Shown here: positions 1 to 64,000 of the stretch, piece after piece
Numbering within the stretch: position 1 is the stretch's first letter
How the letters are laid out: every line of letters starts with the position of its first letter
Assembly (NCBI RefSeq): GCF_014648875.1
Contig: NZ_BMRY01000002.1
Location: 558,001-622,000, forward strand
Length of the DNA: 64,000 bases
Direction: 5' to 3'
Source of the DNA: Streptomyces parvus
Lineage (GTDB): Bacteria > Actinomycetota > Actinomycetes > Streptomycetales > Streptomycetaceae
Notes under the pieces: generated by a model
What the model saw: only the letters and a program-made list of their open reading frames with translations
The model's database searches: none
What the model was told of the DNA's origin: nothing
Position numbers and translations under genes: made by a program

Positions 1-9
1 AGCGCGGTC

Positions 10-26
10 CGGGGGCAGCGCCCCCG
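10..26 (-). terminator. Hairpin downstream of thiG
   Basis: A perfect 7-bp stem (cgggggc / gcccccg) with a 3-nt loop lies just after the thiG stop codon on the minus strand. It is GC-only and has no T run, as is common for Streptomyces terminators. It may equally be part of a longer intergenic repeat cut by the window edge. Confidence 0.4.
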
Positions 27-42
27 ATCACGTACCCGGCGC

Positions 43-2326
<2,284 letters not shown>

Positions 2327-2334
2327 GAGTGTCC

Positions 2335-2432
2335 AGCCCCTCCCTTCGCCGGCATGACCCGGATCAGGTTCGTACGGTCGGAGGCCGTCCAGTCTCCCTC
2401 TCAGCCCGGTGCGTCCGGGCTCCCGCGAGTGT
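2335..2432 (-). promoter_or_regulatory. TPP riboswitch (THI box) upstream of thiO
   Basis: Read on the minus strand, the region contains the conserved TPP-aptamer blocks in order: GGGAGCCCGG, a GGGCTGAGAGGGAGAC block (the CUGAGA motif), then GAACCTGATCCGGGTCATGC and GGCGAAGGGA. These match the THI-box consensus for pyrimidine and pyrophosphate recognition. The 3' end of the aptamer runs into the thiO ribosome site (GGGAGGGG, ending 10 nt before the ATG), and no separate terminator is visible. Control is therefore probably at translation initiation: TPP binding hides the ribosome site of thiO and, through coupling, lowers thiS and thiG. Confidence 0.95.
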
Positions 2433-2444
2433 TCTACCGTGGCC

Positions 2445-2474
2445 AGCCTAGACCCACTCACTCGCGGCCAGTAA
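2445..2474 (-). promoter_or_regulatory. Predicted promoter of the thiOSG operon
   Basis: On the minus strand TAGGCT (2445-2450) fits the Streptomyces HrdB -10 pattern TAnnnT, with TTACTG (2469-2474) 18 nt upstream as a weak -35. Transcription would begin a few bases before the TPP aptamer, as expected. This is a sequence match only. Confidence 0.45.
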
Positions 2475-2487
2475 GGGAGCGCCCACC

Positions 2488-2829
2488 GTGGCCCGTTCGC
2501 TCGACGGACTCGTCCTCGCGCCCGTCGCCGACCAGGCCCCGGGCCAGGTCGGCACCCGTACCCGCTTCACGTACCACGAGCAGGGCGGCCGGATCTGGGC
2601 CGAGTACGCGGGCGGTGACGTGGTCCGCGGCCATCTCGTGGGCACCCGGGACGGGGACGCGCTGGACTTCCGCTACGTCCAGCTCAAGCAGGACGGAACG
2701 ACATCCTCCGGGCACTGCCTCTCCACCGTCGTCGATCTCACCGACGGCCGGGTCCGGCTGGAGGAGCGCTGGGAGTGGGAGTCCCAGGAGGGCAGCGGGA
2801 CGAGCGTGGTGGAGGAAGTGGCCTCCTGA
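2488..2829 (+). CDS. Small conserved hypothetical protein
   Basis: A 113-aa protein starting at GTG with a good ribosome site (AAGGGAG, 2473-2479). It has no signal peptide or membrane segment. The sequence alternates hydrophobic and polar residues with many Gly turns (GGRIWAEYAGGDVVRGHLVG), suggesting an all-beta, small-barrel fold. Relatives in Streptomyces are sometimes labelled N-acetylglutamate synthase, but no acetyltransferase motif is visible and that label is not supported. It is divergent from thiO, sharing a short promoter region, and is followed 69 nt later by an FAD reductase gene. Function unknown. Confidence 0.75.
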   Translation: MARSLDGLVLAPVADQAPGQVGTRTRFTYHEQGGRIWAEYAGGDVVRGHLVGTRDGDALDFRYVQLKQDGTTSSGHCLSTVVDLTDGRVRLEERWEWESQEGSGTSVVEEVAS

Positions 2830-2898
2830 CGGCAGCCCTGAGGGCGGGTGCCCGGCAGCCATCTTCCTGACCTTTCGTCAGATGATTAAGGTGGACAG

Positions 2899-4134
2899 GT
2901 GAGCGAGCAGCAGACGGAGAAGAGTCCCGCCCGGCACGTCGTGATCGTCGGCGCGGGCATGGCGGGCGTGCAGAGCGCCGTCGCCCTGCGCGAGGCGGGC
3001 TTCACCGGCCCCGTCACCCTGATCGGCGCCGAGCCCCACCAGCCCTACGACCGCCCGCCGCTGTCCAAGGCCGTGCTGCTGGGCAAGGCCGAGGACTCCG
3101 CCTTCGACGTCGACTTCGAGGCGCTGGACATCACCCTGCGCCTCGGCCTGGACGTCACCGCCCTGCGCGCCGCCGACCACACGCTGGACACCGCCGCCGG
3201 GCCCGTCCGCTACGACTCCCTGATCCTCGCGACCGGCGCCGAACCCATGACCCTGCCCGGCACCGAGGGCGTGCCCGGCGTCCATCTGCTGCGCACCCTC
3301 GACGACGCCGCCCGGCTGCGGCCCGTCCTGGACCGGCAGCACGACGTGGTCGTCGTCGGCGCGGGCTGGATCGGCGCCGAGTTCGCCACCGCCGCCCGTG
3401 CCGCGGGCTGTGCCGTCACCGTCGTCGAGGCCGCGGCCCGCCCGCTCGCGGGCACCCTGCCGGCCGAGGTGGCCGCCCCGATGGCCGCCTGGTACGCCGA
3501 GAGCGGCGCCGAACTCCTCACCGGGGCCCGGGTCGAGCGCGTCGAGGAGGGGGCCGTGGTCCTCGCGGACGGCCGCGGCCTGCCCGCCGGGGCCGTGGTC
3601 GTCGGCATCGGGGCGCGCCCCGCCACCGGCTGGCTGGCGGGCTCCGGGATCGCGCTCGGCCCGGACGGCTCGGTCACCGCCGACAGCGCCCTGCGCACCT
3701 CGCTGCCCGATGTGTACGCGGTCGGCGACTGCGCCTCCTTCCCCTCCGCCCGCTACGGGACCCGCCTCCTGGTCCACCACTGGGACAACGCCCTCCAGGG
3801 CCCGCGCACCGCGGCCGCCGCGATCCTGGCGGCGGAGAGCGGCGAACCGCTCCCGGTCCACGACCCCGTGCCGTACTTCTGGTCCGAGCAGTTCGGCCGC
3901 TTCGTGCAGTACGCCGGCCACCACGCCGACGCCGACACCCTGCTGTGGCGCGGCGACGCGGCGGACGCGGCCTGGTCGGTGTGCTGGCTGCGCGGGGGCG
4001 CGCTCGTCGCCGTACTCGCCGTGGGCCGCCCGCGCGACCTCGCCCAGGGCCGCAGGCTCATCGAGTCGGGGGCCGTCCTCGACCCGGAGAAGGCCGCCGA
4101 CCCCGCCGTACCGCTGAAGTCCGCCGCCCTCTGA
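2899..4134 (+). CDS. FAD/NAD(P)-dependent oxidoreductase (ferredoxin-reductase type)
   Basis: A 411-aa pyridine-nucleotide-disulfide-type reductase, GTG start. It has an FAD-binding VIVGAGMAG near residues 16-24, the Y-DRPPLSK segment typical of putidaredoxin/rhodocoxin-type ferredoxin reductases, a second Rossmann motif VVGAGWIGAEF near 150 for NAD(P)H, and VYAVGDCAS near 270-277 for the second FAD contact. The C-terminal domain has the family's W-EQFG- pattern. Such enzymes pass electrons from NAD(P)H to ferredoxins or rubredoxins, often for cytochromes P450. No ferredoxin or P450 gene is adjacent, so the partner is unknown. Confidence 0.9.
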   Translation: MSEQQTEKSPARHVVIVGAGMAGVQSAVALREAGFTGPVTLIGAEPHQPYDRPPLSKAVLLGKAEDSAFDVDFEALDITLRLGLDVTALRAADHTLDTAAGPVRYDSLILATGAEPMTLPGTEGVPGVHLLRTLDDAARLRPVLDRQHDVVVVGAGWIGAEFATAARAAGCAVTVVEAAARPLAGTLPAEVAAPMAAWYAESGAELLTGARVERVEEGAVVLADGRGLPAGAVVVGIGARPATGWLAGSGIALGPDGSVTADSALRTSLPDVYAVGDCASFPSARYGTRLLVHHWDNALQGPRTAAAAILAAESGEPLPVHDPVPYFWSEQFGRFVQYAGHHADADTLLWRGDAADAAWSVCWLRGGALVAVLAVGRPRDLAQGRRLIESGAVLDPEKAADPAVPLKSAAL

Positions 4135-4216
4135 CCGCCGCGTCGGCCGCCGCCGGCACCCCCCGTACGGTCGGCCCGGCTACCGGCTGTCAGTCCCAGG
4201 TGGCACGCTTGTCCCT

Positions 4217-4582
4217 GTGACCGAGATTGACGCAAAGACCGATGCTCTCGTCCCCGCCTGGCTCCACCTTCCCGACATCGCGGAAATGCTCGATGTCCAG
4301 GTGACGCGCGTACGGCAGTTGGTCAAGGAGGGCCAGCTCATCGCCGTACGCCGTGGTGAGAACCGGGCGCTCCAGGTGCCCGCCGCCTTCATCGACGGCG
4401 ACAAGGTGGTCAAGGGCCTCTCCGGCACCCTGACCCTCCTGAAGGACGACGGCTTCTCCGAGGAAGAGATGCTGGAGTGGCTCTTCACTCCTGACCCGAC
4501 CCTGCCCGGCACCCCCGCGCAGGCGCTGAGCGAGAATCGCGGGACGGAGGTGAAGCGCCGCGCCCAGGCGCTCGCCGTCTGA
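4217..4582 (+). CDS. Rv2175c-family DNA-binding protein
   Basis: A 121-aa protein, GTG start, with a helix-turn-helix of the MerR/excisionase type (residues about 15-45: LPDIAEMLDVQVTRVRQLVK, then GQLIAVRRGENRALQVP) and a C-terminal helical part (LTLLKDDGFSEEEMLEWLF). This organisation matches actinobacterial Rv2175c, a DNA-binding substrate of the PknL kinase in Mycobacterium. In Streptomyces a Ser/Thr kinase gene often lies close to this locus, but none is within this window. It is a single gene followed by a hairpin; its target is unknown. Confidence 0.85.
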   Translation: MTEIDAKTDALVPAWLHLPDIAEMLDVQVTRVRQLVKEGQLIAVRRGENRALQVPAAFIDGDKVVKGLSGTLTLLKDDGFSEEEMLEWLFTPDPTLPGTPAQALSENRGTEVKRRAQALAV

Positions 4583-4602
4583 CCGATACGACAGGAAGCG
4601 GC

Positions 4603-4629
4603 GCACGGGCCGTCCGACACGGCCCGTGC
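4603..4629 (+). terminator. Hairpin terminator after the Rv2175c-type gene
   Basis: A perfect 11-bp stem (gcacgggccgt / acggcccgtgc) with a 5-nt loop lies 20 nt after the stop codon at 4582 and ends 58 nt before thiE. It has no T tract. It probably ends the upstream transcript. Confidence 0.6.
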
Positions 4630-4635
4630 ACCGTC

Positions 4636-4678
4636 ACGACCACGGGGGACTCCGCTCCGCCGTGACGACCACGGGGGA
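4636..4678. repeat. Direct repeat upstream of thiE
   Basis: The 14-nt sequence acgaccacggggga occurs at 4636-4649 and again at 4665-4678, 29 nt apart, just before the thiE start at 4688. The second copy places GGGGGA near the ribosome-binding position. It may be a duplicated regulatory site or a chance local duplication. Confidence 0.5.
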
Positions 4679-4687
4679 AGCTCCACG

Positions 4688-5347
4688 ATGTCCACGCCTT
4701 CCACGCCGCGCGAGCAGCTGTCCGACGCCCGGCTCTACCTGTGCACGGACGCCCGCAAGCGGCAGGGTGACCTCCCCGCCTTCCTGGACGCGGTGCTCAC
4801 CTCCGGCGTCGACATCGTCCAGCTCCGCGACAAGGGCATGGAGGCCGCGGAGGAGCTGGACCACCTCGCGGTGTTCGCCGACGCCTGCCGCAGGCACGGC
4901 AAGCTCCTCGCCGTGAACGACCGCGCCGACGTGGCCCACGCCATCGGCGCCGACGTCCTGCACCTCGGCCAGGGCGACCTGCCCGTTCCGGCCGCCCGCG
5001 CGATCATCGGTGACGGCCGGCTGATCGGCCGCTCCACGCACGCCGAGGCCGAGGTCGACGCCGCCGTCGCCCAGGACGGCGTGGACTACTTCTGCACCGG
5101 CCCCTGCTGGCCCACCCCCACCAAGCCCGGCCGCCACGCCCCCGGCCTCGGCCTCGTGCGGTACGCCGCCTCGCTCGGCAGCCCGCGCCCCTGGTTCGCG
5201 ATCGGCGGGATCGACGCGGGCAATCTCGACCAGGTGCTGGACGCCGGGGCCCGCCGTGTCGTCGTCGTCCGGGCCATCACCGAGGCCGACGACCCGGCCG
5301 CCGCCACCGCCGAACTGGCCCGCCGCGTCCGGGCGCACACGGTCTGA
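4688..5347 (+). CDS. thiE: Thiamine-phosphate synthase ThiE
   Basis: ThiE joins HMP-pyrophosphate and thiazole phosphate to give thiamine monophosphate in the cytoplasm. The 219-aa product has the TIM-barrel family motifs: [12 protein letters not shown] near 39-50, [27 protein letters not shown] near 75-101, GRSTHAEAE, and a phosphate-binding AIGGID near the C-terminus. Length is normal. ATG start. Unlike thiOSG it has no TPP aptamer upstream; it stands alone after a terminator hairpin and a short direct repeat, so it is probably regulated separately. Confidence 0.96.
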
Positions 5348-5447
5348 ACTCCGGGTGCACGGCGGGCGGACATTCCGGGCCGCTGTCCGGGAGTGTCCGA
5401 GGAGTGGACAACAGTCCGGCAAAACCAGACAAAGTTTCCCGCTCTGG

Positions 5448-5477
5448 TTGGGGGAGTGTCCACCCCCTGGTTAACCT
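5448..5477 (+). promoter_or_regulatory. Predicted promoter for a leaderless metF mRNA
   Basis: TTGGGG (5448-5453), an 18-nt spacer and TAACCT (5472-5477) form a plausible HrdB-type promoter. The first transcribed base would be at or next to the A of the metF ATG (5484). The bases before the ATG (aacctcccctt) contain no Shine-Dalgarno sequence, which fits leaderless translation. Confidence 0.5.
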
Positions 5478-5483
5478 CCCCTT

Positions 5484-6401
5484 ATGGCCCTTGGAACAGC
5501 TTCCACCAGGACGGATCACGCGCGCACCGTGCGTGAGATGCTGGCGACCGGCAAGACGTCGTACTCCTTCGAGTTCTGGGCGCCCAAGACGGAGAAAGGT
5601 GAGCGCAACCTCTGGAACGCGCTGCGCCGGGTCGAGGCTGTCCGGCCGAGCTTCGTCTCCGTGACGTACGGCGCCGGAGGTTCCACCCGTGCCGGGACGG
5701 TCAAGGCCACCCAGGAGATCGCGGCGGACTCCACGCTGACGCCCGTCGCCCACCTCACCGCCGTCAACCACTCGATCGCCGAGCTGCGCAACATGGTCGG
5801 GCAGTACGCCGACGCGGGCATCAGGAACATCCTCGCCGTCCGCGGCGACCCGCCGGGCGACCCGATGGGCGAGTGGGTGGAGCACCCGCAGGGGGTGAAG
5901 TACGCCGCCGACCTCGTCCGCCTCATCAAGGAATCGGGCGACTTCTGCGTCGGCGTCGCGGCTTTTCCCGAAATGCACCCCCGGTCCACCGACTGGGAGA
6001 CGGACATCGGTCATTTCGTCGACAAGTGCCGGGCCGGCGCGGATTACGCGATCACCCAGATGTTCTTCCGCCCGGAGGACTATCTCCGGATGCGTGACCG
6101 CGTCGTCGCTGCGGGTTGCGAAACGCCGGTGATCCCCGAGGTCATGCCCCTCACCAGCGTGAAGCAATTGGAAAGGTTCTCCCAGCTCAGCAACGCGACC
6201 GTGCCCGCGTCGTTGAAAGAGCGCATCCTCGCAGCCAAGGACGATCCCGCCGCTGTACGCTCCATTGGCATCGAGTTCGCAACGGAGTTCTGCGCGAAGC
6301 TGCTGTCCGAGGGTGTGCCCGGGCTGCACTTCATCACGCTCAACAACTCGACGGCTACGCTCGAAATCTACGAAAAACTCGGACTGCACAAGCAGTCGTG
6401 A
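5484..6401 (+). CDS. metF: 5,10-methylenetetrahydrofolate reductase MetF
   Basis: MetF is an FAD-dependent TIM-barrel enzyme that reduces 5,10-methylene-THF to 5-methyl-THF, the methyl donor for methionine synthase. The 305-aa product carries family landmarks: SFEFWAPK near residues 30-37, [13 protein letters not shown] near 56-68, [11 protein letters not shown] near 115-125, and a QMFF segment near 193-196. The start ATG has no ribosome site upstream and sits about 7 nt after a -10-like TAACCT, suggesting leaderless translation. It lies 136 nt after thiE; the 3' neighbour is a membrane protein gene with its own strong ribosome site. Confidence 0.96.
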
Positions 6402-6450
6402 CCGGTCGTACCCGCCCCCGAAGCGGTGACGGCCGAAGGAGGGGGCGGGC

Positions 6451-7371
6451 GTGGGCTGGACGGTCCTCTACATCGCATTCGGTCTGGTGGCACTGTGGCT
6501 GCTCGGCGAGGTGCTGCTGCAGTACAAGGCACGACTGCGCTGGCGGCTGCTCGCCTTCGGCGGCTTCCTCGGCGTGGTGGCCGGCGTGCTGCTGGCCTCC
6601 GTCCCGGTCATCGTCGTCGGGACGCTCGCCTTCGCCACCGGCCAGACCTTCGTGACGCTGTCCTTCCGGCGCGGCTTCTCCACCGGCTGGGCCATAGGCG
6701 GCAACCCGGGGGAGAGCCGCCGGCGCAAGGGCGGCGGCGAGGGCGCGGCGACGAAGGAACCCACGCTGGAGGTCTCGGACCTGGAGGTCGCGGAGCCGGA
6801 CGCCCCCGCCGGCTACGACGGTCCCCCGGCCGCCCCGCCCGCACCGTCCCTCTACGCGACGGAGCCGCTCCCCGACGACACCGGCCAGTACGGCGTGTAC
6901 GGGGACACCGGCTACGACACGAACGGCCACGCCCACCAGGACCAGGGCCACGACGTGGACCCCTCGGCCCAGCCGCAGTACGACCCGTACACCGGCTACG
7001 GCCGGCAGCCTGCCCAGGACCCCTACGCCGGAACGTACGACTACGGCACCGGCGAGCAGAGCTACGCCGCCTACTCCGACCCGTACATCGGCACCACCAA
7101 CCAGGCCCCCTCCTACGGCTACGACGCCTACGGCAACGGATACGACAGCCAGGGCGGACAGCAGAGCTACGCCGACCCCTACGCGCAGAGCTACGGCGCG
7201 GACCCGTACGGCACGGGGGCGTACGCCACGGACACCCCGCCCGGCGGCGTCTGGGTCCCGCAGCAGCGCGACGCCGAGCAGTACCCCCCGATGGAGCCGG
7301 AGCAGCCCACCGGGCCCCCCTCGTACGGCAACGGCTACGACACCGGCCAGAACGAGCAGTACCGCTACTGA
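6451..7371 (+). CDS. Membrane protein with long Tyr/Gly/Asp-rich cytoplasmic tail
   Basis: A 306-aa protein, GTG start with strong AAGGAGGGGG upstream. The N-terminal 75 residues hold a hydrophobic helix (about 1-22) and a second long hydrophobic region (about 33-68), probably two or three membrane segments. From about 110 onward it is low complexity, with recurring YG, YD and DPY units (for example DPYAGTYDYG, SYGADPYG) and no recognisable domain. Such tails are common in Streptomyces membrane proteins and may mediate multivalent contacts. It is 49 nt behind metF, so they may share a transcript. Function unknown. Confidence 0.8.
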   Translation: MGWTVLYIAFGLVALWLLGEVLLQYKARLRWRLLAFGGFLGVVAGVLLASVPVIVVGTLAFATGQTFVTLSFRRGFSTGWAIGGNPGESRRRKGGGEGAATKEPTLEVSDLEVAEPDAPAGYDGPPAAPPAPSLYATEPLPDDTGQYGVYGDTGYDTNGHAHQDQGHDVDPSAQPQYDPYTGYGRQPAQDPYAGTYDYGTGEQSYAAYSDPYIGTTNQAPSYGYDAYGNGYDSQGGQQSYADPYAQSYGADPYGTGAYATDTPPGGVWVPQQRDAEQYPPMEPEQPTGPPSYGNGYDTGQNEQYRY

Positions 7372-7411
7372 GCGCGCCGCCGCCGGGGCGCTGCCCCGGC
7401 GGCCGGGCTCC

Positions 7412-8926
7412 TCAGCGGGAGCCGCGGAAGTCGTCGCCCTCCACCACGAGCCCGGCCACCAGCGTCCCCGACATCCCGGCGTGCGCGAGGCCGCCGCCCG
7501 GATGCGCCCAGCCGCCCGCGAGATACAGCCCCGGCAGCCGGGTGCGGTTGCCCGGGTGCAGATACGCGCCGTCCGCCCCGGCCAGCGCGGGCGGCGGCAC
7601 CGCACCGCCCTCGGCGCCCGTCTCCGCCTCGGTCTCCGCCGGCGTACGGATCTCCGTGTGCAGGATCCGCTCCCGCAGCCCGGGAACGGCCGCGCCCGCC
7701 CGCTCCACCAGGACGTCCGCGAACCGCCGCCGCGCCGCCGCGTCCCGCCAGTCGACCGGGCCCTGCGGAGCCACCGTCGCGGTGAGCGTCACCGCCTCGT
7801 GCTCCGCGTCGGGGCGGGTCGCCGGATCGTCCGGCCGCAGCACCGTCACCGTGGGGTGGCCGGCGACCCGGCCCCCGAACACCGCCTCCTGCTCCGCCGC
7901 CCCGTCCGCGCTGTGCACCACGGTCCGGTGCACAGCGTCCGCCTCCCGGGCCCCGCGCAGCGACAGCAGCACCGTGAACCGGCCCGCCGCACCCGCGCCC
8001 GAACCCGCCCGGACCGGCACATCGCCCGCGCCCCACACCTGCTGACCCGGCACCAGCCCCGGCCGCGGCCGGCCCCCGAGCACCACCCGGTCGGCCTCGG
8101 CCACCTCACCGCCCGCCAGCTCCACGCCCGCCGCCCGGCCGTCCTTCTCGACGACCCGGACCACCTCGGCCCCGAAGACGAACTCCACCCGGCGGGCCAC
8201 GCACCGCTCGTACACCGCCCGGGCCAGCTCCCGCATCCCGCCCAGCACGTACCAGCTGCCGAAGGTCTGCTCCATGTACGGCAGGAGCGCGGCGCTCGCG
8301 GGGGCGGTGCGCGGGTCGAGGCCGTGGGCGAGCGCGTACCCGTCGAGCAGGGCGGCCAGCCTCGGGTCCGCCAGCTCCCACGCGCCGATCTCCGCGACCG
8401 TGGCCGCCTGCCGGGCCGACCGCAGCAGCCGACGCTGCCGCACCGCCGGATACGGATCGCGCCCCAGCACCTGGTGGTCCGCGCGCAGCGGCTCCTCCAG
8501 CAGCGGCCGCCGCGAGCGGTCCCAGGCGTCCCGGGCCCGGTCCATGAAGTCGCTCCAGCGCGCCCCGGAACCCGCTCCCAGCGTCCCGTCCAGGGCGGCG
8601 GCCACCCCGGCCCGGGAGGCGTTCGGCAGGGACACCGCCGTGCCGTCCGCGAAGAGATGGCGGCTCGCCGGATCGACCTGGGTCAGCGTCACGCACTGCT
8701 CCAGGGACTCCTTGCCGGTCTTCACGAAGAGGTCCCGCTGGACGGCGGGGAGGTGCAGCAGCCCGGGCCCGGTGTCGAAGGCGAAGCCCTCGTGCTCATG
8801 GCGCCCCACCGATCCGCCGTAGCTCGCGGACCGCTCGTAGACCGTCACCTTCTCGCCCGCCACGGCCAGCCGCGCGGCCGCCGCCATCGCGCCCGTCCCG
8901 GCGCCGATCACCGCAATTCGTGCCAT
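7412..8926 (-). CDS. Phytoene-dehydrogenase-like FAD oxidoreductase
   Basis: A 504-aa flavoprotein of the CrtI/amine-oxidase type. It begins with an FAD-binding Rossmann motif (MARIAVIGAGTGAMAAAARL), continues with YERSASYGGSVGRHEHEGFAFDTGP (E of the beta-alpha-beta fold, then the family's substrate loop), and ends with GLYLAGGWAHPGGGLAHAGMSG, the C-terminal FAD contact of carotenoid desaturases. The ATG at 8926 is chosen because the upstream frame runs into a palindromic repeat. No crtB, crtE or other carotenoid gene is nearby, so a carotenoid substrate is not shown. Confidence 0.87.
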   Translation of the reverse strand: MARIAVIGAGTGAMAAAARLAVAGEKVTVYERSASYGGSVGRHEHEGFAFDTGPGLLHLPAVQRDLFVKTGKESLEQCVTLTQVDPASRHLFADGTAVSLPNASRAGVAAALDGTLGAGSGARWSDFMDRARDAWDRSRRPLLEEPLRADHQVLGRDPYPAVRQRRLLRSARQAATVAEIGAWELADPRLAALLDGYALAHGLDPRTAPASAALLPYMEQTFGSWYVLGGMRELARAVYERCVARRVEFVFGAEVVRVVEKDGRAAGVELAGGEVAEADRVVLGGRPRPGLVPGQQVWGAGDVPVRAGSGAGAAGRFTVLLSLRGAREADAVHRTVVHSADGAAEQEAVFGGRVAGHPTVTVLRPDDPATRPDAEHEAVTLTATVAPQGPVDWRDAAARRRFADVLVERAGAAVPGLRERILHTEIRTPAETEAETGAEGGAVPPPALAGADGAYLHPGNRTRLPGLYLAGGWAHPGGGLAHAGMSGTLVAGLVVEGDDFRGSR

Positions 8927-9012
8927 GCCGGTGACTTTATCGACCGGCGCCGACAGCTCAGCCGGGAGGCCAGTGCCCACCGGTCCCGGCCAGCCGTTTC
9001 TCCTCCCGCCGC

Positions 9013-9189
9013 CAGGGCCTGTCTGACAACTCCCGTCTGCCTCACGACGCCATGCACGCACTCTCGCCGCACCGGCCCCAGACCCAAGTACGTCCAGTAC
9101 GCGGGCCTGGAGCCGGCACGCCGAGAGCACGCACCTGACGCCGCGCGGCCGCCCTACGGGCTACGACGGGAGTTGTCAGACAGGCCCTG
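9013..9189. repeat. 177-bp palindromic MITE-like element
   Basis: Two perfect 25-bp inverted repeats (9013-9037 and 9165-9189; outer end cagggcctgtctgacaact) bound an imperfect palindrome. Its inner arms, about 40 nt each, flank a centre near 9095. Most arm mismatches are C/A on the plus strand, hence G-U wobble on the minus strand, so a minus-strand transcript could fold almost end to end. No transposase is encoded and no clear target duplication was found. I recognise this as a type of dispersed Streptomyces intergenic repeat, but copy number was not checked. It encodes the last 11 residues and the stop of the DUF4126 gene. Confidence 0.8.
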
Positions 9190-9750
9190 GGCCCGGCGGC
9201 GCAGGAAGCGGCGGATCCGCGAGGCGAGGAAGACCACGGTGACGATCCCGAGCACCAGCAGCACGGCCGCGATGACGGCAGCCGCCACCGGGTTGAATAT
9301 GGCGAACGTGACGACCCCGGCGACCCCGAGGTCCTCCGCGATGCTCATCCCGACGTTGCTGAAGGGCTCCGGAGAGGTGTTGACGGCCATCCGCGTGCCC
9401 GCCTTGACCAGATGGCTCATCAGCGCCGTGGACCCGCCGATCGCACCCGCCGCCAGCTCCGGCAGCGAACCGCTCTCCCCGGCCAGCAGCGCGGCGATCA
9501 CCGCCCCGGCCACCGGCCGGATCACGGTGTGCGCTGCGTCCCAGACCGAGTCCACGTACGGGATCTTGTCCGCGACCGCCTCGCAGAGGAACAGCACCCC
9601 GGCCACGATCAGGACGTCGGTGCGCTGCAGGGCGGCGGGCACCTCGTCGGACACGCCGGTGGCGCCGAACAGGCCGAGCAGCAGGACCACCGCGTACGCG
9701 TTGATCCCGCTCGCCCAGCCGCTGGTGAACACGAGAGGGATGACAGACAC
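9154..9750 (-). CDS. DUF4126 integral membrane protein
   Basis: A 198-aa membrane protein with about four or five hydrophobic segments (for example INAYAVVLLLGLFG, VLIVAGVLFLCEAVADKIPYVD, AGAVIAALLAG, AAVIAAVLLVLGIVTVVFLA). The GTG at 9750 is chosen because VSVIPLVFTSGWASGINAYA matches the usual DUF4126 start; upstream in-frame codons are Pro/Arg-rich and unlikely. TACGAT lies 7 nt before this GTG on the minus strand and no ribosome site is seen, so translation may be leaderless. The last 11 residues (QGLSDNSRRSP) and the stop come from a palindromic repeat. Function unknown. Confidence 0.82.
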   Translation of the reverse strand: MSVIPLVFTSGWASGINAYAVVLLLGLFGATGVSDEVPAALQRTDVLIVAGVLFLCEAVADKIPYVDSVWDAAHTVIRPVAGAVIAALLAGESGSLPELAAGAIGGSTALMSHLVKAGTRMAVNTSPEPFSNVGMSIAEDLGVAGVVTFAIFNPVAAAVIAAVLLVLGIVTVVFLASRIRRFLRRRAQGLSDNSRRSP

Positions 9751-10124
9751 GCAGGTGATCGTAACGACCCCGGTCGGGGGCCGGGTGGGGTTCGGTGCGG
9801 TGCTCTGAGTACGCGTACCTAGGCACACAGATGAGTAGCAGCGCGGATAGGCCCCCACCTGCGGGGACGGCAGAGTGATGACCACGGACGGGGCGCTGCG
9901 CCGGGACCGCCGGCACGGGGCGGCGGAACGGCGCGGTTCCCCCGACGCAACGGGGGTGCGCGACGGAGCCCGGGGACCACGGGGGACATACGGGGTCACG
10001 GGGAACGGGATTCCGGATGCACGGAAGACGCCGGTCCGAGGATGTTCGCGGGGGATGCGAACGTCATCGGCCGGCGTCTTCGGCTTTCCCGGCGGCTTCC
10101 CGGTGCCTTCCCGGGCGTGCGGCC
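9751..10124. other. 374-bp intergenic region between the DUF4126 and TetR genes
   Basis: No convincing gene is seen here. Reading from the DUF4126 side, the region holds a minus-strand -10-like TACGAT (plus-strand 9758-9763), the 10-bp palindrome GTACGCGTAC (9809-9818), and the nested hairpin at 10024-10081 beyond the TetR stop. Short open frames present have no good ribosome site and look like high-GC noise. Confidence 0.6.
10024..10081 (-). terminator. Nested hairpin downstream of the TetR gene
   Basis: An outer 11-bp perfect stem (gaagacgccgg 10024-10034 / ccggcgtcttc 10071-10081) encloses an inner 6-bp stem (gttcgc 10044-10049 / gcgaac 10057-10062). It begins 44 nt beyond the TetR stop codon and probably ends the ABC-YhgE-TetR transcript. 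No T run follows. Confidence 0.55.
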
Positions 10125-10736
10125 TCAGTGTCCGCTGACCCGCCCGTGCAGCAGCAGGGACAGCGCCGAGTGGACCTCGTCGATCGAGCGCTCCGGCTGG
10201 AACGCCTGCCAGTCCAGCGCCGCCACCAGCACCATCCCGACCAGCGCGGCGGCCGTCAGCGGGATGTCGATCTCCTCGCTCAGCTCACCGCTGCGCACGG
10301 CGTCGCGCAGGACGCCCTCGACGACCGCCACAGCCTCCTGACGGACCACCAGCAGCGTGGACTGCCAGGCGCGGTTGGTGCGCCAGAGCTCGGCCACGTA
10401 CAGCTGGGTGAAGGCCGGGTAGCGGTCGATGAAGGCGAGCCCGGCCCGGATCATCGCGTCCAGCGCCTCGACCCGGGTGCCGCCCCGCTCCTCGGACTCC
10501 TCGGCGGCGGCCCGCAGGGATGCGGTGAGCAGTCCCACACCGTGCCGGAGCAGCTCCTCGAACAGCTCGGTCTTGCTCTTGAAGTTGTAATAGACCGTGC
10601 CCTTGGCGACCCCGGCCCGCTCGGCGATCTCGTCGACCGTGGTCGCCGAGAAGCCCTTCTCGGCGATGAGCGTCACCGCCGCCTCGTAGAGCCTCTGCCG
10701 GGTGGCCTGGCGGCGCGTGGTGCCACTGCTTTCCAT
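10125..10736 (-). CDS. TetR-family transcriptional regulator
   Basis: A 203-aa one-component repressor. The N-terminal helix-turn-helix spans about residues 10-57 (RQRLYEAAVTLIAEKGF, ATTVDEIAERAGVAKGTVYYNFKSKTELF), the textbook TetR signature. The C-terminal ligand-binding domain is helical. It is the third gene behind an ABC-type ATPase and a YhgE/Pip membrane protein on the same strand, and probably autoregulates this set through the ACTGAC-CA-GTCAGT palindrome upstream of the first gene. Ligand unknown. It could also act elsewhere. Confidence 0.92.
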   Translation of the reverse strand: MESSGTTRRQATRQRLYEAAVTLIAEKGFSATTVDEIAERAGVAKGTVYYNFKSKTELFEELLRHGVGLLTASLRAAAEESEERGGTRVEALDAMIRAGLAFIDRYPAFTQLYVAELWRTNRAWQSTLLVVRQEAVAVVEGVLRDAVRSGELSEEIDIPLTAAALVGMVLVAALDWQAFQPERSIDEVHSALSLLLHGRVSGH

Positions 10737-10789
10737 GGGGCCGATTCTTCCAGGCCCGGGCGCACCCGGGGACGCGACCGCGGGCGCGC

Positions 10790-12877
10790 TCACAGGCTCA
10801 GCTCCGGGTGCAGCCGGCTCAGGCTCCACACCTGCTTGCGGCGGGCGGTGAACGCGGTCAGGGCCAGCGCGCCGACCGTGAAGGCCGCCAGCACCGCGCA
10901 GCCCAGCCAGACCGGGGTGAGCGGGCCGCCCGTGATCAGCCTGCGCAGCCCCTCGACGACGTACGTCATGGGGAGGTACGGGTGGATCGCGCCGAAGAAT
11001 CCGGGGCTCGTCTGGACGGGGTAGGTGCCCCCGGCCGAGGTCAGCTGGAGCATCAGCACGACCAGGACCAGGATCCGTCCGGCCGCCCCGAAGCAGGCGT
11101 TCAGCCACTGCACGATCGCGGCGAAGCAGCAGGTCACCAGGGCCAGGAAGCCGATCGTTCCGGCGGCGTGCGCCATCTGGAGGCCGAGGCCCCAGTGCAG
11201 GACGGCCATCAGGGCGCCGACCTGGGCCGTGCCGATGGCGGCGACCGGGAGCCAGCCGGCGAACGCGATCCGCCACGAGGAGGCCCCGGCGGCGAGCGCC
11301 CGCCGGTTCATCGGCTGGATCAGCATGTACGCCACCATCGCGCCGACCCACAGGGACAGCGGGATGAAGTACGGGGCGAAGCCGGTGCCGTAGTTGGGGG
11401 CCGCGTGCAGCGACTTGGAGGCCAGCTGTACGGGGTCGGCCATGACGTCGGTGCGTGCGTCGCGGTCCTTCTTGTCGTAGTCGGGGATCTTCTCCACACC
11501 GTCGTTGAGGCCCTGGGCCAGCTCGGCCGAGCCGTCGCCGAGCCGGAACAGCCCGCCGTCCAGGTTCTCCGCGCCGGTCTTCAGCTTGCCGACGCCGGTG
11601 TCCAGGTTGCTGGAGCCGGTCTGCGCGGTCCCGAGGCCGGTGTGCAGCGCCTGCGCCCCCTTGGCGACCCTCTTGGCCCCGGTGTTGAGCTCGTTGACCT
11701 TGGCCACGGCGGACGCCAGGTCGTCGTCCAGCGTCGGGGCGCGCTTGGCGAGCGCCTCGGCCTGCTTCTGGAAGGCGGTGAGCTGGGTGCTCAGCTTCTT
11801 CAGATCGCCGTTCTGGTTGGCGACCAGGATGTTCACATCGGCGGCGATCTTCGCCGCGTCCTCGGCCGTGACCTTGGCCCGCTCCAGTGGCGGGCAGGCC
11901 GTGGCGTCGGGCTCCTCGGCCTCCTCGCACTGGGTGCGGTGGATTTCGGCCAGCTCGTCGGCGGCCTTCCTGGCGCCGGACGCCGCGGTGGGCGCGGACT
12001 TCACCAGCACGTCGAGGTTGTGCCGTACGGCCCCCGAGGTGTCGGCGACCAGCCGGGCGGTGTCCTGGATGGACTTCCCGTTGTCCTTGAAGAACGGCCG
12101 TACGTCACCGGCGATCCCGTTGACCTTGTCGGCCAGGACCTGGGTGCCCCCGGCGACCTGCTGGGAGCCCGTCGCGAGGTCGCGGGAGCCCTGGTTCAGC
12201 TTCACGATCCCGTCGGAGAGCTTCTTGCTGCCCGCCTTGGAGTCCTTCAGGCCGTCCGCGAGGTCCTTGGAGCCCTGCTTCGCCTTCGAGATGCCGCCCT
12301 TGAGGTCGTCGGCGCCCTTGGCCGCCTCGGCGGTCTTGTCGTGCAGATCGGAGAAGTTGATGAAGATGCGGTCCAGGAAACCCCGGGAGGCGTTCGTGGA
12401 GGCGGCGTTGCGCACCTCGCCGAAGACCGTCTTGGAGATCTGCCCGACGATGTAGTTGTTGGCGTCGTTCGTCCGCACCTGGAGCGCGCCGGTCTCGGGG
12501 GAGTCCCCGCCGCTGGACGCGATCTTCCTGCTGAAGTCCGACGGCATCGTCAGCGAGAGGTAGTACGTGCCCTCCTCGACGCCCTTCTCGGCCTCGGCGG
12601 CGCTGACCTCGTGCCAGGCGAAGACCTTGGAGTCGAGCAGCTTCTCGCTGATCTCGTCACCGGCGGTGATCCGCTTGCCGTCGCTGGTGGCCCCCTTGTC
12701 GTCGTTGACCAGGGCGACGGGCAGCTTGTCGAGCTTTCCGTACGGGTCCCAGAACGAGCACAGGTACAGGGCGCCGTAGAGCAGCGGCAGGAGCAGCAGG
12801 GCGACGAGCGCGGCGGCGGGCAGCTTGCCCCGGCCGAACCGCTTCAGCTCAAGCGCGGCGAGCTTCGGCGAACGCAT
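10790..12877 (-). CDS. YhgE/Pip-family membrane protein (ABC-2 permease-like)
   Basis: A 695-aa membrane protein with the YhgE/Pip layout: one N-terminal transmembrane helix (about 20-42), a long extracytoplasmic region rich in regularly spaced Gly/Ser/Asp helices (repeated patterns such as GSKDLADGLKDSKAGSKKLSDG and LHTGLGTAQTGSSNLDTGVGKL), then about five transmembrane segments from residue 480 to the end (FIPLSLWVGAMVAYMLIQ onward). Relatives include the phage infection protein of lactococci and resemble type VII secretion EsaA. Its start overlaps the upstream ATPase gene by 29 bp, so the two may form a transporter-like complex. The transported substrate is unknown. Confidence 0.88.
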   Translation of the reverse strand: MRSPKLAALELKRFGRGKLPAAALVALLLLPLLYGALYLCSFWDPYGKLDKLPVALVNDDKGATSDGKRITAGDEISEKLLDSKVFAWHEVSAAEAEKGVEEGTYYLSLTMPSDFSRKIASSGGDSPETGALQVRTNDANNYIVGQISKTVFGEVRNAASTNASRGFLDRIFINFSDLHDKTAEAAKGADDLKGGISKAKQGSKDLADGLKDSKAGSKKLSDGIVKLNQGSRDLATGSQQVAGGTQVLADKVNGIAGDVRPFFKDNGKSIQDTARLVADTSGAVRHNLDVLVKSAPTAASGARKAADELAEIHRTQCEEAEEPDATACPPLERAKVTAEDAAKIAADVNILVANQNGDLKKLSTQLTAFQKQAEALAKRAPTLDDDLASAVAKVNELNTGAKRVAKGAQALHTGLGTAQTGSSNLDTGVGKLKTGAENLDGGLFRLGDGSAELAQGLNDGVEKIPDYDKKDRDARTDVMADPVQLASKSLHAAPNYGTGFAPYFIPLSLWVGAMVAYMLIQPMNRRALAAGASSWRIAFAGWLPVAAIGTAQVGALMAVLHWGLGLQMAHAAGTIGFLALVTCCFAAIVQWLNACFGAAGRILVLVVLMLQLTSAGGTYPVQTSPGFFGAIHPYLPMTYVVEGLRRLITGGPLTPVWLGCAVLAAFTVGALALTAFTARRKQVWSLSRLHPELSL

Positions 12878-13679
12878 CGGCCGTCTCCTCCTCGGTGGTG
12901 GGTTCCTGGGTGGCGTCTTCGGCGGCGGGCTCTTCGGTGGCCGCTTCTTCGACGGCCGGTTCTTCGACGCCGGCTTCTCCGGCGGCCGGTGCGGTGCGCA
13001 CGACCTGTGTGATCCCGGGAGCCTCGCTGCACACGGCGAGCACGGTCGTCCCGGCGTCGGCCACGGAGCGCAGCAGCGCCCAGGCCTGCTCGCGTTCGGC
13101 GTCCGAGAGCTTGAGGTCGGTGTCGTCGACGGCCAGCAGCCGCGGCTTGCCGATCAGCGCCAGCGCGACGGACAGCCGCAGCGCCTCCAGACGCTCCAGG
13201 TCGCGCACGGAGGTGCGCCCCGACTTCGGCAGGGTGGCGGGGTCGAGGCCCGCGGCCTCCAGCGCCTCGTCGACCCGGGCCTCGGCGGCGGCCCGGCGCT
13301 CGGCGCGCGGGCGCAGCAGGGCGCGCAGGGGCGATCCGTAACGGCCCTGGAGGAGGGCGCGTTCGCCCAGGTGCTCGGCGACGGTGAAGGCGGGGTCCAG
13401 CTCACTGACGCCCGGCACCGGGCCCAGGGCGGCGATCCTGCGGACGGCGGCGGCCTGCTTCGGCAGACGCAGCCCGCCGGTCTCCGCGTTGCCCTCGGTG
13501 GTGCGCATCCGGCCGGTGAGGGCGAGCAGCAGACAGGTGCGGCCCGACCCCGACGGGCCCTCGATGGCCACCAGTTCCCCCGGCTCGGCACTGAACGTCA
13601 CGTTCCGGAAGACCCGGCCGCGCGGTCCTTCCAGTCCGAAGTCCTCGGCGCTGACAGCCGCGCCGTGCGGGCTCTCCAC
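12849..13679 (-). CDS. ABC-type ATPase homologue with altered catalytic motifs
   Basis: A 276-aa protein with an ABC nucleotide-binding fold, GTG start. Key residues differ from consensus. Walker A reads GPSGSGRT (residues 41-48), with Arg47 where Lys is expected. The LSGGQ signature is replaced by VRDLE. Walker B ends LLAVDDTD, with Asp in place of the catalytic Glu. The H-loop histidine position reads AVCSEA. The C-terminal 50 residues are Glu-rich (AVEEAATEEPAAED). It may bind ATP but hydrolyse it poorly, or be regulatory. It is the first gene of the ABC-YhgE-TetR set and overlaps YhgE by 29 bp. I have the impression that Streptomyces relatives share these changes, but this was not verified. 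Confidence 0.8.
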   Translation of the reverse strand: MESPHGAAVSAEDFGLEGPRGRVFRNVTFSAEPGELVAIEGPSGSGRTCLLLALTGRMRTTEGNAETGGLRLPKQAAAVRRIAALGPVPGVSELDPAFTVAEHLGERALLQGRYGSPLRALLRPRAERRAAAEARVDEALEAAGLDPATLPKSGRTSVRDLERLEALRLSVALALIGKPRLLAVDDTDLKLSDAEREQAWALLRSVADAGTTVLAVCSEAPGITQVVRTAPAAGEAGVEEPAVEEAATEEPAAEDATQEPTTEEETADAFAEARRA

Positions 13680-13699
13680 AGAGACCCTCCCCTATTTGA

Positions 13700-13713
13700 A
13701 CTGACCAGTCAGT
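13700..13713. promoter_or_regulatory. Palindromic operator for the adjacent TetR regulator
   Basis: ACTGAC-CA-GTCAGT is a perfect 6-bp inverted repeat with a 2-bp centre, 20 bp before the ATPase GTG on the minus strand. The flanks extend partial symmetry (tttga / gcaaa). Its size, symmetry and position are typical of TetR-family operators. The minus-strand sequence TTGCAC overlapping one edge could be a -35 element, so binding would block RNA polymerase. Confidence 0.65.
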
Positions 13714-13847
13714 GCAAAAAGGTAGTCCGAACTCGCGCTCGAAGCAAAACAGCAGGTCAGGGTCGACTTCGGGTCGATTGTCAGTGGTGCCCGCCACCAT
13801 GGACACAGACGGCCACGGAGCCGTCACACGACGACAGGAGGTTCGTC

Positions 13848-14375
13848 ATGGCCAGCTCGTCCGCAGCCGCCGCCCCGCGGCGCCGCGCAGGCAGCCCTGC
13901 CCCCTCACTGACCGGTCCGGCCGCCGATGTCCACCCCGTCCTGCGCCGCGCCGCGGCGCCGCCCGCCGCCCTGGATCTGCTCGCCAAGGCCCGCTCCGGC
14001 CTCGACGAGGCCGCCGTGCTCCACGAGCCCAACGAGCGGTACGCCACCGCCCACCTCGCCGCCCTGCGCATCGCGGCGGCCGTGCTGGCCGCCCGCGGGC
14101 GCCCCGAGACGAACAAGCGCCGCCGCGACCGGATCCGCAGCGCCTGGGAAGTCCTCCCGGAGATAGCCCCGGAGCTGACCGAATGGAGCGCCCTCTTCGC
14201 CTCGGGCGCCGACCGGCGGGCCCGCGCGGAGGCCGGTATGCCGGGAGCCGCCAGCGGGCGTGACGCCGACGATCTGCTGCGCGACGCGGCCATGTTCCTG
14301 CGCCTGGTGGAACGGCTCCTGGTGCTCCAGCCGATCCTTCCGCAGCCCCGCCCGGAGCGCCCGGGCGGCGGGTGA
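13848..14375 (+). CDS. SAV_6107-family HEPN-domain protein
   Basis: A 175-aa, mostly helical protein. The ATG at 13848 follows a strong AGGAGG (13836-13841). After an Ala/Pro/Ser-rich stretch of about 35 residues comes a helical domain ([46 protein letters not shown]), then RRDRIRSAWEVLPEIAPELTEW and a C-terminal helix (DADDLLRDAAMFLRLVERLLVL). This pattern matches the actinobacterial HEPN-like family named after S. avermitilis SAV_6107. The RX4-6H ribonuclease motif of active HEPN toxins is not evident, so RNase activity should not be assumed. It precedes a methyltransferase gene. Confidence 0.8.
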   Translation: MASSSAAAAPRRRAGSPAPSLTGPAADVHPVLRRAAAPPAALDLLAKARSGLDEAAVLHEPNERYATAHLAALRIAAAVLAARGRPETNKRRRDRIRSAWEVLPEIAPELTEWSALFASGADRRARAEAGMPGAASGRDADDLLRDAAMFLRLVERLLVLQPILPQPRPERPGGG

Positions 14376-14480
14376 GCTGTCCAGGGGCGCGAGGCAATAG
14401 GGTGGTGACCGCTCGCATCACCACCCGCACTGTTCACGCTCCGCCGTACCCGGCGGCACCGTGCTGAGGAGTCATCTGCC

Positions 14481-15239
14481 GTGTCGGACCAGCCGCGCCC
14501 CCGCGCCTCCCTCCGTACCGCCGTGGTCTGGGAGGTCCTCAAGGAAGCTCTGGACCGTCAGGTCAAGGCGACCGGCAGGGACGCCCTGGACGTCCTGGAC
14601 ACCGGCGGCGGCACCGGCAACTTCGCCGTGCCCGCGGCCAGGCTCGGCCACCGGGTCACCGTCGTCGACCCCAGCCCCAACGCGCTCTTCGCGCTGGAGC
14701 GCCGCGCCGCCGAGGCCGGGGTCGCCGACCGGGTCCGGGGCGTCCAGGGCGACATCCTCGGCCTGTTCGACGTCGTCGAGCGCCACGGCTTCGACGCGGT
14801 GCTCTGCCACGGCGTCCTGGAGTACGTCGACGAGCCCGCCGAGGGCGTACGCAACGCGGTCGAGGCGCTGCGCCCCTCCGGCGCGCTCAGCCTGCTCGCC
14901 GCCGGTCTCGGCGGAGCCGTTCTGGCCCGCGCCCTCGCCGGACACTTCACCGAGGCCCGGCAGGCGCTCACCGACCCGGCGGGCCGCTGGGGCGAGGGTG
15001 ACCCGGTGCCCCGCAGGTTCACCGCCGACCAGCTCTCCGACCTGGTCTCCGACGCCGGGATGGAGATCGCCGCGGTGCACGGGGTCCGGGTCTTCGCCGA
15101 CCTCGTGCCGGGCGTCCTGGTGGACACCGAACCCGGCGCCGTGGAGGCGCTCCTCAAGCTCGAAGCGGCCGCCGCCGAGCAGCCCGCGTTCCACTCGGTC
15201 GCCACCCAGCTGCACGTTCTGGGCGAGAAGCGCCGCTGA
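14481..15239 (+). CDS. SAM-dependent methyltransferase (class I)
   Basis: A 252-aa Rossmann methyltransferase, GTG start. Motif I VLDTGGGTGNFAVP (38-51) binds SAM, VTVVDPSPNAL supplies the acidic residue for the ribose, and DAVLCHGVLEYVDEP is motif IV. The sequence resembles CmoA/SmtA-like methyltransferases. There is no substrate-binding signature that identifies the methyl acceptor. It lies 105 nt downstream of the HEPN-family gene and may be co-transcribed with it. Confidence 0.88.
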   Translation: MSDQPRPRASLRTAVVWEVLKEALDRQVKATGRDALDVLDTGGGTGNFAVPAARLGHRVTVVDPSPNALFALERRAAEAGVADRVRGVQGDILGLFDVVERHGFDAVLCHGVLEYVDEPAEGVRNAVEALRPSGALSLLAAGLGGAVLARALAGHFTEARQALTDPAGRWGEGDPVPRRFTADQLSDLVSDAGMEIAAVHGVRVFADLVPGVLVDTEPGAVEALLKLEAAAAEQPAFHSVATQLHVLGEKRR

Positions 15240-15407
15240 TCAGCAACGAAGCTGCGGACGGAGTGGGACTCAGGACCCCCGTACGAGGCGTAAGCCCCGT
15301 ATGATCGGGTGACACCATCCGGCATGGCGGATCGGTCGTCGGGGAATCTACGCCTCAACAGCCGAGCCGACATAGCGGTCCGGACTGGCTGAACGCTAGA
15401 GGGCGGG

Positions 15408-15436
15408 TTTCACGGGGGCGAATCCCTGCCTATCCT
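15408..15436 (+). promoter_or_regulatory. Possible promoter for the DUF3040 gene
   Basis: TATCCT (15431-15436) fits the -10 pattern and TTTCAC (15408-15413) lies 17 nt upstream as a poor -35. It sits about 50 nt before the DUF3040 start. The 247-nt intergenic stretch also contains TATGAT near 15300 without a convincing -35. Weak evidence. Confidence 0.3.
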
Positions 15437-15486
15437 GGAAGGGCCGCATACCGGTCGCCCCCGCGGCCGACGACGAGGAGGATCCC

Positions 15487-15891
15487 GTGCCGCTCTCGGA
15501 GCACGAGCAGCGCATGCTCGAGCAGATGGAGCGAGCGCTGTACGCCGAAGATCCCAAGTTCGCGACAGCGCTCGAGGGAAGCGGGCTGCGTACGTACACC
15601 CGCAAAAGGGTCTACCAGGCGGTCGCAGGCTTCCTGGTGGGTATCGCGCTCCTCATGGCCGGAATGGTCGCCCAGCAGATCTGGATCAGCGTGGTGGGGT
15701 TCCTCGTCATGCTCGGCTGTGCCGTGCTCGCGGTCACCGGCTGGCGCAAAGCGCCCAAGCCCGGTGAGCAGCAGCCGGCCGCCGCAGGTGGCGGGGACAG
15801 CGGCGCACGCCGCCGACCGAGACAACGCCGGTCGATGATGAACCGCATCGAGCAGCGGTGGCAGCGCCGCCGCGACGAACAGGGCCAGTAA
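15487..15891 (+). CDS. DUF3040 membrane protein
   Basis: A 134-aa protein with the DUF3040 opening MPLSEHEQRMLEQMERALYAEDPKFA, then a helical hairpin of two transmembrane segments (about 42-85: VYQAVAGFLVGIALLMAG and ISVVGFLVMLGCAVLAVTG), and a basic C-terminal tail (ARRRPRQRRSMMNRIEQRWQRRRDEQ). GTG start preceded by GAGGAGGA. In actinobacteria DUF3040 genes usually sit near the cell division cluster, as here, but no function is established. A hairpin follows before the convergent transglutaminase gene. Confidence 0.9.
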   Translation: MPLSEHEQRMLEQMERALYAEDPKFATALEGSGLRTYTRKRVYQAVAGFLVGIALLMAGMVAQQIWISVVGFLVMLGCAVLAVTGWRKAPKPGEQQPAAAGGGDSGARRRPRQRRSMMNRIEQRWQRRRDEQGQ

Positions 15892-15959
15892 GCAGTAGGC
15901 GTCGCCCTGTTCTTCCCACAGAACCGGGCGACGGCACCACGCAGGACACCGATGGGTGA

Positions 15960-15987
15960 GGGGCGGCCGCATTTCCGCGGCCGCCCC
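15960..15987. terminator. Hairpin after the DUF3040 gene
   Basis: A perfect 11-bp stem (ggggcggccgc / gcggccgcccc) with a 6-nt loop lies 68 nt beyond the DUF3040 stop, in the gap between convergent genes. Confidence 0.65.
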
Positions 15988-16093
15988 TCAGCCGTTGCCG
16001 GACGGCTCCCTGGGCGGTAGAGCCCGCTGAGCCTCCGCGGCAGGGCCGACAGAGCCACCGGCAGAGTCGGCACGGCCTCCCGGCGGAGCCGCG

Positions 16094-16140
16094 AAAGCCT
16101 CCGGTCCGGACCCCGCCGCGGGGTCCGGACCGGAGGCTTT
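16094..16140. terminator. Strong bidirectional terminator
   Basis: A perfect 22-bp inverted repeat with a 3-nt loop, starting AAAGCCTCCGG and ending CCGGAGGCTTT. The A/T triplets at the ends provide a short U run on either strand. It lies 22 nt beyond the transglutaminase stop and 200 nt beyond the DUF3040 stop, so it can end both convergent transcripts. Confidence 0.85.
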
Positions 16141-16162
16141 CCAGTGCGGGGCTTGACCCGCC

Positions 16163-18580
16163 TCAGCCGTGCTGGCGCGTGAGGCGGCGCAGCCGGGCCG
16201 TCCAGCGACCGGCCCCGGCGCGGCTCGACCACCGCTCCGCGAGCGCCGTCCGGCGGTCGGCGACGGCCCACACCACCCGGACGGACGAGCGGGGCAGAAG
16301 CGTTGCCCGCAGCCGGGTGCCCCGGCCCGCCGTGGCCCGCAGTCCCGCCCGCACCGCGGCCGCGTCCTCCGCGAGACCGTCCGCCGGTCGTGGCTCGGGG
16401 GCGTACAGCACCTGCTCCACCGAGCCCGCGATCCGGTGCACCGCCTCGGCCGCGGTGGAGTCGAGCCGGCCCAGCCGCACGATCCGGGCCGCCGCCTTGC
16501 GGGGCGTCAGCGAGTCGTCCGGTGCGATGCCGTGATCCCAGGCCGTGTCCGTGATCTCCCGCCAGGCGGCCAGCGTCCGCGCGGCGGCGTCGGCGGGCGT
16601 CCGGCCCCCGGAGCCCAGCCGGCGGTTCCGCGCCCGGGTCCGCCACAGCAGCGGCGACAACGGCAGCGCGAGCACCAGGACCGCCGCGAGGACCACCAGC
16701 AGCACCGTCCCGAGCGGGGTGCCCCGATCGGTCGGCGCCGCCGCCCCCGCCTCCTGCGACGGCCCGCACCCGCCTTCCTGGCGCAGCTGCGGCGGGCAGC
16801 TGTCGTCGGCGGAGGGGAGGGCGGACGGCGCGGTGGAGGTGTCGGCGGAGGGCTCGGCCGCGTCGCTCGGGGTGCCCGTGGGAACCTCGGGCCGGGTCCA
16901 CGAGGGCGTGCTGCCCCGGCTCGGGGTGGGCTCGAACCGGGTCCAGCCGACACCCTCGAAATACAGCTCGGGCCAGGCGTGCGCGTCACGCAGCCCGACC
17001 GAGATCGCCCCGTTCGACTTCATGGTGCCCGGGGTGAAACCCACCGCGACCCGGGCCGGGATGCCCAGCGTCCGGGCCATCGCGGCCATCGAGAACGAGA
17101 AGTGGACGCAGAAGCCCTCCTTGTCACGGAGGAACCGGGCGATGGCGGACGACCCCGTGCCCGAGGTGACCGTCGTGTCGTAGGTGAAGCCGCCCTCGGA
17201 GGCGAACCAGTCCTGGAGCTTCACGGCCTGTTCGTAGGCGTTGGCCGAGCCCTCCGTGACCTGCGCCGCGGTCTCGGCGACCACCTCCGGCAGCGAGCCG
17301 GGGAGCTGGGTGTACTCACGGAACAGCTCCTCGGGCGGCGAACCCGCGGTCGCGAGCTGCTGTGCCGTGGGCTCGACGACCAGGCTGCCGACCTCGTACT
17401 GCGCGCCGCGCGTCGTCTGCCCGTCGTCGCCGACCAGGGTGCGGCCCTCGGGCTCGAACCTCCAGCGGCCGTCGACACGGACCTCGCTCGCCGGGTAGGG
17501 GAGCGGCAGATACGTCTGCTGGTAGGAGCGCGAGGCGGAGATGTTCGTCCGGACCTCCGTGACCGAGACGTCCCCGCCGAGCCCCGCGGGCCGGGGGAGC
17601 CGGTCGGGCACGTCCGTCAGCCGCCGGGTGGAGGAACGCCACTCGCTGCCGTTGAACTCGTCCAGGGCCAGGATCCGGAGATAGAGGTTCTGCGGGTTCT
17701 CGATGTTGCTGCGGTACGTCATCACCTCCCGGTTCTCCGGCTGGTTGAGGTTGTTCTGCAACGAGACCAGCGGATTCACCGCGGAGATCGTGCCGCCGCC
17801 GCTGCCCTTGCCGTTCCCCGGGCCGTTGCCGCCGAGCAGACCGCTGTCCAGCGCGGGCAGGGCGAGGGGCGCCACCAGGGCGATGCCGAGCGCCAGCACG
17901 CCGATCCGCCGCCCGGTCCGCACGGGGGAGGACCCGCCGCCCGTACCGGACAGCCCTTCGGCCAGACCGCCCCTGGTCCGCGAAGCCCCGCCGAAGACAC
18001 GGCCCCACTGGGAGAGCCGGTCCCGGCCCTCCGCCAGCAGGAGCAGCAGATAGCCGGAGGCGGCCGGCAGGAACCACACCCAGCCCGCCCCGCCGTCGGA
18101 GAGACCGGCGGCCACCGAATACAGGGCGAGGAGCGGCAGCCCCGCCGGGGCCGCGCTGCGGAAGGTCACCGCCATGGCGTCCACCAGGAGGCCGATCAGG
18201 ATCACCCCGCCGACCACCATCAGCTCGATGCCGTCGGTCAGCGGTGCGGGGGCGGAGAACGTACCGACGTCCTCGCCGCCCGCCACCAGCAGCTCGCCGA
18301 GACGCATCACGGCCTGCGGTCCCGGCAGTACCCCCAGCAGGGCGTGGTCCCGCGCGAACACCAGCGTCAGCAGCACCAGCGTGACCAGCGCCTGGGCGGC
18401 GACGGTCAGCGTCCGGGCCAGCGGGACCCGGCGCGCGAGGGCGCCCACTCCGCTCTGGACGCCGAGCAGCACCGCCGCCTGCACCAGCCAGCCGGCCCCC
18501 TCCACCAGCGGGATCAGCGCCCCCGCCGCCAGCAGTGTCGCCGCATAGGCGCTCAGCGCCAGCCTGGCCCGCCCGCTCAT
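16163..18580 (-). CDS. Transglutaminase-like membrane protein (DUF3488 / TgpA type)
   Basis: An 805-aa protein. The N-terminal 240 residues contain about seven transmembrane helices (DUF3488). There follows an extracytoplasmic transglutaminase-like domain with catalytic Cys491 in EGFCVHFSFSMAAMARTLGIP and His534 in DAHAWPELYFE; the third acidic position reads WTRFEPTP. A Pro/Ser/Thr linker, one more membrane helix (about TVLLVVLAAVLVLALPL) and a DUF4129-like cytoplasmic tail end the protein. The ATG at 18580 overlaps the stop of the DUF58 gene (ATGA). With MoxR and DUF58 it forms a widespread operon thought to act on envelope proteins; the substrate is unknown. Confidence 0.93.
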   Translation of the reverse strand: MSGRARLALSAYAATLLAAGALIPLVEGAGWLVQAAVLLGVQSGVGALARRVPLARTLTVAAQALVTLVLLTLVFARDHALLGVLPGPQAVMRLGELLVAGGEDVGTFSAPAPLTDGIELMVVGGVILIGLLVDAMAVTFRSAAPAGLPLLALYSVAAGLSDGGAGWVWFLPAASGYLLLLLAEGRDRLSQWGRVFGGASRTRGGLAEGLSGTGGGSSPVRTGRRIGVLALGIALVAPLALPALDSGLLGGNGPGNGKGSGGGTISAVNPLVSLQNNLNQPENREVMTYRSNIENPQNLYLRILALDEFNGSEWRSSTRRLTDVPDRLPRPAGLGGDVSVTEVRTNISASRSYQQTYLPLPYPASEVRVDGRWRFEPEGRTLVGDDGQTTRGAQYEVGSLVVEPTAQQLATAGSPPEELFREYTQLPGSLPEVVAETAAQVTEGSANAYEQAVKLQDWFASEGGFTYDTTVTSGTGSSAIARFLRDKEGFCVHFSFSMAAMARTLGIPARVAVGFTPGTMKSNGAISVGLRDAHAWPELYFEGVGWTRFEPTPSRGSTPSWTRPEVPTGTPSDAAEPSADTSTAPSALPSADDSCPPQLRQEGGCGPSQEAGAAAPTDRGTPLGTVLLVVLAAVLVLALPLSPLLWRTRARNRRLGSGGRTPADAAARTLAAWREITDTAWDHGIAPDDSLTPRKAAARIVRLGRLDSTAAEAVHRIAGSVEQVLYAPEPRPADGLAEDAAAVRAGLRATAGRGTRLRATLLPRSSVRVVWAVADRRTALAERWSSRAGAGRWTARLRRLTRQHG

Positions 18581-19943
18581 GACCATCCCCCCGCGAAACC
18601 GTTCGAGCCGCCGCTCGGGGCGGACGGCGTGTCCGTGCGCATCCCGCCGGCCAGCTGCCACAGCTCGGGCAGCTCGTCACCCGGCTCCACCGGCACCGCC
18701 GTCCAGCCGGACTCGCGCAGCCGTCGCAGCCGGTCCTCGGCCGCGCCCGCCGCGCTCTCGTCGCCGGCCCACGCGGCGCTGTCCAGGACGAACGCGACCC
18801 CGGCCCCGGCGCGCTGCCGCATCCGGGCCGCGACCGCGGTCTGCTCCTCGTCCAGATCGCCGAAGAAGGCGATGAGCAGCCCCTCGTTGCCGCCGCGCAG
18901 CACGTCGTGGGCGCGGCTGAGACCCCCGCCGTCCGAGTGGCCGACGACGGCGAGCGTGTCGAGCATCAGTCCCGCCGAGTCCGCGGACTCCTGGGTCGAA
19001 CCCGCGTATCCGTCGGTCCCCTCGCCGGGCACCGCGTTCCCGTCGTCGGTGAGCAGCCGGACGGCGAAGCCGCGCTCCAGCATGTGCACCAGGGCGGAGG
19101 CCGCCCCCGAGACCGCCCATTCGAACGCCGAGTCGGGCCCGGCGCCCTGGTAGCCGATCTGCCGGGTGTCCAGCAGGACCGTGCATCTGGCCCGCTGCGG
19201 CTGTTCCTCACGGCGCACCATCAGCTCGCCGTGCCGCGCGGTGGAGCGCCAGTGGACCCGGCGCAGATCGTCGCCGTGCCGGTAGCCGCGCGGAATGATG
19301 TCGTCCTCACCGGCGAGCGCGAGCGATCGCTGCCGCCCGTCGCCGTACCCGGAGGCCTCGCCCGCCAGTCGCAGCGCGGGCAGCGGCACCGTACGCGGGA
19401 TGACGACGAGGGTGTCGTACGCACTGAAGGAACGCGTCAGCTCGCACATGCCGAAGGGGTCGCTGAGCCGCAGCTGCAACGGGCCCAGCGGATAGCGGCC
19501 GCGCAGATCGGAGCGGACCCGGTAGGACACCTCGCGCCGGCCGCCCGCCTCCACCCGGTCCAGGACGAAGCGGGGCCGCGGGCCCAGCACGTACGGCACG
19601 CGGTCCTGGAGCATCAGCAGACCGGTGGGCAGCCGCGAGACGTTCTCCATCCGCAGGTGCACCCGGGCCTCCGCGCCCGCGGGGACCCGGGACGGCGAGA
19701 GCCGCCGGGTGCCCGTGACCCGGTAGCGGGTGCGGTAGAGCACGGTCACACAGACCAGGGGCAGCACGGCGAGCAGCAGCCCGACCCGCAGCAGGTCGCC
19801 CTGGCCCAGGACGTACGCGCAGACGGCGGCGGCGAGACCGGCGGCCAGGAACGAGCGCCCCCGGGTGGTCAGTCCGCCCAGGGCCGCCCGGAGGCCGCCC
19901 CTCCGCCCGCCGTCCTCCACGGCGCCGGGCTCGCCGGCCGCCA

Positions 19944-19944
<1 letters not shown>
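18577..19944 (-). CDS. DUF58 protein (MoxR-associated)
   Basis: A 455-aa protein. The N-terminal region has two membrane helices (about 29-45 and 50-70), followed by the DUF58 core with the signature DDLRRVHWRSTARHGELMVRREE and a von Willebrand A-like C-terminal half (VLLDTRQIGYQ, VLIDAFF-type strands and FGDLDEEQ). The ATG at 19944 shares its A with the MoxR stop (TGATG), and the stop overlaps the transglutaminase start, so all three genes are translationally coupled. MoxR ATPases are thought to act as chaperones for such vWA-like partners. Confidence 0.93.
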
Positions 19945-20987
<1,043 letters not shown>

Positions 20988-21128
20988 CCGGCCCTCCTCG
21001 GCCCTTTTGCGCAGGGGCCGTCGCGCGTACCCGCGCGGCCCACCCCGAAAAATCGGACACTCCTCCGGAGGACCCGGGGGATGTCACACCCGCATTCTTG
21101 TTGCCGTTACCGCTTCGTGTCACTCGCC

Positions 21129-21137
21129 TGTGGATAA
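21129..21137 (-). promoter_or_regulatory. Single perfect DnaA-box sequence upstream of moxR
   Basis: Read on the minus strand, TTATCCACA matches the DnaA-box consensus exactly. It lies 142 nt before the MoxR GTG, in the 251-nt gap after the carbonic anhydrase gene. No second box was noticed in this gap, so it is not an origin. It may be a stray or a regulatory DnaA site. Confidence 0.35.
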
Positions 21138-21238
21138 GTGGGTGTGAAAAGGCAGTGTCTGTCATGATTCCGGTGCCGCAGGGCACGGCGATGCGTGTGT
21201 GAGGTGCAGCGGAGGGCCGGGAAGCGACGGGAGTCCGT

Positions 21239-21802
21239 TCAGGAAACGGAGTCGATCTCCCGCAGCAGACCGGTGGTCACGTCGAAGACGAACCCGCGCA
21301 CATCGTCGGTGTGCAGCAGGAACGGCGAGGTCCGCACCCGCTGCATCGACTGGCGCACATCCTGGTCGGCGTCCGTGTAGGCCTCCACGGCCCAGGCCGG
21401 ACGCTGGCCCACCTCGCGCTCCAGGTCCTGCCGGAAGTCCTCGGTGAGGGACTCCAGACCGCAGTTGGTGTGGTGGATGAGAACGATGCTGCGGGTGCCG
21501 AGCGCCCGCTGGCTGATGGTGAGCGAGCGGATCACGTCCTCGGTGACCACGCCGCCCGCGTTGCGGATGGTGTGGCAGTCGCCGAGCTCCAGGCCGAGCG
21601 CGGCGTGCAGGTCGAGACGGGCGTCCATGCAGGCGACCACGGCGACCTGGAGGACGGGGCGGGCGTCCATGCCCGGGTCGCGGAAGTCCTTCGCGTACTC
21701 GGAGTTCAGCGCGACGAGGCGGTCGGTGACCTGGCCCCCCTCGCGGACCGCCGCAGCGGTGGACGTGACGGACTCGGCGGGGGAGTGAGCAGAAGTCGAC
21801 AT
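21239..21802 (-). CDS. Beta-class carbonic anhydrase
   Basis: A 187-aa zinc enzyme that interconverts CO2 and bicarbonate. It has the beta-class zinc ligands and partner: C58 and D60 in AVVACMDARLD, then H111 and C114 in IHHTNCGL. GDCHTIRNAGGVVTEDVIRSL is the usual active-site strand. The ATG at 21802 gives a 25-residue leader before VTDRLVALN; a GTG at that Val is an alternative start seen in relatives. It is a single gene upstream of the moxR operon, transcribed divergently from the dcw cluster. Confidence 0.93.
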   Translation of the reverse strand: MSTSAHSPAESVTSTAAAVREGGQVTDRLVALNSEYAKDFRDPGMDARPVLQVAVVACMDARLDLHAALGLELGDCHTIRNAGGVVTEDVIRSLTISQRALGTRSIVLIHHTNCGLESLTEDFRQDLEREVGQRPAWAVEAYTDADQDVRQSMQRVRTSPFLLHTDDVRGFVFDVTTGLLREIDSVS

Positions 21803-22094
21803 GGCTACGACGTTAGCCTTCCCACCTGGCCCGGGAGGGCTGTGAGAGCGGACAAAGAACGTCAACACGGCTTGTTGTGAGCTAACCCACAGGCCCCTGT
21901 GGACGCACCCGTTCGGGTGAGTTCACCGCATCCGGTCGGGTGGCGCGACGCGCTGCGCGGTTCGTTGATCGCGAATCGATCGAATGGCAGGGTGGACTAA
22001 AGTAACGCGAAGTCAACACCCGAATTCCCGCCCCACTGCCCCATCGCACCTCCCCGCACCTCCTGCATATTCCGTATTTCCCCCGTGATGTGCG
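21803..22094. other. Divergent intergenic region before the dcw cluster
   Basis: No gene is seen here. The region holds ccacagg-cc-cctgtgg, a 7-bp inverted repeat near 21889, and TAAAGT near 21998, a possible -10 for rsmH without a clear -35. The last part leads into the mraW structured RNA. No mraZ gene is present, although mraZ precedes rsmH in many bacteria. Confidence 0.5.
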
Positions 22095-22200
22095 GCGTAC
22101 GTGCGACCCGGCCCTCTCCCGCTCTCGGTCGGCCGACGCCCCTTCCCCGGCGCCGGCGGGCCTCCCCTTCAGAGCGGGCGGGGACCAGGACGTACGTGCC
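22095..22200 (+). ncRNA. mraW RNA motif (5' leader of the dcw cluster)
   Basis: The leader of rsmH (mraW) can fold as a long stem: an outer GTACGT (22097-22102) pairs with ACGTAC (22190-22195), CCCGCTCT (22118-22125) with AGAGCGGG (22171-22178), and GCCGACGCC (22132-22140) with GGCGCCGGC (22149-22157) around the loop CCTTCCCC. The terminal CUUCCCC loop, its position upstream of mraW and the actinobacterial host match the published mraW RNA motif. Its ligand or function is unknown. The structure ends 32 nt before the rsmH start. Confidence 0.85.
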
Positions 22201-22231
22201 GGCCGCGCGGGACAGAGCCTGAGAGGGCGCA

Positions 22232-23197
22232 TTGAGCCAGACCCGACACGTCCCGGTGATGCTCCAGAGGTGTCTGGACCTGCTGGCCCCGGCTCTCCAG
22301 GACCCGGCCCACCCGGAGCCCGTGGTCGTCGACTGCACCCTCGGCCTCGGCGGCCACAGCGAGGCCCTGCTCGCCGCCTTCCCCACCGCCCGGCTGATCG
22401 CCCTCGACCGCGACAAGGAAGCCCTCCGCCTCTCCGGCGAACGGCTCGCCCCCTACGGCGACCGGGCCACCCTCGTCCACGCGGTCTACGACGAGCTCCC
22501 CGACGTCCTCGCCCGGCTCGGGATCCCGAAGGTCCAGGGCGTCCTGTTCGACCTCGGCGTCTCCTCCATGCAGCTGGACGAGGCCGACCGCGGCTTCGCC
22601 TACGCCCAGGACGCCCCCCTCGACATGCGCATGGACCAGTCCACCGGGATGGGCGCCGCCGAGGTGCTCAACACCTACCCGCCCGGCGAGCTCGTGCGGA
22701 TCCTGCGCGCGTACGGCGAGGAGAAGCAGGCCAAGCGGATCGTCTCCGCGATCGTGCGCGAGCGCGAGAAGGAGCCGTTCAGCAACAGCGCCCGGCTCGT
22801 CGAGCTGATCCGCGACGCGCTGCCCCAGGCCGCCAAGCGCACCGGCGGCAACCCCGCCAAGCGGACCTTCCAGGCCCTGCGCATCGAGGTCAACGGCGAG
22901 CTGAGTGTCCTGGAGAGGGCCATTCCGGCCGCCGTCGACAGCCTCGCCGTCGGCGGCCGGATCGCGGTGCTCTCGTACCACTCGCTGGAGGACCGGCTGG
23001 TCAAGCAGGTCTTCGCGGCCGGCGCCGCCAACACCGCGCCCCCCGGTCTGCCCGTCGTCCCCGAGCGCTACCAGCCCCGGCTGAAGCAGCTCACCCGGGG
23101 CGCCGAGCTGCCCACCGAGGAGGAGGTCGCCGAGAACCGGCGCGCCGCCCCCGCCCGGCTGCGCGGCGCCCAGCGCATCCGCGAGGAGGAGCGATGA
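22232..23197 (+). CDS. rsmH: 16S rRNA (cytosine1402-N4)-methyltransferase RsmH
   Basis: RsmH (MraW) methylates N4 of C1402 in 16S rRNA using SAM. The 321-aa product starts at TTG, giving [11 protein letters not shown]. It has the SAM-binding [15 protein letters not shown] near 31-45, [33 protein letters not shown] and the C-terminal [18 protein letters not shown] late segment ([27 protein letters not shown]) is also conserved in the family. It is the first gene of the dcw cluster. Its stop codon overlaps the ATG of a 14-codon ORF that leads to ftsL. Confidence 0.97.
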
Positions 23198-23238
23198 GCA
23201 CCCGGGCCGGACGCCGCAGCGGGGGAGTCGCGGGGTGA
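23194..23238 (+). CDS. Possible 14-codon coupling ORF between rsmH and ftsL
   Basis: ATG at 23194 overlaps the rsmH stop (ATGA) and is preceded by GAGGAGGA. It would encode [14 protein letters not shown] and stop at 23236-23238, overlapping the ftsL GTG (GTGA). Such a tiny frame could carry ribosomes from rsmH to ftsL, whose own start has only a weak GGGGGAG upstream. It may be chance, as both overlaps involve common tetranucleotides. Confidence 0.4.
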
Positions 23239-23801
23239 GCAAACCGGCCGCACCGCTGAAGGGGCGGGCCGCCCGGCTCGCCCGGCTGATGCCGTCCACC
23301 GGGCCCAGCACCGCGGCCCGCACCCCCTTCGTCCTGCTGGTCGTCCTGCTCCTGGGCGGCGGACTCATCACCCTGCTCCTGCTGAACTCCGCCCTCAACG
23401 AGGGATCGTTCCGGCTCAGCGAGCTGAAGCGGGACACCACCGAGCTCACCGACGAGCAGCAGGCCCTCCAGCGCGACGTCGACAGCCGGTCCCAGCCCGA
23501 CGCCCTGGAGAAGCGCGCCCGGGAGCTGGGCATGGTCCCCGGCGGCAGCCCCGCCTTCCTGAACCCCGACGGCACGGTCCGCGGCAGGCCGACGGAGGCG
23601 ACCGCCCCGCCCAGCCCGAGCCCCAGCCCCAGCCCCACCCCGAGCCCCACCGCCTCACCCGACGCCGACGCCCCGGCGGCCGGACCCCCCGCCTCCGGTA
23701 CGTCGGCCGGCCCCTCCGGCTCCCCCTCGCCCTCCGCATCCGTGCCCCAGCCCGACCCCGCGGCGGAGAACAGCCCGCCCCCGACGAGCCCCGGCAGGTG
23801 A
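23235..23801 (+). CDS. ftsL: Cell division protein FtsL (septum formation initiator-like)
   Basis: A 188-aa bitopic membrane protein: a basic cytoplasmic N-terminus (1-30), one transmembrane helix (about 31-51, PFVLLVVLLLGGGLITLLLL), and a coiled-coil ectodomain (SFRLSELKRDTTELTDEQQALQRDVDSRS) followed by ARELGMVPGG, as in FtsL/DivIC proteins. After about residue 118 there is a long Pro/Ser-rich tail (PSPSPSPSPTPSPT) not seen in most bacterial FtsL. In the divisome FtsL links FtsQ/DivIC to the FtsW-FtsI synthase. It sits between rsmH and ftsI, the canonical place, and 4 nt separate it from ftsI. Confidence 0.9.
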   Translation: MSKPAAPLKGRAARLARLMPSTGPSTAARTPFVLLVVLLLGGGLITLLLLNSALNEGSFRLSELKRDTTELTDEQQALQRDVDSRSQPDALEKRARELGMVPGGSPAFLNPDGTVRGRPTEATAPPSPSPSPSPTPSPTASPDADAPAAGPPASGTSAGPSGSPSPSASVPQPDPAAENSPPPTSPGR

Positions 23802-23805
23802 CGCA

Positions 23806-25794
23806 GTGCCGCCCAAGGAACCGCCGCGCCGCCGCGTACCCGGTCCGGCCCGCCCCCGTAACGGGGCATCCGGATCCGGCCGCCCCGGCGCGCGCCCACC
23901 GGCCCGCCGCCCCCGCCCCGCCCCGGGGAGCACCACCCGGCGCGGCACCGCACCCCGCTCCCTGCGCCTCGGCAGCCCGCGTCCCCGGCTGCGGCTCGTC
24001 AGCCTCGGGCTGACGCTGGTCATGCTGGCCTTCGTGGCCCGGCTGCTCCAGGTCCAGGCCGTCGACGCCAGCGCGTACGCGGCCAAGGCCGAGAAGAACC
24101 GCTACCAGGAGTACACGGTCGCCGCCGAGCGCGGCGAGATCACCGACCGCAACGGCGTCGCGCTCGCCACCAGCGTGGACGCGCACAACATCACGGCCGA
24201 CCCCAAGCTCTTCACACCCGAGGAGAGCAAGGCGCCCGATGCCCCGCAGCAGGCCGCGGCGCTGCTCGCCCCGATCCTCGGCAAGGACGTCGACGAGCTG
24301 GTCGAGAAGCTCTCGGCGCCCAAGAGCCGCTACACCGTCCTCGCCTACCGGCAGACCCCCCAGGTCTGGAAGCAGATCAAGGACCTCAAGGCCGTCTTCG
24401 CCGAGAAGGCGTCCGAGGACAAGCTGAAGGGCGGGCCGGGAGCCAACGTCCTGGCCGGTGTCCTCCAGGAGCCGACCACCAAGCGGGTCTACCCCAACGG
24501 GGATCTCGCCGCCGGGATACTGGGCTTCGTCAGCGCCGACGGCAAGGGCGGCGGCGGCCTCGAATCGCAGCTGAACAAGGAACTCGCGGGCGAGGACGGC
24601 AAGATCCGCTACGCCCAGGCCGGCGGCCGTCGGGTCCCCACCGCGGGCGGCAGCGAGATCCCGGCCGTGCCCGGCTCCGACATCGAGCTGACCATCGACC
24701 GCGATATCCAGTGGGCCGCGCAGAAGGCCATCAGCGACCAGGTCGCCGAGTCCAAGGCCGACCGCGGCTACGTCATCGTGCAGAACACGCGGACCGGCGA
24801 GCTGCTGGCCATGGCCAACTCACCCGGCTACGACCCCAACGACCTCTCCCAGGCCACCTCGGCCCAGCTCGGCAACGCGGCCCTCCAGGACGTGTACGAG
24901 CCCGGCTCCACCAGCAAGGTCATGTCGATCGCGGCCGTGCTGGAGGAGGGGGCCGCGACCCCCGGCACCCATGTCACCGTCCCCAACCGGCTGCACCGGG
25001 GTGACCGGCTCTTCAAGGACGACGTCGACCACCCCACCTGGTACCTCACGCTCAACGGGGTCCTCGCCAAGTCCAGCAACATCGGCACCATCCTGGCGAC
25101 CGGTCAGCTCGGCAGGACCCAGGCCGAGTCGAACCAGGTCCTCTACGACTACCTGCGGAAGTTCGGCCTCGGCAAGAAGACCGGGCTCGGCTACCCCGGC
25201 GAGTCACCCGGCCTGCTGGCCCACCCGAAGGACTGGTCGACCTCGCAGCAGTACACGATCCCCTTCGGCCAGGGCCTCTCCATCAACGCCGTCCAGGCCG
25301 CCTCCGTATACTCCACGGTCGCCAACGGAGGCGTACGGGTCGCCCCCACCCTCGTACGCGGAACCAAGGGGGCCGACGGCCGGTTCACCCCGGCCGAGGC
25401 CCCCGAGGAGAACCGGGTGGTCAGCGAGAAGACCGCCAAGACCCTGGCGACCATGCTGGAGTCCGTCGTCGACGACAGCGAGGGGACCGGAACCAAGGCC
25501 GCCATCCCCGGCTACCGGGTCGCGGGCAAGACCGGGACCGCCAACCGGGTCGACCCCGAACGCGGCGTCTACAAGGGCTACACCGCCTCCTTCGCGGGCT
25601 TCGCCCCCGCCGACAACCCGCAGGTCACCGTCTACTGCGCGATCCAGAACCCCACCAAGGGAAGCTACTTCGGCGGCCAGATCTGCGGCCCGATCTACAA
25701 GAAGGTCATGGAGTTCGCGCTCAAGACGCTCCAGACCCCACCGTCCGGCAGCGAGCCGCCCCGGCTGCCGGTGTCCTTCAAACCCGGCGAGTGA
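23806..25794 (+). CDS. ftsI: Septal peptidoglycan transpeptidase FtsI (class B PBP)
   Basis: FtsI (PBP3-type) crosslinks septal peptidoglycan. The 662-aa product, GTG start, has a Pro/Arg-rich cytoplasmic tail, one transmembrane helix (about 63-82), a dimerisation/pedestal domain with RGEITDRNG near 110, and a transpeptidase domain. The catalytic motifs are S368-T-S-K371 (PGSTSKV), S423-S-N425 and K575-T-G577. It lies in the canonical position between ftsL and murE and works with FtsW encoded downstream. In Streptomyces FtsI is needed for sporulation septa but not for growth. Length is slightly greater than E. coli FtsI because of the N-terminal extension. Confidence 0.97.
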   Translation: MPPKEPPRRRVPGPARPRNGASGSGRPGARPPARRPRPAPGSTTRRGTAPRSLRLGSPRPRLRLVSLGLTLVMLAFVARLLQVQAVDASAYAAKAEKNRYQEYTVAAERGEITDRNGVALATSVDAHNITADPKLFTPEESKAPDAPQQAAALLAPILGKDVDELVEKLSAPKSRYTVLAYRQTPQVWKQIKDLKAVFAEKASEDKLKGGPGANVLAGVLQEPTTKRVYPNGDLAAGILGFVSADGKGGGGLESQLNKELAGEDGKIRYAQAGGRRVPTAGGSEIPAVPGSDIELTIDRDIQWAAQKAISDQVAESKADRGYVIVQNTRTGELLAMANSPGYDPNDLSQATSAQLGNAALQDVYEPGSTSKVMSIAAVLEEGAATPGTHVTVPNRLHRGDRLFKDDVDHPTWYLTLNGVLAKSSNIGTILATGQLGRTQAESNQVLYDYLRKFGLGKKTGLGYPGESPGLLAHPKDWSTSQQYTIPFGQGLSINAVQAASVYSTVANGGVRVAPTLVRGTKGADGRFTPAEAPEENRVVSEKTAKTLATMLESVVDDSEGTGTKAAIPGYRVAGKTGTANRVDPERGVYKGYTASFAGFAPADNPQVTVYCAIQNPTKGSYFGGQICGPIYKKVMEFALKTLQTPPSGSEPPRLPVSFKPGE

Positions 25795-25834
25795 ACACGG
25801 GGATGCGCGAGCATCTCCTCCAAGGGAACCCTCA

Positions 25835-27550
25835 GTGACAACGATCACCCCCGACCCCGGGAACCGGAACGAGAACCGCCGGAACCAGGGTCCCTCGCTT
25901 CGCGAGAGCCCGCACCGGCCCGGTACGCTCACCGCCGTGCCCCACGCTGATCAGTCCCAAACCTCTCAGAAGGACGCGCCTGTGACCTACCCGGGAGCGC
26001 CCCGACCGGACCGGCTCCGGCCCACCCCCCTCGGCGAGCTGGCCGACCGGCTCGGCGTCGAGACCGCCGGGAGCGGCGACGTCACCGGCATCACGCACGA
26101 CTCACGGGCCGTGCGACCCGGAGACGTGTACGCGGCCCTGCCCGGCGCCCGTATGCACGGCGCCGACTTCGCGGCCCAGGCCGCGGGCCTGGGCGCCGTG
26201 GCCGTCCTCACCGACCCCGCAGGCGGCGATCGCGCCGCCGCCACCGGCCTCCCGGTCCTGGTCACCGAGAACCCGCGGGCCGTGATGGGCGAGCTGGCCG
26301 CCGACATCTACGGGCGGCCCGGCATCGGCCTGCTCCAGATCGGCATCACCGGAACCTCCGGCAAGACCACCACTGCGTACCTCGTCGAGGGCGGACTGCG
26401 CGCCGCCGGACGCCCCACCGGGCTGATCGGCACCGTCGAGATGCGGATCGGCGACGAGCGCATCAAGTCCGAGCGCACCACCCCCGAAGCCACCGACCTC
26501 CAGGCCCTCTTCGCCGTCATGCGCGAACGCGGTGTCGAGGCCGTCGCGATGGAGGTCTCCAGCCACGCCCTGGTGCTCGGCCGGGTCGACGGCTGTGTCT
26601 TCGACGTCGCCGTCTTCAACAACCTCAGCCCGGAGCACATGGAGTTCCACTCCGGCATGGAGGACTACTTCCAGGCCAAGGCCCAGCTCTTCACCCCCGA
26701 GCGCAGCCACCGCGGCGTGGTCAACTTCGACGACGAGTACGGCCGCAGGCTCATCACCGAGTCCGGCGTCCCCGTCACGACCTTCTCCGCCGAGGGCCAC
26801 CCGGACGCCGACTGGCACGCCGAGGACGTCGAGGTCGGACCGCAGGACAGCACCTTCACCGCCGTCGGCCCCAAGGGCGAGCGGATCACCGCCCGCGCCC
26901 CGCTGCCCGGCCCGTTCAACGTCGCCAACACCCTCGCCGCGATCGTCACGCTGGCCGTCGCGGGCGTCGACCCGCAGATCGCCGCCGACGGCGTCGCCGC
27001 CGTCCCCGGGGTCCCGGGCCGGCTGGAGCGGGTGGACGCCGGACAGCCCTACCTCGCCGTCGTCGACTACGCGCACAAGACCGATGCCGTCGAGTCCGTC
27101 CTGCGCTCCCTGCGCAAGGTCACCGAGGGCAAGGTGCACATCGTCCTCGGCTGCGGCGGCGACCGCGACACCACCAAACGCGGCCCGATGGGCGCCGCCG
27201 CGGCCCGGCTCGCCGACACCGCCGTACTGACCTCCGACAACCCCCGCTCCGAGGACCCCCTCGCGATCCTCGCCGCGATGCTCTCCGGCGCCGCCGAGGT
27301 CCCCGTCCACGAACGCGGCGACGTGCTCGTCGACGCCGACCGGGCCGCCGCCATCGCCGCCGCCGTCGCCCGCGCCGAGCCGGGCGACACCGTCCTGGTG
27401 GCGGGCAAGGGCCACGAGCAGGGCCAGGACGTCCACGGAGTGGTCCGCGCCTTCGACGACCGCAAGGTCCTGCACGCAGCCATCGAACGGTCCCTGGCGC
27501 ACCCCGGCGCCGACCGTGCCCCTCACCACGAGAACAACAGTCAGGGATGA
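25835..27550 (+). CDS. murE: UDP-MurNAc-tripeptide synthetase MurE
   Basis: MurE adds diaminopimelate to UDP-MurNAc-L-Ala-D-Glu. The 571-aa product has the ATP-binding GTSGKTTT, the Mur ligase central and C-terminal domains, and DNPRSEDP near the end, the DNPR signature of diaminopimelate-adding MurE enzymes; Streptomyces use the LL isomer. The GTG at 25835 is the usual annotation and yields about 50 extra N-terminal residues rich in Pro, Asn and Arg. A start at the later VTYPGAPRPD is possible. It lies 40 nt after ftsI and 4 nt before murF. Confidence 0.95.
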   Translation: MTTITPDPGNRNENRRNQGPSLRESPHRPGTLTAVPHADQSQTSQKDAPVTYPGAPRPDRLRPTPLGELADRLGVETAGSGDVTGITHDSRAVRPGDVYAALPGARMHGADFAAQAAGLGAVAVLTDPAGGDRAAATGLPVLVTENPRAVMGELAADIYGRPGIGLLQIGITGTSGKTTTAYLVEGGLRAAGRPTGLIGTVEMRIGDERIKSERTTPEATDLQALFAVMRERGVEAVAMEVSSHALVLGRVDGCVFDVAVFNNLSPEHMEFHSGMEDYFQAKAQLFTPERSHRGVVNFDDEYGRRLITESGVPVTTFSAEGHPDADWHAEDVEVGPQDSTFTAVGPKGERITARAPLPGPFNVANTLAAIVTLAVAGVDPQIAADGVAAVPGVPGRLERVDAGQPYLAVVDYAHKTDAVESVLRSLRKVTEGKVHIVLGCGGDRDTTKRGPMGAAAARLADTAVLTSDNPRSEDPLAILAAMLSGAAEVPVHERGDVLVDADRAAAIAAAVARAEPGDTVLVAGKGHEQGQDVHGVVRAFDDRKVLHAAIERSLAHPGADRAPHHENNSQG

Positions 27551-27554
27551 CCAA

Positions 27555-28976
27555 GTGATCACCCTTTCCCTCGCCGAGATCGCCGAAATCGTCGGCGGGC
27601 AGCCGCACGACATACCGGACCCGGCAGTCACCGTGACCGGACCCGTCGTCATCGACTCCCGCGAGGTCGCGCCCGGCAGCCTGTTCGCCGCGTTCGCCGG
27701 CGAGCGGGTCGACGGCCACGACTACGCCCAGCGCGCCGTCGAGGCGGGCGCGGCAGCCGTGCTGGCGGCCCGCCCCGTCGGCGTTCCGGCGATCGTCGTG
27801 GACGATGTCGTCGGCGCGCTCGGAGCCCTCGCCCGGGCCGCCGTGGAACGCCTCGGCACCAGCGTCGTCGCCCTCACCGGCTCGGCGGGCAAGACGTCCA
27901 CCAAGGACCTGATCGCGCAGCTCCTCCAGCGCCACGGCCCGACCGTCTGGACGCCCGGCTCCCTCAACAACGAGATCGGGCTGCCGCTCACCGCGCTGAG
28001 CGCCACCGCCGAGACCGAGCACCTGGTCCTGGAGATGGGCGCCCGCGGCATCGGCCACATCCGCTACCTCACCGAGCTGACCCCGCCCCGGATCGGCCTG
28101 GTCCTCAACGTCGGCTCCGCCCACCTCGGCGAGTTCGGCAGCCGGGAGGCCATCGCCCAGGCCAAGGGCGAGATGGTCGAGGGCCTGCCCGAGGACGGCT
28201 GCGCCGTGCTCAACGCCGACGACCCGCTCGTCCGCGCCATGGCCTCGCGCACCAAGGCCCGCGTCCTGCTCTTCGGAGAAGCCCCCGAAGCGGACGTACG
28301 GGGCGAGAAGGTCCGGATGACCCCCGACGGGCGGCCCGCGTTCGAGCTCCACACACCCACCGGGTGCAGCGACGTGACCATGCGCCTGTACGGTGAGCAC
28401 CACGTGTCGAACGCGCTCGCCGCGGCCGCCGTCGCCCATGAGTTGGGCATGTCCGTGACCGAGATCGCCGATGCGCTCTCGGAGGCGGGCACCCTCTCCC
28501 GCTGGCGCATGGAGGTCACCGAGCGCGGGGACGGTGTGACGGTTGTCAACGACGCCTACAACGCGAACCCCGAATCCATGAGAGCCGCACTGCGTGCGCT
28601 GGCCGCCATGGGCCAGGCCCGAGGGGCCGACGGGGGGCGCACCTGGGCGGTGCTCGGTCAGATGGCCGAGCTCGGTGACGCGTCGCTCGCCGAGCACGAC
28701 GCGGTCGGACGGCTCGCCGTCCGGCTCAACGTCAGCAAGCTCGTCGCTGTCGGGGGGACAGAAGCCTCCTGGCTGCAACTGGGCGCATATAACGAGGGTT
28801 CGTGGGGTGAGGAGTCGGTGCACGTGTCCGACGCGCAGGCGGCCGTCGACCTGTTGCGCAGTGAACTGCGCCCGGGAGACGTCGTGCTGGTGAAGGCGTC
28901 CCGGTCGGTCGGCCTGGAGAAGGTCGCCCAGGCACTGCTGGAGAACTCGACCGAGGGCGAGGTCGCCGGCCGATGA
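27555..28976 (+). CDS. murF: UDP-MurNAc-tripeptide--D-Ala-D-Ala ligase MurF
   Basis: MurF adds D-Ala-D-Ala to UDP-MurNAc-tripeptide, completing the cytoplasmic precursor. The 473-aa product begins with the MurF N-terminal domain ([15 protein letters not shown]), has the ATP loop [22 protein letters not shown] and [11 protein letters not shown], all typical of MurF. The GTG at 27555 is chosen over an upstream frame start because homologues begin MI-L-L-EIA. It begins 4 nt after murE and its stop overlaps the mraY ATG (ATGA). Confidence 0.97.
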
Positions 28977-30043
28977 GGCAGATCCTCTTCGCGGGGGCCA
29001 TCGGGCTCTTCCTGACCCTGGTCGGTACCCCGCTGCTGATCAAGCTGCTGGCCCGCAAGGGCTACGGGCAGTTCATCCGGGACGACGGCCCGCGCACCCA
29101 CGGCAGCAAGAAGGGCACGCCCACGATGGGCGGCATCGCCTTCATCCTGGCGACGATCATCGCGTACCTCCTCGCGAAGATCATCACGGGTGAGGACATC
29201 CGCTACTCCGGTGTCCTCGTGCTCTTCCTCATGGCGGGCATGGGCCTCGTCGGCTTCCTCGACGACTACATCAAGATCGTCAAGCAGCGTTCGCTGGGTC
29301 TGCGGGCCAAGGCGAAGATGGCCGGACAGCTGATCGTCGGCATCGCGTTCGCGGTGCTCTCGCTCCAGTTCCCCAACTCCATGAACCAGACCCCGGCCTC
29401 CACCCGGCTCTCGTTCGTCGAGGACTTCGGCTGGTCGATCGGCCCGGTGCTGTTCTGCGTCTGGGCGCTGTTCATGATCCTCGCCATGTCCAACGGCGTG
29501 AACCTCACCGACGGCCTCGACGGTCTGGCCACCGGCGCCTCGGTGATGGTCTTCGGCGCCTACACCTTCATCGGCCTCTGGCAGTTCCAGGAGTCCTGCG
29601 CCAACGCGGACAACCTGACCAACCCCAGCGCCTGTTTCGAGGTCCGCGACCCGCTCGACCTCGCCGTCGTCGCAGCGGCCCTGATGGGCGCCTGCTTCGG
29701 CTTCCTGTGGTGGAACACCTCACCCGCCAAGATCTTCATGGGCGACACCGGTTCGCTCGCCCTCGGCGGCGCGCTCGCGGGCCTCGCGATCCTGTCGCGC
29801 ACCGAGTTCCTGCTCGCCATCCTCGGCGGCCTCTTCGTGATGATCACCATGTCCGTGGTCATCCAGGTCGGTTCGTTCAAGATGACCGGCAAGCGCGTGT
29901 TCCGCATGGCGCCGCTCCAGCACCACTTCGAACTCAAGGGCTGGTCCGAAGTCCTGGTCGTGGTCCGGTTCTGGATCATCCAGGGCATGTGCGTGATCGT
30001 CGGACTCGGCCTCTTCTACGCGGGATGGGCAGCCAAGAAGTGA
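28973..30043 (+). CDS. mraY: Phospho-MurNAc-pentapeptide translocase MraY
   Basis: MraY transfers phospho-MurNAc-pentapeptide to undecaprenyl phosphate, making lipid I at the inner face of the membrane. The 356-aa polytopic protein shows about ten transmembrane helices. Active-site motifs are [12 protein letters not shown] (the DD pair), [23 protein letters not shown], and [13 protein letters not shown] (the HHH-type loop). The start overlaps the murF stop, and the stop overlaps the murD GTG. Confidence 0.98.
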
Positions 30044-31467
30044 GCACCGTGGACTGGCAGGGCAAGTACGTCACCGTCGCCGGGCTCGGCGTCAGCGGAA
30101 TCCCCGCCGCCCGCGCCCTGCACGAGCGCGGCGCGCTCGTCACCGTCGTCAACGACGGCGACGACGAACGCGCCCGCGCGCAGGCGGCCGAACTGGAGGC
30201 GCTCGGCATCGCCGTGCGCCTCGGCGACGGCGCGACCCTGCCGCCGTCCACGGAACTCGTCGTCACCGCCCCCGGCTGGCAGCCGGACAAGCCGCTCTTC
30301 CTGGCTGCCGCCGAGGCGGGCGTCCCGGTCTGGGGCGACGTCGAACTGGCCTGGCGCCTGCGCGGCGACAACGGCAGGAAGGCCGCGCCCTGGCTCGCGG
30401 TCACCGGTACCAACGGCAAGACCACGACCGTGCGCATGCTGGCCTCCATCCTGGAGGCGGTGGGCCTGCGCACCGCGGCCGTCGGCAACATCGGCGTATC
30501 GCTGCTGGACGCGGTGCTCGGCGATACGGAGTACGACGTCCTCGCCGTCGAACTCTCCAGCTACCAGCTGCACTGGGCGCCCTCCCTGCGCGCCCACTCC
30601 GCCGCCGTCCTCAACCTGGCCCCCGACCACCTCGACTGGCACGGCTCGATGGAGGCGTACGCCGCCGACAAGGGCCGCGTCTACGAGGGCAACACCGTGG
30701 CCTGCGTCTACAACGTGGCCGACCCGGCCACCGAGGACCTGGTCCGCGAGGCCGACGTCGAAGAGGGCTGCCGCGCCATCGGCTTCACCCTCGGCGCCCC
30801 CGGCCCCTCGCAGCTCGGCGTGGTCGACGGGATCCTCGTCGACCGGGCGTTCGTCGCCAACCGCCAGAAGCAGGCGCAGGAACTGGCCGAGGTCTCCGAC
30901 GTGGACCCGCCCGCCCCGCACAACATCGCCAACGCCCTCGCGGCCGCCGCCCTCGCCCGCGCCTTCGGCGTGGAGCCGGCCGCCGTACGGGACGGGCTGC
31001 GCGCGTTCCGGCCGGACGCCCACCGCATCGAACACGTGGCGGACATCGGCGAAGTCGCCTACGTGGACGACTCCAAGGCCACCAACACCCACGCCACCGA
31101 GGCCTCGCTGGCCGCCTACGACTCCATCGTCTGGATCGCGGGCGGCCTGGCCAAGGGCGCCACCTTCGACGAGCTGGTCATCGGCGCGGCGAAGCGGCTG
31201 CGCGGCGTCGTGCTGATGGGCGCCGACCGCGCGCTGATCCACGAAGCCCTCACGCGACACGCCCCGGAAGTCCCGGTGGTCGACCTCGACCGGACCGACA
31301 CTGGGGCGATGTCCGAAGCGGTCGCGCGGGCCGCCGAGCTCGCCCGGCCGGGCGATACGGTACTGCTGGCCCCGGCCTGTGCCTCGATGGACATGTTCAC
31401 CAACTACAACAAGCGGGGCGAGGCGTTCGCGGACGCGGTCCGCGCACGCGCCGACGAGAGCGCCTGA
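30040..31467 (+). CDS. murD: UDP-MurNAc-L-Ala--D-Glu ligase MurD
   Basis: MurD adds D-glutamate to UDP-MurNAc-L-Ala. The 475-aa product has the N-terminal Rossmann-like [14 protein letters not shown], the ATP loop [48 protein letters not shown] and the C-terminal [12 protein letters not shown], all MurD signatures. The GTG at 30040 overlaps the mraY stop (GTGA). No murC follows further down the cluster, unlike in many bacteria; in Streptomyces it lies elsewhere. Confidence 0.97.
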
Positions 31468-31530
31468 CCGACCGGGCTCCGCGCCCGGGGTCAGGGGCCC
31501 CGGGCACGAGCAGTGGAGGGGACAGCGACA

Positions 31531-32991
31531 ATGCCGGCCGACGAGAGATTCGCCGTACGGCGGGAGAGCGCGCGGGCCTCGGTACCCCGACCCCTCACCG
31601 CGGCGCCCGCCCCCGCCGGCGTACCCCTGCCCCCCGGGCTCGCCCTGCGCGGCCGGCTCGCCACCGGCGCCCGGCGGCCCGAGACGCCGCGCGGCTCCGG
31701 ACGCGGTGGCTCCGGACGTGGCGGGTCCGGCTCCCGCACCCCGCGCTCCGGGCGCGGCGGCGGACCGCGCCGGGCCTACGAGCGTGCGCGGCGGGCCTGG
31801 GACCGCCCCCTGACCGCCTATTACGTGATCCTCGGCTCCAGCCTCCTGATCACCGTGCTGGGCCTGGTGATGGTGTACTCCGCCTCGATGATCAAGGCGC
31901 TGGACATCAGCAAGCCCGCGACGTACTTCTTCGGCAAGCAGTTCCTCGCCGCCGTCATCGGGGGCGGGCTGATGCTGATCGCCGCCAGGATGCCCGTCAA
32001 ACTCCACCGCGGACTGGCCTACCCGATACTGATGGTCACCGTCTTCCTGATGATCCTGGTCCAGGTGCCGGGGATAGGGATGTCGGTCAACGGCAACCAG
32101 AACTGGCTCTACCTGGGTGGCCCGTTCCAGCTCCAGCCCAGCGAGTTCGGCAAACTGGCGCTGATCCTGTGGGGGGCGGACCTGCTGGCCCGCAAGCAGG
32201 ACAAGCGGTTGCTGACGCAGTGGAAGCACATGCTCGTGCCGCTCGTCCCGGTCGCCTTCATGCTGCTCGGGCTCATCATGCTCGGCGGCGACATGGGAAC
32301 AGCGATCATTCTCACGGCGATCCTGTTCGGACTGCTCTGGCTGGCCGGCGCCCCCACCCGCCTCTTCGCCGGGGTCCTCGGCTTCGCCGCCGTCCTGGCG
32401 TTCCTGCTGATCAGGACCAGCCCCAACCGGATGTCCCGGCTCGCCTGCATGGGCGTGAGCGAACCCGATCCGGAGGGCGGCTGCTGGCAGGCCGCCCACG
32501 GAATCTATGCTCTGGCGTCCGGCGGATGGTTCGGTTCCGGGCTGGGTGCGAGTGTGGAAAAATGGGGCCAACTCCCGGAACCCCACACCGACTTCATCTT
32601 CGCGATCACCGGTGAGGAACTGGGTCTGGCGGGGACGCTGTCCGTGCTCGCCCTCTTCGCGGCTCTAGGCTATGCGGGTATCCGCGTGGCCGGACGCACG
32701 GAGGACCCCTTCGTGAGGTATGCCGCGGGAGGCGTGACCACGTGGATCACGGCCCAGGCCGTGATCAACATCGGTGCGGTGCTCGGCCTGTTGCCGATCG
32801 CCGGGGTCCCGCTCCCGCTGTTCTCCTACGGGGGGTCGGCCCTGCTGCCGACGATGTTCGCGGTCGGGCTGATGATCGCCTTCGCACGGGAGGACCCCGC
32901 GGCGAAGGCGGCCCTGGCCATGCGGAGGCCCGGGGTGAGATGGAAGACGATGAGACGGCGCGTCAAGAAGCGTTCGTCCGGAGAGCGGTGA
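31531..32991 (+). CDS. ftsW: Septal SEDS glycosyltransferase FtsW
   Basis: FtsW is the SEDS peptidoglycan polymerase that partners with FtsI. The 486-aa product begins with about 95 residues rich in Arg, Pro, Gly and Ser (cytoplasmic), then about ten transmembrane helices. SEDS landmarks are VMVYSASMIKA, QPSEFGKLALILWGADLLA, GGDMGTAIILTAI, HTDFIFAITGEELG and PLFSYGGSALL. The ATG at 31531 has GGAGGGG 10 nt upstream; a GTG at 31513 would add six residues. It lies 63 nt after murD. Confidence 0.96.
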   Translation: MPADERFAVRRESARASVPRPLTAAPAPAGVPLPPGLALRGRLATGARRPETPRGSGRGGSGRGGSGSRTPRSGRGGGPRRAYERARRAWDRPLTAYYVILGSSLLITVLGLVMVYSASMIKALDISKPATYFFGKQFLAAVIGGGLMLIAARMPVKLHRGLAYPILMVTVFLMILVQVPGIGMSVNGNQNWLYLGGPFQLQPSEFGKLALILWGADLLARKQDKRLLTQWKHMLVPLVPVAFMLLGLIMLGGDMGTAIILTAILFGLLWLAGAPTRLFAGVLGFAAVLAFLLIRTSPNRMSRLACMGVSEPDPEGGCWQAAHGIYALASGGWFGSGLGASVEKWGQLPEPHTDFIFAITGEELGLAGTLSVLALFAALGYAGIRVAGRTEDPFVRYAAGGVTTWITAQAVINIGAVLGLLPIAGVPLPLFSYGGSALLPTMFAVGLMIAFAREDPAAKAALAMRRPGVRWKTMRRRVKKRSSGER

Positions 32992-32997
32992 ATTTCG

Positions 32998-34086
32998 GTG
33001 CATGTCGTACTCGCCGGCGGGGGGACCGCCGGACACATCGAGCCCGCGCTTGCCCTCGCAGACGCCCTGCGCAGGCAGGACCCGACCGTGGGAATCACTG
33101 CCCTCGGCACGGAACGCGGCCTCGAGACCAGGCTCGTACCCGAGCGGGGGTACGAGCTGGCGCTCATCCCCGCCGTACCGCTGCCCCGTAAGCCCACGCC
33201 CGAACTGATCACCGTCCCGGGCCGGCTGCGCGGCACGATCAAGGCCGCCGAGCAGGTCCTGGAGCGCACCAAGGCGGACTGCGTGGTCGGCTTCGGCGGC
33301 TATGTGGCCCTGCCCGGCTACCTGGCCGCCAAGCGGGCCGGGGTGCCGATCGTGGTCCACGAGGCCAACGCCCGCCCGGGCCTGGCCAACAAGATCGGCT
33401 CGCGGTACGCCCACGGGGTCGCCGTCTCCACCCCGGACAGCAAGCTGCGCGGCGCCCGCTACATCGGCATCCCGCTGCGCCGCACCATCGCCACCCTGGA
33501 CCGCGCCCGGGTCCGCCCGGAGGCCCGCGCCTCCTTCGGCCTCGACCCCAACCTGCCCACGCTGCTGGTCTCCGGCGGCTCGCAGGGCGCGCGCCATCTC
33601 AACGAGGTGGTCCAGCGGGTCGCGCCGCTGCTCCAGCGCTCAGGGATCCAGATCCTCCATGTGGTGGGCCCGAAGAACGAATTGCCGCGAATCGACAACA
33701 TGCCCGGGATGCCGCCGTACATCCCGGTACCGTACGTGGACAGGATGGACCTCGCGTACGCCGCGGCCGACATGATGCTCTGCCGCGCGGGCGCGATGAC
33801 CGTCGCCGAACTCTCCGCCGTCGGGCTCCCCGCCGCCTACGTCCCGCTGCCCATCGGCAACGGCGAACAGCGGCTCAACGCCCAGCCGGTGGTCAACGCC
33901 GGCGGCGGTCTGCTGGTGGACGACGCGGCGCTCACCCCGGAGTGGGTGCAGTCCAACGTCCTGCCGGTGCTGTCGGACCCCCACCGGCTGTACGAAATGT
34001 CCCGTGCCGCCGCGGAGTTCGGCCGGCGCGACGCCGACGACCTGCTCGTCGGCATGGTGTACGAAGCGATTGCCGCGCGCCGTTAG
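32998..34086 (+). CDS. murG: Lipid II synthase MurG
   Basis: MurG transfers GlcNAc from UDP-GlcNAc to lipid I, producing lipid II at the inner membrane face. The 362-aa GT28 protein has the N-terminal glycine loop [43 protein letters not shown], the second loop [12 protein letters not shown], and the UDP-GlcNAc site [26 protein letters not shown] with [11 protein letters not shown] start, 6 nt after the ftsW stop. Confidence 0.97.
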
Positions 34087-34148
34087 GCGTACGGCGCGAT
34101 GCGGTGCGGACCCGGGGCGGGCGTCCCGGGTCCGGCGAAGGAGCGAGC

Positions 34149-34943
34149 GTGGCCGGACCGACCACCGCCCAGCGCGGCGCACCCGGGCGGGCGGACACCT
34201 CCGCCCGCCCGCCGCACACCGGCCCCGAGGGGCCCCGGATCAGCCGTCGTCTGCTGCTGATCCTGATCGGCGCCGCGGCCGCCCTGCTCGCCGCGTTCGT
34301 GATCTGGGCGCTCTACGGCTCCTCCTGGCTCCGCGTCGAGAAGGTCACCACGAGCGGCGTCGAGGTTCTGACCCGCGAAGAAGTGGAAGCGGTTGCCGCG
34401 ACACCGATCGGCGCCCCGCTGGTCTCCGTGGACACCGACGCGATGGAACGCCGGTTGCGCCAGAAGTTGCCTCGTATCGACAGAGTTGATGTCGTTCGGT
34501 CCTGGCCGGACGGCATCAGCCTTAAGGTGACGGAGCGAAAGCCGGTCGTTCTGGTCGAAAAGGGCGGGAAGTTCGTGGAAGTGGACGCCAAGGGCGTGCG
34601 CTACGCCACCGTGGACAGGGCCCCGAGAGGTGTGCCCCTGCTGGAACTGAAGCCCGAACCGTCCGCGAGCCTTCGCCGCTTCGGAAGTGACCGTCTGTTG
34701 CGGGAAGCGGTCCGGGTCGCCGGCGACCTTCCGGCGGCCGTCGCCAAGGACACCGAGGTCGTCCGGGTCGCCTCGTTCGACGCGATCTCCCTGCAGCTCA
34801 CCCGGGACCGCGAGGTGATCTGGGGCAGCGGCGAGAACGGCACGGCGAAGGCGCTCATCCTCGCCGCGCTCATGAAGGCGGCGCCCAAAGCGGGACAGTT
34901 CGACGTAAGCGCTCCCACCGCCCCGGCGGTATCGGGGAGTTGA
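34149..34943 (+). CDS. ftsQ: Cell division protein FtsQ
   Basis: FtsQ is a bitopic divisome protein that recruits FtsL/DivIC. The 264-aa product has a basic cytoplasmic N-terminus (1-37), one transmembrane helix (about 38-58, LLLILIGAAAALLAAFVIWAL), a POTRA domain starting LRVEKVTTSGVEVLTREEVEAVA, and the FtsQ beta domain with LPRIDRVDVVRSWPDGISLKVTERKPVVL. The GTG at 34149 is chosen because the longer upstream frame overlaps murG. It precedes ftsZ by 276 nt, the gap that holds the ftsZ promoters. The murG-ftsQ gap lacks murC and ddl. Confidence 0.95.
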   Translation: MAGPTTAQRGAPGRADTSARPPHTGPEGPRISRRLLLILIGAAAALLAAFVIWALYGSSWLRVEKVTTSGVEVLTREEVEAVAATPIGAPLVSVDTDAMERRLRQKLPRIDRVDVVRSWPDGISLKVTERKPVVLVEKGGKFVEVDAKGVRYATVDRAPRGVPLLELKPEPSASLRRFGSDRLLREAVRVAGDLPAAVAKDTEVVRVASFDAISLQLTRDREVIWGSGENGTAKALILAALMKAAPKAGQFDVSAPTAPAVSGS

Positions 34944-34971
34944 CGGGCATTTGTGCTGGCCAGCACCCTGG

Positions 34972-35002
34972 TTGGTCAGCGCTACGGGTGATCACATAGG
35001 GT
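34972..35002 (+). promoter_or_regulatory. Possible ftsZ promoter A
   Basis: TTGGTC (34972-34977) and TAGGGT (34997-35002) are separated by 19 nt. The -10 fits TAnnnT. In S. coelicolor the ftsQ-ftsZ gap carries several ftsZ promoters; which one this corresponds to cannot be told from sequence alone. Confidence 0.45.
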
Positions 35003-35033
35003 GAAAAGAAAAACGGGAGGTTCGGCGTGTTCG

Positions 35034-35063
35034 TTGAACGTGCGCCACTTGTCGACTTAGTGT
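35034..35063 (+). promoter_or_regulatory. Probable ftsZ promoter B with WhiA-type GACAC sites
   Basis: TTGAAC (35034-35039), an 18-nt spacer and TAGTGT (35058-35063) make the best HrdB-type promoter in this gap. GTGTC (35060-35064, GACAC on the other strand) overlaps the -10 and a plus-strand GACAC lies at 35089-35093. GACAC is the WhiA recognition core, and ftsZ is a known WhiA/WhiB target during Streptomyces sporulation. Five-base sites occur often by chance. Confidence 0.5.
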
Positions 35064-35099
35064 CCTGTTCGGAAGAGTCCAGGAAGCAGACACACTGGT

Positions 35100-35124
35100 A
35101 ACCCTAAACTTCAGCGTTAGGGTT
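35100..35124. repeat. AACCCTAA/TTAGGGTT inverted repeat in the ftsZ leader
   Basis: A perfect 8-bp inverted repeat (35100-35107 / 35117-35124) with a 9-nt loop lies about 96 nt before the ftsZ GTG. It overlaps TAAACT (35105-35110), which could be another -10. It could be an operator or an mRNA hairpin. I recall similar sequence upstream of ftsZ in other Streptomyces, but this was not checked. Confidence 0.6.
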
Positions 35125-35219
35125 TGGGTCGGCGTTCGGACCGTCCCCATCGACATCAGTCGTCGCCGCGGGGCCACCGCAGAGCGACGACACGTAACTC
35201 GAGGCGAGAGGCCTTCGAC

Positions 35220-36443
35220 GTGGCAGCACCGCAGAACTACCTCGCAGTCATCAAGGTCATCGGTGTCGGCGGCGGTGGTGTCAATGCCATCAACCGAATG
35301 ATCGAGGTCGGTCTCAAGGGCGTCGAGTTCATCGCGATCAACACGGACGCACAAGCCCTGTTGATGAGCGACGCCGACGTCAAGCTCGACGTCGGCCGCG
35401 AACTCACCCGGGGCCTCGGCGCCGGGGCGAACCCGGCCGTCGGTCGTAAGGCGGCAGAGGACCACCGTGAGGAGATCGAGGAGGTCCTCAAGGGGGCCGA
35501 CATGGTCTTCGTCACCGCCGGAGAAGGCGGCGGCACCGGCACCGGCGGCGCACCCGTCGTCGCCAACATCGCCCGCTCGCTCGGCGCCCTGACGATCGGC
35601 GTGGTCACCCGCCCGTTCACCTTCGAGGGCCGGCGGCGCGCGAACCAGGCGGAGGACGGCATCGCCGAACTCCGCGAAGAGGTCGACACCCTCATCGTCA
35701 TCCCCAACGACCGCCTGCTGTCCATCTCGGACCGCCAGGTCAGCGTGCTCGACGCGTTCAAGTCGGCCGACCAGGTGCTGCTCTCGGGTGTCCAGGGCAT
35801 CACCGACCTCATCACCACGCCGGGTCTGATCAACCTCGACTTCGCCGACGTCAAGTCGGTCATGTCCGAGGCCGGATCGGCGCTCATGGGCATCGGCTCG
35901 GCGCGCGGCGACGACCGCGCGGTGGCGGCGGCGGAGATGGCTATTTCCTCGCCTCTCCTGGAAGCCTCCATCGACGGCGCCCGCGGCGTCCTGCTCTCCA
36001 TCTCCGGCGGCAGCGACCTCGGTCTCTTCGAGATCAACGAGGCCGCCCAGCTGGTGAGCGAGGCGGCCCACCCCGAGGCCAACATCATCTTCGGCGCCGT
36101 CATCGACGACGCCCTGGGCGACGAGGTCCGGGTCACCGTGATCGCCGCGGGCTTCGACGGCGGACAGCCGCCGGCCCGCCGGGAGAACGTCCTCGGCGCG
36201 AACAGCACCAAGCGCGAGGAACCGGCCGCCCCGGTCAGGTCCGCCCCCGAGCCCGCGCGCCCGGCCGGCGGACTCGGGTCCGTACCTCCGCGCGAGGAGA
36301 GCCCGGCCCCGGCCGAGCCCGCCCCCGCGTCGGCTTCGAGCGAGAGCGCGCTCCCGCCCGTCTCCCCGCCGCACGTCCCGCCGGCCCGTCCCTACCAGGA
36401 CACCCAGGCCGAAGAGCTGGACGTACCGGACTTCTTGAAGTGA
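35220..36443 (+). CDS. ftsZ: Cell division protein FtsZ
   Basis: FtsZ is the tubulin-like GTPase that forms the Z ring. The 407-aa product, GTG start ([13 protein letters not shown]), has the N-terminal [13 protein letters not shown], the GTP signature GGGTGTG at 103-109, NTDAQAL, and the T7 loop region [13 protein letters not shown]. After about 320 a disordered Pro/Ala/Glu-rich linker leads to the conserved C-terminal peptide ELDVPDFLK, the site that binds SepF and other anchors. No ftsA occurs in the cluster; SepF takes that role. The stop overlaps the pgeF GTG (GTGA). Confidence 0.99.
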
Positions 36444-37183
36444 TAGATCAGCACCAGGCGGCAACCGTCACGGGCAGCGCTCATTTCGCCTTCACCGACC
36501 GGTGGGGCGGAGTGAGCGCCGCTCCGTACGGCGAACTCAACCTCGGCGGCGCGGTCGGAGACGACCCCGCCGCCGTCGGCGCGAACCGGGAGCGTGCAGC
36601 GAGCGACCTCGGCATCGACCCGGCGCTCGTCGTCTGGATGAACCAGGTGCACGGCCGGGACGTCGCGGTGGTGGACGGACCCTGGGGTGCGGACACGGAG
36701 ATTCCGGCCGTCGACGCGGTGGTGACCGCCCGGCGCGGGCTGCCGCTCGCGGTCCTCACCGCGGACTGCACCCCCGTTCTCCTCGCCGACCCGGTCGCCG
36801 GAGTCGTCGGGGCGGCGCACGCCGGGCGGCCGGGGCTGGTCGCCGGAGTCGTACCGGCTGCGGTCGAGACCATGATCGCGCTCGGCGCACACCCCTCCCG
36901 GATCATCGCCCACACCGGACCGGCCGTCTGCGGACGGTGCTACGAGGTGCCGGAGGCGATGCGGGCCGAGGTGGCCGAGGCCGTTCCCGGCACCTGGTCC
37001 GAGACCAGCTGGGGAACGCCTGCGGTGGACGTCACCGGCGGAGTGCACGCCCAGCTCGCCGCTCTCGGAGTGACCGACCGGCACCGTTCGCCGGTCTGCA
37101 CCCGTGAATCGGGCGACCACTTCTCGTACCGTCGCGACCGCACCACCGGGCGGCTCGCCGGATATGTCTGGTTGGACGGATAG
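36440..37183 (+). CDS. pgeF: Peptidoglycan editing factor PgeF / YlmD (laccase-domain)
   Basis: A 247-aa multicopper-polyphenol-oxidase-like (DUF152/YfiH) protein. The family's Cys-His metal/active-site residues appear in [28 protein letters not shown] and [14 protein letters not shown]. In E. coli the homologue removes wrongly incorporated residues from UDP-MurNAc peptide precursors; other members act on purine nucleosides. GTG start overlapping the ftsZ stop; ylmE follows 3 nt later. Located here as in Bacillus and other Gram-positive dcw clusters (ylmD). Confidence 0.93.
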
Positions 37184-37186
37184 GGC

Positions 37187-37906
37187 ATGACGGACCGTAA
37201 GGCTCAACTCGCGGCGAATCTCGCACAGGTGGAGGAAAGGATCGCCTCCGCCTGTGCCGCCGCAGGGCGCAAGCGGGAGGAAGTGACCCTGATCGTGGTC
37301 ACCAAGACCTACCCCGCGAGCGATGTGCGGATCCTGCGTCAACTCGGTGTGCGCCATGTCGCGGAGAATCGTGACCAGGACGCGGCCCCCAAAGCCACCG
37401 CTTGTGCGGATCTTTCGCTGACATGGCACTTTGTCGGACAATTGCAGACGAACAAGGTTCGCTCTGTGACCAGTTATGCCGATGTGGTGCAGTCGGTGGA
37501 CCGCGCCAAGCTGGTCACCGCTCTCTCCGCCGCCGCGGTGCGCGGGGAGCGCGAGCTCGGCTGTCTGATCCAGGTCGCCCTGGACGCGGAGAGCGGCGAG
37601 CGCGGTGAGCGCGGCGGTGTCGCGCCGGACGGGGTCGAGGAGTTGGCAGCCGCGATCGACTCGGCTCCCGGGCTCCGGCTCGACGGGCTGATGACCGTGG
37701 CGCCGCTGGCCGGGGAGTACGCCGGCCGGCAACGGGCCGCGTTCGACCGGCTGATGGAAATCTCATCCCGCCTGCGCGCCGGTCATCCGGCTGCGAACAT
37801 GGTCTCCGCAGGTATGAGCGGGGATCTGGAGGACGCGGTGGCGGCCGGAGCGACACATGTACGCGTCGGTACGGCGGTACTCGGAGTCCGACCCCGGCTC
37901 GGGTAA
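37187..37906 (+). CDS. ylmE: PLP-binding homeostasis protein YlmE (YggS family)
   Basis: A 239-aa fold-type III PLP protein of the YggS/PROSC family. It lacks a known enzymatic reaction and buffers pyridoxal phosphate. The PLP lysine is in LIVVTKTYPASD (about residue 39), with AENRDQDAAPK, LTWHFVGQLQTNK, the phosphate-binding SAGMSGDLEDAVAAGATHVRVGTA at the end, and a DGLMTVAPL strand. ATG start, 3 nt after pgeF. It is the conserved neighbour between pgeF and sepF in actinobacteria. Confidence 0.95.
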   Translation: MTDRKAQLAANLAQVEERIASACAAAGRKREEVTLIVVTKTYPASDVRILRQLGVRHVAENRDQDAAPKATACADLSLTWHFVGQLQTNKVRSVTSYADVVQSVDRAKLVTALSAAAVRGERELGCLIQVALDAESGERGERGGVAPDGVEELAAAIDSAPGLRLDGLMTVAPLAGEYAGRQRAAFDRLMEISSRLRAGHPAANMVSAGMSGDLEDAVAAGATHVRVGTAVLGVRPRLG

Positions 37907-37924
37907 CGTCGCGAAGCAAGTCGG

Positions 37925-38014
37925 ACCACAGCAGAAAATATGGTCATTCCCACTTCTAGCGGGCAGACCACAGTGGATCGCTGGCACTTGGTGACGAATG
38001 CCGATCCACCACAG
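37925..38014 (+). promoter_or_regulatory. Three regularly spaced ACCACAG repeats upstream of sepF
   Basis: ACCACAG occurs at 37925-37931, 37967-37973 and 38008-38014, with 42- and 41-nt spacing, close to four helical turns, in the 125-nt gap before sepF. This could be a phased protein-binding array. Seven-base repeats in such a short gap may also be chance. Confidence 0.35.
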
Positions 38015-38031
38015 AGCGGAGGACTCGGAGC

Positions 38032-38673
38032 ATGGCCGGCGCGATGCGCAAGATGGCGGTCTACCTCGGCCTCGTGGAGGACGATGGGTACGACGGTCCG
38101 GGGTTCGACCCCGACGACGAATTCGAACCTGAGCCGGAGCCCGAGCGCGACCGGCGGCGGCACCAGCCCCCGCACCAGGTGGACCGGGACCGGGAGCGCG
38201 ACCGTGAGCGGGAGCGCGAAAGGGACGAACCGGTGCGAGTAGTGCAGCCGCCCGCCCAACGTGAGCCGGTTCAGCTCCCCGCCGAAAGCGTGCGACCCGC
38301 CCGGATCGCACCCGTGGCATCCATCACACCTGAACGCCCGAACATGGAGAAGAACGCACCGGTGATCATGCCCAAGGTCGTGTCCGAGCGGGAGCCGTAC
38401 CGCATCACCACGCTGCACCCCAGGACCTACAACGAGGCCCGTACCATCGGGGAACACTTCCGTGAGGGCACTCCGGTGATCATGAATCTCACGGAGATGG
38501 ACGATACGGACGCGAAGCGACTTGTCGACTTTGCCGCAGGACTCGTCTTCGGTCTCCATGGCAGCATTGAACGCGTGACGCAGAAGGTGTTCCTGTTGTC
38601 GCCTGCTAACGTCGATGTCACGGCGGAGGACAAGGCCCGCATCGCAGAGGGCGGATTCTTCAACCAGAGCTGA
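38032..38673 (+). CDS. sepF: Z-ring anchor SepF
   Basis: SepF tethers FtsZ to the membrane where FtsA is absent. The 213-aa product starts with an amphipathic membrane-binding helix ([18 protein letters not shown]), followed by a long charged linker (about 20-120; [12 protein letters not shown], then [14 protein letters not shown]) and the SepF core: [66 protein letters not shown]. The linker is longer than in B. subtilis SepF. Placed between ylmE and ylmG, as usual in actinobacteria. Confidence 0.97.
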
Positions 38674-38694
38674 GAACACGACACCGGGAACGAC

Positions 38695-38728
38695 CCGGCC
38701 GCAAGGCCGGTGCCGGCCGCGAGGCCGG
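38695..38728 (+). repeat. Tandem GNRA-tetraloop hairpins between sepF and ylmG
   Basis: Two adjacent 16-nt hairpins share the stem CCGGCC/GGCCGG, with loops GCAA (38701-38704) and GCGA (38719-38722), both GNRA tetraloops, and are spaced 18 nt apart. They lie 22 nt after the sepF stop. They could stabilise the upstream mRNA, limit read-through or act as an RNA-protein contact. Confidence 0.7.
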
Positions 38729-38764
38729 AGCTGACGAGAGCCAGGGGAGAGGGAAGCGCGAGAC

Positions 38765-39049
38765 ATGGGCGTCGCACTGGATGTGGTCTATATCGCGCTG
38801 ATGTGTTTCCTCATCGTGCTGATCTTCCGGCTGGTCATGGACTACGTCTTCCAGTTCGCACGTTCATGGCAACCCGGCAAGGCGATGGTGGTCGTACTTG
38901 AGGCCACCTACACTGTCACCGATCCACCGCTCAAGCTTCTGCGGCGGTTCATCCCGCCGCTGCGTCTCGGGGGCGTGGCACTCGACCTGTCCTTCTTCGT
39001 TCTGATGATCATCGTCTACATCCTGATCAGCGTTGTGGTCAGGTTGTGA
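38765..39049 (+). CDS. ylmG: YggT-family membrane protein YlmG
   Basis: A 94-aa protein with two transmembrane helices (about 4-28 and 71-93) joined by a loop containing the family's TDPPLKLLRRFIPPLRLGG. YlmG/YggT proteins sit beside sepF and divIVA in most Gram-positive bacteria. Deletion phenotypes are mild and the function is unclear; plastid homologues affect nucleoid distribution. ATG start with GGGGAGAGGG upstream. Confidence 0.93.
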   Translation: MGVALDVVYIALMCFLIVLIFRLVMDYVFQFARSWQPGKAMVVVLEATYTVTDPPLKLLRRFIPPLRLGGVALDLSFFVLMIIVYILISVVVRL

Positions 39050-39098
39050 GCGATACGGTCTTGCCGACTGCCGACGACTACGTAGAGGTGAAGAAGAG

Positions 39099-40247
39099 AT
39101 GCCGTTGACCCCCGAGGACGTGCGGAACAAGCAGTTCACGACCGTCCGCCTCCGAGAAGGCTATGACGAGGATGAGGTCGATGCCTTTCTCGACGAGGTC
39201 GAAGCGGAGCTGACCCGTCTGCTCCGTGAGAACGAGGACCTGCGCGCCAAACTGGCCGCTGCGACGCGCGCCGCCGCGCAGAACCAGCAGCAGCAACAGC
39301 AGCAGGGCATGCGCAAGCCCCCGGAGCAGCAGGACCGCCCCGGTGCGCCCGTTCCCGCCGCCATATCTGGACCGCCGCAGCAGCAGCAGCCCCCGCAGAT
39401 GGGTCCGCCCCAGCTGCCCGGTGGCGCGCCGCAGCTGCCCGCAGGTCCCAGCGGCCATGGCCCCCAGGGCGGCCACGGTCCCGGTCCGCAGGGCCCGCAC
39501 GGCCCCGGCCCGATGCAGGGCGGTCCCATGGGTGGCCCGATGGGCGGCCCCATGGGTCAGCACCCCCAGCAGCAGATGCAGCAGATGCAGCCGCCGCAGA
39601 TGCAGCAGCAGGGGCAGGGCCCCGGTGGCGACAGCGCCGCCCGTGTCCTCTCGCTCGCGCAGCAGACCGCCGACCAGGCGATCGCAGAGGCCCGTTCCGA
39701 GGCCAACAAGATCGTCGGCGAGGCGCGCAGCCGCGCCGAGGGTCTGGAGCGCGACGCGCGTGCCAAGGCCGACGCCCTGGAGCGGGACGCGCAGGAGAAG
39801 CACCGCGTGGCGATGGGCTCGCTGGAGTCGGCCCGCGCGACGCTGGAGCGCAAGGTCGAGGACCTGCGTGGCTTCGAGCGCGAGTACCGCACGCGGCTGA
39901 AGTCCTACCTGGAGAGCCAGCTGCGTCAGCTGGAGACCCAGGCGGACGACTCGCTCGCCCCGCCGCGGACGCCGGCCGCCGCTTCGCTGCCGCCGTCCCC
40001 CTCGCTGGCCCCGGCCGGTGCGGGTGCGATGGGTCACTCCATGGGCGGCTCCAACCACGGTGGCCATGGCGGCCAGCAGATGGGTGGCGGTCAGTCGATG
40101 GGCAGCGGACCGTCCTACGGTGGCCAGCAGCAGATGTCGCCGGCCATGACGCAGCCGATGGCGCCGGTGCGGCCGCAGGCGCCGCAGCCGATGCAGCAGG
40201 CTCCGTCGCCGATGCGTGGGTTCCTGATCGACGAGGACGACAACTGA
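39099..40247 (+). CDS. divIVA: Polar growth organiser DivIVA (Wag31-like)
   Basis: DivIVA marks hyphal tips and new branch sites and organises the polarisome. The 382-aa product begins MPLTPEDVRNKQFTTVRLREGYDEDEVDAFLDEVE, the DivIVA membrane-binding/coiled-coil head, with the coil continuing to about residue 68. A Gln/Pro/Gly/Met-rich insert follows (NQQQQQQQG, GGPMGGPMGGPMG), then a second long coiled coil (about 190-285, with AEARSEANKIVGEARSRAEGL), then a Gly/Gln/Met-rich tail ending FLIDEDDN. The insert is typical of Streptomyces DivIVA. The ATG at 39099 is chosen over an upstream frame that overlaps ylmG. It is the last gene of the cluster. Confidence 0.98.
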   Translation: MPLTPEDVRNKQFTTVRLREGYDEDEVDAFLDEVEAELTRLLRENEDLRAKLAAATRAAAQNQQQQQQQGMRKPPEQQDRPGAPVPAAISGPPQQQQPPQMGPPQLPGGAPQLPAGPSGHGPQGGHGPGPQGPHGPGPMQGGPMGGPMGGPMGQHPQQQMQQMQPPQMQQQGQGPGGDSAARVLSLAQQTADQAIAEARSEANKIVGEARSRAEGLERDARAKADALERDAQEKHRVAMGSLESARATLERKVEDLRGFEREYRTRLKSYLESQLRQLETQADDSLAPPRTPAAASLPPSPSLAPAGAGAMGHSMGGSNHGGHGGQQMGGGQSMGSGPSYGGQQQMSPAMTQPMAPVRPQAPQPMQQAPSPMRGFLIDEDDN

Positions 40248-40288
40248 GCGGTGCGCGCTCGCTGAGCGCGTAGCCGTCGGCAGGCTGA

Positions 40289-40322
40289 GGGCCGGGCCCC
40301 GGGTTTTCCCGGGGCCCGGCCC
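40289..40322 (+). terminator. Terminator after divIVA
   Basis: A perfect 15-bp stem (gggccgggccccggg / cccggggcccggccc) with a TTTT loop, followed by TTT, lies 41 nt after the divIVA stop. It closes the dcw cluster. Confidence 0.85.
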
Positions 40323-40350
40323 TTTGCCGTGGGCGGGAGCCCGGTGGGGT

Positions 40351-40530
40351 GCGCCTGCGGCGGGCCTGCTCCCCTACCCGCCCCTTCCCGAAACCGGGGC
40401 TCCGCCCCGGACCCCGCTCCTCAAACGCCGGAGAGGCTGGATATGCCTGGCCTCGGCTTCTCGGGCGCGGGAGGGTAAATCCAGCCCGTCCGGCGATTGA
40501 GGCGCGGGGGTTCGGGGGCGGAGCCCCTGA
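40351..40530. repeat. Streptomyces intergenic repeat, copy 1
   Basis: The first 91 nt differ at only five positions from the copy at 62306-62396. The shared core contains CCCCTACCCGCCCCTTCCCG, the short palindrome CCGGGGCTCCGCCCCGG and TCAAACGCCGGA. In this copy the second arm of the outer palindrome is separated by about 46 extra nt. It lies between the convergent divIVA and ileS genes, as does its partner at another convergent junction. Probably a dispersed intergenic repeat family. Confidence 0.75.
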
Positions 40531-40540
40531 GCGGGAACGC

Positions 40541-40577
40541 GGAAGGGCCCGCCGGAATCGTTCCGGCGGGCCCTTCC
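40541..40577 (-). terminator. Terminator after ileS
   Basis: A perfect 17-bp inverted repeat (ggaagggcccgccggaa / ttccggcgggcccttcc) with a 3-nt loop lies 18 nt beyond the ileS stop on the minus strand. Confidence 0.85.
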
Positions 40578-40595
40578 CCTTCGTGCGGGCTACCG

Positions 40596-43500
40596 CTACC
40601 GCTTGCGCAGGCGGAACGTCAGCGCCAGTCCCTCGTCCTCGAACGACGTGCCGTACGTCTCGTCCGCCTCGCCCTCCGCGTAGTCCACGGCCAGGACCTC
40701 CTCCGAGATGAGGGGCGCGTGCTCCGTCAGGGCCTCCTTCGTGGCCTCGGACGTCGTCGTCCAGCGGACGGCGATGCGGTCCGCCACGTCCAGGCCGCTG
40801 TTCTTGCGGGCCTCCTGGATCAGGCGGATCGCGTCACGGGCCAGGCCCGCCCGGCGCAGCTCGGGGGTGATCTCCAGGTCCAGGGCCACCGTCGCGCCCG
40901 AGTCCGAGGCGACCGACCAGCCCTCGCGCGGGGTCTCCGTGATGATCACCTCGTCGGGGGAGAGCGTGATCTGCTCGCCCTCCACCTCCACCGACGCCGT
41001 GCCTTCGCGCAGGGCGAGGGAGAGCGCGGCCGCGTCCGCGTTCGCCACCGCCTTGGCCACCGCCTGCACGCCCTTGCCGAACCGCTTGCCCAGCGCCCGG
41101 AAGTTCGCCTTCGCCGTCGTGTCGACCAGCGAGCCGCCAACCTCGGAGAGCGAGGCCAGCGATGTGACGTTCAGCTCTTCCGTGATCTGCGCCCGAAGGT
41201 CGGGGGAGAGGGACTCGAAGCCGTTCGCCGCCACCAGGGCCCGGGACAGCGGCTGGCGCGTCTTCACGCCCGACTCGGCTCGCGTCGCCCGGCCCAACTC
41301 CACCAGGCGGCGCACCAGCGCCATCTGGGAGGAGAGGGCCGGGTCGATCGCCGAAACCTCCGCCTTGGGCCACGAGGACAGGTGCACCGACTCCGGGGCG
41401 TCCGGTGTGACCGGGGCGATCAGGTCCTGCCAGACCCGCTCCGTGATGAACGGGACCAGCGGGGCCATCAGCCGGGTCACCGTCTCGACGACCTCGTGCA
41501 GCGTGCGCAGCGCCGACTTGTCGCCCTGCCAGAAGCGGCGGCGCGAGCGGCGCACGTACCAGTTGGAGAGGTCGTCCACGAACGCCGAGAGCAGCTTGCC
41601 GGCGCGCTGGGTGTCGTAGCCCTCCATCGCGACGGTCATCTGGTCGACCAGTGCGTTGAGTTCGCTCAGCAGCCAGCGGTCCAGGACCGTGCGGTCCGCC
41701 GGGGCCGGGTCGGCCGCCGACGGGGCCCAGCCCGACGTGCGGGCGTACAGGGCCTGGAAAGCCACCGTGTTCCAGTACGTCAGGAGCGTCTTGCGGACCA
41801 CCTCTTGGATCGTTCCGTGGCCCACCCTGCGTGCGGCCCACGGGGAGCCGCCCGCCGCCATGAACCACCGCACCGCGTCCGCCCCGTGCTGGTCCATCAG
41901 CGGGATCGGCTGGAGGATGTTGCCCAGGTGCTTGGACATCTTGCGGCCGTCCTCGGCGAGGATGTGGCCCAGGCAGACCACGTTCTCGTACGACGACTTG
42001 TCGAAGACCAGCGTGCCGACCGCCATCATCGTGTAGAACCAGCCGCGGGTCTGGTCGATGGCCTCCGAGATGAACTGCGCCGGGTAGCGGCTCTCGAAGA
42101 TCTCCTTGTTCTTGTACGGGTAGCCCCACTGCGCGAACGGCATCGAACCCGAGTCGTACCAGGCGTCGATGACCTCCGGGACGCGGTACGCCTCCAGCTG
42201 GCAGTTCTCGTGCGTGCAGGTGAAGGTGATCTCGTCGATGAACGGGCGGTGGGGGTCGAGCGATGACTGGTCCCGGCCGGTGAGTTCGCTCAGCTCGGCT
42301 CGCGAGCCCACGCACGTCAGGTGGTTGTCCTCGCAGCGCCAGATCGGCAGCGGCGTGCCCCAGTAGCGGTTACGGGACAGCGCCCAGTCGACGTTGTTGT
42401 TCAGCCAGTCGCCGAAGCGGCCGTTCTTGACCGAGTCCGGGAACCAGTTGGTCTTCTCGTTCTCCTGGAGCAGGCGGTCCTTGATCGCTGTCGTACGGAT
42501 GTACCAGGACGGCTGCGCGTAGTAGAGCAGCGCCGTGTGGCAGCGCCAGCAGTGCGGGTAGCTGTGCTCGTACGGGACGTGGCGGAAGAGCTTGCCGCGC
42601 TCGTCCAGGTCCGCGGTGAGCGCTTCGTCGGCCTTCTTGAAGAAGACGCCGCCGACCAGGGGGAGGTCTTCCTCGAACGTGCCGTCCGGGCGGACCGGGT
42701 TGACCACCGGGAGGCCGTAGGAGCGGCAGACCAGGAGGTCGTCGGCGCCGAACGCGGGGGACTGGTGGACCAGACCCGTACCGTCCTCGGTGGTGACGTA
42801 CTCGGCGTTGACCACATAGTGGGCCTCCGCCGGGAAGTCGACCAGGGTGAACGGGCGTTCGTAGGTCCAGCGCTCCATCTCGGCGCCCGTGAACGACTGG
42901 CCCGTCACCTCCCAGCCCTCGCCCAGCGCCTTCTCCACCAGGGGTTCGGCGACGACGAGCTTCTCCTCGCCGTCCGTCGCGACGACGTAGCGGACCTCGG
43001 GGTGCGCGGCGACCGCTGTGTTGGAGACCAGCGTCCACGGCGTGGTCGTCCAGACCAGGAGCGCCGCCTCGCCGGCCAGCGGGCCGGAGGTCAGGGGGAA
43101 GCGGACGAAGACCGAGGGGTCGACGACCGTCTCGTAGCCCTGGGCCAGCTCGTGGTCGGACAGGCCGGTGCCGCAGCGGGGGCACCAGGGGGCGACCCGG
43201 TGGTCCTGGACCAGCAGGTCCTTGTTGAAGATCTCCTTGAGCGACCACCACACGGAGTCCACGTACTCCGGGTCCATCGTGCGGTAGGCGTCGTCCAGGT
43301 CGACCCAGTAGCCCATGCGGGTCGTCAGCTCGGCGAACGCGTCGGTGTGCCGGGTCACCGAGTCACGGCACTTGGCGTTGAACTCGGCGATGCCGAACGC
43401 CTCGATGTCCTTCTTGCCGTTGAAGCCCAGTTCCTTCTCCACGGCGAGTTCGACGGGCAGGCCGTGACAGTCCCAGCCGGCCTTCCGGCCGACGTGGTAG

Positions 43501-43739
43501 CCCTGCATCGTACGGAAGCGGGGGAAGACGTCCTTGAAGACGCGGGCCTCGATGTGGTGGGCGCCCGGCATGCCGTTGGCGGTGGGCGGGCCCTCGTAGA
43601 AGACCCACTCGGGGCGGCCCTCGGACTGCTCCAGGCTCTTGGCGAAGACCTTGTTGTCCCGCCAGAAGTCGAGCACGGCGTGCTCCAGCGCGGGCAGGTC
43701 TACCTGGGCGGGTACCTGGCGGTACTGCGGCGATGTCAT
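40596..43739 (-). CDS. ileS: Isoleucyl-tRNA synthetase, GXHH-type
   Basis: IleRS charges tRNA-Ile in the cytoplasm and edits valine. The 1047-aa product has the class I catalytic core, a CP1 editing domain, DGRKMSKHLGN (KMSKS loop) and a C-terminal anticodon-binding region with the long extension of the IleRS2 (eukaryote-like) clade. The ATP-binding signature, usually HxGH (PHVGH), reads PGAHH: G59-A60-H61-H62. The surrounding GPPTANGMP, HIEARVFKDVFPRF and MQGYHVGRKAGWDCHG match IleRS2, so the alignment is secure. The ATG at 43739 follows the T-box leader. GXHH IleRS2 enzymes have been linked to very strong mupirocin resistance. Confidence 0.97.
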   Translation of the reverse strand: MTSPQYRQVPAQVDLPALEHAVLDFWRDNKVFAKSLEQSEGRPEWVFYEGPPTANGMPGAHHIEARVFKDVFPRFRTMQGYHVGRKAGWDCHGLPVELAVEKELGFNGKKDIEAFGIAEFNAKCRDSVTRHTDAFAELTTRMGYWVDLDDAYRTMDPEYVDSVWWSLKEIFNKDLLVQDHRVAPWCPRCGTGLSDHELAQGYETVVDPSVFVRFPLTSGPLAGEAALLVWTTTPWTLVSNTAVAAHPEVRYVVATDGEEKLVVAEPLVEKALGEGWEVTGQSFTGAEMERWTYERPFTLVDFPAEAHYVVNAEYVTTEDGTGLVHQSPAFGADDLLVCRSYGLPVVNPVRPDGTFEEDLPLVGGVFFKKADEALTADLDERGKLFRHVPYEHSYPHCWRCHTALLYYAQPSWYIRTTAIKDRLLQENEKTNWFPDSVKNGRFGDWLNNNVDWALSRNRYWGTPLPIWRCEDNHLTCVGSRAELSELTGRDQSSLDPHRPFIDEITFTCTHENCQLEAYRVPEVIDAWYDSGSMPFAQWGYPYKNKEIFESRYPAQFISEAIDQTRGWFYTMMAVGTLVFDKSSYENVVCLGHILAEDGRKMSKHLGNILQPIPLMDQHGADAVRWFMAAGGSPWAARRVGHGTIQEVVRKTLLTYWNTVAFQALYARTSGWAPSAADPAPADRTVLDRWLLSELNALVDQMTVAMEGYDTQRAGKLLSAFVDDLSNWYVRRSRRRFWQGDKSALRTLHEVVETVTRLMAPLVPFITERVWQDLIAPVTPDAPESVHLSSWPKAEVSAIDPALSSQMALVRRLVELGRATRAESGVKTRQPLSRALVAANGFESLSPDLRAQITEELNVTSLASLSEVGGSLVDTTAKANFRALGKRFGKGVQAVAKAVANADAAALSLALREGTASVEVEGEQITLSPDEVIITETPREGWSVASDSGATVALDLEITPELRRAGLARDAIRLIQEARKNSGLDVADRIAVRWTTTSEATKEALTEHAPLISEEVLAVDYAEGEADETYGTSFEDEGLALTFRLRKR

Positions 43740-43744
43740 GTGCG

Positions 43745-44030
43745 GCTTCCTCCGGCGGATGTCTTCCACTTCCGTCGGAGGGACGAGAGCGCCTCGGCTC
43801 CCGCGGTACCACCCTCCTTGGCCCCGGGCGCAGCCCGTGGCCCCCTCATTGGGGTCGCGATGCCGGGTCTAGTGGCCTGGTGCCCGTGGGCGGAACCCAC
43901 GTGTCCCGGGCGTTCTTCCGGCGGCTCAGGGGTGATCTTCACATCGCGCTCGCCCCCGGGCTCCCACCGTCCCCGGGTCGCTGCTGGCTGCGTACGGCGC
44001 TACTCGTCCCGTCGATGCCTCTCGCTGAGG
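43745..44030 (-). promoter_or_regulatory. Translational T-box riboswitch of ileS
   Basis: Read on the minus strand, the leader begins near GACGGGACGAGTAGCG (stem I base) and contains GATGTGAAGATCACC with an AUC isoleucine specifier (plus-strand 43934-43936). It then carries the invariant T-box AGGGTGGTACCGCGGG (about 43800-43816), which binds the tRNA acceptor end. Downstream, CCTCCGACGG can pair with CCGCCGGAGG, hiding the GGAGGAAG ribosome site directly before the ATG. No terminator is present. Uncharged tRNA-Ile should therefore free the ribosome site, as in other actinobacterial ileS T-boxes. Confidence 0.95.
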
Positions 44031-44032
44031 CC

Positions 44033-44038
44033 AGTGTA
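44033..44038 (-). promoter_or_regulatory. Possible -10 element for the ileS leader
   Basis: TACACT on the minus strand fits the -10 pattern and would start transcription at the first base pairs of the T-box. No convincing -35 is visible 17-18 nt upstream. The remaining 44039-44303 region, GC-rich and without an ORF I trust, separates ileS from the divergent TraR-like gene. Confidence 0.35.
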
Positions 44039-44303
44039 CGGGCCCGTACGGGCGACGGCCGACCGGTTTACCGGGGGCGCCGGGGCGTGACCCGAGTGGC
44101 GGGACGGGGTACAAGCACTTCCCGGCGGGACCCGGGGGCGGATTACCGGGCGGGGAGCTGGGAACAACGGAGGCAGGCGCGCGCCACGACCGGACACGGG
44201 GGAGGCGAGAGGGCGGCGTGCCCCGTTGCCGCGGGGCTGGAGTCGATTTATCGTCCCAGCACGATTCGCGAGCAAGATCACCATATGTGAAGGGGCCGCG
44301 GCC

Positions 44304-44984
44304 ATGGTGGCGAAGAAGGCAGCGAAGAAGACGGTGAAGAAGGCCGCCCCCAAGAAGACCGCGGCCAAGAAGGCGGCGGCCGGCGACAAGCCCGCCGCCA
44401 AGAAGAGCACGGCCAAGAAGAGCACCGCCAAGAAGACCGCGAAAAAGGCCGCACCGGCGGCCACGGAGGCGGCCCGGGCCGCCGAGCAGACGGGAGCCCC
44501 CACGGTGGTAGCCAAGAAGAGCGCGAGTCGTCCCGCAGCAGGCGCACAGGCCACGGCCCCCGTGCCGCCCGCCCGTGCCGCCGCCCCGGACGAGCTGGCC
44601 GTCCGGCCCGGGGAGGACCCCTGGACGCCCGAGGAGGTCACCGAGGCCCGCACTCTGCTGACCAGCGAGATCCTGCGGCTCCGCAGTGAGCTGGAGGCCT
44701 CCGGCGCGGCCCTCGCCGGACTGATGCGGGACTCCGGGGACGGCGCGGGCGACGACGAGGCCGACACCGGCACCAAGAACATCACCCGCGAGCACGAGCT
44801 GTCGCTGGCCGCCAACGCCCAGGAGATGCTGGAGCAGACCGAGCGGGCGCTCGCCCGGCTGGAGGCGGGTACGTACGGGCTCTGCGAGATCTGCGGCAAG
44901 CCGATCGGCAAGGCGCGCATGCAGGCCTTCCCCCGGGCCACCCTGTGCGTCGAGGACAAGCAGAAGCAGGAGCGGCGCGGCTGA
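44304..44984 (+). CDS. DksA/TraR-like protein with histone-like Lys-rich tail
   Basis: A 226-aa protein. The first 60 residues are a Lys/Ala repeat (KKAAKKTVKKAAPKKTAAKK) resembling histone H1 and the tails of actinobacterial nucleoid proteins. An Ala/Pro linker follows, then a DksA-like coiled coil (about 108-185, TPEEVTEARTLLTSEILRLRSEL) and a zinc-finger region LCEICGKPIGKARMQAFPRATLCVED. Three cysteines are present; the fourth zinc position reads Asp where Cys is usual. It may bind RNA polymerase, DNA or both. ATG start; the gene lies opposite ileS and upstream of lspA. Confidence 0.88.
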   Translation: MVAKKAAKKTVKKAAPKKTAAKKAAAGDKPAAKKSTAKKSTAKKTAKKAAPAATEAARAAEQTGAPTVVAKKSASRPAAGAQATAPVPPARAAAPDELAVRPGEDPWTPEEVTEARTLLTSEILRLRSELEASGAALAGLMRDSGDGAGDDEADTGTKNITREHELSLAANAQEMLEQTERALARLEAGTYGLCEICGKPIGKARMQAFPRATLCVEDKQKQERRG

Positions 44985-45043
44985 TCCGCACAGGTGTGTC
45001 GTACCCTCGTCCGAAGGCAGGCACCTAGGGTTGAGGGACTTAC

Positions 45044-45634
45044 GTGGCAGAGGCGGAGCGCATCATCGGTACGCCGGACAATCCCGAGGCCGAAGGCACG
45101 GACGAAGGCGGCAGCACGGCCGCCGACGCCGCCGTCAACGCCGGCCGGGGCAAGCGGAAGGTCCTCGTTCTCCTGAGCGTGGCCGTCGTGGCCTATCTGC
45201 TCGACCTGGTCACGAAGATGATCGTGGTCGCGAAGCTGGAGCACCAGCCGCCGATCGACGTCATCGGCGACTGGCTGCAGTTCCGGGCGATCCGGAACGC
45301 GGGCGCCGCGTTCGGGTTCGGCGAGGCGTTCACGGTGATCTTCACCATCATCGCCGCGGGTGTGATCGTGGTCATCGTCCGGCTGGCCCGCAAGCTCTAC
45401 AGCCTGCCGTGGGCCATCGCCCTGGGCCTTCTCCTGGGCGGTGCGCTCGGCAACCTCACCGACCGGCTCTTCCGGGCGCCCGGCGTCTTCGAGGGCGCAG
45501 TGGTCGACTTCATCGCCCCCAAGCACTTCGCCGTCTTCAACCTCGCCGACTCCGCCATCGTCTGCGGCGGCATCCTCATCGTGATCCTGTCCTTCAAGGG
45601 CCTGGACCCCGACGGGACCGTCCACAAGGACTGA
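45044..45634 (+). CDS. lspA: Lipoprotein signal peptidase LspA
   Basis: LspA (signal peptidase II) cleaves the signal peptide of prolipoproteins after Lgt modification. The 196-aa product has a 40-residue hydrophilic N-terminal extension and four transmembrane helices. The family motifs are [30 protein letters not shown] (first catalytic Asp) and [10 protein letters not shown] (second catalytic Asp). GTG start; rluD follows 43 nt later. Confidence 0.97.
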
Positions 45635-45677
45635 CCGGGCGGCACGGGGAGCGGGTCGCGCAAGGCATACTCGACTG

Positions 45678-46619
45678 GTGAGTACGCACCCCGAGATCCG
45701 CACCCTGCCCGTTCCCGACGGCCTGGAGGGCGAGCGCGTCGACGCCGCCATCTCCCGGATGTTCGGTTTCTCCCGCACCAAGGCCGCCGAGCTGGCCGCC
45801 GCCGGGAAGGTCCAGGTGGACGGATCGGTCGCCGGGAAGTCCGAGCGGGTCCACGGCGGTGCCTGGCTGGAGGTCGAGATGCCGGGGGCGCCCGCTCCCG
45901 TCCAGATCGTCGCCGAGCCCGTCGAGGGCATGGAGATCGTCCACGACGACGACGACATCGTCGTCATCATGAAGCCGGTCGGCGTCGCCGCCCACCCCAG
46001 CCCCGGCTGGACCGGCACCACCGTCATCGGCGGCCTCGCCGCCGCCGGCTACCGGATCTCGACGTCCGGCGCCGCCGAGCGCCAGGGCATCGTGCACCGC
46101 CTCGACGTCGGCACCTCCGGCCTGATGGTCGTCGCCAAGTCCGAGCGCGCCTACACCCTGCTCAAGGCCCAGTTCCGCGACCGGGTCGTCGACAAGAGGT
46201 ACCACGCCCTCGTCCAGGGCCACCCGGACCCGATGAGCGGCACCATCGACGCCCCCATCGGCCGCCACCCCAACCACGACTACAAGTGGGCGGTCACCGC
46301 CGAGGGCAAGCCGTCGGTGACCCACTACGACCTGATCGAGGCCTACCGCGCCGCCAGCCTCCTCGACATCAAGCTGGAGACGGGCCGCACCCACCAGATC
46401 CGGGTCCACATGTCCGCCCACCGCCACCCCTGCGTCGGCGACCTCACCTACGGCGCCGATCCGACGCTGGCCAAGCGCCTGGGGCTGACCCGGCAGTGGC
46501 TGCACGCCGTCCGCCTGGGCTTCGAGCACCCGGCCGACGGGAGCTGGGTGGAGTTCTCCTCCACCTACCCGGCCGACCTCCAGCACGCCCTCGACACCAT
46601 CTCCGCGGAGAGCCAGTGA
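45678..46619 (+). CDS. rluD: RluD-family 23S rRNA pseudouridine synthase
   Basis: A 313-aa RluA/RluD pseudouridine synthase. It has an N-terminal S4 domain ([31 protein letters not shown]), then the catalytic [18 protein letters not shown] with the Asp nucleophile, KRYHALVQG, and [27 protein letters not shown]. Such enzymes modify 23S rRNA; the exact site is inferred. GTG start. It lies between lspA and a GNAT gene, with a GTGA overlap to the latter. lspA-rluD is a widespread gene pair. Confidence 0.94.
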
Positions 46620-47104
46620 CCGCCGGGCCCACCACCCCGTACAGCACGCGCCGGGCCATGGAGGAGAGTGACCTCCAGGCCTGCTTCCAGGTCCGCAAGG
46701 ACGTCTTCGTCGGCGAGCAGAACGTGCCCGAGGACCTGGAGTACGACGCCTACGACGCGACCGCCGTGCATGTCCTTGCCGTCGCCGCGGACGGCACCGC
46801 CCTCGGCACCGGACGGCTGCTGCACGGCGCCGACGCGGCCGGGAAGACCGGCGGCGACCCTGCCGTCGGCTCGCTGGGCCGGCTCGCCGTGAGCCGCGAG
46901 GCCCGCGGCCTCGGCGTCGGCGCGGCCCTCGTCCGGGCCATCGAGGAGGAGGCGCGGGCGCTCGGCCTGGCCGCCGTCGACCTGCACGCCCAGACGCACG
47001 CCCTCGGCTTCTACGAGCGGCTCGGTTACGTCGCGTACGGCCCCGAGTTCCCCGACGCGGGCATGCCGCACCGGGCCATGCGGCGGGAGATCCGCCCGGC
47101 CTGA
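46616..47104 (+). CDS. GNAT-family N-acetyltransferase
   Basis: A 162-aa acetyltransferase. [26 protein letters not shown] near the start and [27 protein letters not shown] (acetyl-CoA loop R-x-x-G-x-G/A variant) are typical of the ElaA/YjcF-type GNAT group; [33 protein letters not shown] ends the fold. GTG start overlapping the rluD stop. The acetylated substrate is not known. Confidence 0.92.
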
Positions 47105-47234
47105 GCACGGCGGAATCCGGGGGATCGGCCGGGTCCCGGGGGGTATCCGCGGAAACGCGCACCCGCGTGGCAGGGTGGAGGCCCTGTTCGGCCGCTCGTG
47201 ACCTGCCGGACCCGCACGCTCCGGAAGGTCCCCC

Positions 47235-48821
47235 GTGGAACAGATGGCCCTGCTGCTCCTGCTGCTGCTCGGAGCCGTGGTCACGGTGCCGCTCGGCGAC
47301 CGGCTGGGACTGCCCGCGCCGGTGCTGATGACCCTCGCGGGCATCGCGATGGCGTTCGCGCCGTTCGTCCCGAACGTGGACATCCCGCCGGAGATCATCC
47401 TCCCCGCGCTGCTCCCGCCGCTGCTCTACGCCACCGTCCAGCGCACCTCCTGGCGGCAGTTCGCCGCCAACAGACGGCCGATCTTCCTGCTGGCCGTGGC
47501 CCTCGTCTTCGTCACCACGGCCGCCGTCGCCGCGGTCGCGAACTCGATCGTGCCGGGGCTGCCGATCGCCGCCGCCGTGGCGCTCGGCGCGCTCGTCGCC
47601 CCGCCCGACCCGGTCGCGGCGACGGCCGTCGCGGGCTCGGTGGGGCTGCCGCGGCGGCTGGTGTCGATCCTGGAGGGCGAGGGGCTCTTCAACGACGTGA
47701 CCGCCATCGTCCTCTACCACGTGGCCATCGCCGCCGCCGTCAGCGGCACCTTCTCGCTCCCCGAGGCCTTCGGGCTGCTGGTCCTCTCCGCCGTCGTCGC
47801 GGTCGCCGTCGGCCTCGCGATCGGCTGGCTCACGATCAAGCTGATGAACCTGCTCGGCGACGCCACGCTCCAGGTCGGGCTGACCCTGCTGGTGCCCTTC
47901 GTCGCCTACGTCCTCGCGGAGGAGCTGGAAGGCTCCGGTGTGCTGGCCGTCCTGACCGTCGCGCTGTTCCTCGCCGAGCACACCGCCGACGCCGACGACG
48001 TGCTGGGCCGGCTCACCGGACGTACCTTCTGGGACATCGTCGACACCCTCGTCACCGGGGTCGCCTTCGGGCTGATCGGCCTGGAGCTGCACAGCGTGTT
48101 CGGCACCGCCGACGGGCACGCCCTGGAGATGGTCGCCTGGGGGCTCGCGATCGTCGCCGTCGTCGTCGGCGTCCGGCTGCTGTGGCTGCTCCCCGCGACC
48201 TGGCTGGCCAAGCGGCTGCACACGCGGCGGGACGTCAGCGAGGAGATCCCGACCAGCTGGCGGGAGACCGTCGTGATGTGGTGGGCGGGGATGCGGGGGG
48301 TGGCCTCCGTCGCCCTGGCGCTGGCGATCCCGCTGGAGACCGACGACGGGCAGCCCTTCCCCGGCCGCGAGGAGATCATCTTCATCGCGTTCGCCGTGAT
48401 CATGGCCACCCTGGTCTTCCAGGGGCTCACCCTGCCCTGGCTGGTACGGAAGCTGAAGGTCCGGGCCGACACCGCCGCCGAGGGTGCCCTGGAGCGGGAC
48501 CTCGCGATCCGGGCCGCCAAGGCCGCCAAGTACCGGCTCAAGGAGATCCAGGAGGTCGAGGAGTTCCCCGAGGAGGTCCTGGAGCGGCTCCAGCGTGCCG
48601 CGTACGACATCGGCGCCCGGATCAGCCCCGAGATGGTCGACGAGGAGCGGCGCGAGGCCTACGCGCAGCGGGCGAAGCGCTTCAAGGAGATCAGCCGGGT
48701 CCAGCGCGAGATGATGTCGGCCGCCCGCCACGAGGTGCTCTCCGCACGCAGCGAGCCCGGCTCCGACCCGGAGGTCGTGGACCGGGTGCTGCGGTATCTG
48801 GACTTCCGCTCGCTGCGGTGA
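47235..48821 (+). CDS. CPA1-family Na+/H+ antiporter
   Basis: A 528-aa antiporter with about 12 transmembrane helices up to residue 405. CPA1 landmarks are APPDPVAATAVAGSVGLP near 117-134 and ILEGEGLFNDVTAIVLYH near 140-157 (the Asn-Asp ion-binding pair), and the later GMRGVASVALALAIP. The cytoplasmic C-terminal 120 residues are charged and helical (ERLQRAAYDIGARISPEMVDEERREAYAQ). GTG start. It exchanges Na+ or K+ for H+; ion preference cannot be read from sequence. Convergent with the mscS gene, with only 27 nt between stop codons. Confidence 0.93.
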   Translation: MEQMALLLLLLLGAVVTVPLGDRLGLPAPVLMTLAGIAMAFAPFVPNVDIPPEIILPALLPPLLYATVQRTSWRQFAANRRPIFLLAVALVFVTTAAVAAVANSIVPGLPIAAAVALGALVAPPDPVAATAVAGSVGLPRRLVSILEGEGLFNDVTAIVLYHVAIAAAVSGTFSLPEAFGLLVLSAVVAVAVGLAIGWLTIKLMNLLGDATLQVGLTLLVPFVAYVLAEELEGSGVLAVLTVALFLAEHTADADDVLGRLTGRTFWDIVDTLVTGVAFGLIGLELHSVFGTADGHALEMVAWGLAIVAVVVGVRLLWLLPATWLAKRLHTRRDVSEEIPTSWRETVVMWWAGMRGVASVALALAIPLETDDGQPFPGREEIIFIAFAVIMATLVFQGLTLPWLVRKLKVRADTAAEGALERDLAIRAAKAAKYRLKEIQEVEEFPEEVLERLQRAAYDIGARISPEMVDEERREAYAQRAKRFKEISRVQREMMSAARHEVLSARSEPGSDPEVVDRVLRYLDFRSLR

Positions 48822-48848
48822 GCCGGTGAGCCGGCGGGCGGTTGTTTC

Positions 48849-50012
48849 TCAGCCGCGGCCCGTGCGTGGGGCCTTGGAGTCGCCCCGGTCGGCGGGCGGG
48901 GCGGATCCGTTGTGGCCCGCCCGCCCGGCCCGGCCCGCCTTCGCGCCCGTCAGCTCCGCCCACTGCTCGCCCGGCGGCAGCGCGGCGGGCGCGGTGGAGA
49001 CCCGCGGCAGCGCGTACGGATGGTGGTCGCGCAGCCAGCCGATCAGCTGCTCGCGCACCGCGCAGCGCGCCGTCCAGATGTCATCGGCGTCCTTCGCCGT
49101 GACCACCGCGCGCACCTCGATCGTCGTCGGCGTGGTGTCGGTGACCGCCAGCGACCAGTCCCGGCCGTCCCAGGCGGCGATGTCCCCGAGAATCTCCCGC
49201 AGTTTCTCGCGCATCGCGGCGATCGGGGCGGAGTGGTCGAGGTGGAAGTAGACCGTGCCGGTCATCTGCACCCCGCCCCGCGACCAGTTCTCGAACGGCT
49301 GGCTGGTGAAGTACGAGACCGGCATCGTGATCCGCCGCTCGTCCCAGGTCCGTACCGCCAGGAACGTCAGGGTGATCTCGTCGATCGTGCCCCACTCGCC
49401 GTCCACCACCACGGTGTCGCCGATCCGCACCATGTCCCCGAACGCGATCTGCAGCCCGGCGAAGAGATTGCCCAGCGTCGACTGGGCGGCGACACCCGCG
49501 ACGATGCCGAGCAGACCGGCCGAGGCCAGCATCGACGTACCGACCGCCCGCATCGGGGGGAACGTCAGCAGCATCGCGGCGATCGCGACCACCGTCACGA
49601 CCGCTATGACGACCCGCTGGATCAGCGTCACCTGCGTCCGGACCCGGCGGACCCGGGCGGGATCGCGGGTGGCCGTGGCGTAACGCGAGTAGCTCGCCTC
49701 GACGACCGTCGCCGCGATCCGCACGACCAGCCAGGCCGAGGCGCCGATGAGCACCAGGGTGAGCACCTGACCGATCCCGGCGCGGTGGTCCCGCACCCAG
49801 TCGATCTTCGTCGCCCGGTAGCTGCCGCGCAGCAGCGCCGTGATGACGACCACCTGCAAAGGAGGCCGGCATCGCCGCAGCAGGCCCCAGAGCGGGGTCT
49901 CGTGATGCCGGCTGTCGGCCCGCCTCAGCAGCAGGTCGACCAGCCAGCCGACCAGCAGCGTGATCACCACGGATCCGCCGATGACGATCAGCGGGCGCAG
50001 CACGCTCTCCAT
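48849..50012 (-). CDS. Small-conductance mechanosensitive channel (MscS family)
   Basis: A 387-aa membrane protein with about five N-terminal transmembrane helices and the MscS pore and beta domains: ASAGLLGIVAGVAAQSTLGNLFAGLQIAFGDMVRIGDTVVVDGEWGTIDEITL is the diagnostic segment (about 162-215). A cytoplasmic alpha/beta domain follows, then a Pro/Ala/Gly-rich tail. Such channels release solutes on hypo-osmotic shock. The predicted product is about 100 residues longer than E. coli MscS, because of extra N-terminal helices and the tail. Confidence 0.93.
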   Translation of the reverse strand: MESVLRPLIVIGGSVVITLLVGWLVDLLLRRADSRHHETPLWGLLRRCRPPLQVVVITALLRGSYRATKIDWVRDHRAGIGQVLTLVLIGASAWLVVRIAATVVEASYSRYATATRDPARVRRVRTQVTLIQRVVIAVVTVVAIAAMLLTFPPMRAVGTSMLASAGLLGIVAGVAAQSTLGNLFAGLQIAFGDMVRIGDTVVVDGEWGTIDEITLTFLAVRTWDERRITMPVSYFTSQPFENWSRGGVQMTGTVYFHLDHSAPIAAMREKLREILGDIAAWDGRDWSLAVTDTTPTTIEVRAVVTAKDADDIWTARCAVREQLIGWLRDHHPYALPRVSTAPAALPPGEQWAELTGAKAGRAGRAGHNGSAPPADRGDSKAPRTGRG

Positions 50013-50074
50013 TCCCTCGTCCTCCCAAGCCTTCGAGCGGCCCTCGGCAGGTGCGAACTGGCACCATGGGGCCC

Positions 50075-50644
50075 ATGAACATCATGCTTTTCCACTCGAC
50101 GTACGGGCTCACGCCCGCCGTGCACGCCGCGGCCGCGCGCCTCACGGACGCCGGCCATGAGGTGCGCGTGCCCGATCTGTTCGAGGGGCACACCTTCGAC
50201 ACGGTGGAAGAGGGCATGGCCTACAAGGAAGAGGTCGGCAAGGACGAACTGCTCAAGCGCGCCGTGCTGGCCGCCGCGCCCTACTCCGACCAGGGGCTCG
50301 TCTACGCCGGTTTCTCCCTCGGCGCGGCGACCGCGCAGACCCTGGCGCTCGGCGACGCGAAGGCCCGGGGGCTGCTGCTGTTCCACGGCACCTCGGACAT
50401 CGCCGAGAACGCCACGGTGGACGAGCTCCCCGTCCAGCTGCACGTCGCGGACCCGGACCCCTTCGAGTCCCACGACTGGCTGAACAGCTGGTATCTCCAG
50501 ATGCAGCGCACCGGCGCGGACGTGGAGATCTACCGCTACCCGGGGGCCGGGCACCTGTTCACCGACCCCGATCTGCACGACTACGACCAGGCGGCCGCCG
50601 AGCAGACCTGGAAGGTCGCGCTCGGCTTCCTGGCCACCCTGTAG
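50075..50644 (+). CDS. Dienelactone hydrolase-family protein
   Basis: A 189-aa alpha/beta hydrolase. MNIMLFHSTYGLTPAVHAAAARLTDAGHEVRVPDLFEG is the typical start, YAGFSLGAATAQTLAL contains the nucleophile elbow, in which Ser is in place of the Cys of classical DLH, and GAGHLFTDPDLHDYD carries the late His. The start could instead be the ATG at 50066. Upstream TGCGAACTGGCACC has no clear ribosome site. No catabolic genes are adjacent; the natural substrate is unknown. Confidence 0.85.
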   Translation: MNIMLFHSTYGLTPAVHAAAARLTDAGHEVRVPDLFEGHTFDTVEEGMAYKEEVGKDELLKRAVLAAAPYSDQGLVYAGFSLGAATAQTLALGDAKARGLLLFHGTSDIAENATVDELPVQLHVADPDPFESHDWLNSWYLQMQRTGADVEIYRYPGAGHLFTDPDLHDYDQAAAEQTWKVALGFLATL

Positions 50645-50672
50645 TCCGTCTCCCGGTTACCCGGTGAAACGC

Positions 50673-50725
50673 GTGGAACCCGGTGTTCCCGGGCGGCTCG
50701 ACCGCCCGGGAACACCGGGTTCCAC
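50673..50725. terminator. Long bidirectional terminator
   Basis: A perfect 24-bp inverted repeat with a 5-nt loop (starting gtggaacccggtg, ending caccgggttccac) lies between the convergent hydrolase and DsbA-like genes, 28 nt from one stop codon and 14 nt from the other. Confidence 0.9.
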
Positions 50726-50739
50726 AGAGCTGTGAGGCG

Positions 50740-51555
50740 TTACGCCTTGAGCGCCTTGTCGATGGCCTTCGTGAACTCGTCGGCCGTCATCGGGGCGTTC
50801 TCGCTGCCCTCGGCCGTGATCTTCTTGTCGTCCATCTTCAGCGTCGGCGTGCCCTGAACCCCGCTGTTGTCGAAGGTCTTCGACATCTTCATCGCCCAGG
50901 CGTCGTACGTGCCGTCCTCGACGTTCTTCTGGAAGTCCTTGTTGCCCTTCAGCGCGTCCACGGAGTTCGCGACCTCGATGAGGTAGCTGTCCTTGGCGAA
51001 CTTGTCGTCGCTCTCCTCGGGGTGGAACTCCGCCGAGTACAGCGCGGCCTTGTACTCCAGGAAGGCCTCGGGGCTCACGTCCAGCGCCGCACCGAGCGCG
51101 CTCAGGGCGTTCTTGGAGCCCTGGCCGTTGTCGGTGTTGTCGATGAAGGTCGCGCCGACGTACTGGACCTTGTACTTGCCGGCCTCGACGTCCTTCGAGA
51201 CGGTCTCGCCGACGCCCTGCTCGAACGTGGCGCAGACCGGGCAGCGCGAGTCCTCGTACAGCTCCAGCGTCTTCTTCGCGCTCGACTTGCCGACGACCAC
51301 GGTGGTGCCGTCCTTGCCCGAGGTGTTCTTCGGCGCGGTGACGTTCTTCGCGTCGGCGGCGGCCTCCCAGGCGTCCGGCTTGTTCAGCTGCATCACGCCG
51401 TAGCTGATGCCGCCGACCACGGCGAGGGCGGCGACGACCGACACCGCCACGACGACCTGCTTGCGGGTCTTGTCCTTCTTGGCCTGGCGCTCGCGCTCGG
51501 CCCGCAGCCGCTCGCGGGCCGCCGCCTTGTTCGCCTGGCTGTTGCGCTTGCTCAT
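50740..51555 (-). CDS. DsbA-like membrane-anchored thiol oxidoreductase
   Basis: A 271-aa protein: basic cytoplasmic N-terminus (NSQANKAAARERLRAERERQAKK), one transmembrane anchor (about 35-55, VVVAVSVVAALAVVGGISYG), then an extracytoplasmic thioredoxin-fold domain with the CxxC active site in YEDSRCPVCATFEQ and a helical insertion, ending with the cis-Pro segment VQGTPTLKMDD. It should oxidise or isomerise disulfides in exported proteins. ATG at 51555. It lies 64 nt downstream of a polytopic membrane protein gene and may be co-transcribed with it. Confidence 0.93.
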   Translation of the reverse strand: MSKRNSQANKAAARERLRAERERQAKKDKTRKQVVVAVSVVAALAVVGGISYGVMQLNKPDAWEAAADAKNVTAPKNTSGKDGTTVVVGKSSAKKTLELYEDSRCPVCATFEQGVGETVSKDVEAGKYKVQYVGATFIDNTDNGQGSKNALSALGAALDVSPEAFLEYKAALYSAEFHPEESDDKFAKDSYLIEVANSVDALKGNKDFQKNVEDGTYDAWAMKMSKTFDNSGVQGTPTLKMDDKKITAEGSENAPMTADEFTKAIDKALKA

Positions 51556-51619
51556 GTTCGTTTCTCCGTGCGTACGTGTGTGGGGAGTGGTCTGCCGTGC
51601 GTCGCGGGTCGCCGTGCCC

Positions 51620-52348
51620 TCAGGCAGCGGCGTACAGCGCGGGCGGCGGGCCCCTGCGTCCCACACAGTGCACGAGGAAACGTGCGGTCAGCGGCGGGTG
51701 CGGACGCCCGGCGGGCCGGGAGCGGCGGGCCGCGGCCCGCACCCCCGCGCTGACCACGGCGACCGCCGTCAGCAGCGGCCGGAACGCCAGCAGGGCCGCC
51801 GCGCGCACCAGCCCGGCGAGGGCCGCCTCGCCGCGCCGCAGCCAGGCCGCGGCGAGCAGCCCGACCGCCACATGGGCGACGAGCAGCAGCCACGGCACCG
51901 CGGGCCCCGGCTGGGCGAGGAGCGCCGCCGCGCGGTCACCGGCACCGGCCACATCGGCCAGCGGGGTGCCCACCGCGCCGACGCCCGCGATCCGGGCCCC
52001 GCCCGTGCCGACCTCGCCGCCGCCGCACAGGACGTCGAAGCCCACCGCGCGCAGCGGACCGGCGACCGGGCCGCCGGCCGCCCCGTAACAGAGATGCTGG
52101 CCCGTGGTGAACAGCGTGTCGGCGGCCAGCTCCAGCGGGACCAGCAGCCCCGCGATCGCCCCGAAGCCACGCTCCCGGCCCGCCAGCGCGTACGCCACGG
52201 CGAAGACCGCGGCGGCCAGCAGGGCCACCGCGGTCAGGGGCAGCGGCACTCCGGAGAGCAGCACGTGGGACGCCGTGGACAGGGTGACGACGAGCGCGGT
52301 GAAGACCGCCGCGCGCGCGACCCTGAGCTGCGTCCCTGAGATGTCCAT
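51620..52348 (-). CDS. Polytopic membrane protein of unknown function
   Basis: A 242-aa protein with about five or six transmembrane helices (for example VARAAVFTALVVTLSTASHVLL and LPLTAVALLAAAVFAVAYALAG) and two Cys-containing loops (GQHLCYGAAGG and FDVLCGGGEVG). The start chosen, MDISGTQL, is uncertain: no ribosome site is visible for it or for an upstream ATG (52366). The C-terminal 40 residues are basic and Pro-rich. Its position before a DsbA-like gene and the paired loop cysteines suggest a link to redox or metal handling, but this is inference. Confidence 0.65.
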   Translation of the reverse strand: MDISGTQLRVARAAVFTALVVTLSTASHVLLSGVPLPLTAVALLAAAVFAVAYALAGRERGFGAIAGLLVPLELAADTLFTTGQHLCYGAAGGPVAGPLRAVGFDVLCGGGEVGTGGARIAGVGAVGTPLADVAGAGDRAAALLAQPGPAVPWLLLVAHVAVGLLAAAWLRRGEAALAGLVRAAALLAFRPLLTAVAVVSAGVRAAARRSRPAGRPHPPLTARFLVHCVGRRGPPPALYAAA

Positions 52349-52433
52349 TGCCGGAAAGTGTGTCATGCGTGGAGGTAAGCGGACCTTAAAAGAGGCTGAG
52401 AGTCTCGCCCGGCAGGCAGTTCGACGACCGGCC

Positions 52434-53759
52434 CTACAGGCCCGGGATCCTCCCGTTGCGGAAGAGGTCCACGAAGATCTGGTGGTCCGCCCGGGCCCGT
52501 GCCCCGTAGCTGTGGGCGAAGTCGACCAGCAGCGGTGCGAAGCCCTCCTCGTCGGCCGCGATGGCCGCGTCGATCGCCCGCTCGGTGGAGAACGGCACCA
52601 GTGAGTGGCCGCTCTCGTCGTCCGCCGCCCCGTGCATCGTGGCCGTCGCCCGGCCCAGATCCGCCACGACCGCCGCGATCTCCTCCACCTCGTCGATGTC
52701 GGACCAGTCCAGGTCGACCGCGTACGGCGAGACCTCGGCGACCAGCTGGCCCGCCCCGTCCAGCTCGGTCCAGCCCAGCCACGGGTCCGCGTGGGCCTGG
52801 AGCGCGCGCTGCGAGATCACCGTGCGGTGGCCCTCGTGCTGGAAGTACTCCCGCACCGCGGCGTCCGTGATGTGCCGGGAGACCGCCGGGGTCTGCGCCT
52901 GCTTGAGGTAGATCACCACATCGTTCTCCAGGGCGTCGCTGTTGCCCTCCAGAAGGATGTTGTACGAGGGCAGCCCGGCCGATCCGATGCCGATGCCCCT
53001 GCGGCCCACGACGTCCTTGACCCGGTAGGAGTCGGGGCGGGCCAGGCTCGACTCCGGCAGCGTCTCCAGATAGCCGTCGAACGCGGCGAGCACCTTGTAG
53101 CGCGTCGCGGCGTCCAGGTCGATCGACCCGCCGCCGTCCGCGAACCGGCGCTCGAAGTCCCGGATCACCGTCATCGAGTCCAGCAGCGAGAACCGGGTGC
53201 GCGAGCGGGCGGCGCGCAGCGCGCCCAGCAGCGGGCCGTCCGCGGTGTCCAGCGTGAACGGCGGCACCTCGTCGTTCTTCGCGCCCGTCGCCAGGGCGCG
53301 GATCCGCTCGCGGTAGGACGTGGCGAAGATCCGGACCAGCTCGGTGATCTGCTCGTCGGAGAGCGCCTTCGCGTAGCCGATCAGCGCCACGGAGGCGGCG
53401 AACCGCTTCAGGTCCCAGGTGAAGGGGCCCACGTACGCCTCGTCGAAGTCGTTGACGTTGAAGACGAGGCGGCCGTTGGCGTCCATGTAGGTGCCGAAGT
53501 TCTCCGCGTGCAGATCGCCGTGGATCCACACCCGGCCCGTGCGCTCGTCCAGGAACGGGCCGCCGTGCCGCTCCCGCTCCAGGTCGCTGTAGAAGAGGCA
53601 GGCCGTGCCCCGGTAGAAGGCGAAGGCCGAGCCCGCCATCTTGCGGAACTTGACCCGGAAGGCGGCCGGGTCGGCGGCCAGCAGCTCCCCGAAGGCGGTG
53701 TCGAAAACGGCGAGAATCTGCTCCCCGCGCTGCGCTGCGCCGGTCTGCGTTTCCGACAT
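52434..53759 (-). CDS. DUF2252 protein
   Basis: A 441-aa DUF2252 protein, a family with a kinase/phosphotransferase-like fold. FYRGTACLFYSDLE, VWIHGDLHAENFGTYM and VFNVNDFDEAYVGPFTWDLKRFAAS recall the HGDLH and DFD catalytic motifs of aminoglycoside phosphotransferase-like enzymes. The C-terminus is helical. ATG start with GGAGGCAG. No substrate is known. It is divergent from dnaE, and the 203-nt gap contains a -10-like TAGACT (53905-53910) on the dnaE side. Confidence 0.88.
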   Translation of the reverse strand: MSETQTGAAQRGEQILAVFDTAFGELLAADPAAFRVKFRKMAGSAFAFYRGTACLFYSDLERERHGGPFLDERTGRVWIHGDLHAENFGTYMDANGRLVFNVNDFDEAYVGPFTWDLKRFAASVALIGYAKALSDEQITELVRIFATSYRERIRALATGAKNDEVPPFTLDTADGPLLGALRAARSRTRFSLLDSMTVIRDFERRFADGGGSIDLDAATRYKVLAAFDGYLETLPESSLARPDSYRVKDVVGRRGIGIGSAGLPSYNILLEGNSDALENDVVIYLKQAQTPAVSRHITDAAVREYFQHEGHRTVISQRALQAHADPWLGWTELDGAGQLVAEVSPYAVDLDWSDIDEVEEIAAVVADLGRATATMHGAADDESGHSLVPFSTERAIDAAIAADEEGFAPLLVDFAHSYGARARADHQIFVDLFRNGRIPGL

Positions 53760-53962
53760 TTCTTACTGCCTCCTGCGGTAGCTGGCGTACGGGACCGAAC
53801 CCTGGATCCACGTGACCGAGTGCATGACAAAACGGACACGTGTTCCGCCCTCTCCAACGCTCGGCGGAAGCCGGGAGTGCCCGTCGTTCGACTCCGTCAC
53901 GTCGTAGACTTCCACGCTGTCCCCCCGTCCGTCATCGCCCGACTTCCCGGAGGCCCGACGCC

Positions 53963-56900
53963 GTGACCAAGCCGCCCTTCACGCACCTGCACGTTCACAC
54001 CCAGTACTCGCTGCTGGACGGTGCGGCGCGGCTCAAGGACATGTTCGAGGCGGCCAACGAGATGGGCATGACGCACATCGCGATGACCGACCACGGCAAC
54101 CTGCACGGTGCCTACGACTTCTTCCACTCGGCGAAGAAGGCGGACGTCGTCCCGATCATCGGCATCGAGGCGTACGTCGCCCCCGAGTCGCGCAAGCACA
54201 AGCGCAAGGTGCAGTGGGGACAGCCGCACCAGAAGCGCGACGACGTGTCCGGTTCCGGTGGTTACACCCACAAGACGATCTGGGCGTCCAACAAGACCGG
54301 GCTGCACAACCTCTTCCGGCTCTCCTCCGACGCGTACGCCGAGGGCTGGCTCCAGAAGTGGCCCCGGATGGACAAGGAGACCATCTCCCAGTGGTCCGAG
54401 GGGCTCATCGCCTCCACCGGCTGCCCCTCGGGCGAGGTGCAGACCCGGCTGCGGCTCGGCCAGTTCGACGAGGCGGTGCAGGCGGCCTCCGACTACAAGG
54501 ACATCTTCGGCGAGGGCAAGTACTTCCTGGAGCTGATGGACCACGGCATCGAGATCGAGCGCCGGGTCCGCGACGGGCTGCTGGAGATCGGCAAGAAGCT
54601 GAACATCCCGCCGCTCGTCACCAACGACTCCCACTACACGTACGCGCACGAGGCCACCGCCCACGACGCCCTGCTCTGCATCCAGACCGGCAAGAACCTC
54701 TCGGACCCCGACCGCTTCCGCTTCGACGGCACCGGCTACTACCTGAAGACGACGGACGAGATGTACGCCGTCGACTCCTCCGACGCCTGGCAGGAGGGGT
54801 GCCGCAACACCCTCCTGGTCGCCCAGCAGATCGACACCACCGGCATGTTCGAGGCGAAGAACCTCATGCCGAAGTTCGAGATCCCCGAGGGCTTCACGGA
54901 GATCACCTGGTTCCAGGAGGAGGTCCGGGTCGGCATGGGCCGCCGCTTCCCGAACGGGGTCCCCGACGACCGGCAGAAGCAGGTCGAGTACGAGATGGAC
55001 ATCATCATCCAGATGGGGTTCCCGGGGTACTTCCTGGTCGTCGCCGACTTCATCATGTGGGCCAAGAACAACGGCATCGCGGTCGGCCCCGGCCGTGGCT
55101 CGGCGGCCGGTTCGATCGTGGCGTACGCCATGGGCATCACCGACCTCGACCCGATCGAGCACGGGCTGATCTTCGAGCGGTTCCTCAACCCGGAGCGCGT
55201 CTCCATGCCCGATGTCGACATCGACTTCGACGAGCGTCGGCGCGTCGAGGTGATCCGGTACGTGACCGAGAAGTACGGCGCCGACAAGGTCGCCATGATC
55301 GGTACGTACGGCAAGATCAAGGCGAAGAACGCCATCAAGGACTCCGCCCGCGTACTGGGCTACCCGTACGCGATGGGCGACCGGCTCACCAAGGCCATGC
55401 CCGCCGACGTCCTCGGCAAGGGCATCGACCTCAACGGCATCACCGACCCCAAGCACCCGCGCTACAGCGAGGCGGGCGAGATCCGGGGGATGTACGAGAA
55501 CGAGCCGGACGTCAAGAAGGTCATCGACACCGCGAAGGGCGTCGAGGGCCTGGTCCGGCAGATGGGTGTGCACGCCGCCGGCGTCATCATGTCCAGCGAG
55601 CCGATCGTCGACCACGCACCCGTCTGGGTCCGGCACACCGACGGCGTCACCATCACGCAGTGGGACTACCCGCAGTGCGAGTCGCTCGGCCTGCTGAAGA
55701 TGGACTTCCTCGGCCTGCGCAACCTGACGATCATGGACGACGCCATCAAGATGGTGAAGTCCAACAAGGGCATCGACCTGGAGATGCTCTCCCTGCCGCT
55801 GGACGACCCCAAGACGTACGAACTGCTCTGCCGCGGTGACACGCTCGGCGTCTTCCAGTTCGACGGCGGGCCCATGCGCTCCCTGCTCCGCCAGATGCAG
55901 CCCGACAACTTCGAGGACATCTCCGCCGTCTCGGCCCTCTACCGGCCGGGCCCGATGGGCATGAACTCGCACACGAACTACGCGGAGCGCAAGAACGGCC
56001 GCCAGGAGATCACTCCGATCCACCCGGAGCTGGAGGAGCCCCTCAAGGAGGTCCTCGGCCTCACCTACGGCCTGATCGTCTACCAGGAGCAGGTCCAGAA
56101 GGCCGCCCAGATCGTCGCCGGGTACTCGCTCGGCGAGGCCGACATCCTGCGCCGCGTGATGGGCAAGAAGAAGCCCGAGGAGCTGGCGAAGAACTTCGTC
56201 CTCTTCGAGAAGGGCGCCAAGGAGAAGGGATTCTCCGACGCGGCGATCAAGGCGCTGTGGGACGTCCTGGTGCCGTTCGCCGGATACGCGTTCAACAAGG
56301 CGCACTCCTCGGCGTACGGCCTGGTCACCTACTGGACCGCCTACCTCAAGGCGAACTACCCCGCCGAGTACATGGCCGCCCTGCTGACCTCGGTCAAGGA
56401 CGACAAGGACAAGTCCGCGGTCTACCTCAACGAGTGCCGCCGTATGCGCATCAAGGTGCTCCCGCCGAACGTCAACGAGTCGCTGTCCAACTTCGCCGCC
56501 CAGGGCGACGACGTGATCCTCTTCGGCCTCACCGCCGTCCGCAACGTCGGCCAGAACGTCGTCGACTCGATCATCCGGTCCCGCAAGGCGAAGGGGAAGT
56601 ACAGCTCCTTCCCCGACTTCCTGGACAAGGTCGAGGCGGTCGTCTGCAACAAGCGCACCATCGAATCGCTGATCAAGGCCGGCGCCTTCGACGAGATGGG
56701 CCACACCCGCAAGGGGCTCGTCGCCCACCACGAGCCGATGATCGACAACGTGGTGCAGGTCAAGCGCAAGGAGGCCGAGGGGCAGTTCGACCTCTTCGGC
56801 GGCGGCGAGGAGGAGAGCGGCGAGCCGGGCTTCGGGCTGGACGTGGAGTTCTCCGACGTCGAGTGGGAGAAGGCATACCTGCTCGCCCAGGAGCGGGAGA

Positions 56901-57499
56901 TGCTCGGCCTCTACGTCTCCGACCACCCGCTCTTCGGGCTGGAGCACGTGCTCTCCGACAAGGCCGACGCCTCGATCTCCCAGCTCACCGGCGGGGACTA
57001 CTCGGACGGCTCCGTCGTCACCGTCGGCGGCATCATCTCCGGCCTCCAGCGCAAGATGACCAAGCAGGGCAACGCCTGGGCCATCGCCACCGTGGAGGAC
57101 CTGGCCGGCTCCATCGAGTGCATGTTCTTCCCCGCCACCTACCAGCTGGTCTCCACCCAGCTCGTCGAGGACACCGTCGTCTTCGTCAAGGGACGGCTCG
57201 ACAAGCGCGAGGACGTGCCCCGGCTGGTCGCCATGGAGATGCAGGTCCCCGACATCTCCAACGCCGGGACCAACGCGCCGGTCGTCCTCACCATCCCCAC
57301 CGTGAAGATCACCCCGCCCATGGTGACCCGGCTCGGCGAGGTGCTCAGCCACCACCGGGGCGACACCGAGGTCCGCATCAAGCTCCAGGGCCCCCGCAAG
57401 ACCACCGTCCTGCGCCTGGACCGGCACCGGGTCAAGGCCGACTCCGCGCTCTTCGGCGACCTGAAGGTGCTGCTCGGCCCGGCCTGCCTGGCCGGCTGA
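53963..57499 (+). CDS. dnaE: DNA polymerase III alpha subunit DnaE
   Basis: The replicative polymerase subunit. The 1178-aa product, GTG start with GGAGG upstream, has an N-terminal PHP domain (HLHVHTQYSLLDG, AMTDHGNLHGAYDF, VTNDSHYTYAHEA), the palm domain with its metal aspartates in MPDVDIDFDERRR and GPGRGSAAGSIVAY, the thumb/finger region KLAKN-type VMGKKKPEELAKNF, a tandem HhH region, and an OB-fold near 1015-1095 (VTVGGIISGLQRKMTKQGNAW). PHP histidines are retained, as in actinobacterial DnaE1, whose PHP domain can proofread. This is the housekeeping copy; the mutagenic DnaE2 differs. A hairpin follows. Confidence 0.98.
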   Translation: MTKPPFTHLHVHTQYSLLDGAARLKDMFEAANEMGMTHIAMTDHGNLHGAYDFFHSAKKADVVPIIGIEAYVAPESRKHKRKVQWGQPHQKRDDVSGSGGYTHKTIWASNKTGLHNLFRLSSDAYAEGWLQKWPRMDKETISQWSEGLIASTGCPSGEVQTRLRLGQFDEAVQAASDYKDIFGEGKYFLELMDHGIEIERRVRDGLLEIGKKLNIPPLVTNDSHYTYAHEATAHDALLCIQTGKNLSDPDRFRFDGTGYYLKTTDEMYAVDSSDAWQEGCRNTLLVAQQIDTTGMFEAKNLMPKFEIPEGFTEITWFQEEVRVGMGRRFPNGVPDDRQKQVEYEMDIIIQMGFPGYFLVVADFIMWAKNNGIAVGPGRGSAAGSIVAYAMGITDLDPIEHGLIFERFLNPERVSMPDVDIDFDERRRVEVIRYVTEKYGADKVAMIGTYGKIKAKNAIKDSARVLGYPYAMGDRLTKAMPADVLGKGIDLNGITDPKHPRYSEAGEIRGMYENEPDVKKVIDTAKGVEGLVRQMGVHAAGVIMSSEPIVDHAPVWVRHTDGVTITQWDYPQCESLGLLKMDFLGLRNLTIMDDAIKMVKSNKGIDLEMLSLPLDDPKTYELLCRGDTLGVFQFDGGPMRSLLRQMQPDNFEDISAVSALYRPGPMGMNSHTNYAERKNGRQEITPIHPELEEPLKEVLGLTYGLIVYQEQVQKAAQIVAGYSLGEADILRRVMGKKKPEELAKNFVLFEKGAKEKGFSDAAIKALWDVLVPFAGYAFNKAHSSAYGLVTYWTAYLKANYPAEYMAALLTSVKDDKDKSAVYLNECRRMRIKVLPPNVNESLSNFAAQGDDVILFGLTAVRNVGQNVVDSIIRSRKAKGKYSSFPDFLDKVEAVVCNKRTIESLIKAGAFDEMGHTRKGLVAHHEPMIDNVVQVKRKEAEGQFDLFGGGEEESGEPGFGLDVEFSDVEWEKAYLLAQEREMLGLYVSDHPLFGLEHVLSDKADASISQLTGGDYSDGSVVTVGGIISGLQRKMTKQGNAWAIATVEDLAGSIECMFFPATYQLVSTQLVEDTVVFVKGRLDKREDVPRLVAMEMQVPDISNAGTNAPVVLTIPTVKITPPMVTRLGEVLSHHRGDTEVRIKLQGPRKTTVLRLDRHRVKADSALFGDLKVLLGPACLAG

Positions 57500-57521
57500 G
57501 CCCCGGCGCGACACGGCACGA

Positions 57522-57559
57522 CGAGAGGGGCGCCCCGCCTGCGCGGGACGCCCCTCTCG
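57522..57559 (+). terminator. Terminator after dnaE
   Basis: An 11-bp stem (cgagaggggcg / cgcccctctcg) extends through one mismatch into 5 further base pairs, with a CTGC loop. It begins 23 nt after the dnaE stop. Confidence 0.8.
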
Positions 57560-57606
57560 CTGTCTTCAACGCCTGTCACTACTCACTACCGCAAGCGGCC
57601 GACGGG

Positions 57607-57786
57607 TCAGTTGTGGCCGAAGCGTCGCTGATGCTTGCGCGCCACGTCGGACGGGCTGCCCTGGGCCTGTGCCTGCGCCTGGTTCTGGGACTCGAACGCC
57701 GACGACTTGGCCTGCTCCGCGCTACGCTCCGACGCGGACGCGCGGTCGTGCTGGCTGCCCTGCTTGCGGTTCTTGTTCTTGGCCAT
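57607..57786 (-). CDS. Small hydrophilic Gln/Lys/Ser-rich protein
   Basis: A 59-aa protein, MAKNKNRKQGSQHDRA..., highly hydrophilic, without cysteines or hydrophobic segments, with QNQAQAQAQG and a basic C-terminus (ARKHQRRFGHN). The ATG at 57786 is preceded by GGAGGC about 8 nt upstream. It resembles the small acid-soluble or stress-type hydrophilic proteins conserved in Streptomyces, but no function is established. It lies between dnaE and the NYN gene, opposite in strand to both. Confidence 0.75.
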   Translation of the reverse strand: MAKNKNRKQGSQHDRASASERSAEQAKSSAFESQNQAQAQAQGSPSDVARKHQRRFGHN

Positions 57787-58089
57787 GGTGAATGCCTCCT
57801 GTGGGGAATCCTGGGGGGCCAGGACCGCTGTCAGACTCACATAGCGCCGCAAACACCGCATGTTGGATCATTACCGTGCGTAGCGGTTTCCTCGGTGGCC
57901 CCCGATTCCGCGCACCTTCTTCCTTCCTGCCTCCTTCCTTTTCCGGTTCCTTTCCGGATCCGCCACGCCGATGATCCAGTTCCGGCCGTTAACCCCTGCG
58001 TGGTCGGGCAGACTCGAAGGAAACCCTGGGTAAGCGGACCCGGTCATCGAGGAACGGGCCGCTGAACCGTTCCCGAGTTCTGGAAGAGG
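57787..58089. other. 303-bp divergent region with a pyrimidine tract
   Basis: The region between the small hydrophilic gene and the NYN gene contains no ORF I trust. A pyrimidine-rich tract at 57914-57955 (cttcttccttcctgcctcct and onward) stands out against the GC-rich background. It could form unusual DNA structure or bind a protein. No clear promoter motif was identified for either flanking gene. Confidence 0.55.
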
Positions 58090-59352
58090 GTGGAACGCGT
58101 GGACCGTTGCGTCGTCCTGGTGGACGCCGGCTACTTGCTGGGCGCAGCCGCGAGTCTGCTGGCCGGAGAGCCCGCCCGGTCCCGTATCACCGTCGACCAC
58201 GCAGCCCTCATCCAGGGACTGCGCGAGCGGGCCGAGGCCGACACCCAGCAGCCCCTCCTGCGCATCTACTGGTTCGACGGCGCCCCCGACCGGGTGCCCC
58301 AGCCCGAGCACCGCAGGCTCCGCGTGATGCCCCGGGTGACCGTCCGGCTGGGCGCCCTGACCCGCTCCGACGGACGCTGGGCCCAGAAGGGCGTCGACGC
58401 CGCCATGCACGCCGAGCTCACCGAACTGGCCAGGAACCGGGCCTGCTCGGACGTGGTCCTGGTGACCGGCGACGGCGATCTGCTGCCCGGCCTGATGTCC
58501 GCCAAGGAACACGGGGTCGCCGTCCACCTCTGGGCCGTACAGGCCGCCGACGGCGACTACAACCAGTCCGAGGACCTCGTCGCCGAGGCCGACGAACGGC
58601 GCGTCCTCGACCGGGCCTGGATCACCAAGGCCGTACGCGCCAAGGACCTCGGCGGCGCCTGCGCCCCGCAGCCCGCCACCCGCCCCGAGATCGCCGCGAT
58701 CCTCTCCGCACCGCTGCCCGAGGCCGCCATCGCCGCCTCCGCCGAACGCGCCTCCGAGGCAGCCCAGGCCGCCGCCGCCCGGCCGAGCCCACCGGAGCCG
58801 TCCGAGAGCGCGCCCGCCGCCACCGGCACGCCCACGACCGGCCACAAGGGCGTGCCGACCCCCAAGGACCTGGCCGCACTGCGCGCCCACGCCACCCACC
58901 CGGACCGCCAGCAGCCGGCCCAGCCCGCGGGCGCCACGCTGCGCTGGTCCTCCGACAAGGGGTGGGTGGAGCGCGGCGGCGCGCTCGGCGAGCCGGCCGA
59001 GACCGCGTCCCTGCCGACCCTCGCCCAGGTCACCAGCGCCGAACAGCGCTGGGCCGACCGCGAGGAGGACATCACCACCGTCGGCGGCGACCCCTTCGAA
59101 GTCGGCCAGGTCTTCGCCCGCCGCTGGATGGAGCGCCTCCCGGAAAGTGTCCACCTGCAGAAACTCTCCACCATGTACCCGCGCATTCCGCACCGGATCG
59201 ACGGCGAACTCCTGCGGTACGCGGCTCGCTTCGGGCTCCTCGCCCACAAGGACGACCAGATCGACGAGCACGACCGCTACGCGATCCGGGCCGGCTTCTG
59301 GCGGGAGATCGACGTACGGGCCGCCGCCGAGCACGTACCGGCGGGGGAGTAG
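58090..59352 (+). CDS. NYN-domain protein (PIN-like nuclease fold)
   Basis: A 420-aa protein with an N-terminal NYN domain (residues about 5-165): RCVVLVDAGYLLGAA, RIYWFDGAPDR, KGVDAAMHAELTELARNRACSDVVLVTGDGDLLPGLMSAKEHGVAVHLW. The aspartates in VDAGY, GVDAAM and GDGD are the metal ligands of PIN-like RNases. An Ala/Pro linker (about 190-270) leads to a conserved C-terminal domain (RRWMERLPESVHLQKLSTMYPRIPHRIDGELLRYAARFG). Probable RNA-processing nuclease; target unknown. GTG at 58090; a GTG at 58099 is also possible. Confidence 0.88.
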   Translation: MERVDRCVVLVDAGYLLGAAASLLAGEPARSRITVDHAALIQGLRERAEADTQQPLLRIYWFDGAPDRVPQPEHRRLRVMPRVTVRLGALTRSDGRWAQKGVDAAMHAELTELARNRACSDVVLVTGDGDLLPGLMSAKEHGVAVHLWAVQAADGDYNQSEDLVAEADERRVLDRAWITKAVRAKDLGGACAPQPATRPEIAAILSAPLPEAAIAASAERASEAAQAAAARPSPPEPSESAPAATGTPTTGHKGVPTPKDLAALRAHATHPDRQQPAQPAGATLRWSSDKGWVERGGALGEPAETASLPTLAQVTSAEQRWADREEDITTVGGDPFEVGQVFARRWMERLPESVHLQKLSTMYPRIPHRIDGELLRYAARFGLLAHKDDQIDEHDRYAIRAGFWREIDVRAAAEHVPAGE

Positions 59353-59448
59353 GCGGGGAGCGGACGCGGGAGTGCCGTCCGCCCGGGCGGCGACGCGGGG
59401 TGGCCCCGGGCGCGAACCGGGGCATGTGACCCCGTACCCTCATACCTC

Positions 59449-60474
59449 GTGAGTACGGGCACAGCACAGGCGCAGCGGGACACCGGCACCGTGTGCGCGG
59501 TGCGCGATCTGGTCAAGACCTACCCCGCGACCCGGGGCCGCCGGGGCGCACCCGCGACACCCGAGGTCCGCGCCACGGACGGCATCAGCCTGGACGTCGA
59601 GCGCGGCGAGATCTTCGGACTGCTCGGCCCCAACGGAGCCGGCAAGTCGACCCTGGTCCGCCAGCTCACCGGGCTGATGCGGCCCGACTCCGGCAGCGTC
59701 GAGGTGCTGGGCCACGACCTCGTACGCCACCCCGAGCGGGCCTCCCGGCTGATCGGCTACCTGGGGCAGGAGTCCACCGCCCTCGACGAACTGACCGTCT
59801 CCCTCGCCGCCGAGACCACCGGCCGGCTGCGCGGCCTGCCCGTCCAGGAGGCCCGTGCCGAGCGCGACGCCGTCCTGGAGGAGCTGGGCCTCACCTCGAT
59901 CGCCGGTCGGCCCCTGAAGAAGCTCTCCGGCGGTCAGCGCCGGCTCGCCTGCTTCGCCGCCACTCTGGTCGGCGACCGGCCCGTCCTGGTCCTCGACGAA
60001 CCGACCACCGGCATGGACCCGGTCGCCCGCCGCGCCGTCTGGGCCGCCGTCGACCGCCGCCGGGCGGAGCGCGGGGCCACGGTCCTGCTGGTCACCCACA
60101 ACGTGATCGAGGCCGAGACCGTCCTCGACCGGGTCGCCGTCCTCGAACGCGGCCGGGTCATCGCCTGCGACACCCCCGCCGGACTCAAGGAACGGGTCGC
60201 CGGGGAGGTCCGCGTCGAGCTGGTCTGGCGCGAACGGGCCCCGCTGGACGTCCCCGAGGTGGCGGCGCTGCGGGCGTCCGCCCAGGAGTCCGGACGACGC
60301 TGGGTGCTGCGGCTCGGGCCGGACGAGGCTCGGGCCGCGGTCGCCGCGGTGACGGGCGGCGCGGCCTTCGCCGCGCTCGACGATTTCACCCTGGCCACCC
60401 CCAGCCTGGAAGATGTCTACCTCGCGCTCGGGGGAGACGCCGGCGACGCGACCGAGGGGCTGGTGAAGGCGTGA
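59449..60474 (+). CDS. ABC transporter ATP-binding protein (ABC-2 type)
   Basis: A 341-aa ATPase of the DrrA/ABC-2 export type. Walker A LLGPNGAGKST at about 58-68, Q-loop YLGQES, signature LSGGQRRL, Walker B VLVLDEPTTGMD and H-loop LLVTHN are all intact. The C-terminal 100 residues form the DrrA-type extension. GTG start; partner of the permease 160 nt downstream. It would drive export of a hydrophobic compound or drug; the substrate is not known. Confidence 0.95.
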   Translation: MSTGTAQAQRDTGTVCAVRDLVKTYPATRGRRGAPATPEVRATDGISLDVERGEIFGLLGPNGAGKSTLVRQLTGLMRPDSGSVEVLGHDLVRHPERASRLIGYLGQESTALDELTVSLAAETTGRLRGLPVQEARAERDAVLEELGLTSIAGRPLKKLSGGQRRLACFAATLVGDRPVLVLDEPTTGMDPVARRAVWAAVDRRRAERGATVLLVTHNVIEAETVLDRVAVLERGRVIACDTPAGLKERVAGEVRVELVWRERAPLDVPEVAALRASAQESGRRWVLRLGPDEARAAVAAVTGGAAFAALDDFTLATPSLEDVYLALGGDAGDATEGLVKA

Positions 60475-60638
60475 GAGGCGTACGTGTTGCCGGGAACGTG
60501 AACGCGCAGGGCGCGGGGGACGTACTCGACGGGTGGGGCGGATTCCCCGGACCGGACGTGCTGGATGCGCTGAACGTGCTGGGCGTGCCGAACGGGTTTG
60601 ACGTGGTGGATGTGTCTAAGGGGAGCGGCCTCAGGTGA
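60471..60638 (+). CDS. Possible 55-codon ORF between ABC ATPase and permease
   Basis: A GTG at 60471 overlaps the ATPase stop (GTGA), and the frame ends at 60636-60638, overlapping the permease GTG (GTGA). It would encode a 55-aa peptide with repeating D-V-L/V-D units (GDVLDGWGG, DVLDALNVLGVPNGFDVVDVS). The DNA has imperfect repeats of gacgtgctgga. No ribosome site is needed if coupled. It may be a coupling ORF or an unused repeat region. Confidence 0.35.
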   Translation: MRGVRVAGNVNAQGAGDVLDGWGGFPGPDVLDALNVLGVPNGFDVVDVSKGSGLR

Positions 60639-61477
60639 CGAGCATCATTCCGGCCAGGACCGCGACGACGCGTACCCGGCCCGCGCCCGGCTCCTCGGGC
60701 CCCGACCCCGTCCGTACCGTCACGGCGCCCCTCGCGCCACGCGCCCGGCTGCTGCCCTCGCTGGCCGCCGTCTACCGCGCCCAGCTCTCCAGGGCGCGCG
60801 TCGCCCGGATTCCGCTGCTCTTCGTGGCGACCTTCCAGTCCGTCGGGATCATGATCCTGATGCGGGGCGTCGTGGACGGGGGCGCGGAGGCGCGCGCGGT
60901 GGTCGCGGGGTCCAGCGTCCTGGTCGTCGCGTTCGTCGCGCTCAACCTGCTCGCCCAGTACTTCGGGCAGCTGCGGGCGAGCGGCGGACTCGACCACTAC
61001 GCCACGCTGCCCGTGCCGCCCGCCGCGGTGGTGCTCGGGGCGGCCGCCGCGTACGCCTCGTTCACCGTGCCCGGCACGGTCTTCACCGCGATCACCGGCA
61101 GCGTGCTGTTCCAGCTGCCGATGACGCACCTGTGGGTCCTGGTCGCCGTCGTCCCGCTCTCCGGCGCCGCCCTGGCCGGGCTCGGCGCGGCCCTCGGGCT
61201 GCTCGCCCCGCGCCCGGAGCTGGCGACCCTGCTGGGGCAGCTGGGCATGTCCGCCGCCCTGCTGCTCGGGGTGCTGCCGGCCGAGCGGCTGCCGGAGCCG
61301 GTGGGGTGGGCGCGCGACCTGCTGCCCTCCACGTACGGGGTCGAGGCGCTGGCCCGGTCCTTCGACGCCCGCCCGGACTGGGGGATCATCGCCTTCTTCC
61401 TCGCGATCTGCGCGGCGGTGGGGGTGCTCTCGCTGGCCGTCGCGACGTGGGCGTACCGGCGGGCCGCCGTACGGTAG
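60635..61477 (+). CDS. ABC-2 type transporter permease
   Basis: A 280-aa membrane protein with an N-terminal cytoplasmic stretch of about 45 residues and about six transmembrane helices, matching the ABC-2 (DrrB/YadH) permease fold. ARDLLPSTYGVEALARSF is typical of the family's last loop. GTG start preceded by a GGGGAG ribosome site. It pairs with the ATPase encoded just upstream. Confidence 0.92.
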   Translation: MTSIIPARTATTRTRPAPGSSGPDPVRTVTAPLAPRARLLPSLAAVYRAQLSRARVARIPLLFVATFQSVGIMILMRGVVDGGAEARAVVAGSSVLVVAFVALNLLAQYFGQLRASGGLDHYATLPVPPAAVVLGAAAAYASFTVPGTVFTAITGSVLFQLPMTHLWVLVAVVPLSGAALAGLGAALGLLAPRPELATLLGQLGMSAALLLGVLPAERLPEPVGWARDLLPSTYGVEALARSFDARPDWGIIAFFLAICAAVGVLSLAVATWAYRRAAVR

Positions 61478-61589
61478 GGCCCGCGAGCCCGACCTGATCC
61501 AAACGAAAGGCCCTGGCTTCCCGGGGCCGGCGAGCACGGGTGCGGCATCCGGTGAGGCGCCGCACAGGGTGGCCTGGCACGATGGCACG

Positions 61590-62303
61590 GTGACCGCACC
61601 TCTGACGCCGCCTCACCAGCCCGGCCCCCACGATCCGTGGCAGGCCCCGCCCTCGGGCTCCCACCTCGCGCCCTACTCGAGTGCGCCGGACGACCCGGAC
61701 ACGGCCACGGAGCTCCGTCAGGCCGCTGTCGTCGCCGTCCTGGTCGCGGTCTCGGGCATCGCGCTCGGGCTGCTGTGGCTGTGGCTCGCGCCGCGCGTTC
61801 CTCTGGTCTCCGACGACACGGCGGTCTTCCTCAAGAACAGCGAGGGCGAGGAGGCGATCGGGGCGGACGGCACCTTCGTCCTGCTGGCGATCGGCTTCGG
61901 TGTGCTCTCGGCGGCCCTCGTCTTCTGGCGGCTGCGGCGCGGGGGCGTTCTCGTGGTCGCCGGTCTGGCGCTGGGCGCGGTGCTCGCCTCGCTGATCGCG
62001 TGGCGGGTCGGCGTCTGGCTGGGGCCGTCCTCCGACGTGGTGGGGCGGGCCCGGGAGGCGGGGCAGGGCGTGACGTTCGACGCCCCGCTGGAGCTGCACA
62101 CGGTGTGGGTGGCGGTGCTGGCGTGGCCGTTCGCGGCGATGGGGATCCATCTGCTGCTGACTGCGGCGTTCGGGCCGCGGGATGTGGAGCCGGACTGGTC
62201 GGGGTATTCGGGGTACTACGACGGGCCGGTGCAGGGGCCCCTGGCGGGGCCGGGGTCCGGGGGGTCGCCGTCGTCGCCTGCGGGTGAGGGCGGGGCGGCG
62301 TAG
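61590..62303 (+). CDS. DUF2567-like membrane protein
   Basis: A 237-aa protein: Pro-rich cytoplasmic N-terminus, a transmembrane helix (about 45-65, AVVAVLVAVSGIALGLLWLWLAP), an outer loop with EGEEAIGADGTF, then two or three more helices (LLAIGFGVLSAALVFW, VLVVAGLALGAVLASLIAW, ELHTVWVAVLAWPFAAMGIHLLL) and a Gly/Pro/Tyr tail. The pattern resembles DUF2567 proteins of actinobacteria. The GTG at 61590 is preferred over one at 61569. Function unknown. Its 3' end meets the second copy of the intergenic repeat. Confidence 0.72.
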   Translation: MTAPLTPPHQPGPHDPWQAPPSGSHLAPYSSAPDDPDTATELRQAAVVAVLVAVSGIALGLLWLWLAPRVPLVSDDTAVFLKNSEGEEAIGADGTFVLLAIGFGVLSAALVFWRLRRGGVLVVAGLALGAVLASLIAWRVGVWLGPSSDVVGRAREAGQGVTFDAPLELHTVWVAVLAWPFAAMGIHLLLTAAFGPRDVEPDWSGYSGYYDGPVQGPLAGPGSGGSPSSPAGEGGAA

Positions 62304-62305
62304 GG

Positions 62306-62420
62306 GCGCCTGCAGCGGGCCTGTTCCCCTACCCGCCCCTTCCCGAAACCGGGGCTCTGCCCCGGACCCCGCTCCTCAATCGCCGGAGGGGCTGGAAAAT
62401 CCAGCCCCTCCGGCGATTGA
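62306..62420. repeat. Streptomyces intergenic repeat, copy 2
   Basis: Five mismatches in 91 nt separate its first part from the copy at 40351. This copy ends in a perfect 21-bp palindrome (62376-62396 / 62400-62420, TCAATCGCCGGAGGGGCTGG arm) with an AAA loop. It lies between the stops of the convergent DUF2567-like gene (62303) and ybaK (62430), so it could act as a bidirectional terminator. Confidence 0.8.
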
Positions 62421-62429
62421 GGAGATCCT

Positions 62430-62930
62430 TTAGCCGCGCGCGATCTCCGCGAACACCGCCCCCGTCAGCTCCGCCAGGTCCGTCGCCGACAGTTCCACCT
62501 CCAGGCCCCGGCGGCCCGCCGAGACGCAGATCGTGGTGTGTGTCCGTGCCGATGCGTCCACGACCGTGCGCAGGCGTTTGCGCTGGCCCAGCGGTGAGAT
62601 GCCGCCCCGGACGTAGCCCGTCGTGCGTTCCGCTGCCGCCGGGTCCGCCATCGTGGCGCGTTTGCCGCCCACCGCGGACGCCAGGGCCTTCAGGTCCAGG
62701 GAGCCGGCCACCGGGACCACCGCGACCGTCAGGGTGCCGTCCACGTCCGCGACCAGGGTCTTGAAGACGCGGTCGGGGGAGACGCCCAGGGCCTCGGCGG
62801 CCTCGTCGCCGTAGGACGGGGACGCCGGGTCGTGGTCGTAGGCGTGGACCGTGAACGCGGTGCCCGCCGCGGTCAGAGCGACCGTGGCGGGGGTGCCGCC
62901 CGGCTGGTGCTTCTTGGACTTCTTCGCCAC
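62430..62930 (-). CDS. ybaK: YbaK/EbsC-type Cys-tRNA(Pro) deacylase
   Basis: YbaK hydrolyses Cys-tRNA(Pro) made by mischarging ProRS. The 166-aa product has the YbaK/ProX fold signature: GDEAAEALGVSPDRVFKTLVADVDGTLTVAVVPVAGSLDLKALASAVGGKRATMADPAAAERTTGYVRGGISPLG, with the catalytic Lys in VFKTL and GGISPLGQ. GTG start; TAA stop, unusual for this genome. It lies opposite the DUF2567-like gene. Confidence 0.94.
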   Translation of the reverse strand: MAKKSKKHQPGGTPATVALTAAGTAFTVHAYDHDPASPSYGDEAAEALGVSPDRVFKTLVADVDGTLTVAVVPVAGSLDLKALASAVGGKRATMADPAAAERTTGYVRGGISPLGQRKRLRTVVDASARTHTTICVSAGRRGLEVELSATDLAELTGAVFAEIARG

Positions 62931-62945
62931 CGGGGCCGGTCCTCG

Positions 62946-63710
62946 TCAGTTGGGGTGGGTGGGGGCGCGCGTCAGGTCCGCCGCGGGCAGCGAGGGCAGA
63001 TGGCGGATGACCGCCGTCTCCTTGCGCAGCAGCGTCAGTTCCTCGCGCAGCCGGGTCGCGGTGTCCGGGGCCTGGAGCAGGCGCTGTTTGGTGGGGATGT
63101 CCAGGACCGTGGCCGCCGCGACCAGGTAGGAGATCACGGACGGGTCGTCGGGGAGCTCCGCGCCGGTGGCGAGGGAGCGTTCGCTCGCCCCGGCCAGCCG
63201 CTTCTGGTAGGAGCGGAAAGCCCGCAGGACACCCTCCGCCAGGGCTCCGGCCTCGTCGGCCTCGTCCCCGGCGGGCGGCTCCTCGGCCAGGTCCTCGACC
63301 TCGGCGGTCAGATAGGGGCCGTCCGCCTCGACGGACAGCAGCCTGACCCGGGTGGTGCCGGTGGCCAGCACCTCGAAGCTGCCGTCGGCGCGCTCGCGGA
63401 TCGTCGCCGCGTCGGCGACACAGCCCACCCGGTGGAAGGTCTGGATCGGATCGGGGCCGAAGCCGTCCGCCGGGGCGCGCTCGGCGGACGGGGCCGCCGC
63501 GACCGTGTCCGGCATGCCGGTGGCCGTCGGGGCGATCTCGCGGCCGTCGCGGATCGCGACCACGACGAAGCGGCGAGGTTCGTCCTCGTCGCTCTTCAGC
63601 AGCTCCCGCATCATGGCGCGGTAGCGCTCCTCGAAGACGTTGAGCGGCAGCACGAGGCCCGGGAACAGCACCGTGTTGAGCGGGAAAAGGGGGAGACGGG
63701 CGGTGGTCAC
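62946..63710 (-). CDS. LON substrate-binding domain protein
   Basis: A 254-aa protein consisting of a LON N-terminal (LonA substrate-binding) domain, starting TTARLPLFPLNTVLFPGLVLPLNVFEERYRAMM, and a helical C-terminal part (RKETAVIRHLPSL). No AAA or protease domain is present, so it is not the Lon protease. Function is unknown. The GTG at 63710 is chosen from this N-terminus; it starts 15 nt before the ybaK start on the same strand. Confidence 0.9.
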   Translation of the reverse strand: MTTARLPLFPLNTVLFPGLVLPLNVFEERYRAMMRELLKSDEDEPRRFVVVAIRDGREIAPTATGMPDTVAAAPSAERAPADGFGPDPIQTFHRVGCVADAATIRERADGSFEVLATGTTRVRLLSVEADGPYLTAEVEDLAEEPPAGDEADEAGALAEGVLRAFRSYQKRLAGASERSLATGAELPDDPSVISYLVAAATVLDIPTKQRLLQAPDTATRLREELTLLRKETAVIRHLPSLPAADLTRAPTHPN

Positions 63711-63715
63711 AACGC

Positions 63716-64000
63716 TCAAGCGTAATGGCCCCTGGGGCGGCCGTGACCGGCCCGGTCGCGCAGCGGGGTCAGGGAGGCCACCTGGAGGCGTGCGCCGTCC
63801 CGCGCGTCCAGGAACCGGCCGAGCGCGTCCTCGGACACCGACGACCACGGGAAGGACGTCGCGTGCAGCCCGATCAGGTTGAACTGGTGCAGCGCCTCCG
63901 CCCAGCGGCCCCGGGCGAGCAGGACGTACGCGAGGAGGTTGCGGACCTCGGCCGGCCACGGATCGCCGGGTCGGTAGGCCACGGAGAGCTTGATCGCCAG
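63716..64000 (-). CDS. Partial TPR-like hypothetical protein (cut by window edge)
   Basis: The C-terminal 94 residues of a protein whose start lies beyond 64000. The visible part begins LAIKLSVAYRPGDPWPAEVRNLLAYVLLARGRWAEALHQFNLIG, with helical-repeat character, and ends RDRAGHGRPRGHYA. Its stop is 5 nt before the LON-domain gene start, so the two are probably co-transcribed. Family not recognised. Confidence 0.8.
   Translation of the reverse strand: MAIKLSVAYRPGDPWPAEVRNLLAYVLLARGRWAEALHQFNLIGLHATSFPWSSVSEDALGRFLDARDGARLQVASLTPLRDRAGHGRPRGHYA

Follow-up and report, generated by a model that had tools for sequence, protein, structure and literature searches.

The rsmH (mraW) leader in the window, the whole 64,000-nucleotide stretch analysed, contains a diverged mraW RNA, as shown at the sequence level by homology and covariation. 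The conserved RNA hairpin ahead of rsmH is real and is ordinary as to kind: the mraW RNA motif (Rfam RF01746) was described in 2010 by Weinberg et al., according to the available portion of that paper (PMC2864571), and we do not claim its form in this genus (Streptomyces) as new. Tentatively, we propose that the mraW RNA is an element of the mraZ–rsmH junction that may be bound by a factor or cut, and that would have become a leader here after mraZ was lost. To our mind it is more likely to work as an mRNA element that is bound by a protein or processed than as a riboswitch for a metabolite.

A diverged mraW RNA in the rsmH leader

Positions 22095–22200 of the forward strand, on which all features of the leader lie, fold into one long hairpin of nested helices with a predicted energy of −63.9 kcal/mol, which none of 200 dinucleotide shuffles matched (z = −3.65); over the longer span 22090–22231 the excess was weaker, with 7 of 200 shuffles equally stable (z = −2.26). 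In this fold a basal helix, helix 1 of the covariation test, joins a 5′ strand at 22097–22109 to a partner at approximately 22187–22199, and covariation likewise places the 3′ strand at 22187–22199. Next come the conserved arms, defined by genus alignments and covariation, GGCCCTCTCCCGCTCT on the 5′ side (22110–22125; genus consensus GGCCTCCTCCCGCTC) and AGAGCGGGCGGGGACC on the 3′ side (22171–22186). The sequence CTTCCCC (22142–22148) lies in the terminal loop; both the nested stems and the CUUCCCC loop of the preliminary description are present. An unpaired CCCCTTC segment on the 3′ side (22164–22170), seen in the fold and the genus alignment, is a feature of the genus, and CCCCTT occurs within the 3′ half of 63 of the 73 genus hairpin matches.

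The hairpin ends 32 nt upstream of the TTG at 22232 that starts rsmH (22232–23197), the first dcw gene here, which agrees with the spacing and order first described. The open reading frame is identified as RsmH by TIGR00006 (303.9 bits against a cut-off of 154.3) and is followed by genes for FtsL, then an FtsI/PBP-type transpeptidase, then MurE. A ribosome-binding-site-like GAGAGGG (22221–22227) has a similar block as its counterpart in most genus loci. Pairing of the loop or 5′ arm with the rsmH ribosome-binding site was considered and rejected: the window offers an 8-bp complement, GCCCUCUC/GAGAGGGC, but most genus loci combine GGCCUCCUCC with the same site, so that the complement is not conserved. 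By eye, G-run sites occur only in some of the wider loci.

The assignment to mraW RNA, which the preliminary description had made from the letters, was borne out by covariance searches in both directions and by covariation within the genus. In a permissive all-family search of 451 bases (21850–22300), RF01746 matched 22093–22207 over its full length (model positions 1–107 of 107, hairpin closed) at 34.1 bits (E = 2e-5), with a composition bias of 17.6 bits. This score lies below the Rfam gathering cut-off for the family (50 bits), which is a threshold for listing and not a structural feature. With that cut-off, mraW RNA was unlisted in the gathering search of the whole window, whose sole listing was a TPP riboswitch elsewhere (2324–2436, minus strand; 64.7 bits, above the Rfam cut-off), and an RF01746 search of the window's own genome returned zero matches. 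Among 20 genus loci (16 with and 4 without a hairpin), 10 matched RF01746 at E ≤ 0.1 and only two exceeded 50 bits (L018, 50.7; L099, 50.6). Because the cut-off governs listing and so few genus loci pass it, we file the window element as a diverged mraW homologue.

Homology also holds in the reciprocal direction: a covariance model built from genus hairpins, termed R1, recovers the family outside the genus. On the window's own genome R1 scored the element (model span 22089–22209) at 107.1 bits (E = 3.2e-18), the window copy being among its training rows. The next places scored E = 0.109, 1.04 and 8.03, the first of these being the antisense of the same hairpin; with a single convincing copy in the genome, a multi-copy or mobile hairpin is ruled out. 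Among 40 loci outside the genus, chosen across families of the class, R1 placed a hit upstream of rsmH in 37, weak matches (E up to 0.05) being counted, and two of the three missed loci matched RF01746, giving 39 of 40 overall. R1 likewise recovered 26 of 30 RF01746-derived loci (L031–L060), missing L045, L048, L052 and L055. Under strict filters, and across the phylum, RF01746 matched 39 of 396 genomes, with 34 above the cut-off; it also matched 199 of 201 genomes of one family, presumed to be Mycobacteriaceae, and 110 of 111 genomes of one genus, presumed to be Corynebacterium.

Covariation, loop relaxation and loss within the genus

Covariation was examined in DNA upstream of rsmH from 90 of the 117 genus genomes having an RsmH match. 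The genus set comprised 28 divergent hairpins aligned with MAFFT, the alignment not being fitted to the structure. In it 96.6% of cells were paired, against 36–47% in slid versions. Double changes affected 8 of 33 pairs, with 25 double-changed cells against 7.6 (sd 2.7) in shuffles, so that covariance support among Streptomyces homologues, on which the preliminary description had staked the motif, is present. The middle helix was paired in 99.5% of cells, and 10 of its 15 pairs were invariant across the 28 rows. A second set held 38 hairpins from other genera, aligned with MAFFT around the loop and therefore selected for it, with the structure drawn from the same alignment; here 13 of the 19 pairs had double changes, cells altered on both sides numbered 110 where shuffles gave 35.7 (sd 6.8), and slid versions were 28–52% paired. 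Further pair types in this second set were not exceptional (64 of 500 shuffles).

The strand under selection is indicated by mismatch type. G–U cells outnumbered A–C cells 275:24 in the genus, with the alignment fitted to the model, 73:4 in the second set, and 120:44 in a class-wide set that was likewise fitted and has some apparently misaligned columns. G–U being far above A–C, selection acts on the sense-strand RNA.

Within the genus the loop has relaxed and the helix has not: the CUUCCCC heptamer is present in all 39 hairpins outside the genus (counted anywhere in the hairpin) and in the terminal loop of only 37 of 73 genus hairpins, whereas the middle helix keeps its near-complete pairing. 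Longer apical inserts occur at four genus loci (L072, L078, L080 and L020), where the arms are as much as 91 nt apart.

R1 matched 73 of the 90 genus loci, two of them partially (L087 and L105), and gave no match in the other 17, which suggests that the element is dispensable in part of the genus. On a quick tree of 88 loci and 450 columns, presence of the hairpin requires 8 changes; the number rises to 9 when the partial matches are included, as in the group table, and no more than 3 changes are imposed by branches with good support. Judged from these leaders, the hairpin has probably been lost about 8 times in the genus. Five hairpin-less leaders (L063, L070, L075, L095 and L110) each retain a single arm, the 5′ one in two leaders and the 3′ one in the other three, a pattern that separate deletions would produce. 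Among the 17, the leader of L120, and perhaps that of L119, has hairpin-like stretches and may have diverged rather than lost the element.

Gene order, promoter-like sequence and transcript ends

Outside the genus, a MraZ match lies directly upstream of the hairpin and in the same direction in 39 of the 40 loci (tblastn); in the sole exception, L134, just 144 nt precede the hairpin. With model ends and match starts serving as approximate gene borders, the hairpin begins −8 to +88 nt relative to the mraZ stop in all but one of 38 loci, the exception lying at 207 (median 16.5), and ends 21–329 nt before the start of the rsmH match (median 114; 39 outside loci). It therefore sits nearer to the mraZ stop than to the rsmH match. 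A MraZ match was obtained in 261 of the 262 outside genomes. Within the genus it was found in 0 of 33 genomes, apart from two weak matches, and a second check gave only weak matches in long frames, in 3 of 31. Since mraZ is present in all but one of the outside genomes, its loss counts as a single event in any comparison of mraZ with the RNA across the class. The preliminary description had placed the hairpin ahead of the whole dcw cluster. This stands for the genus, where the hairpin fronts the cluster because mraZ is gone, and fails for the class, where it sits between mraZ and rsmH. Gene order suggests that the element began between these two genes and was stranded at the cluster front when mraZ was lost.

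At nine loci of several genera (L121, L122, L127, L136, L140, L141, L142, L143 and L160) the end of an apparent ORF for a small hydrophobic protein, judged by eye, lies between the hairpin and rsmH; with this intervening text, the RNA is not immediately 5′ of rsmH in those genera. At the mycobacterium-type locus L031 a reading frame some 420 codons long stays open through the mraW RNA and into RsmH. Long annotated RsmH N-termini in mycobacteria may represent the mraW hairpin read as protein.

Turning to the likely 5′ end in the genus, the window carries a conserved promoter-like sequence, TCGATC-N16-TAAAGT (21976–22003; TTGACC-N16-TAAAGT in most of the genus), which stops some 85 nt short of the element. 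The −10-like hexamer TAAAGT (in a few cases TAGAGT or TAGGGT) lies upstream of the hairpin site in 88 of 90 genus loci. Of these 88 loci, 71 have TTGACC at the N16 spacing, 13 the TCGATC form of the window and 4 a GGATC-type sequence. A promoter scan with an E. coli-type consensus found none in the window's leader. From the conserved promoter-like sequence we infer that transcription starts near 22010, which would give rsmH a leader of about 220 nt. Between the hexamer and the start of the rsmH match, the median distance is 223 nt in loci that have the hairpin and 126 nt in those that lack it. The region around the hexamer (21976–22011; GTGGACTAAAGTGACGCGAA) is conserved in the genus beyond what a plain promoter shows and may hold a regulator site. 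No terminator-like site, whether as intrinsic terminator or attenuator, was found in the window's leader. A leader peptide was rejected, the apical length modulo 3 being mixed and start and stop positions unshared among 63 distinct loci.

Transcription from downstream of the hairpin, which the preliminary description had set against its own reading, is in part a concern, in corynebacteria. In the available part of the published data, the C. glutamicum 5′ end at 2,266,932 falls inside the 106-nt motif (2,267,021–2,266,916), at its position 90; in C. diphtheriae, transcription of mraW starts downstream of the motif. Position 90 corresponds to the 3′ strand of the basal helix in four corynebacterial-type loci with motifs of 105–107 nt. 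At the −10 distance from this position, TANNNT was absent from those four loci and from 11 of 11 further loci. The C. glutamicum end is a possible processing site, the helix placement being read from loci of relatives. It may also be a true start, since the library, as far as its published description is available, was exonuclease-treated and designed to retain only primary ends. Our search of the main texts of papers outside subscription journals brought up neither a study of what mraW RNA does nor a transcript start mapped for it in Streptomyces.

Proposed role and relation to known systems

In the role that we favour, mraW RNA would act as a cis element of the dcw mRNA, located in the class at the mraZ–rsmH junction seen in the gene order and, in the genus after mraZ loss, within the predicted rsmH leader. 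A trans-acting factor would recognise the C-rich loop and the mismatched helix; the conserved loop and the sequence-conserved arms favour such a bound factor. Cutting or binding of the hairpin would then allow the mraZ and rsmH–dcw parts of the message to be stabilised or translated separately. Our first guesses at candidates are RNase III and a protein with a KH domain, for instance KhpA/KhpB. In the genus the hairpin would be only a 5′ element of the rsmH mRNA, with a less constrained loop and a hairpin that can be lost. Its function would not be essential there, given the 17 loci without a match, and a purely mraZ-linked role is disfavoured by the intact middle helix in a genus without mraZ.

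A more specific version, which we consider rather doubtful, makes the mraW RNA a class-wide intercistronic switch point between mraZ and rsmH, at which a loop-bound trans factor would direct cleavage in the basal helix, and not a riboswitch. If true, cleavage would set the level of MraZ relative to the other genes of the division cluster, and the genus, having lost mraZ and kept the RNA as a leader, would now be losing the RNA and so providing natural deletion mutants.

Somewhat unlikely, in our judgement, is a plain processing or stability hairpin that works without a dedicated regulator, either as a cutting site for RNase III or another nuclease or as a shield for the 5′ end. It would accommodate the long imperfect duplex and the published C. 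glutamicum 5′ end within the stem, the latter as far as the available source goes; but an invariant heptamer in all 39 outside hairpins and sequence-conserved arms exceed the needs of a generic duplex substrate. RNase III is said, in the title of Maeda 2016, to cleave mraZ coding mRNA, a point in favour of this hairpin being a processing site.

A riboswitch sensing a peptidoglycan precursor or SAM appears improbable. A conserved leader structure ahead of rsmH and peptidoglycan genes invites this explanation, and the available part of Weinberg et al. (PMC2864571) leaves room for it: Table 1 rates mraW as a probable RNA that is probably cis-regulatory, marks its riboswitch status "?" and gives its range as Actinomycetales. 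A single unbranched hairpin in which no junction or pseudoknot was seen, the hairpin's absence from part of the genus, the lack of a conserved leader ORF, and a window leader in which no terminator-like site was found speak against a riboswitch or attenuator; the variable distance to rsmH, together with the lack of such a site in the window's leader, also means that no fixed expression platform is seen. We hold it quite improbable that a small RNA, transcribed or cut off, pairs through the C-rich loop with G-rich ribosome-binding sites elsewhere: although the available text of the UpsM study (PMC5089854) supplies a precedent in Rhodobacter, where a dcw leader gives rise to an sRNA, here no terminator-like site follows the hairpin and the terminal loop of 36 of 73 genus matches is without the heptamer.

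A decaying relic with no present function in the genus would fit the loss of mraZ, the heptamer kept in just half of the genus hairpins and the repeated losses of the hairpin, and is nevertheless very improbable in view of the pairing and invariance of the middle helix. Most improbable is a DNA element, either an inverted-repeat operator or an internal promoter, for although the corynebacterial mraW transcript starts, as far as their publication is available, lie at or after the motif, the excess of G–U over A–C cells in both main sets is unexpected for duplex DNA and the promoter-like sequence here ends well upstream of the element.

Among known systems, the ftsA 5′ untranslated region of Streptococcus pneumoniae, which the available text of PMC6403258 suggests is bound by EloR/KhpA, offers an earlier example of KH proteins linked to division mRNAs. 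It shares with the mraW RNA a suggested control of division genes at the RNA level and differs in having no known structured motif, so that a link between the two is a guess. UpsM of Rhodobacter sphaeroides, an sRNA from the 5′ leader of dcw, is likewise a structured RNA tied to the dcw transcript, according to the available part of PMC5089854; unlike the hairpin described here, it is Hfq-bound, comes from upstream of mraZ and has a terminator at its end, and the two are likened by description, not by sequence.

The closest relative is the mraW RNA of RF01746 itself, called a putative regulator of peptidoglycan synthesis in the available part of PMC9569102. With it the window element shares a position upstream of rsmH, a full-length match, a long hairpin with symmetric mismatches and the CUUCCCC terminal loop. 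It differs in its score below 50 bits, an extra unpaired CCCCUUC on the 3′ side, the lack of mraZ upstream and a promoter-like sequence directly ahead. Beyond this genus, mraW RNA is present also in mycobacteria (PMC9569102, as far as its text is available) and corynebacteria. The tie to the mraZ junction and the natural losses place the mraW RNA better than before; together with the near-invariant loop, they make an orphan motif before essential cell-wall genes testable.
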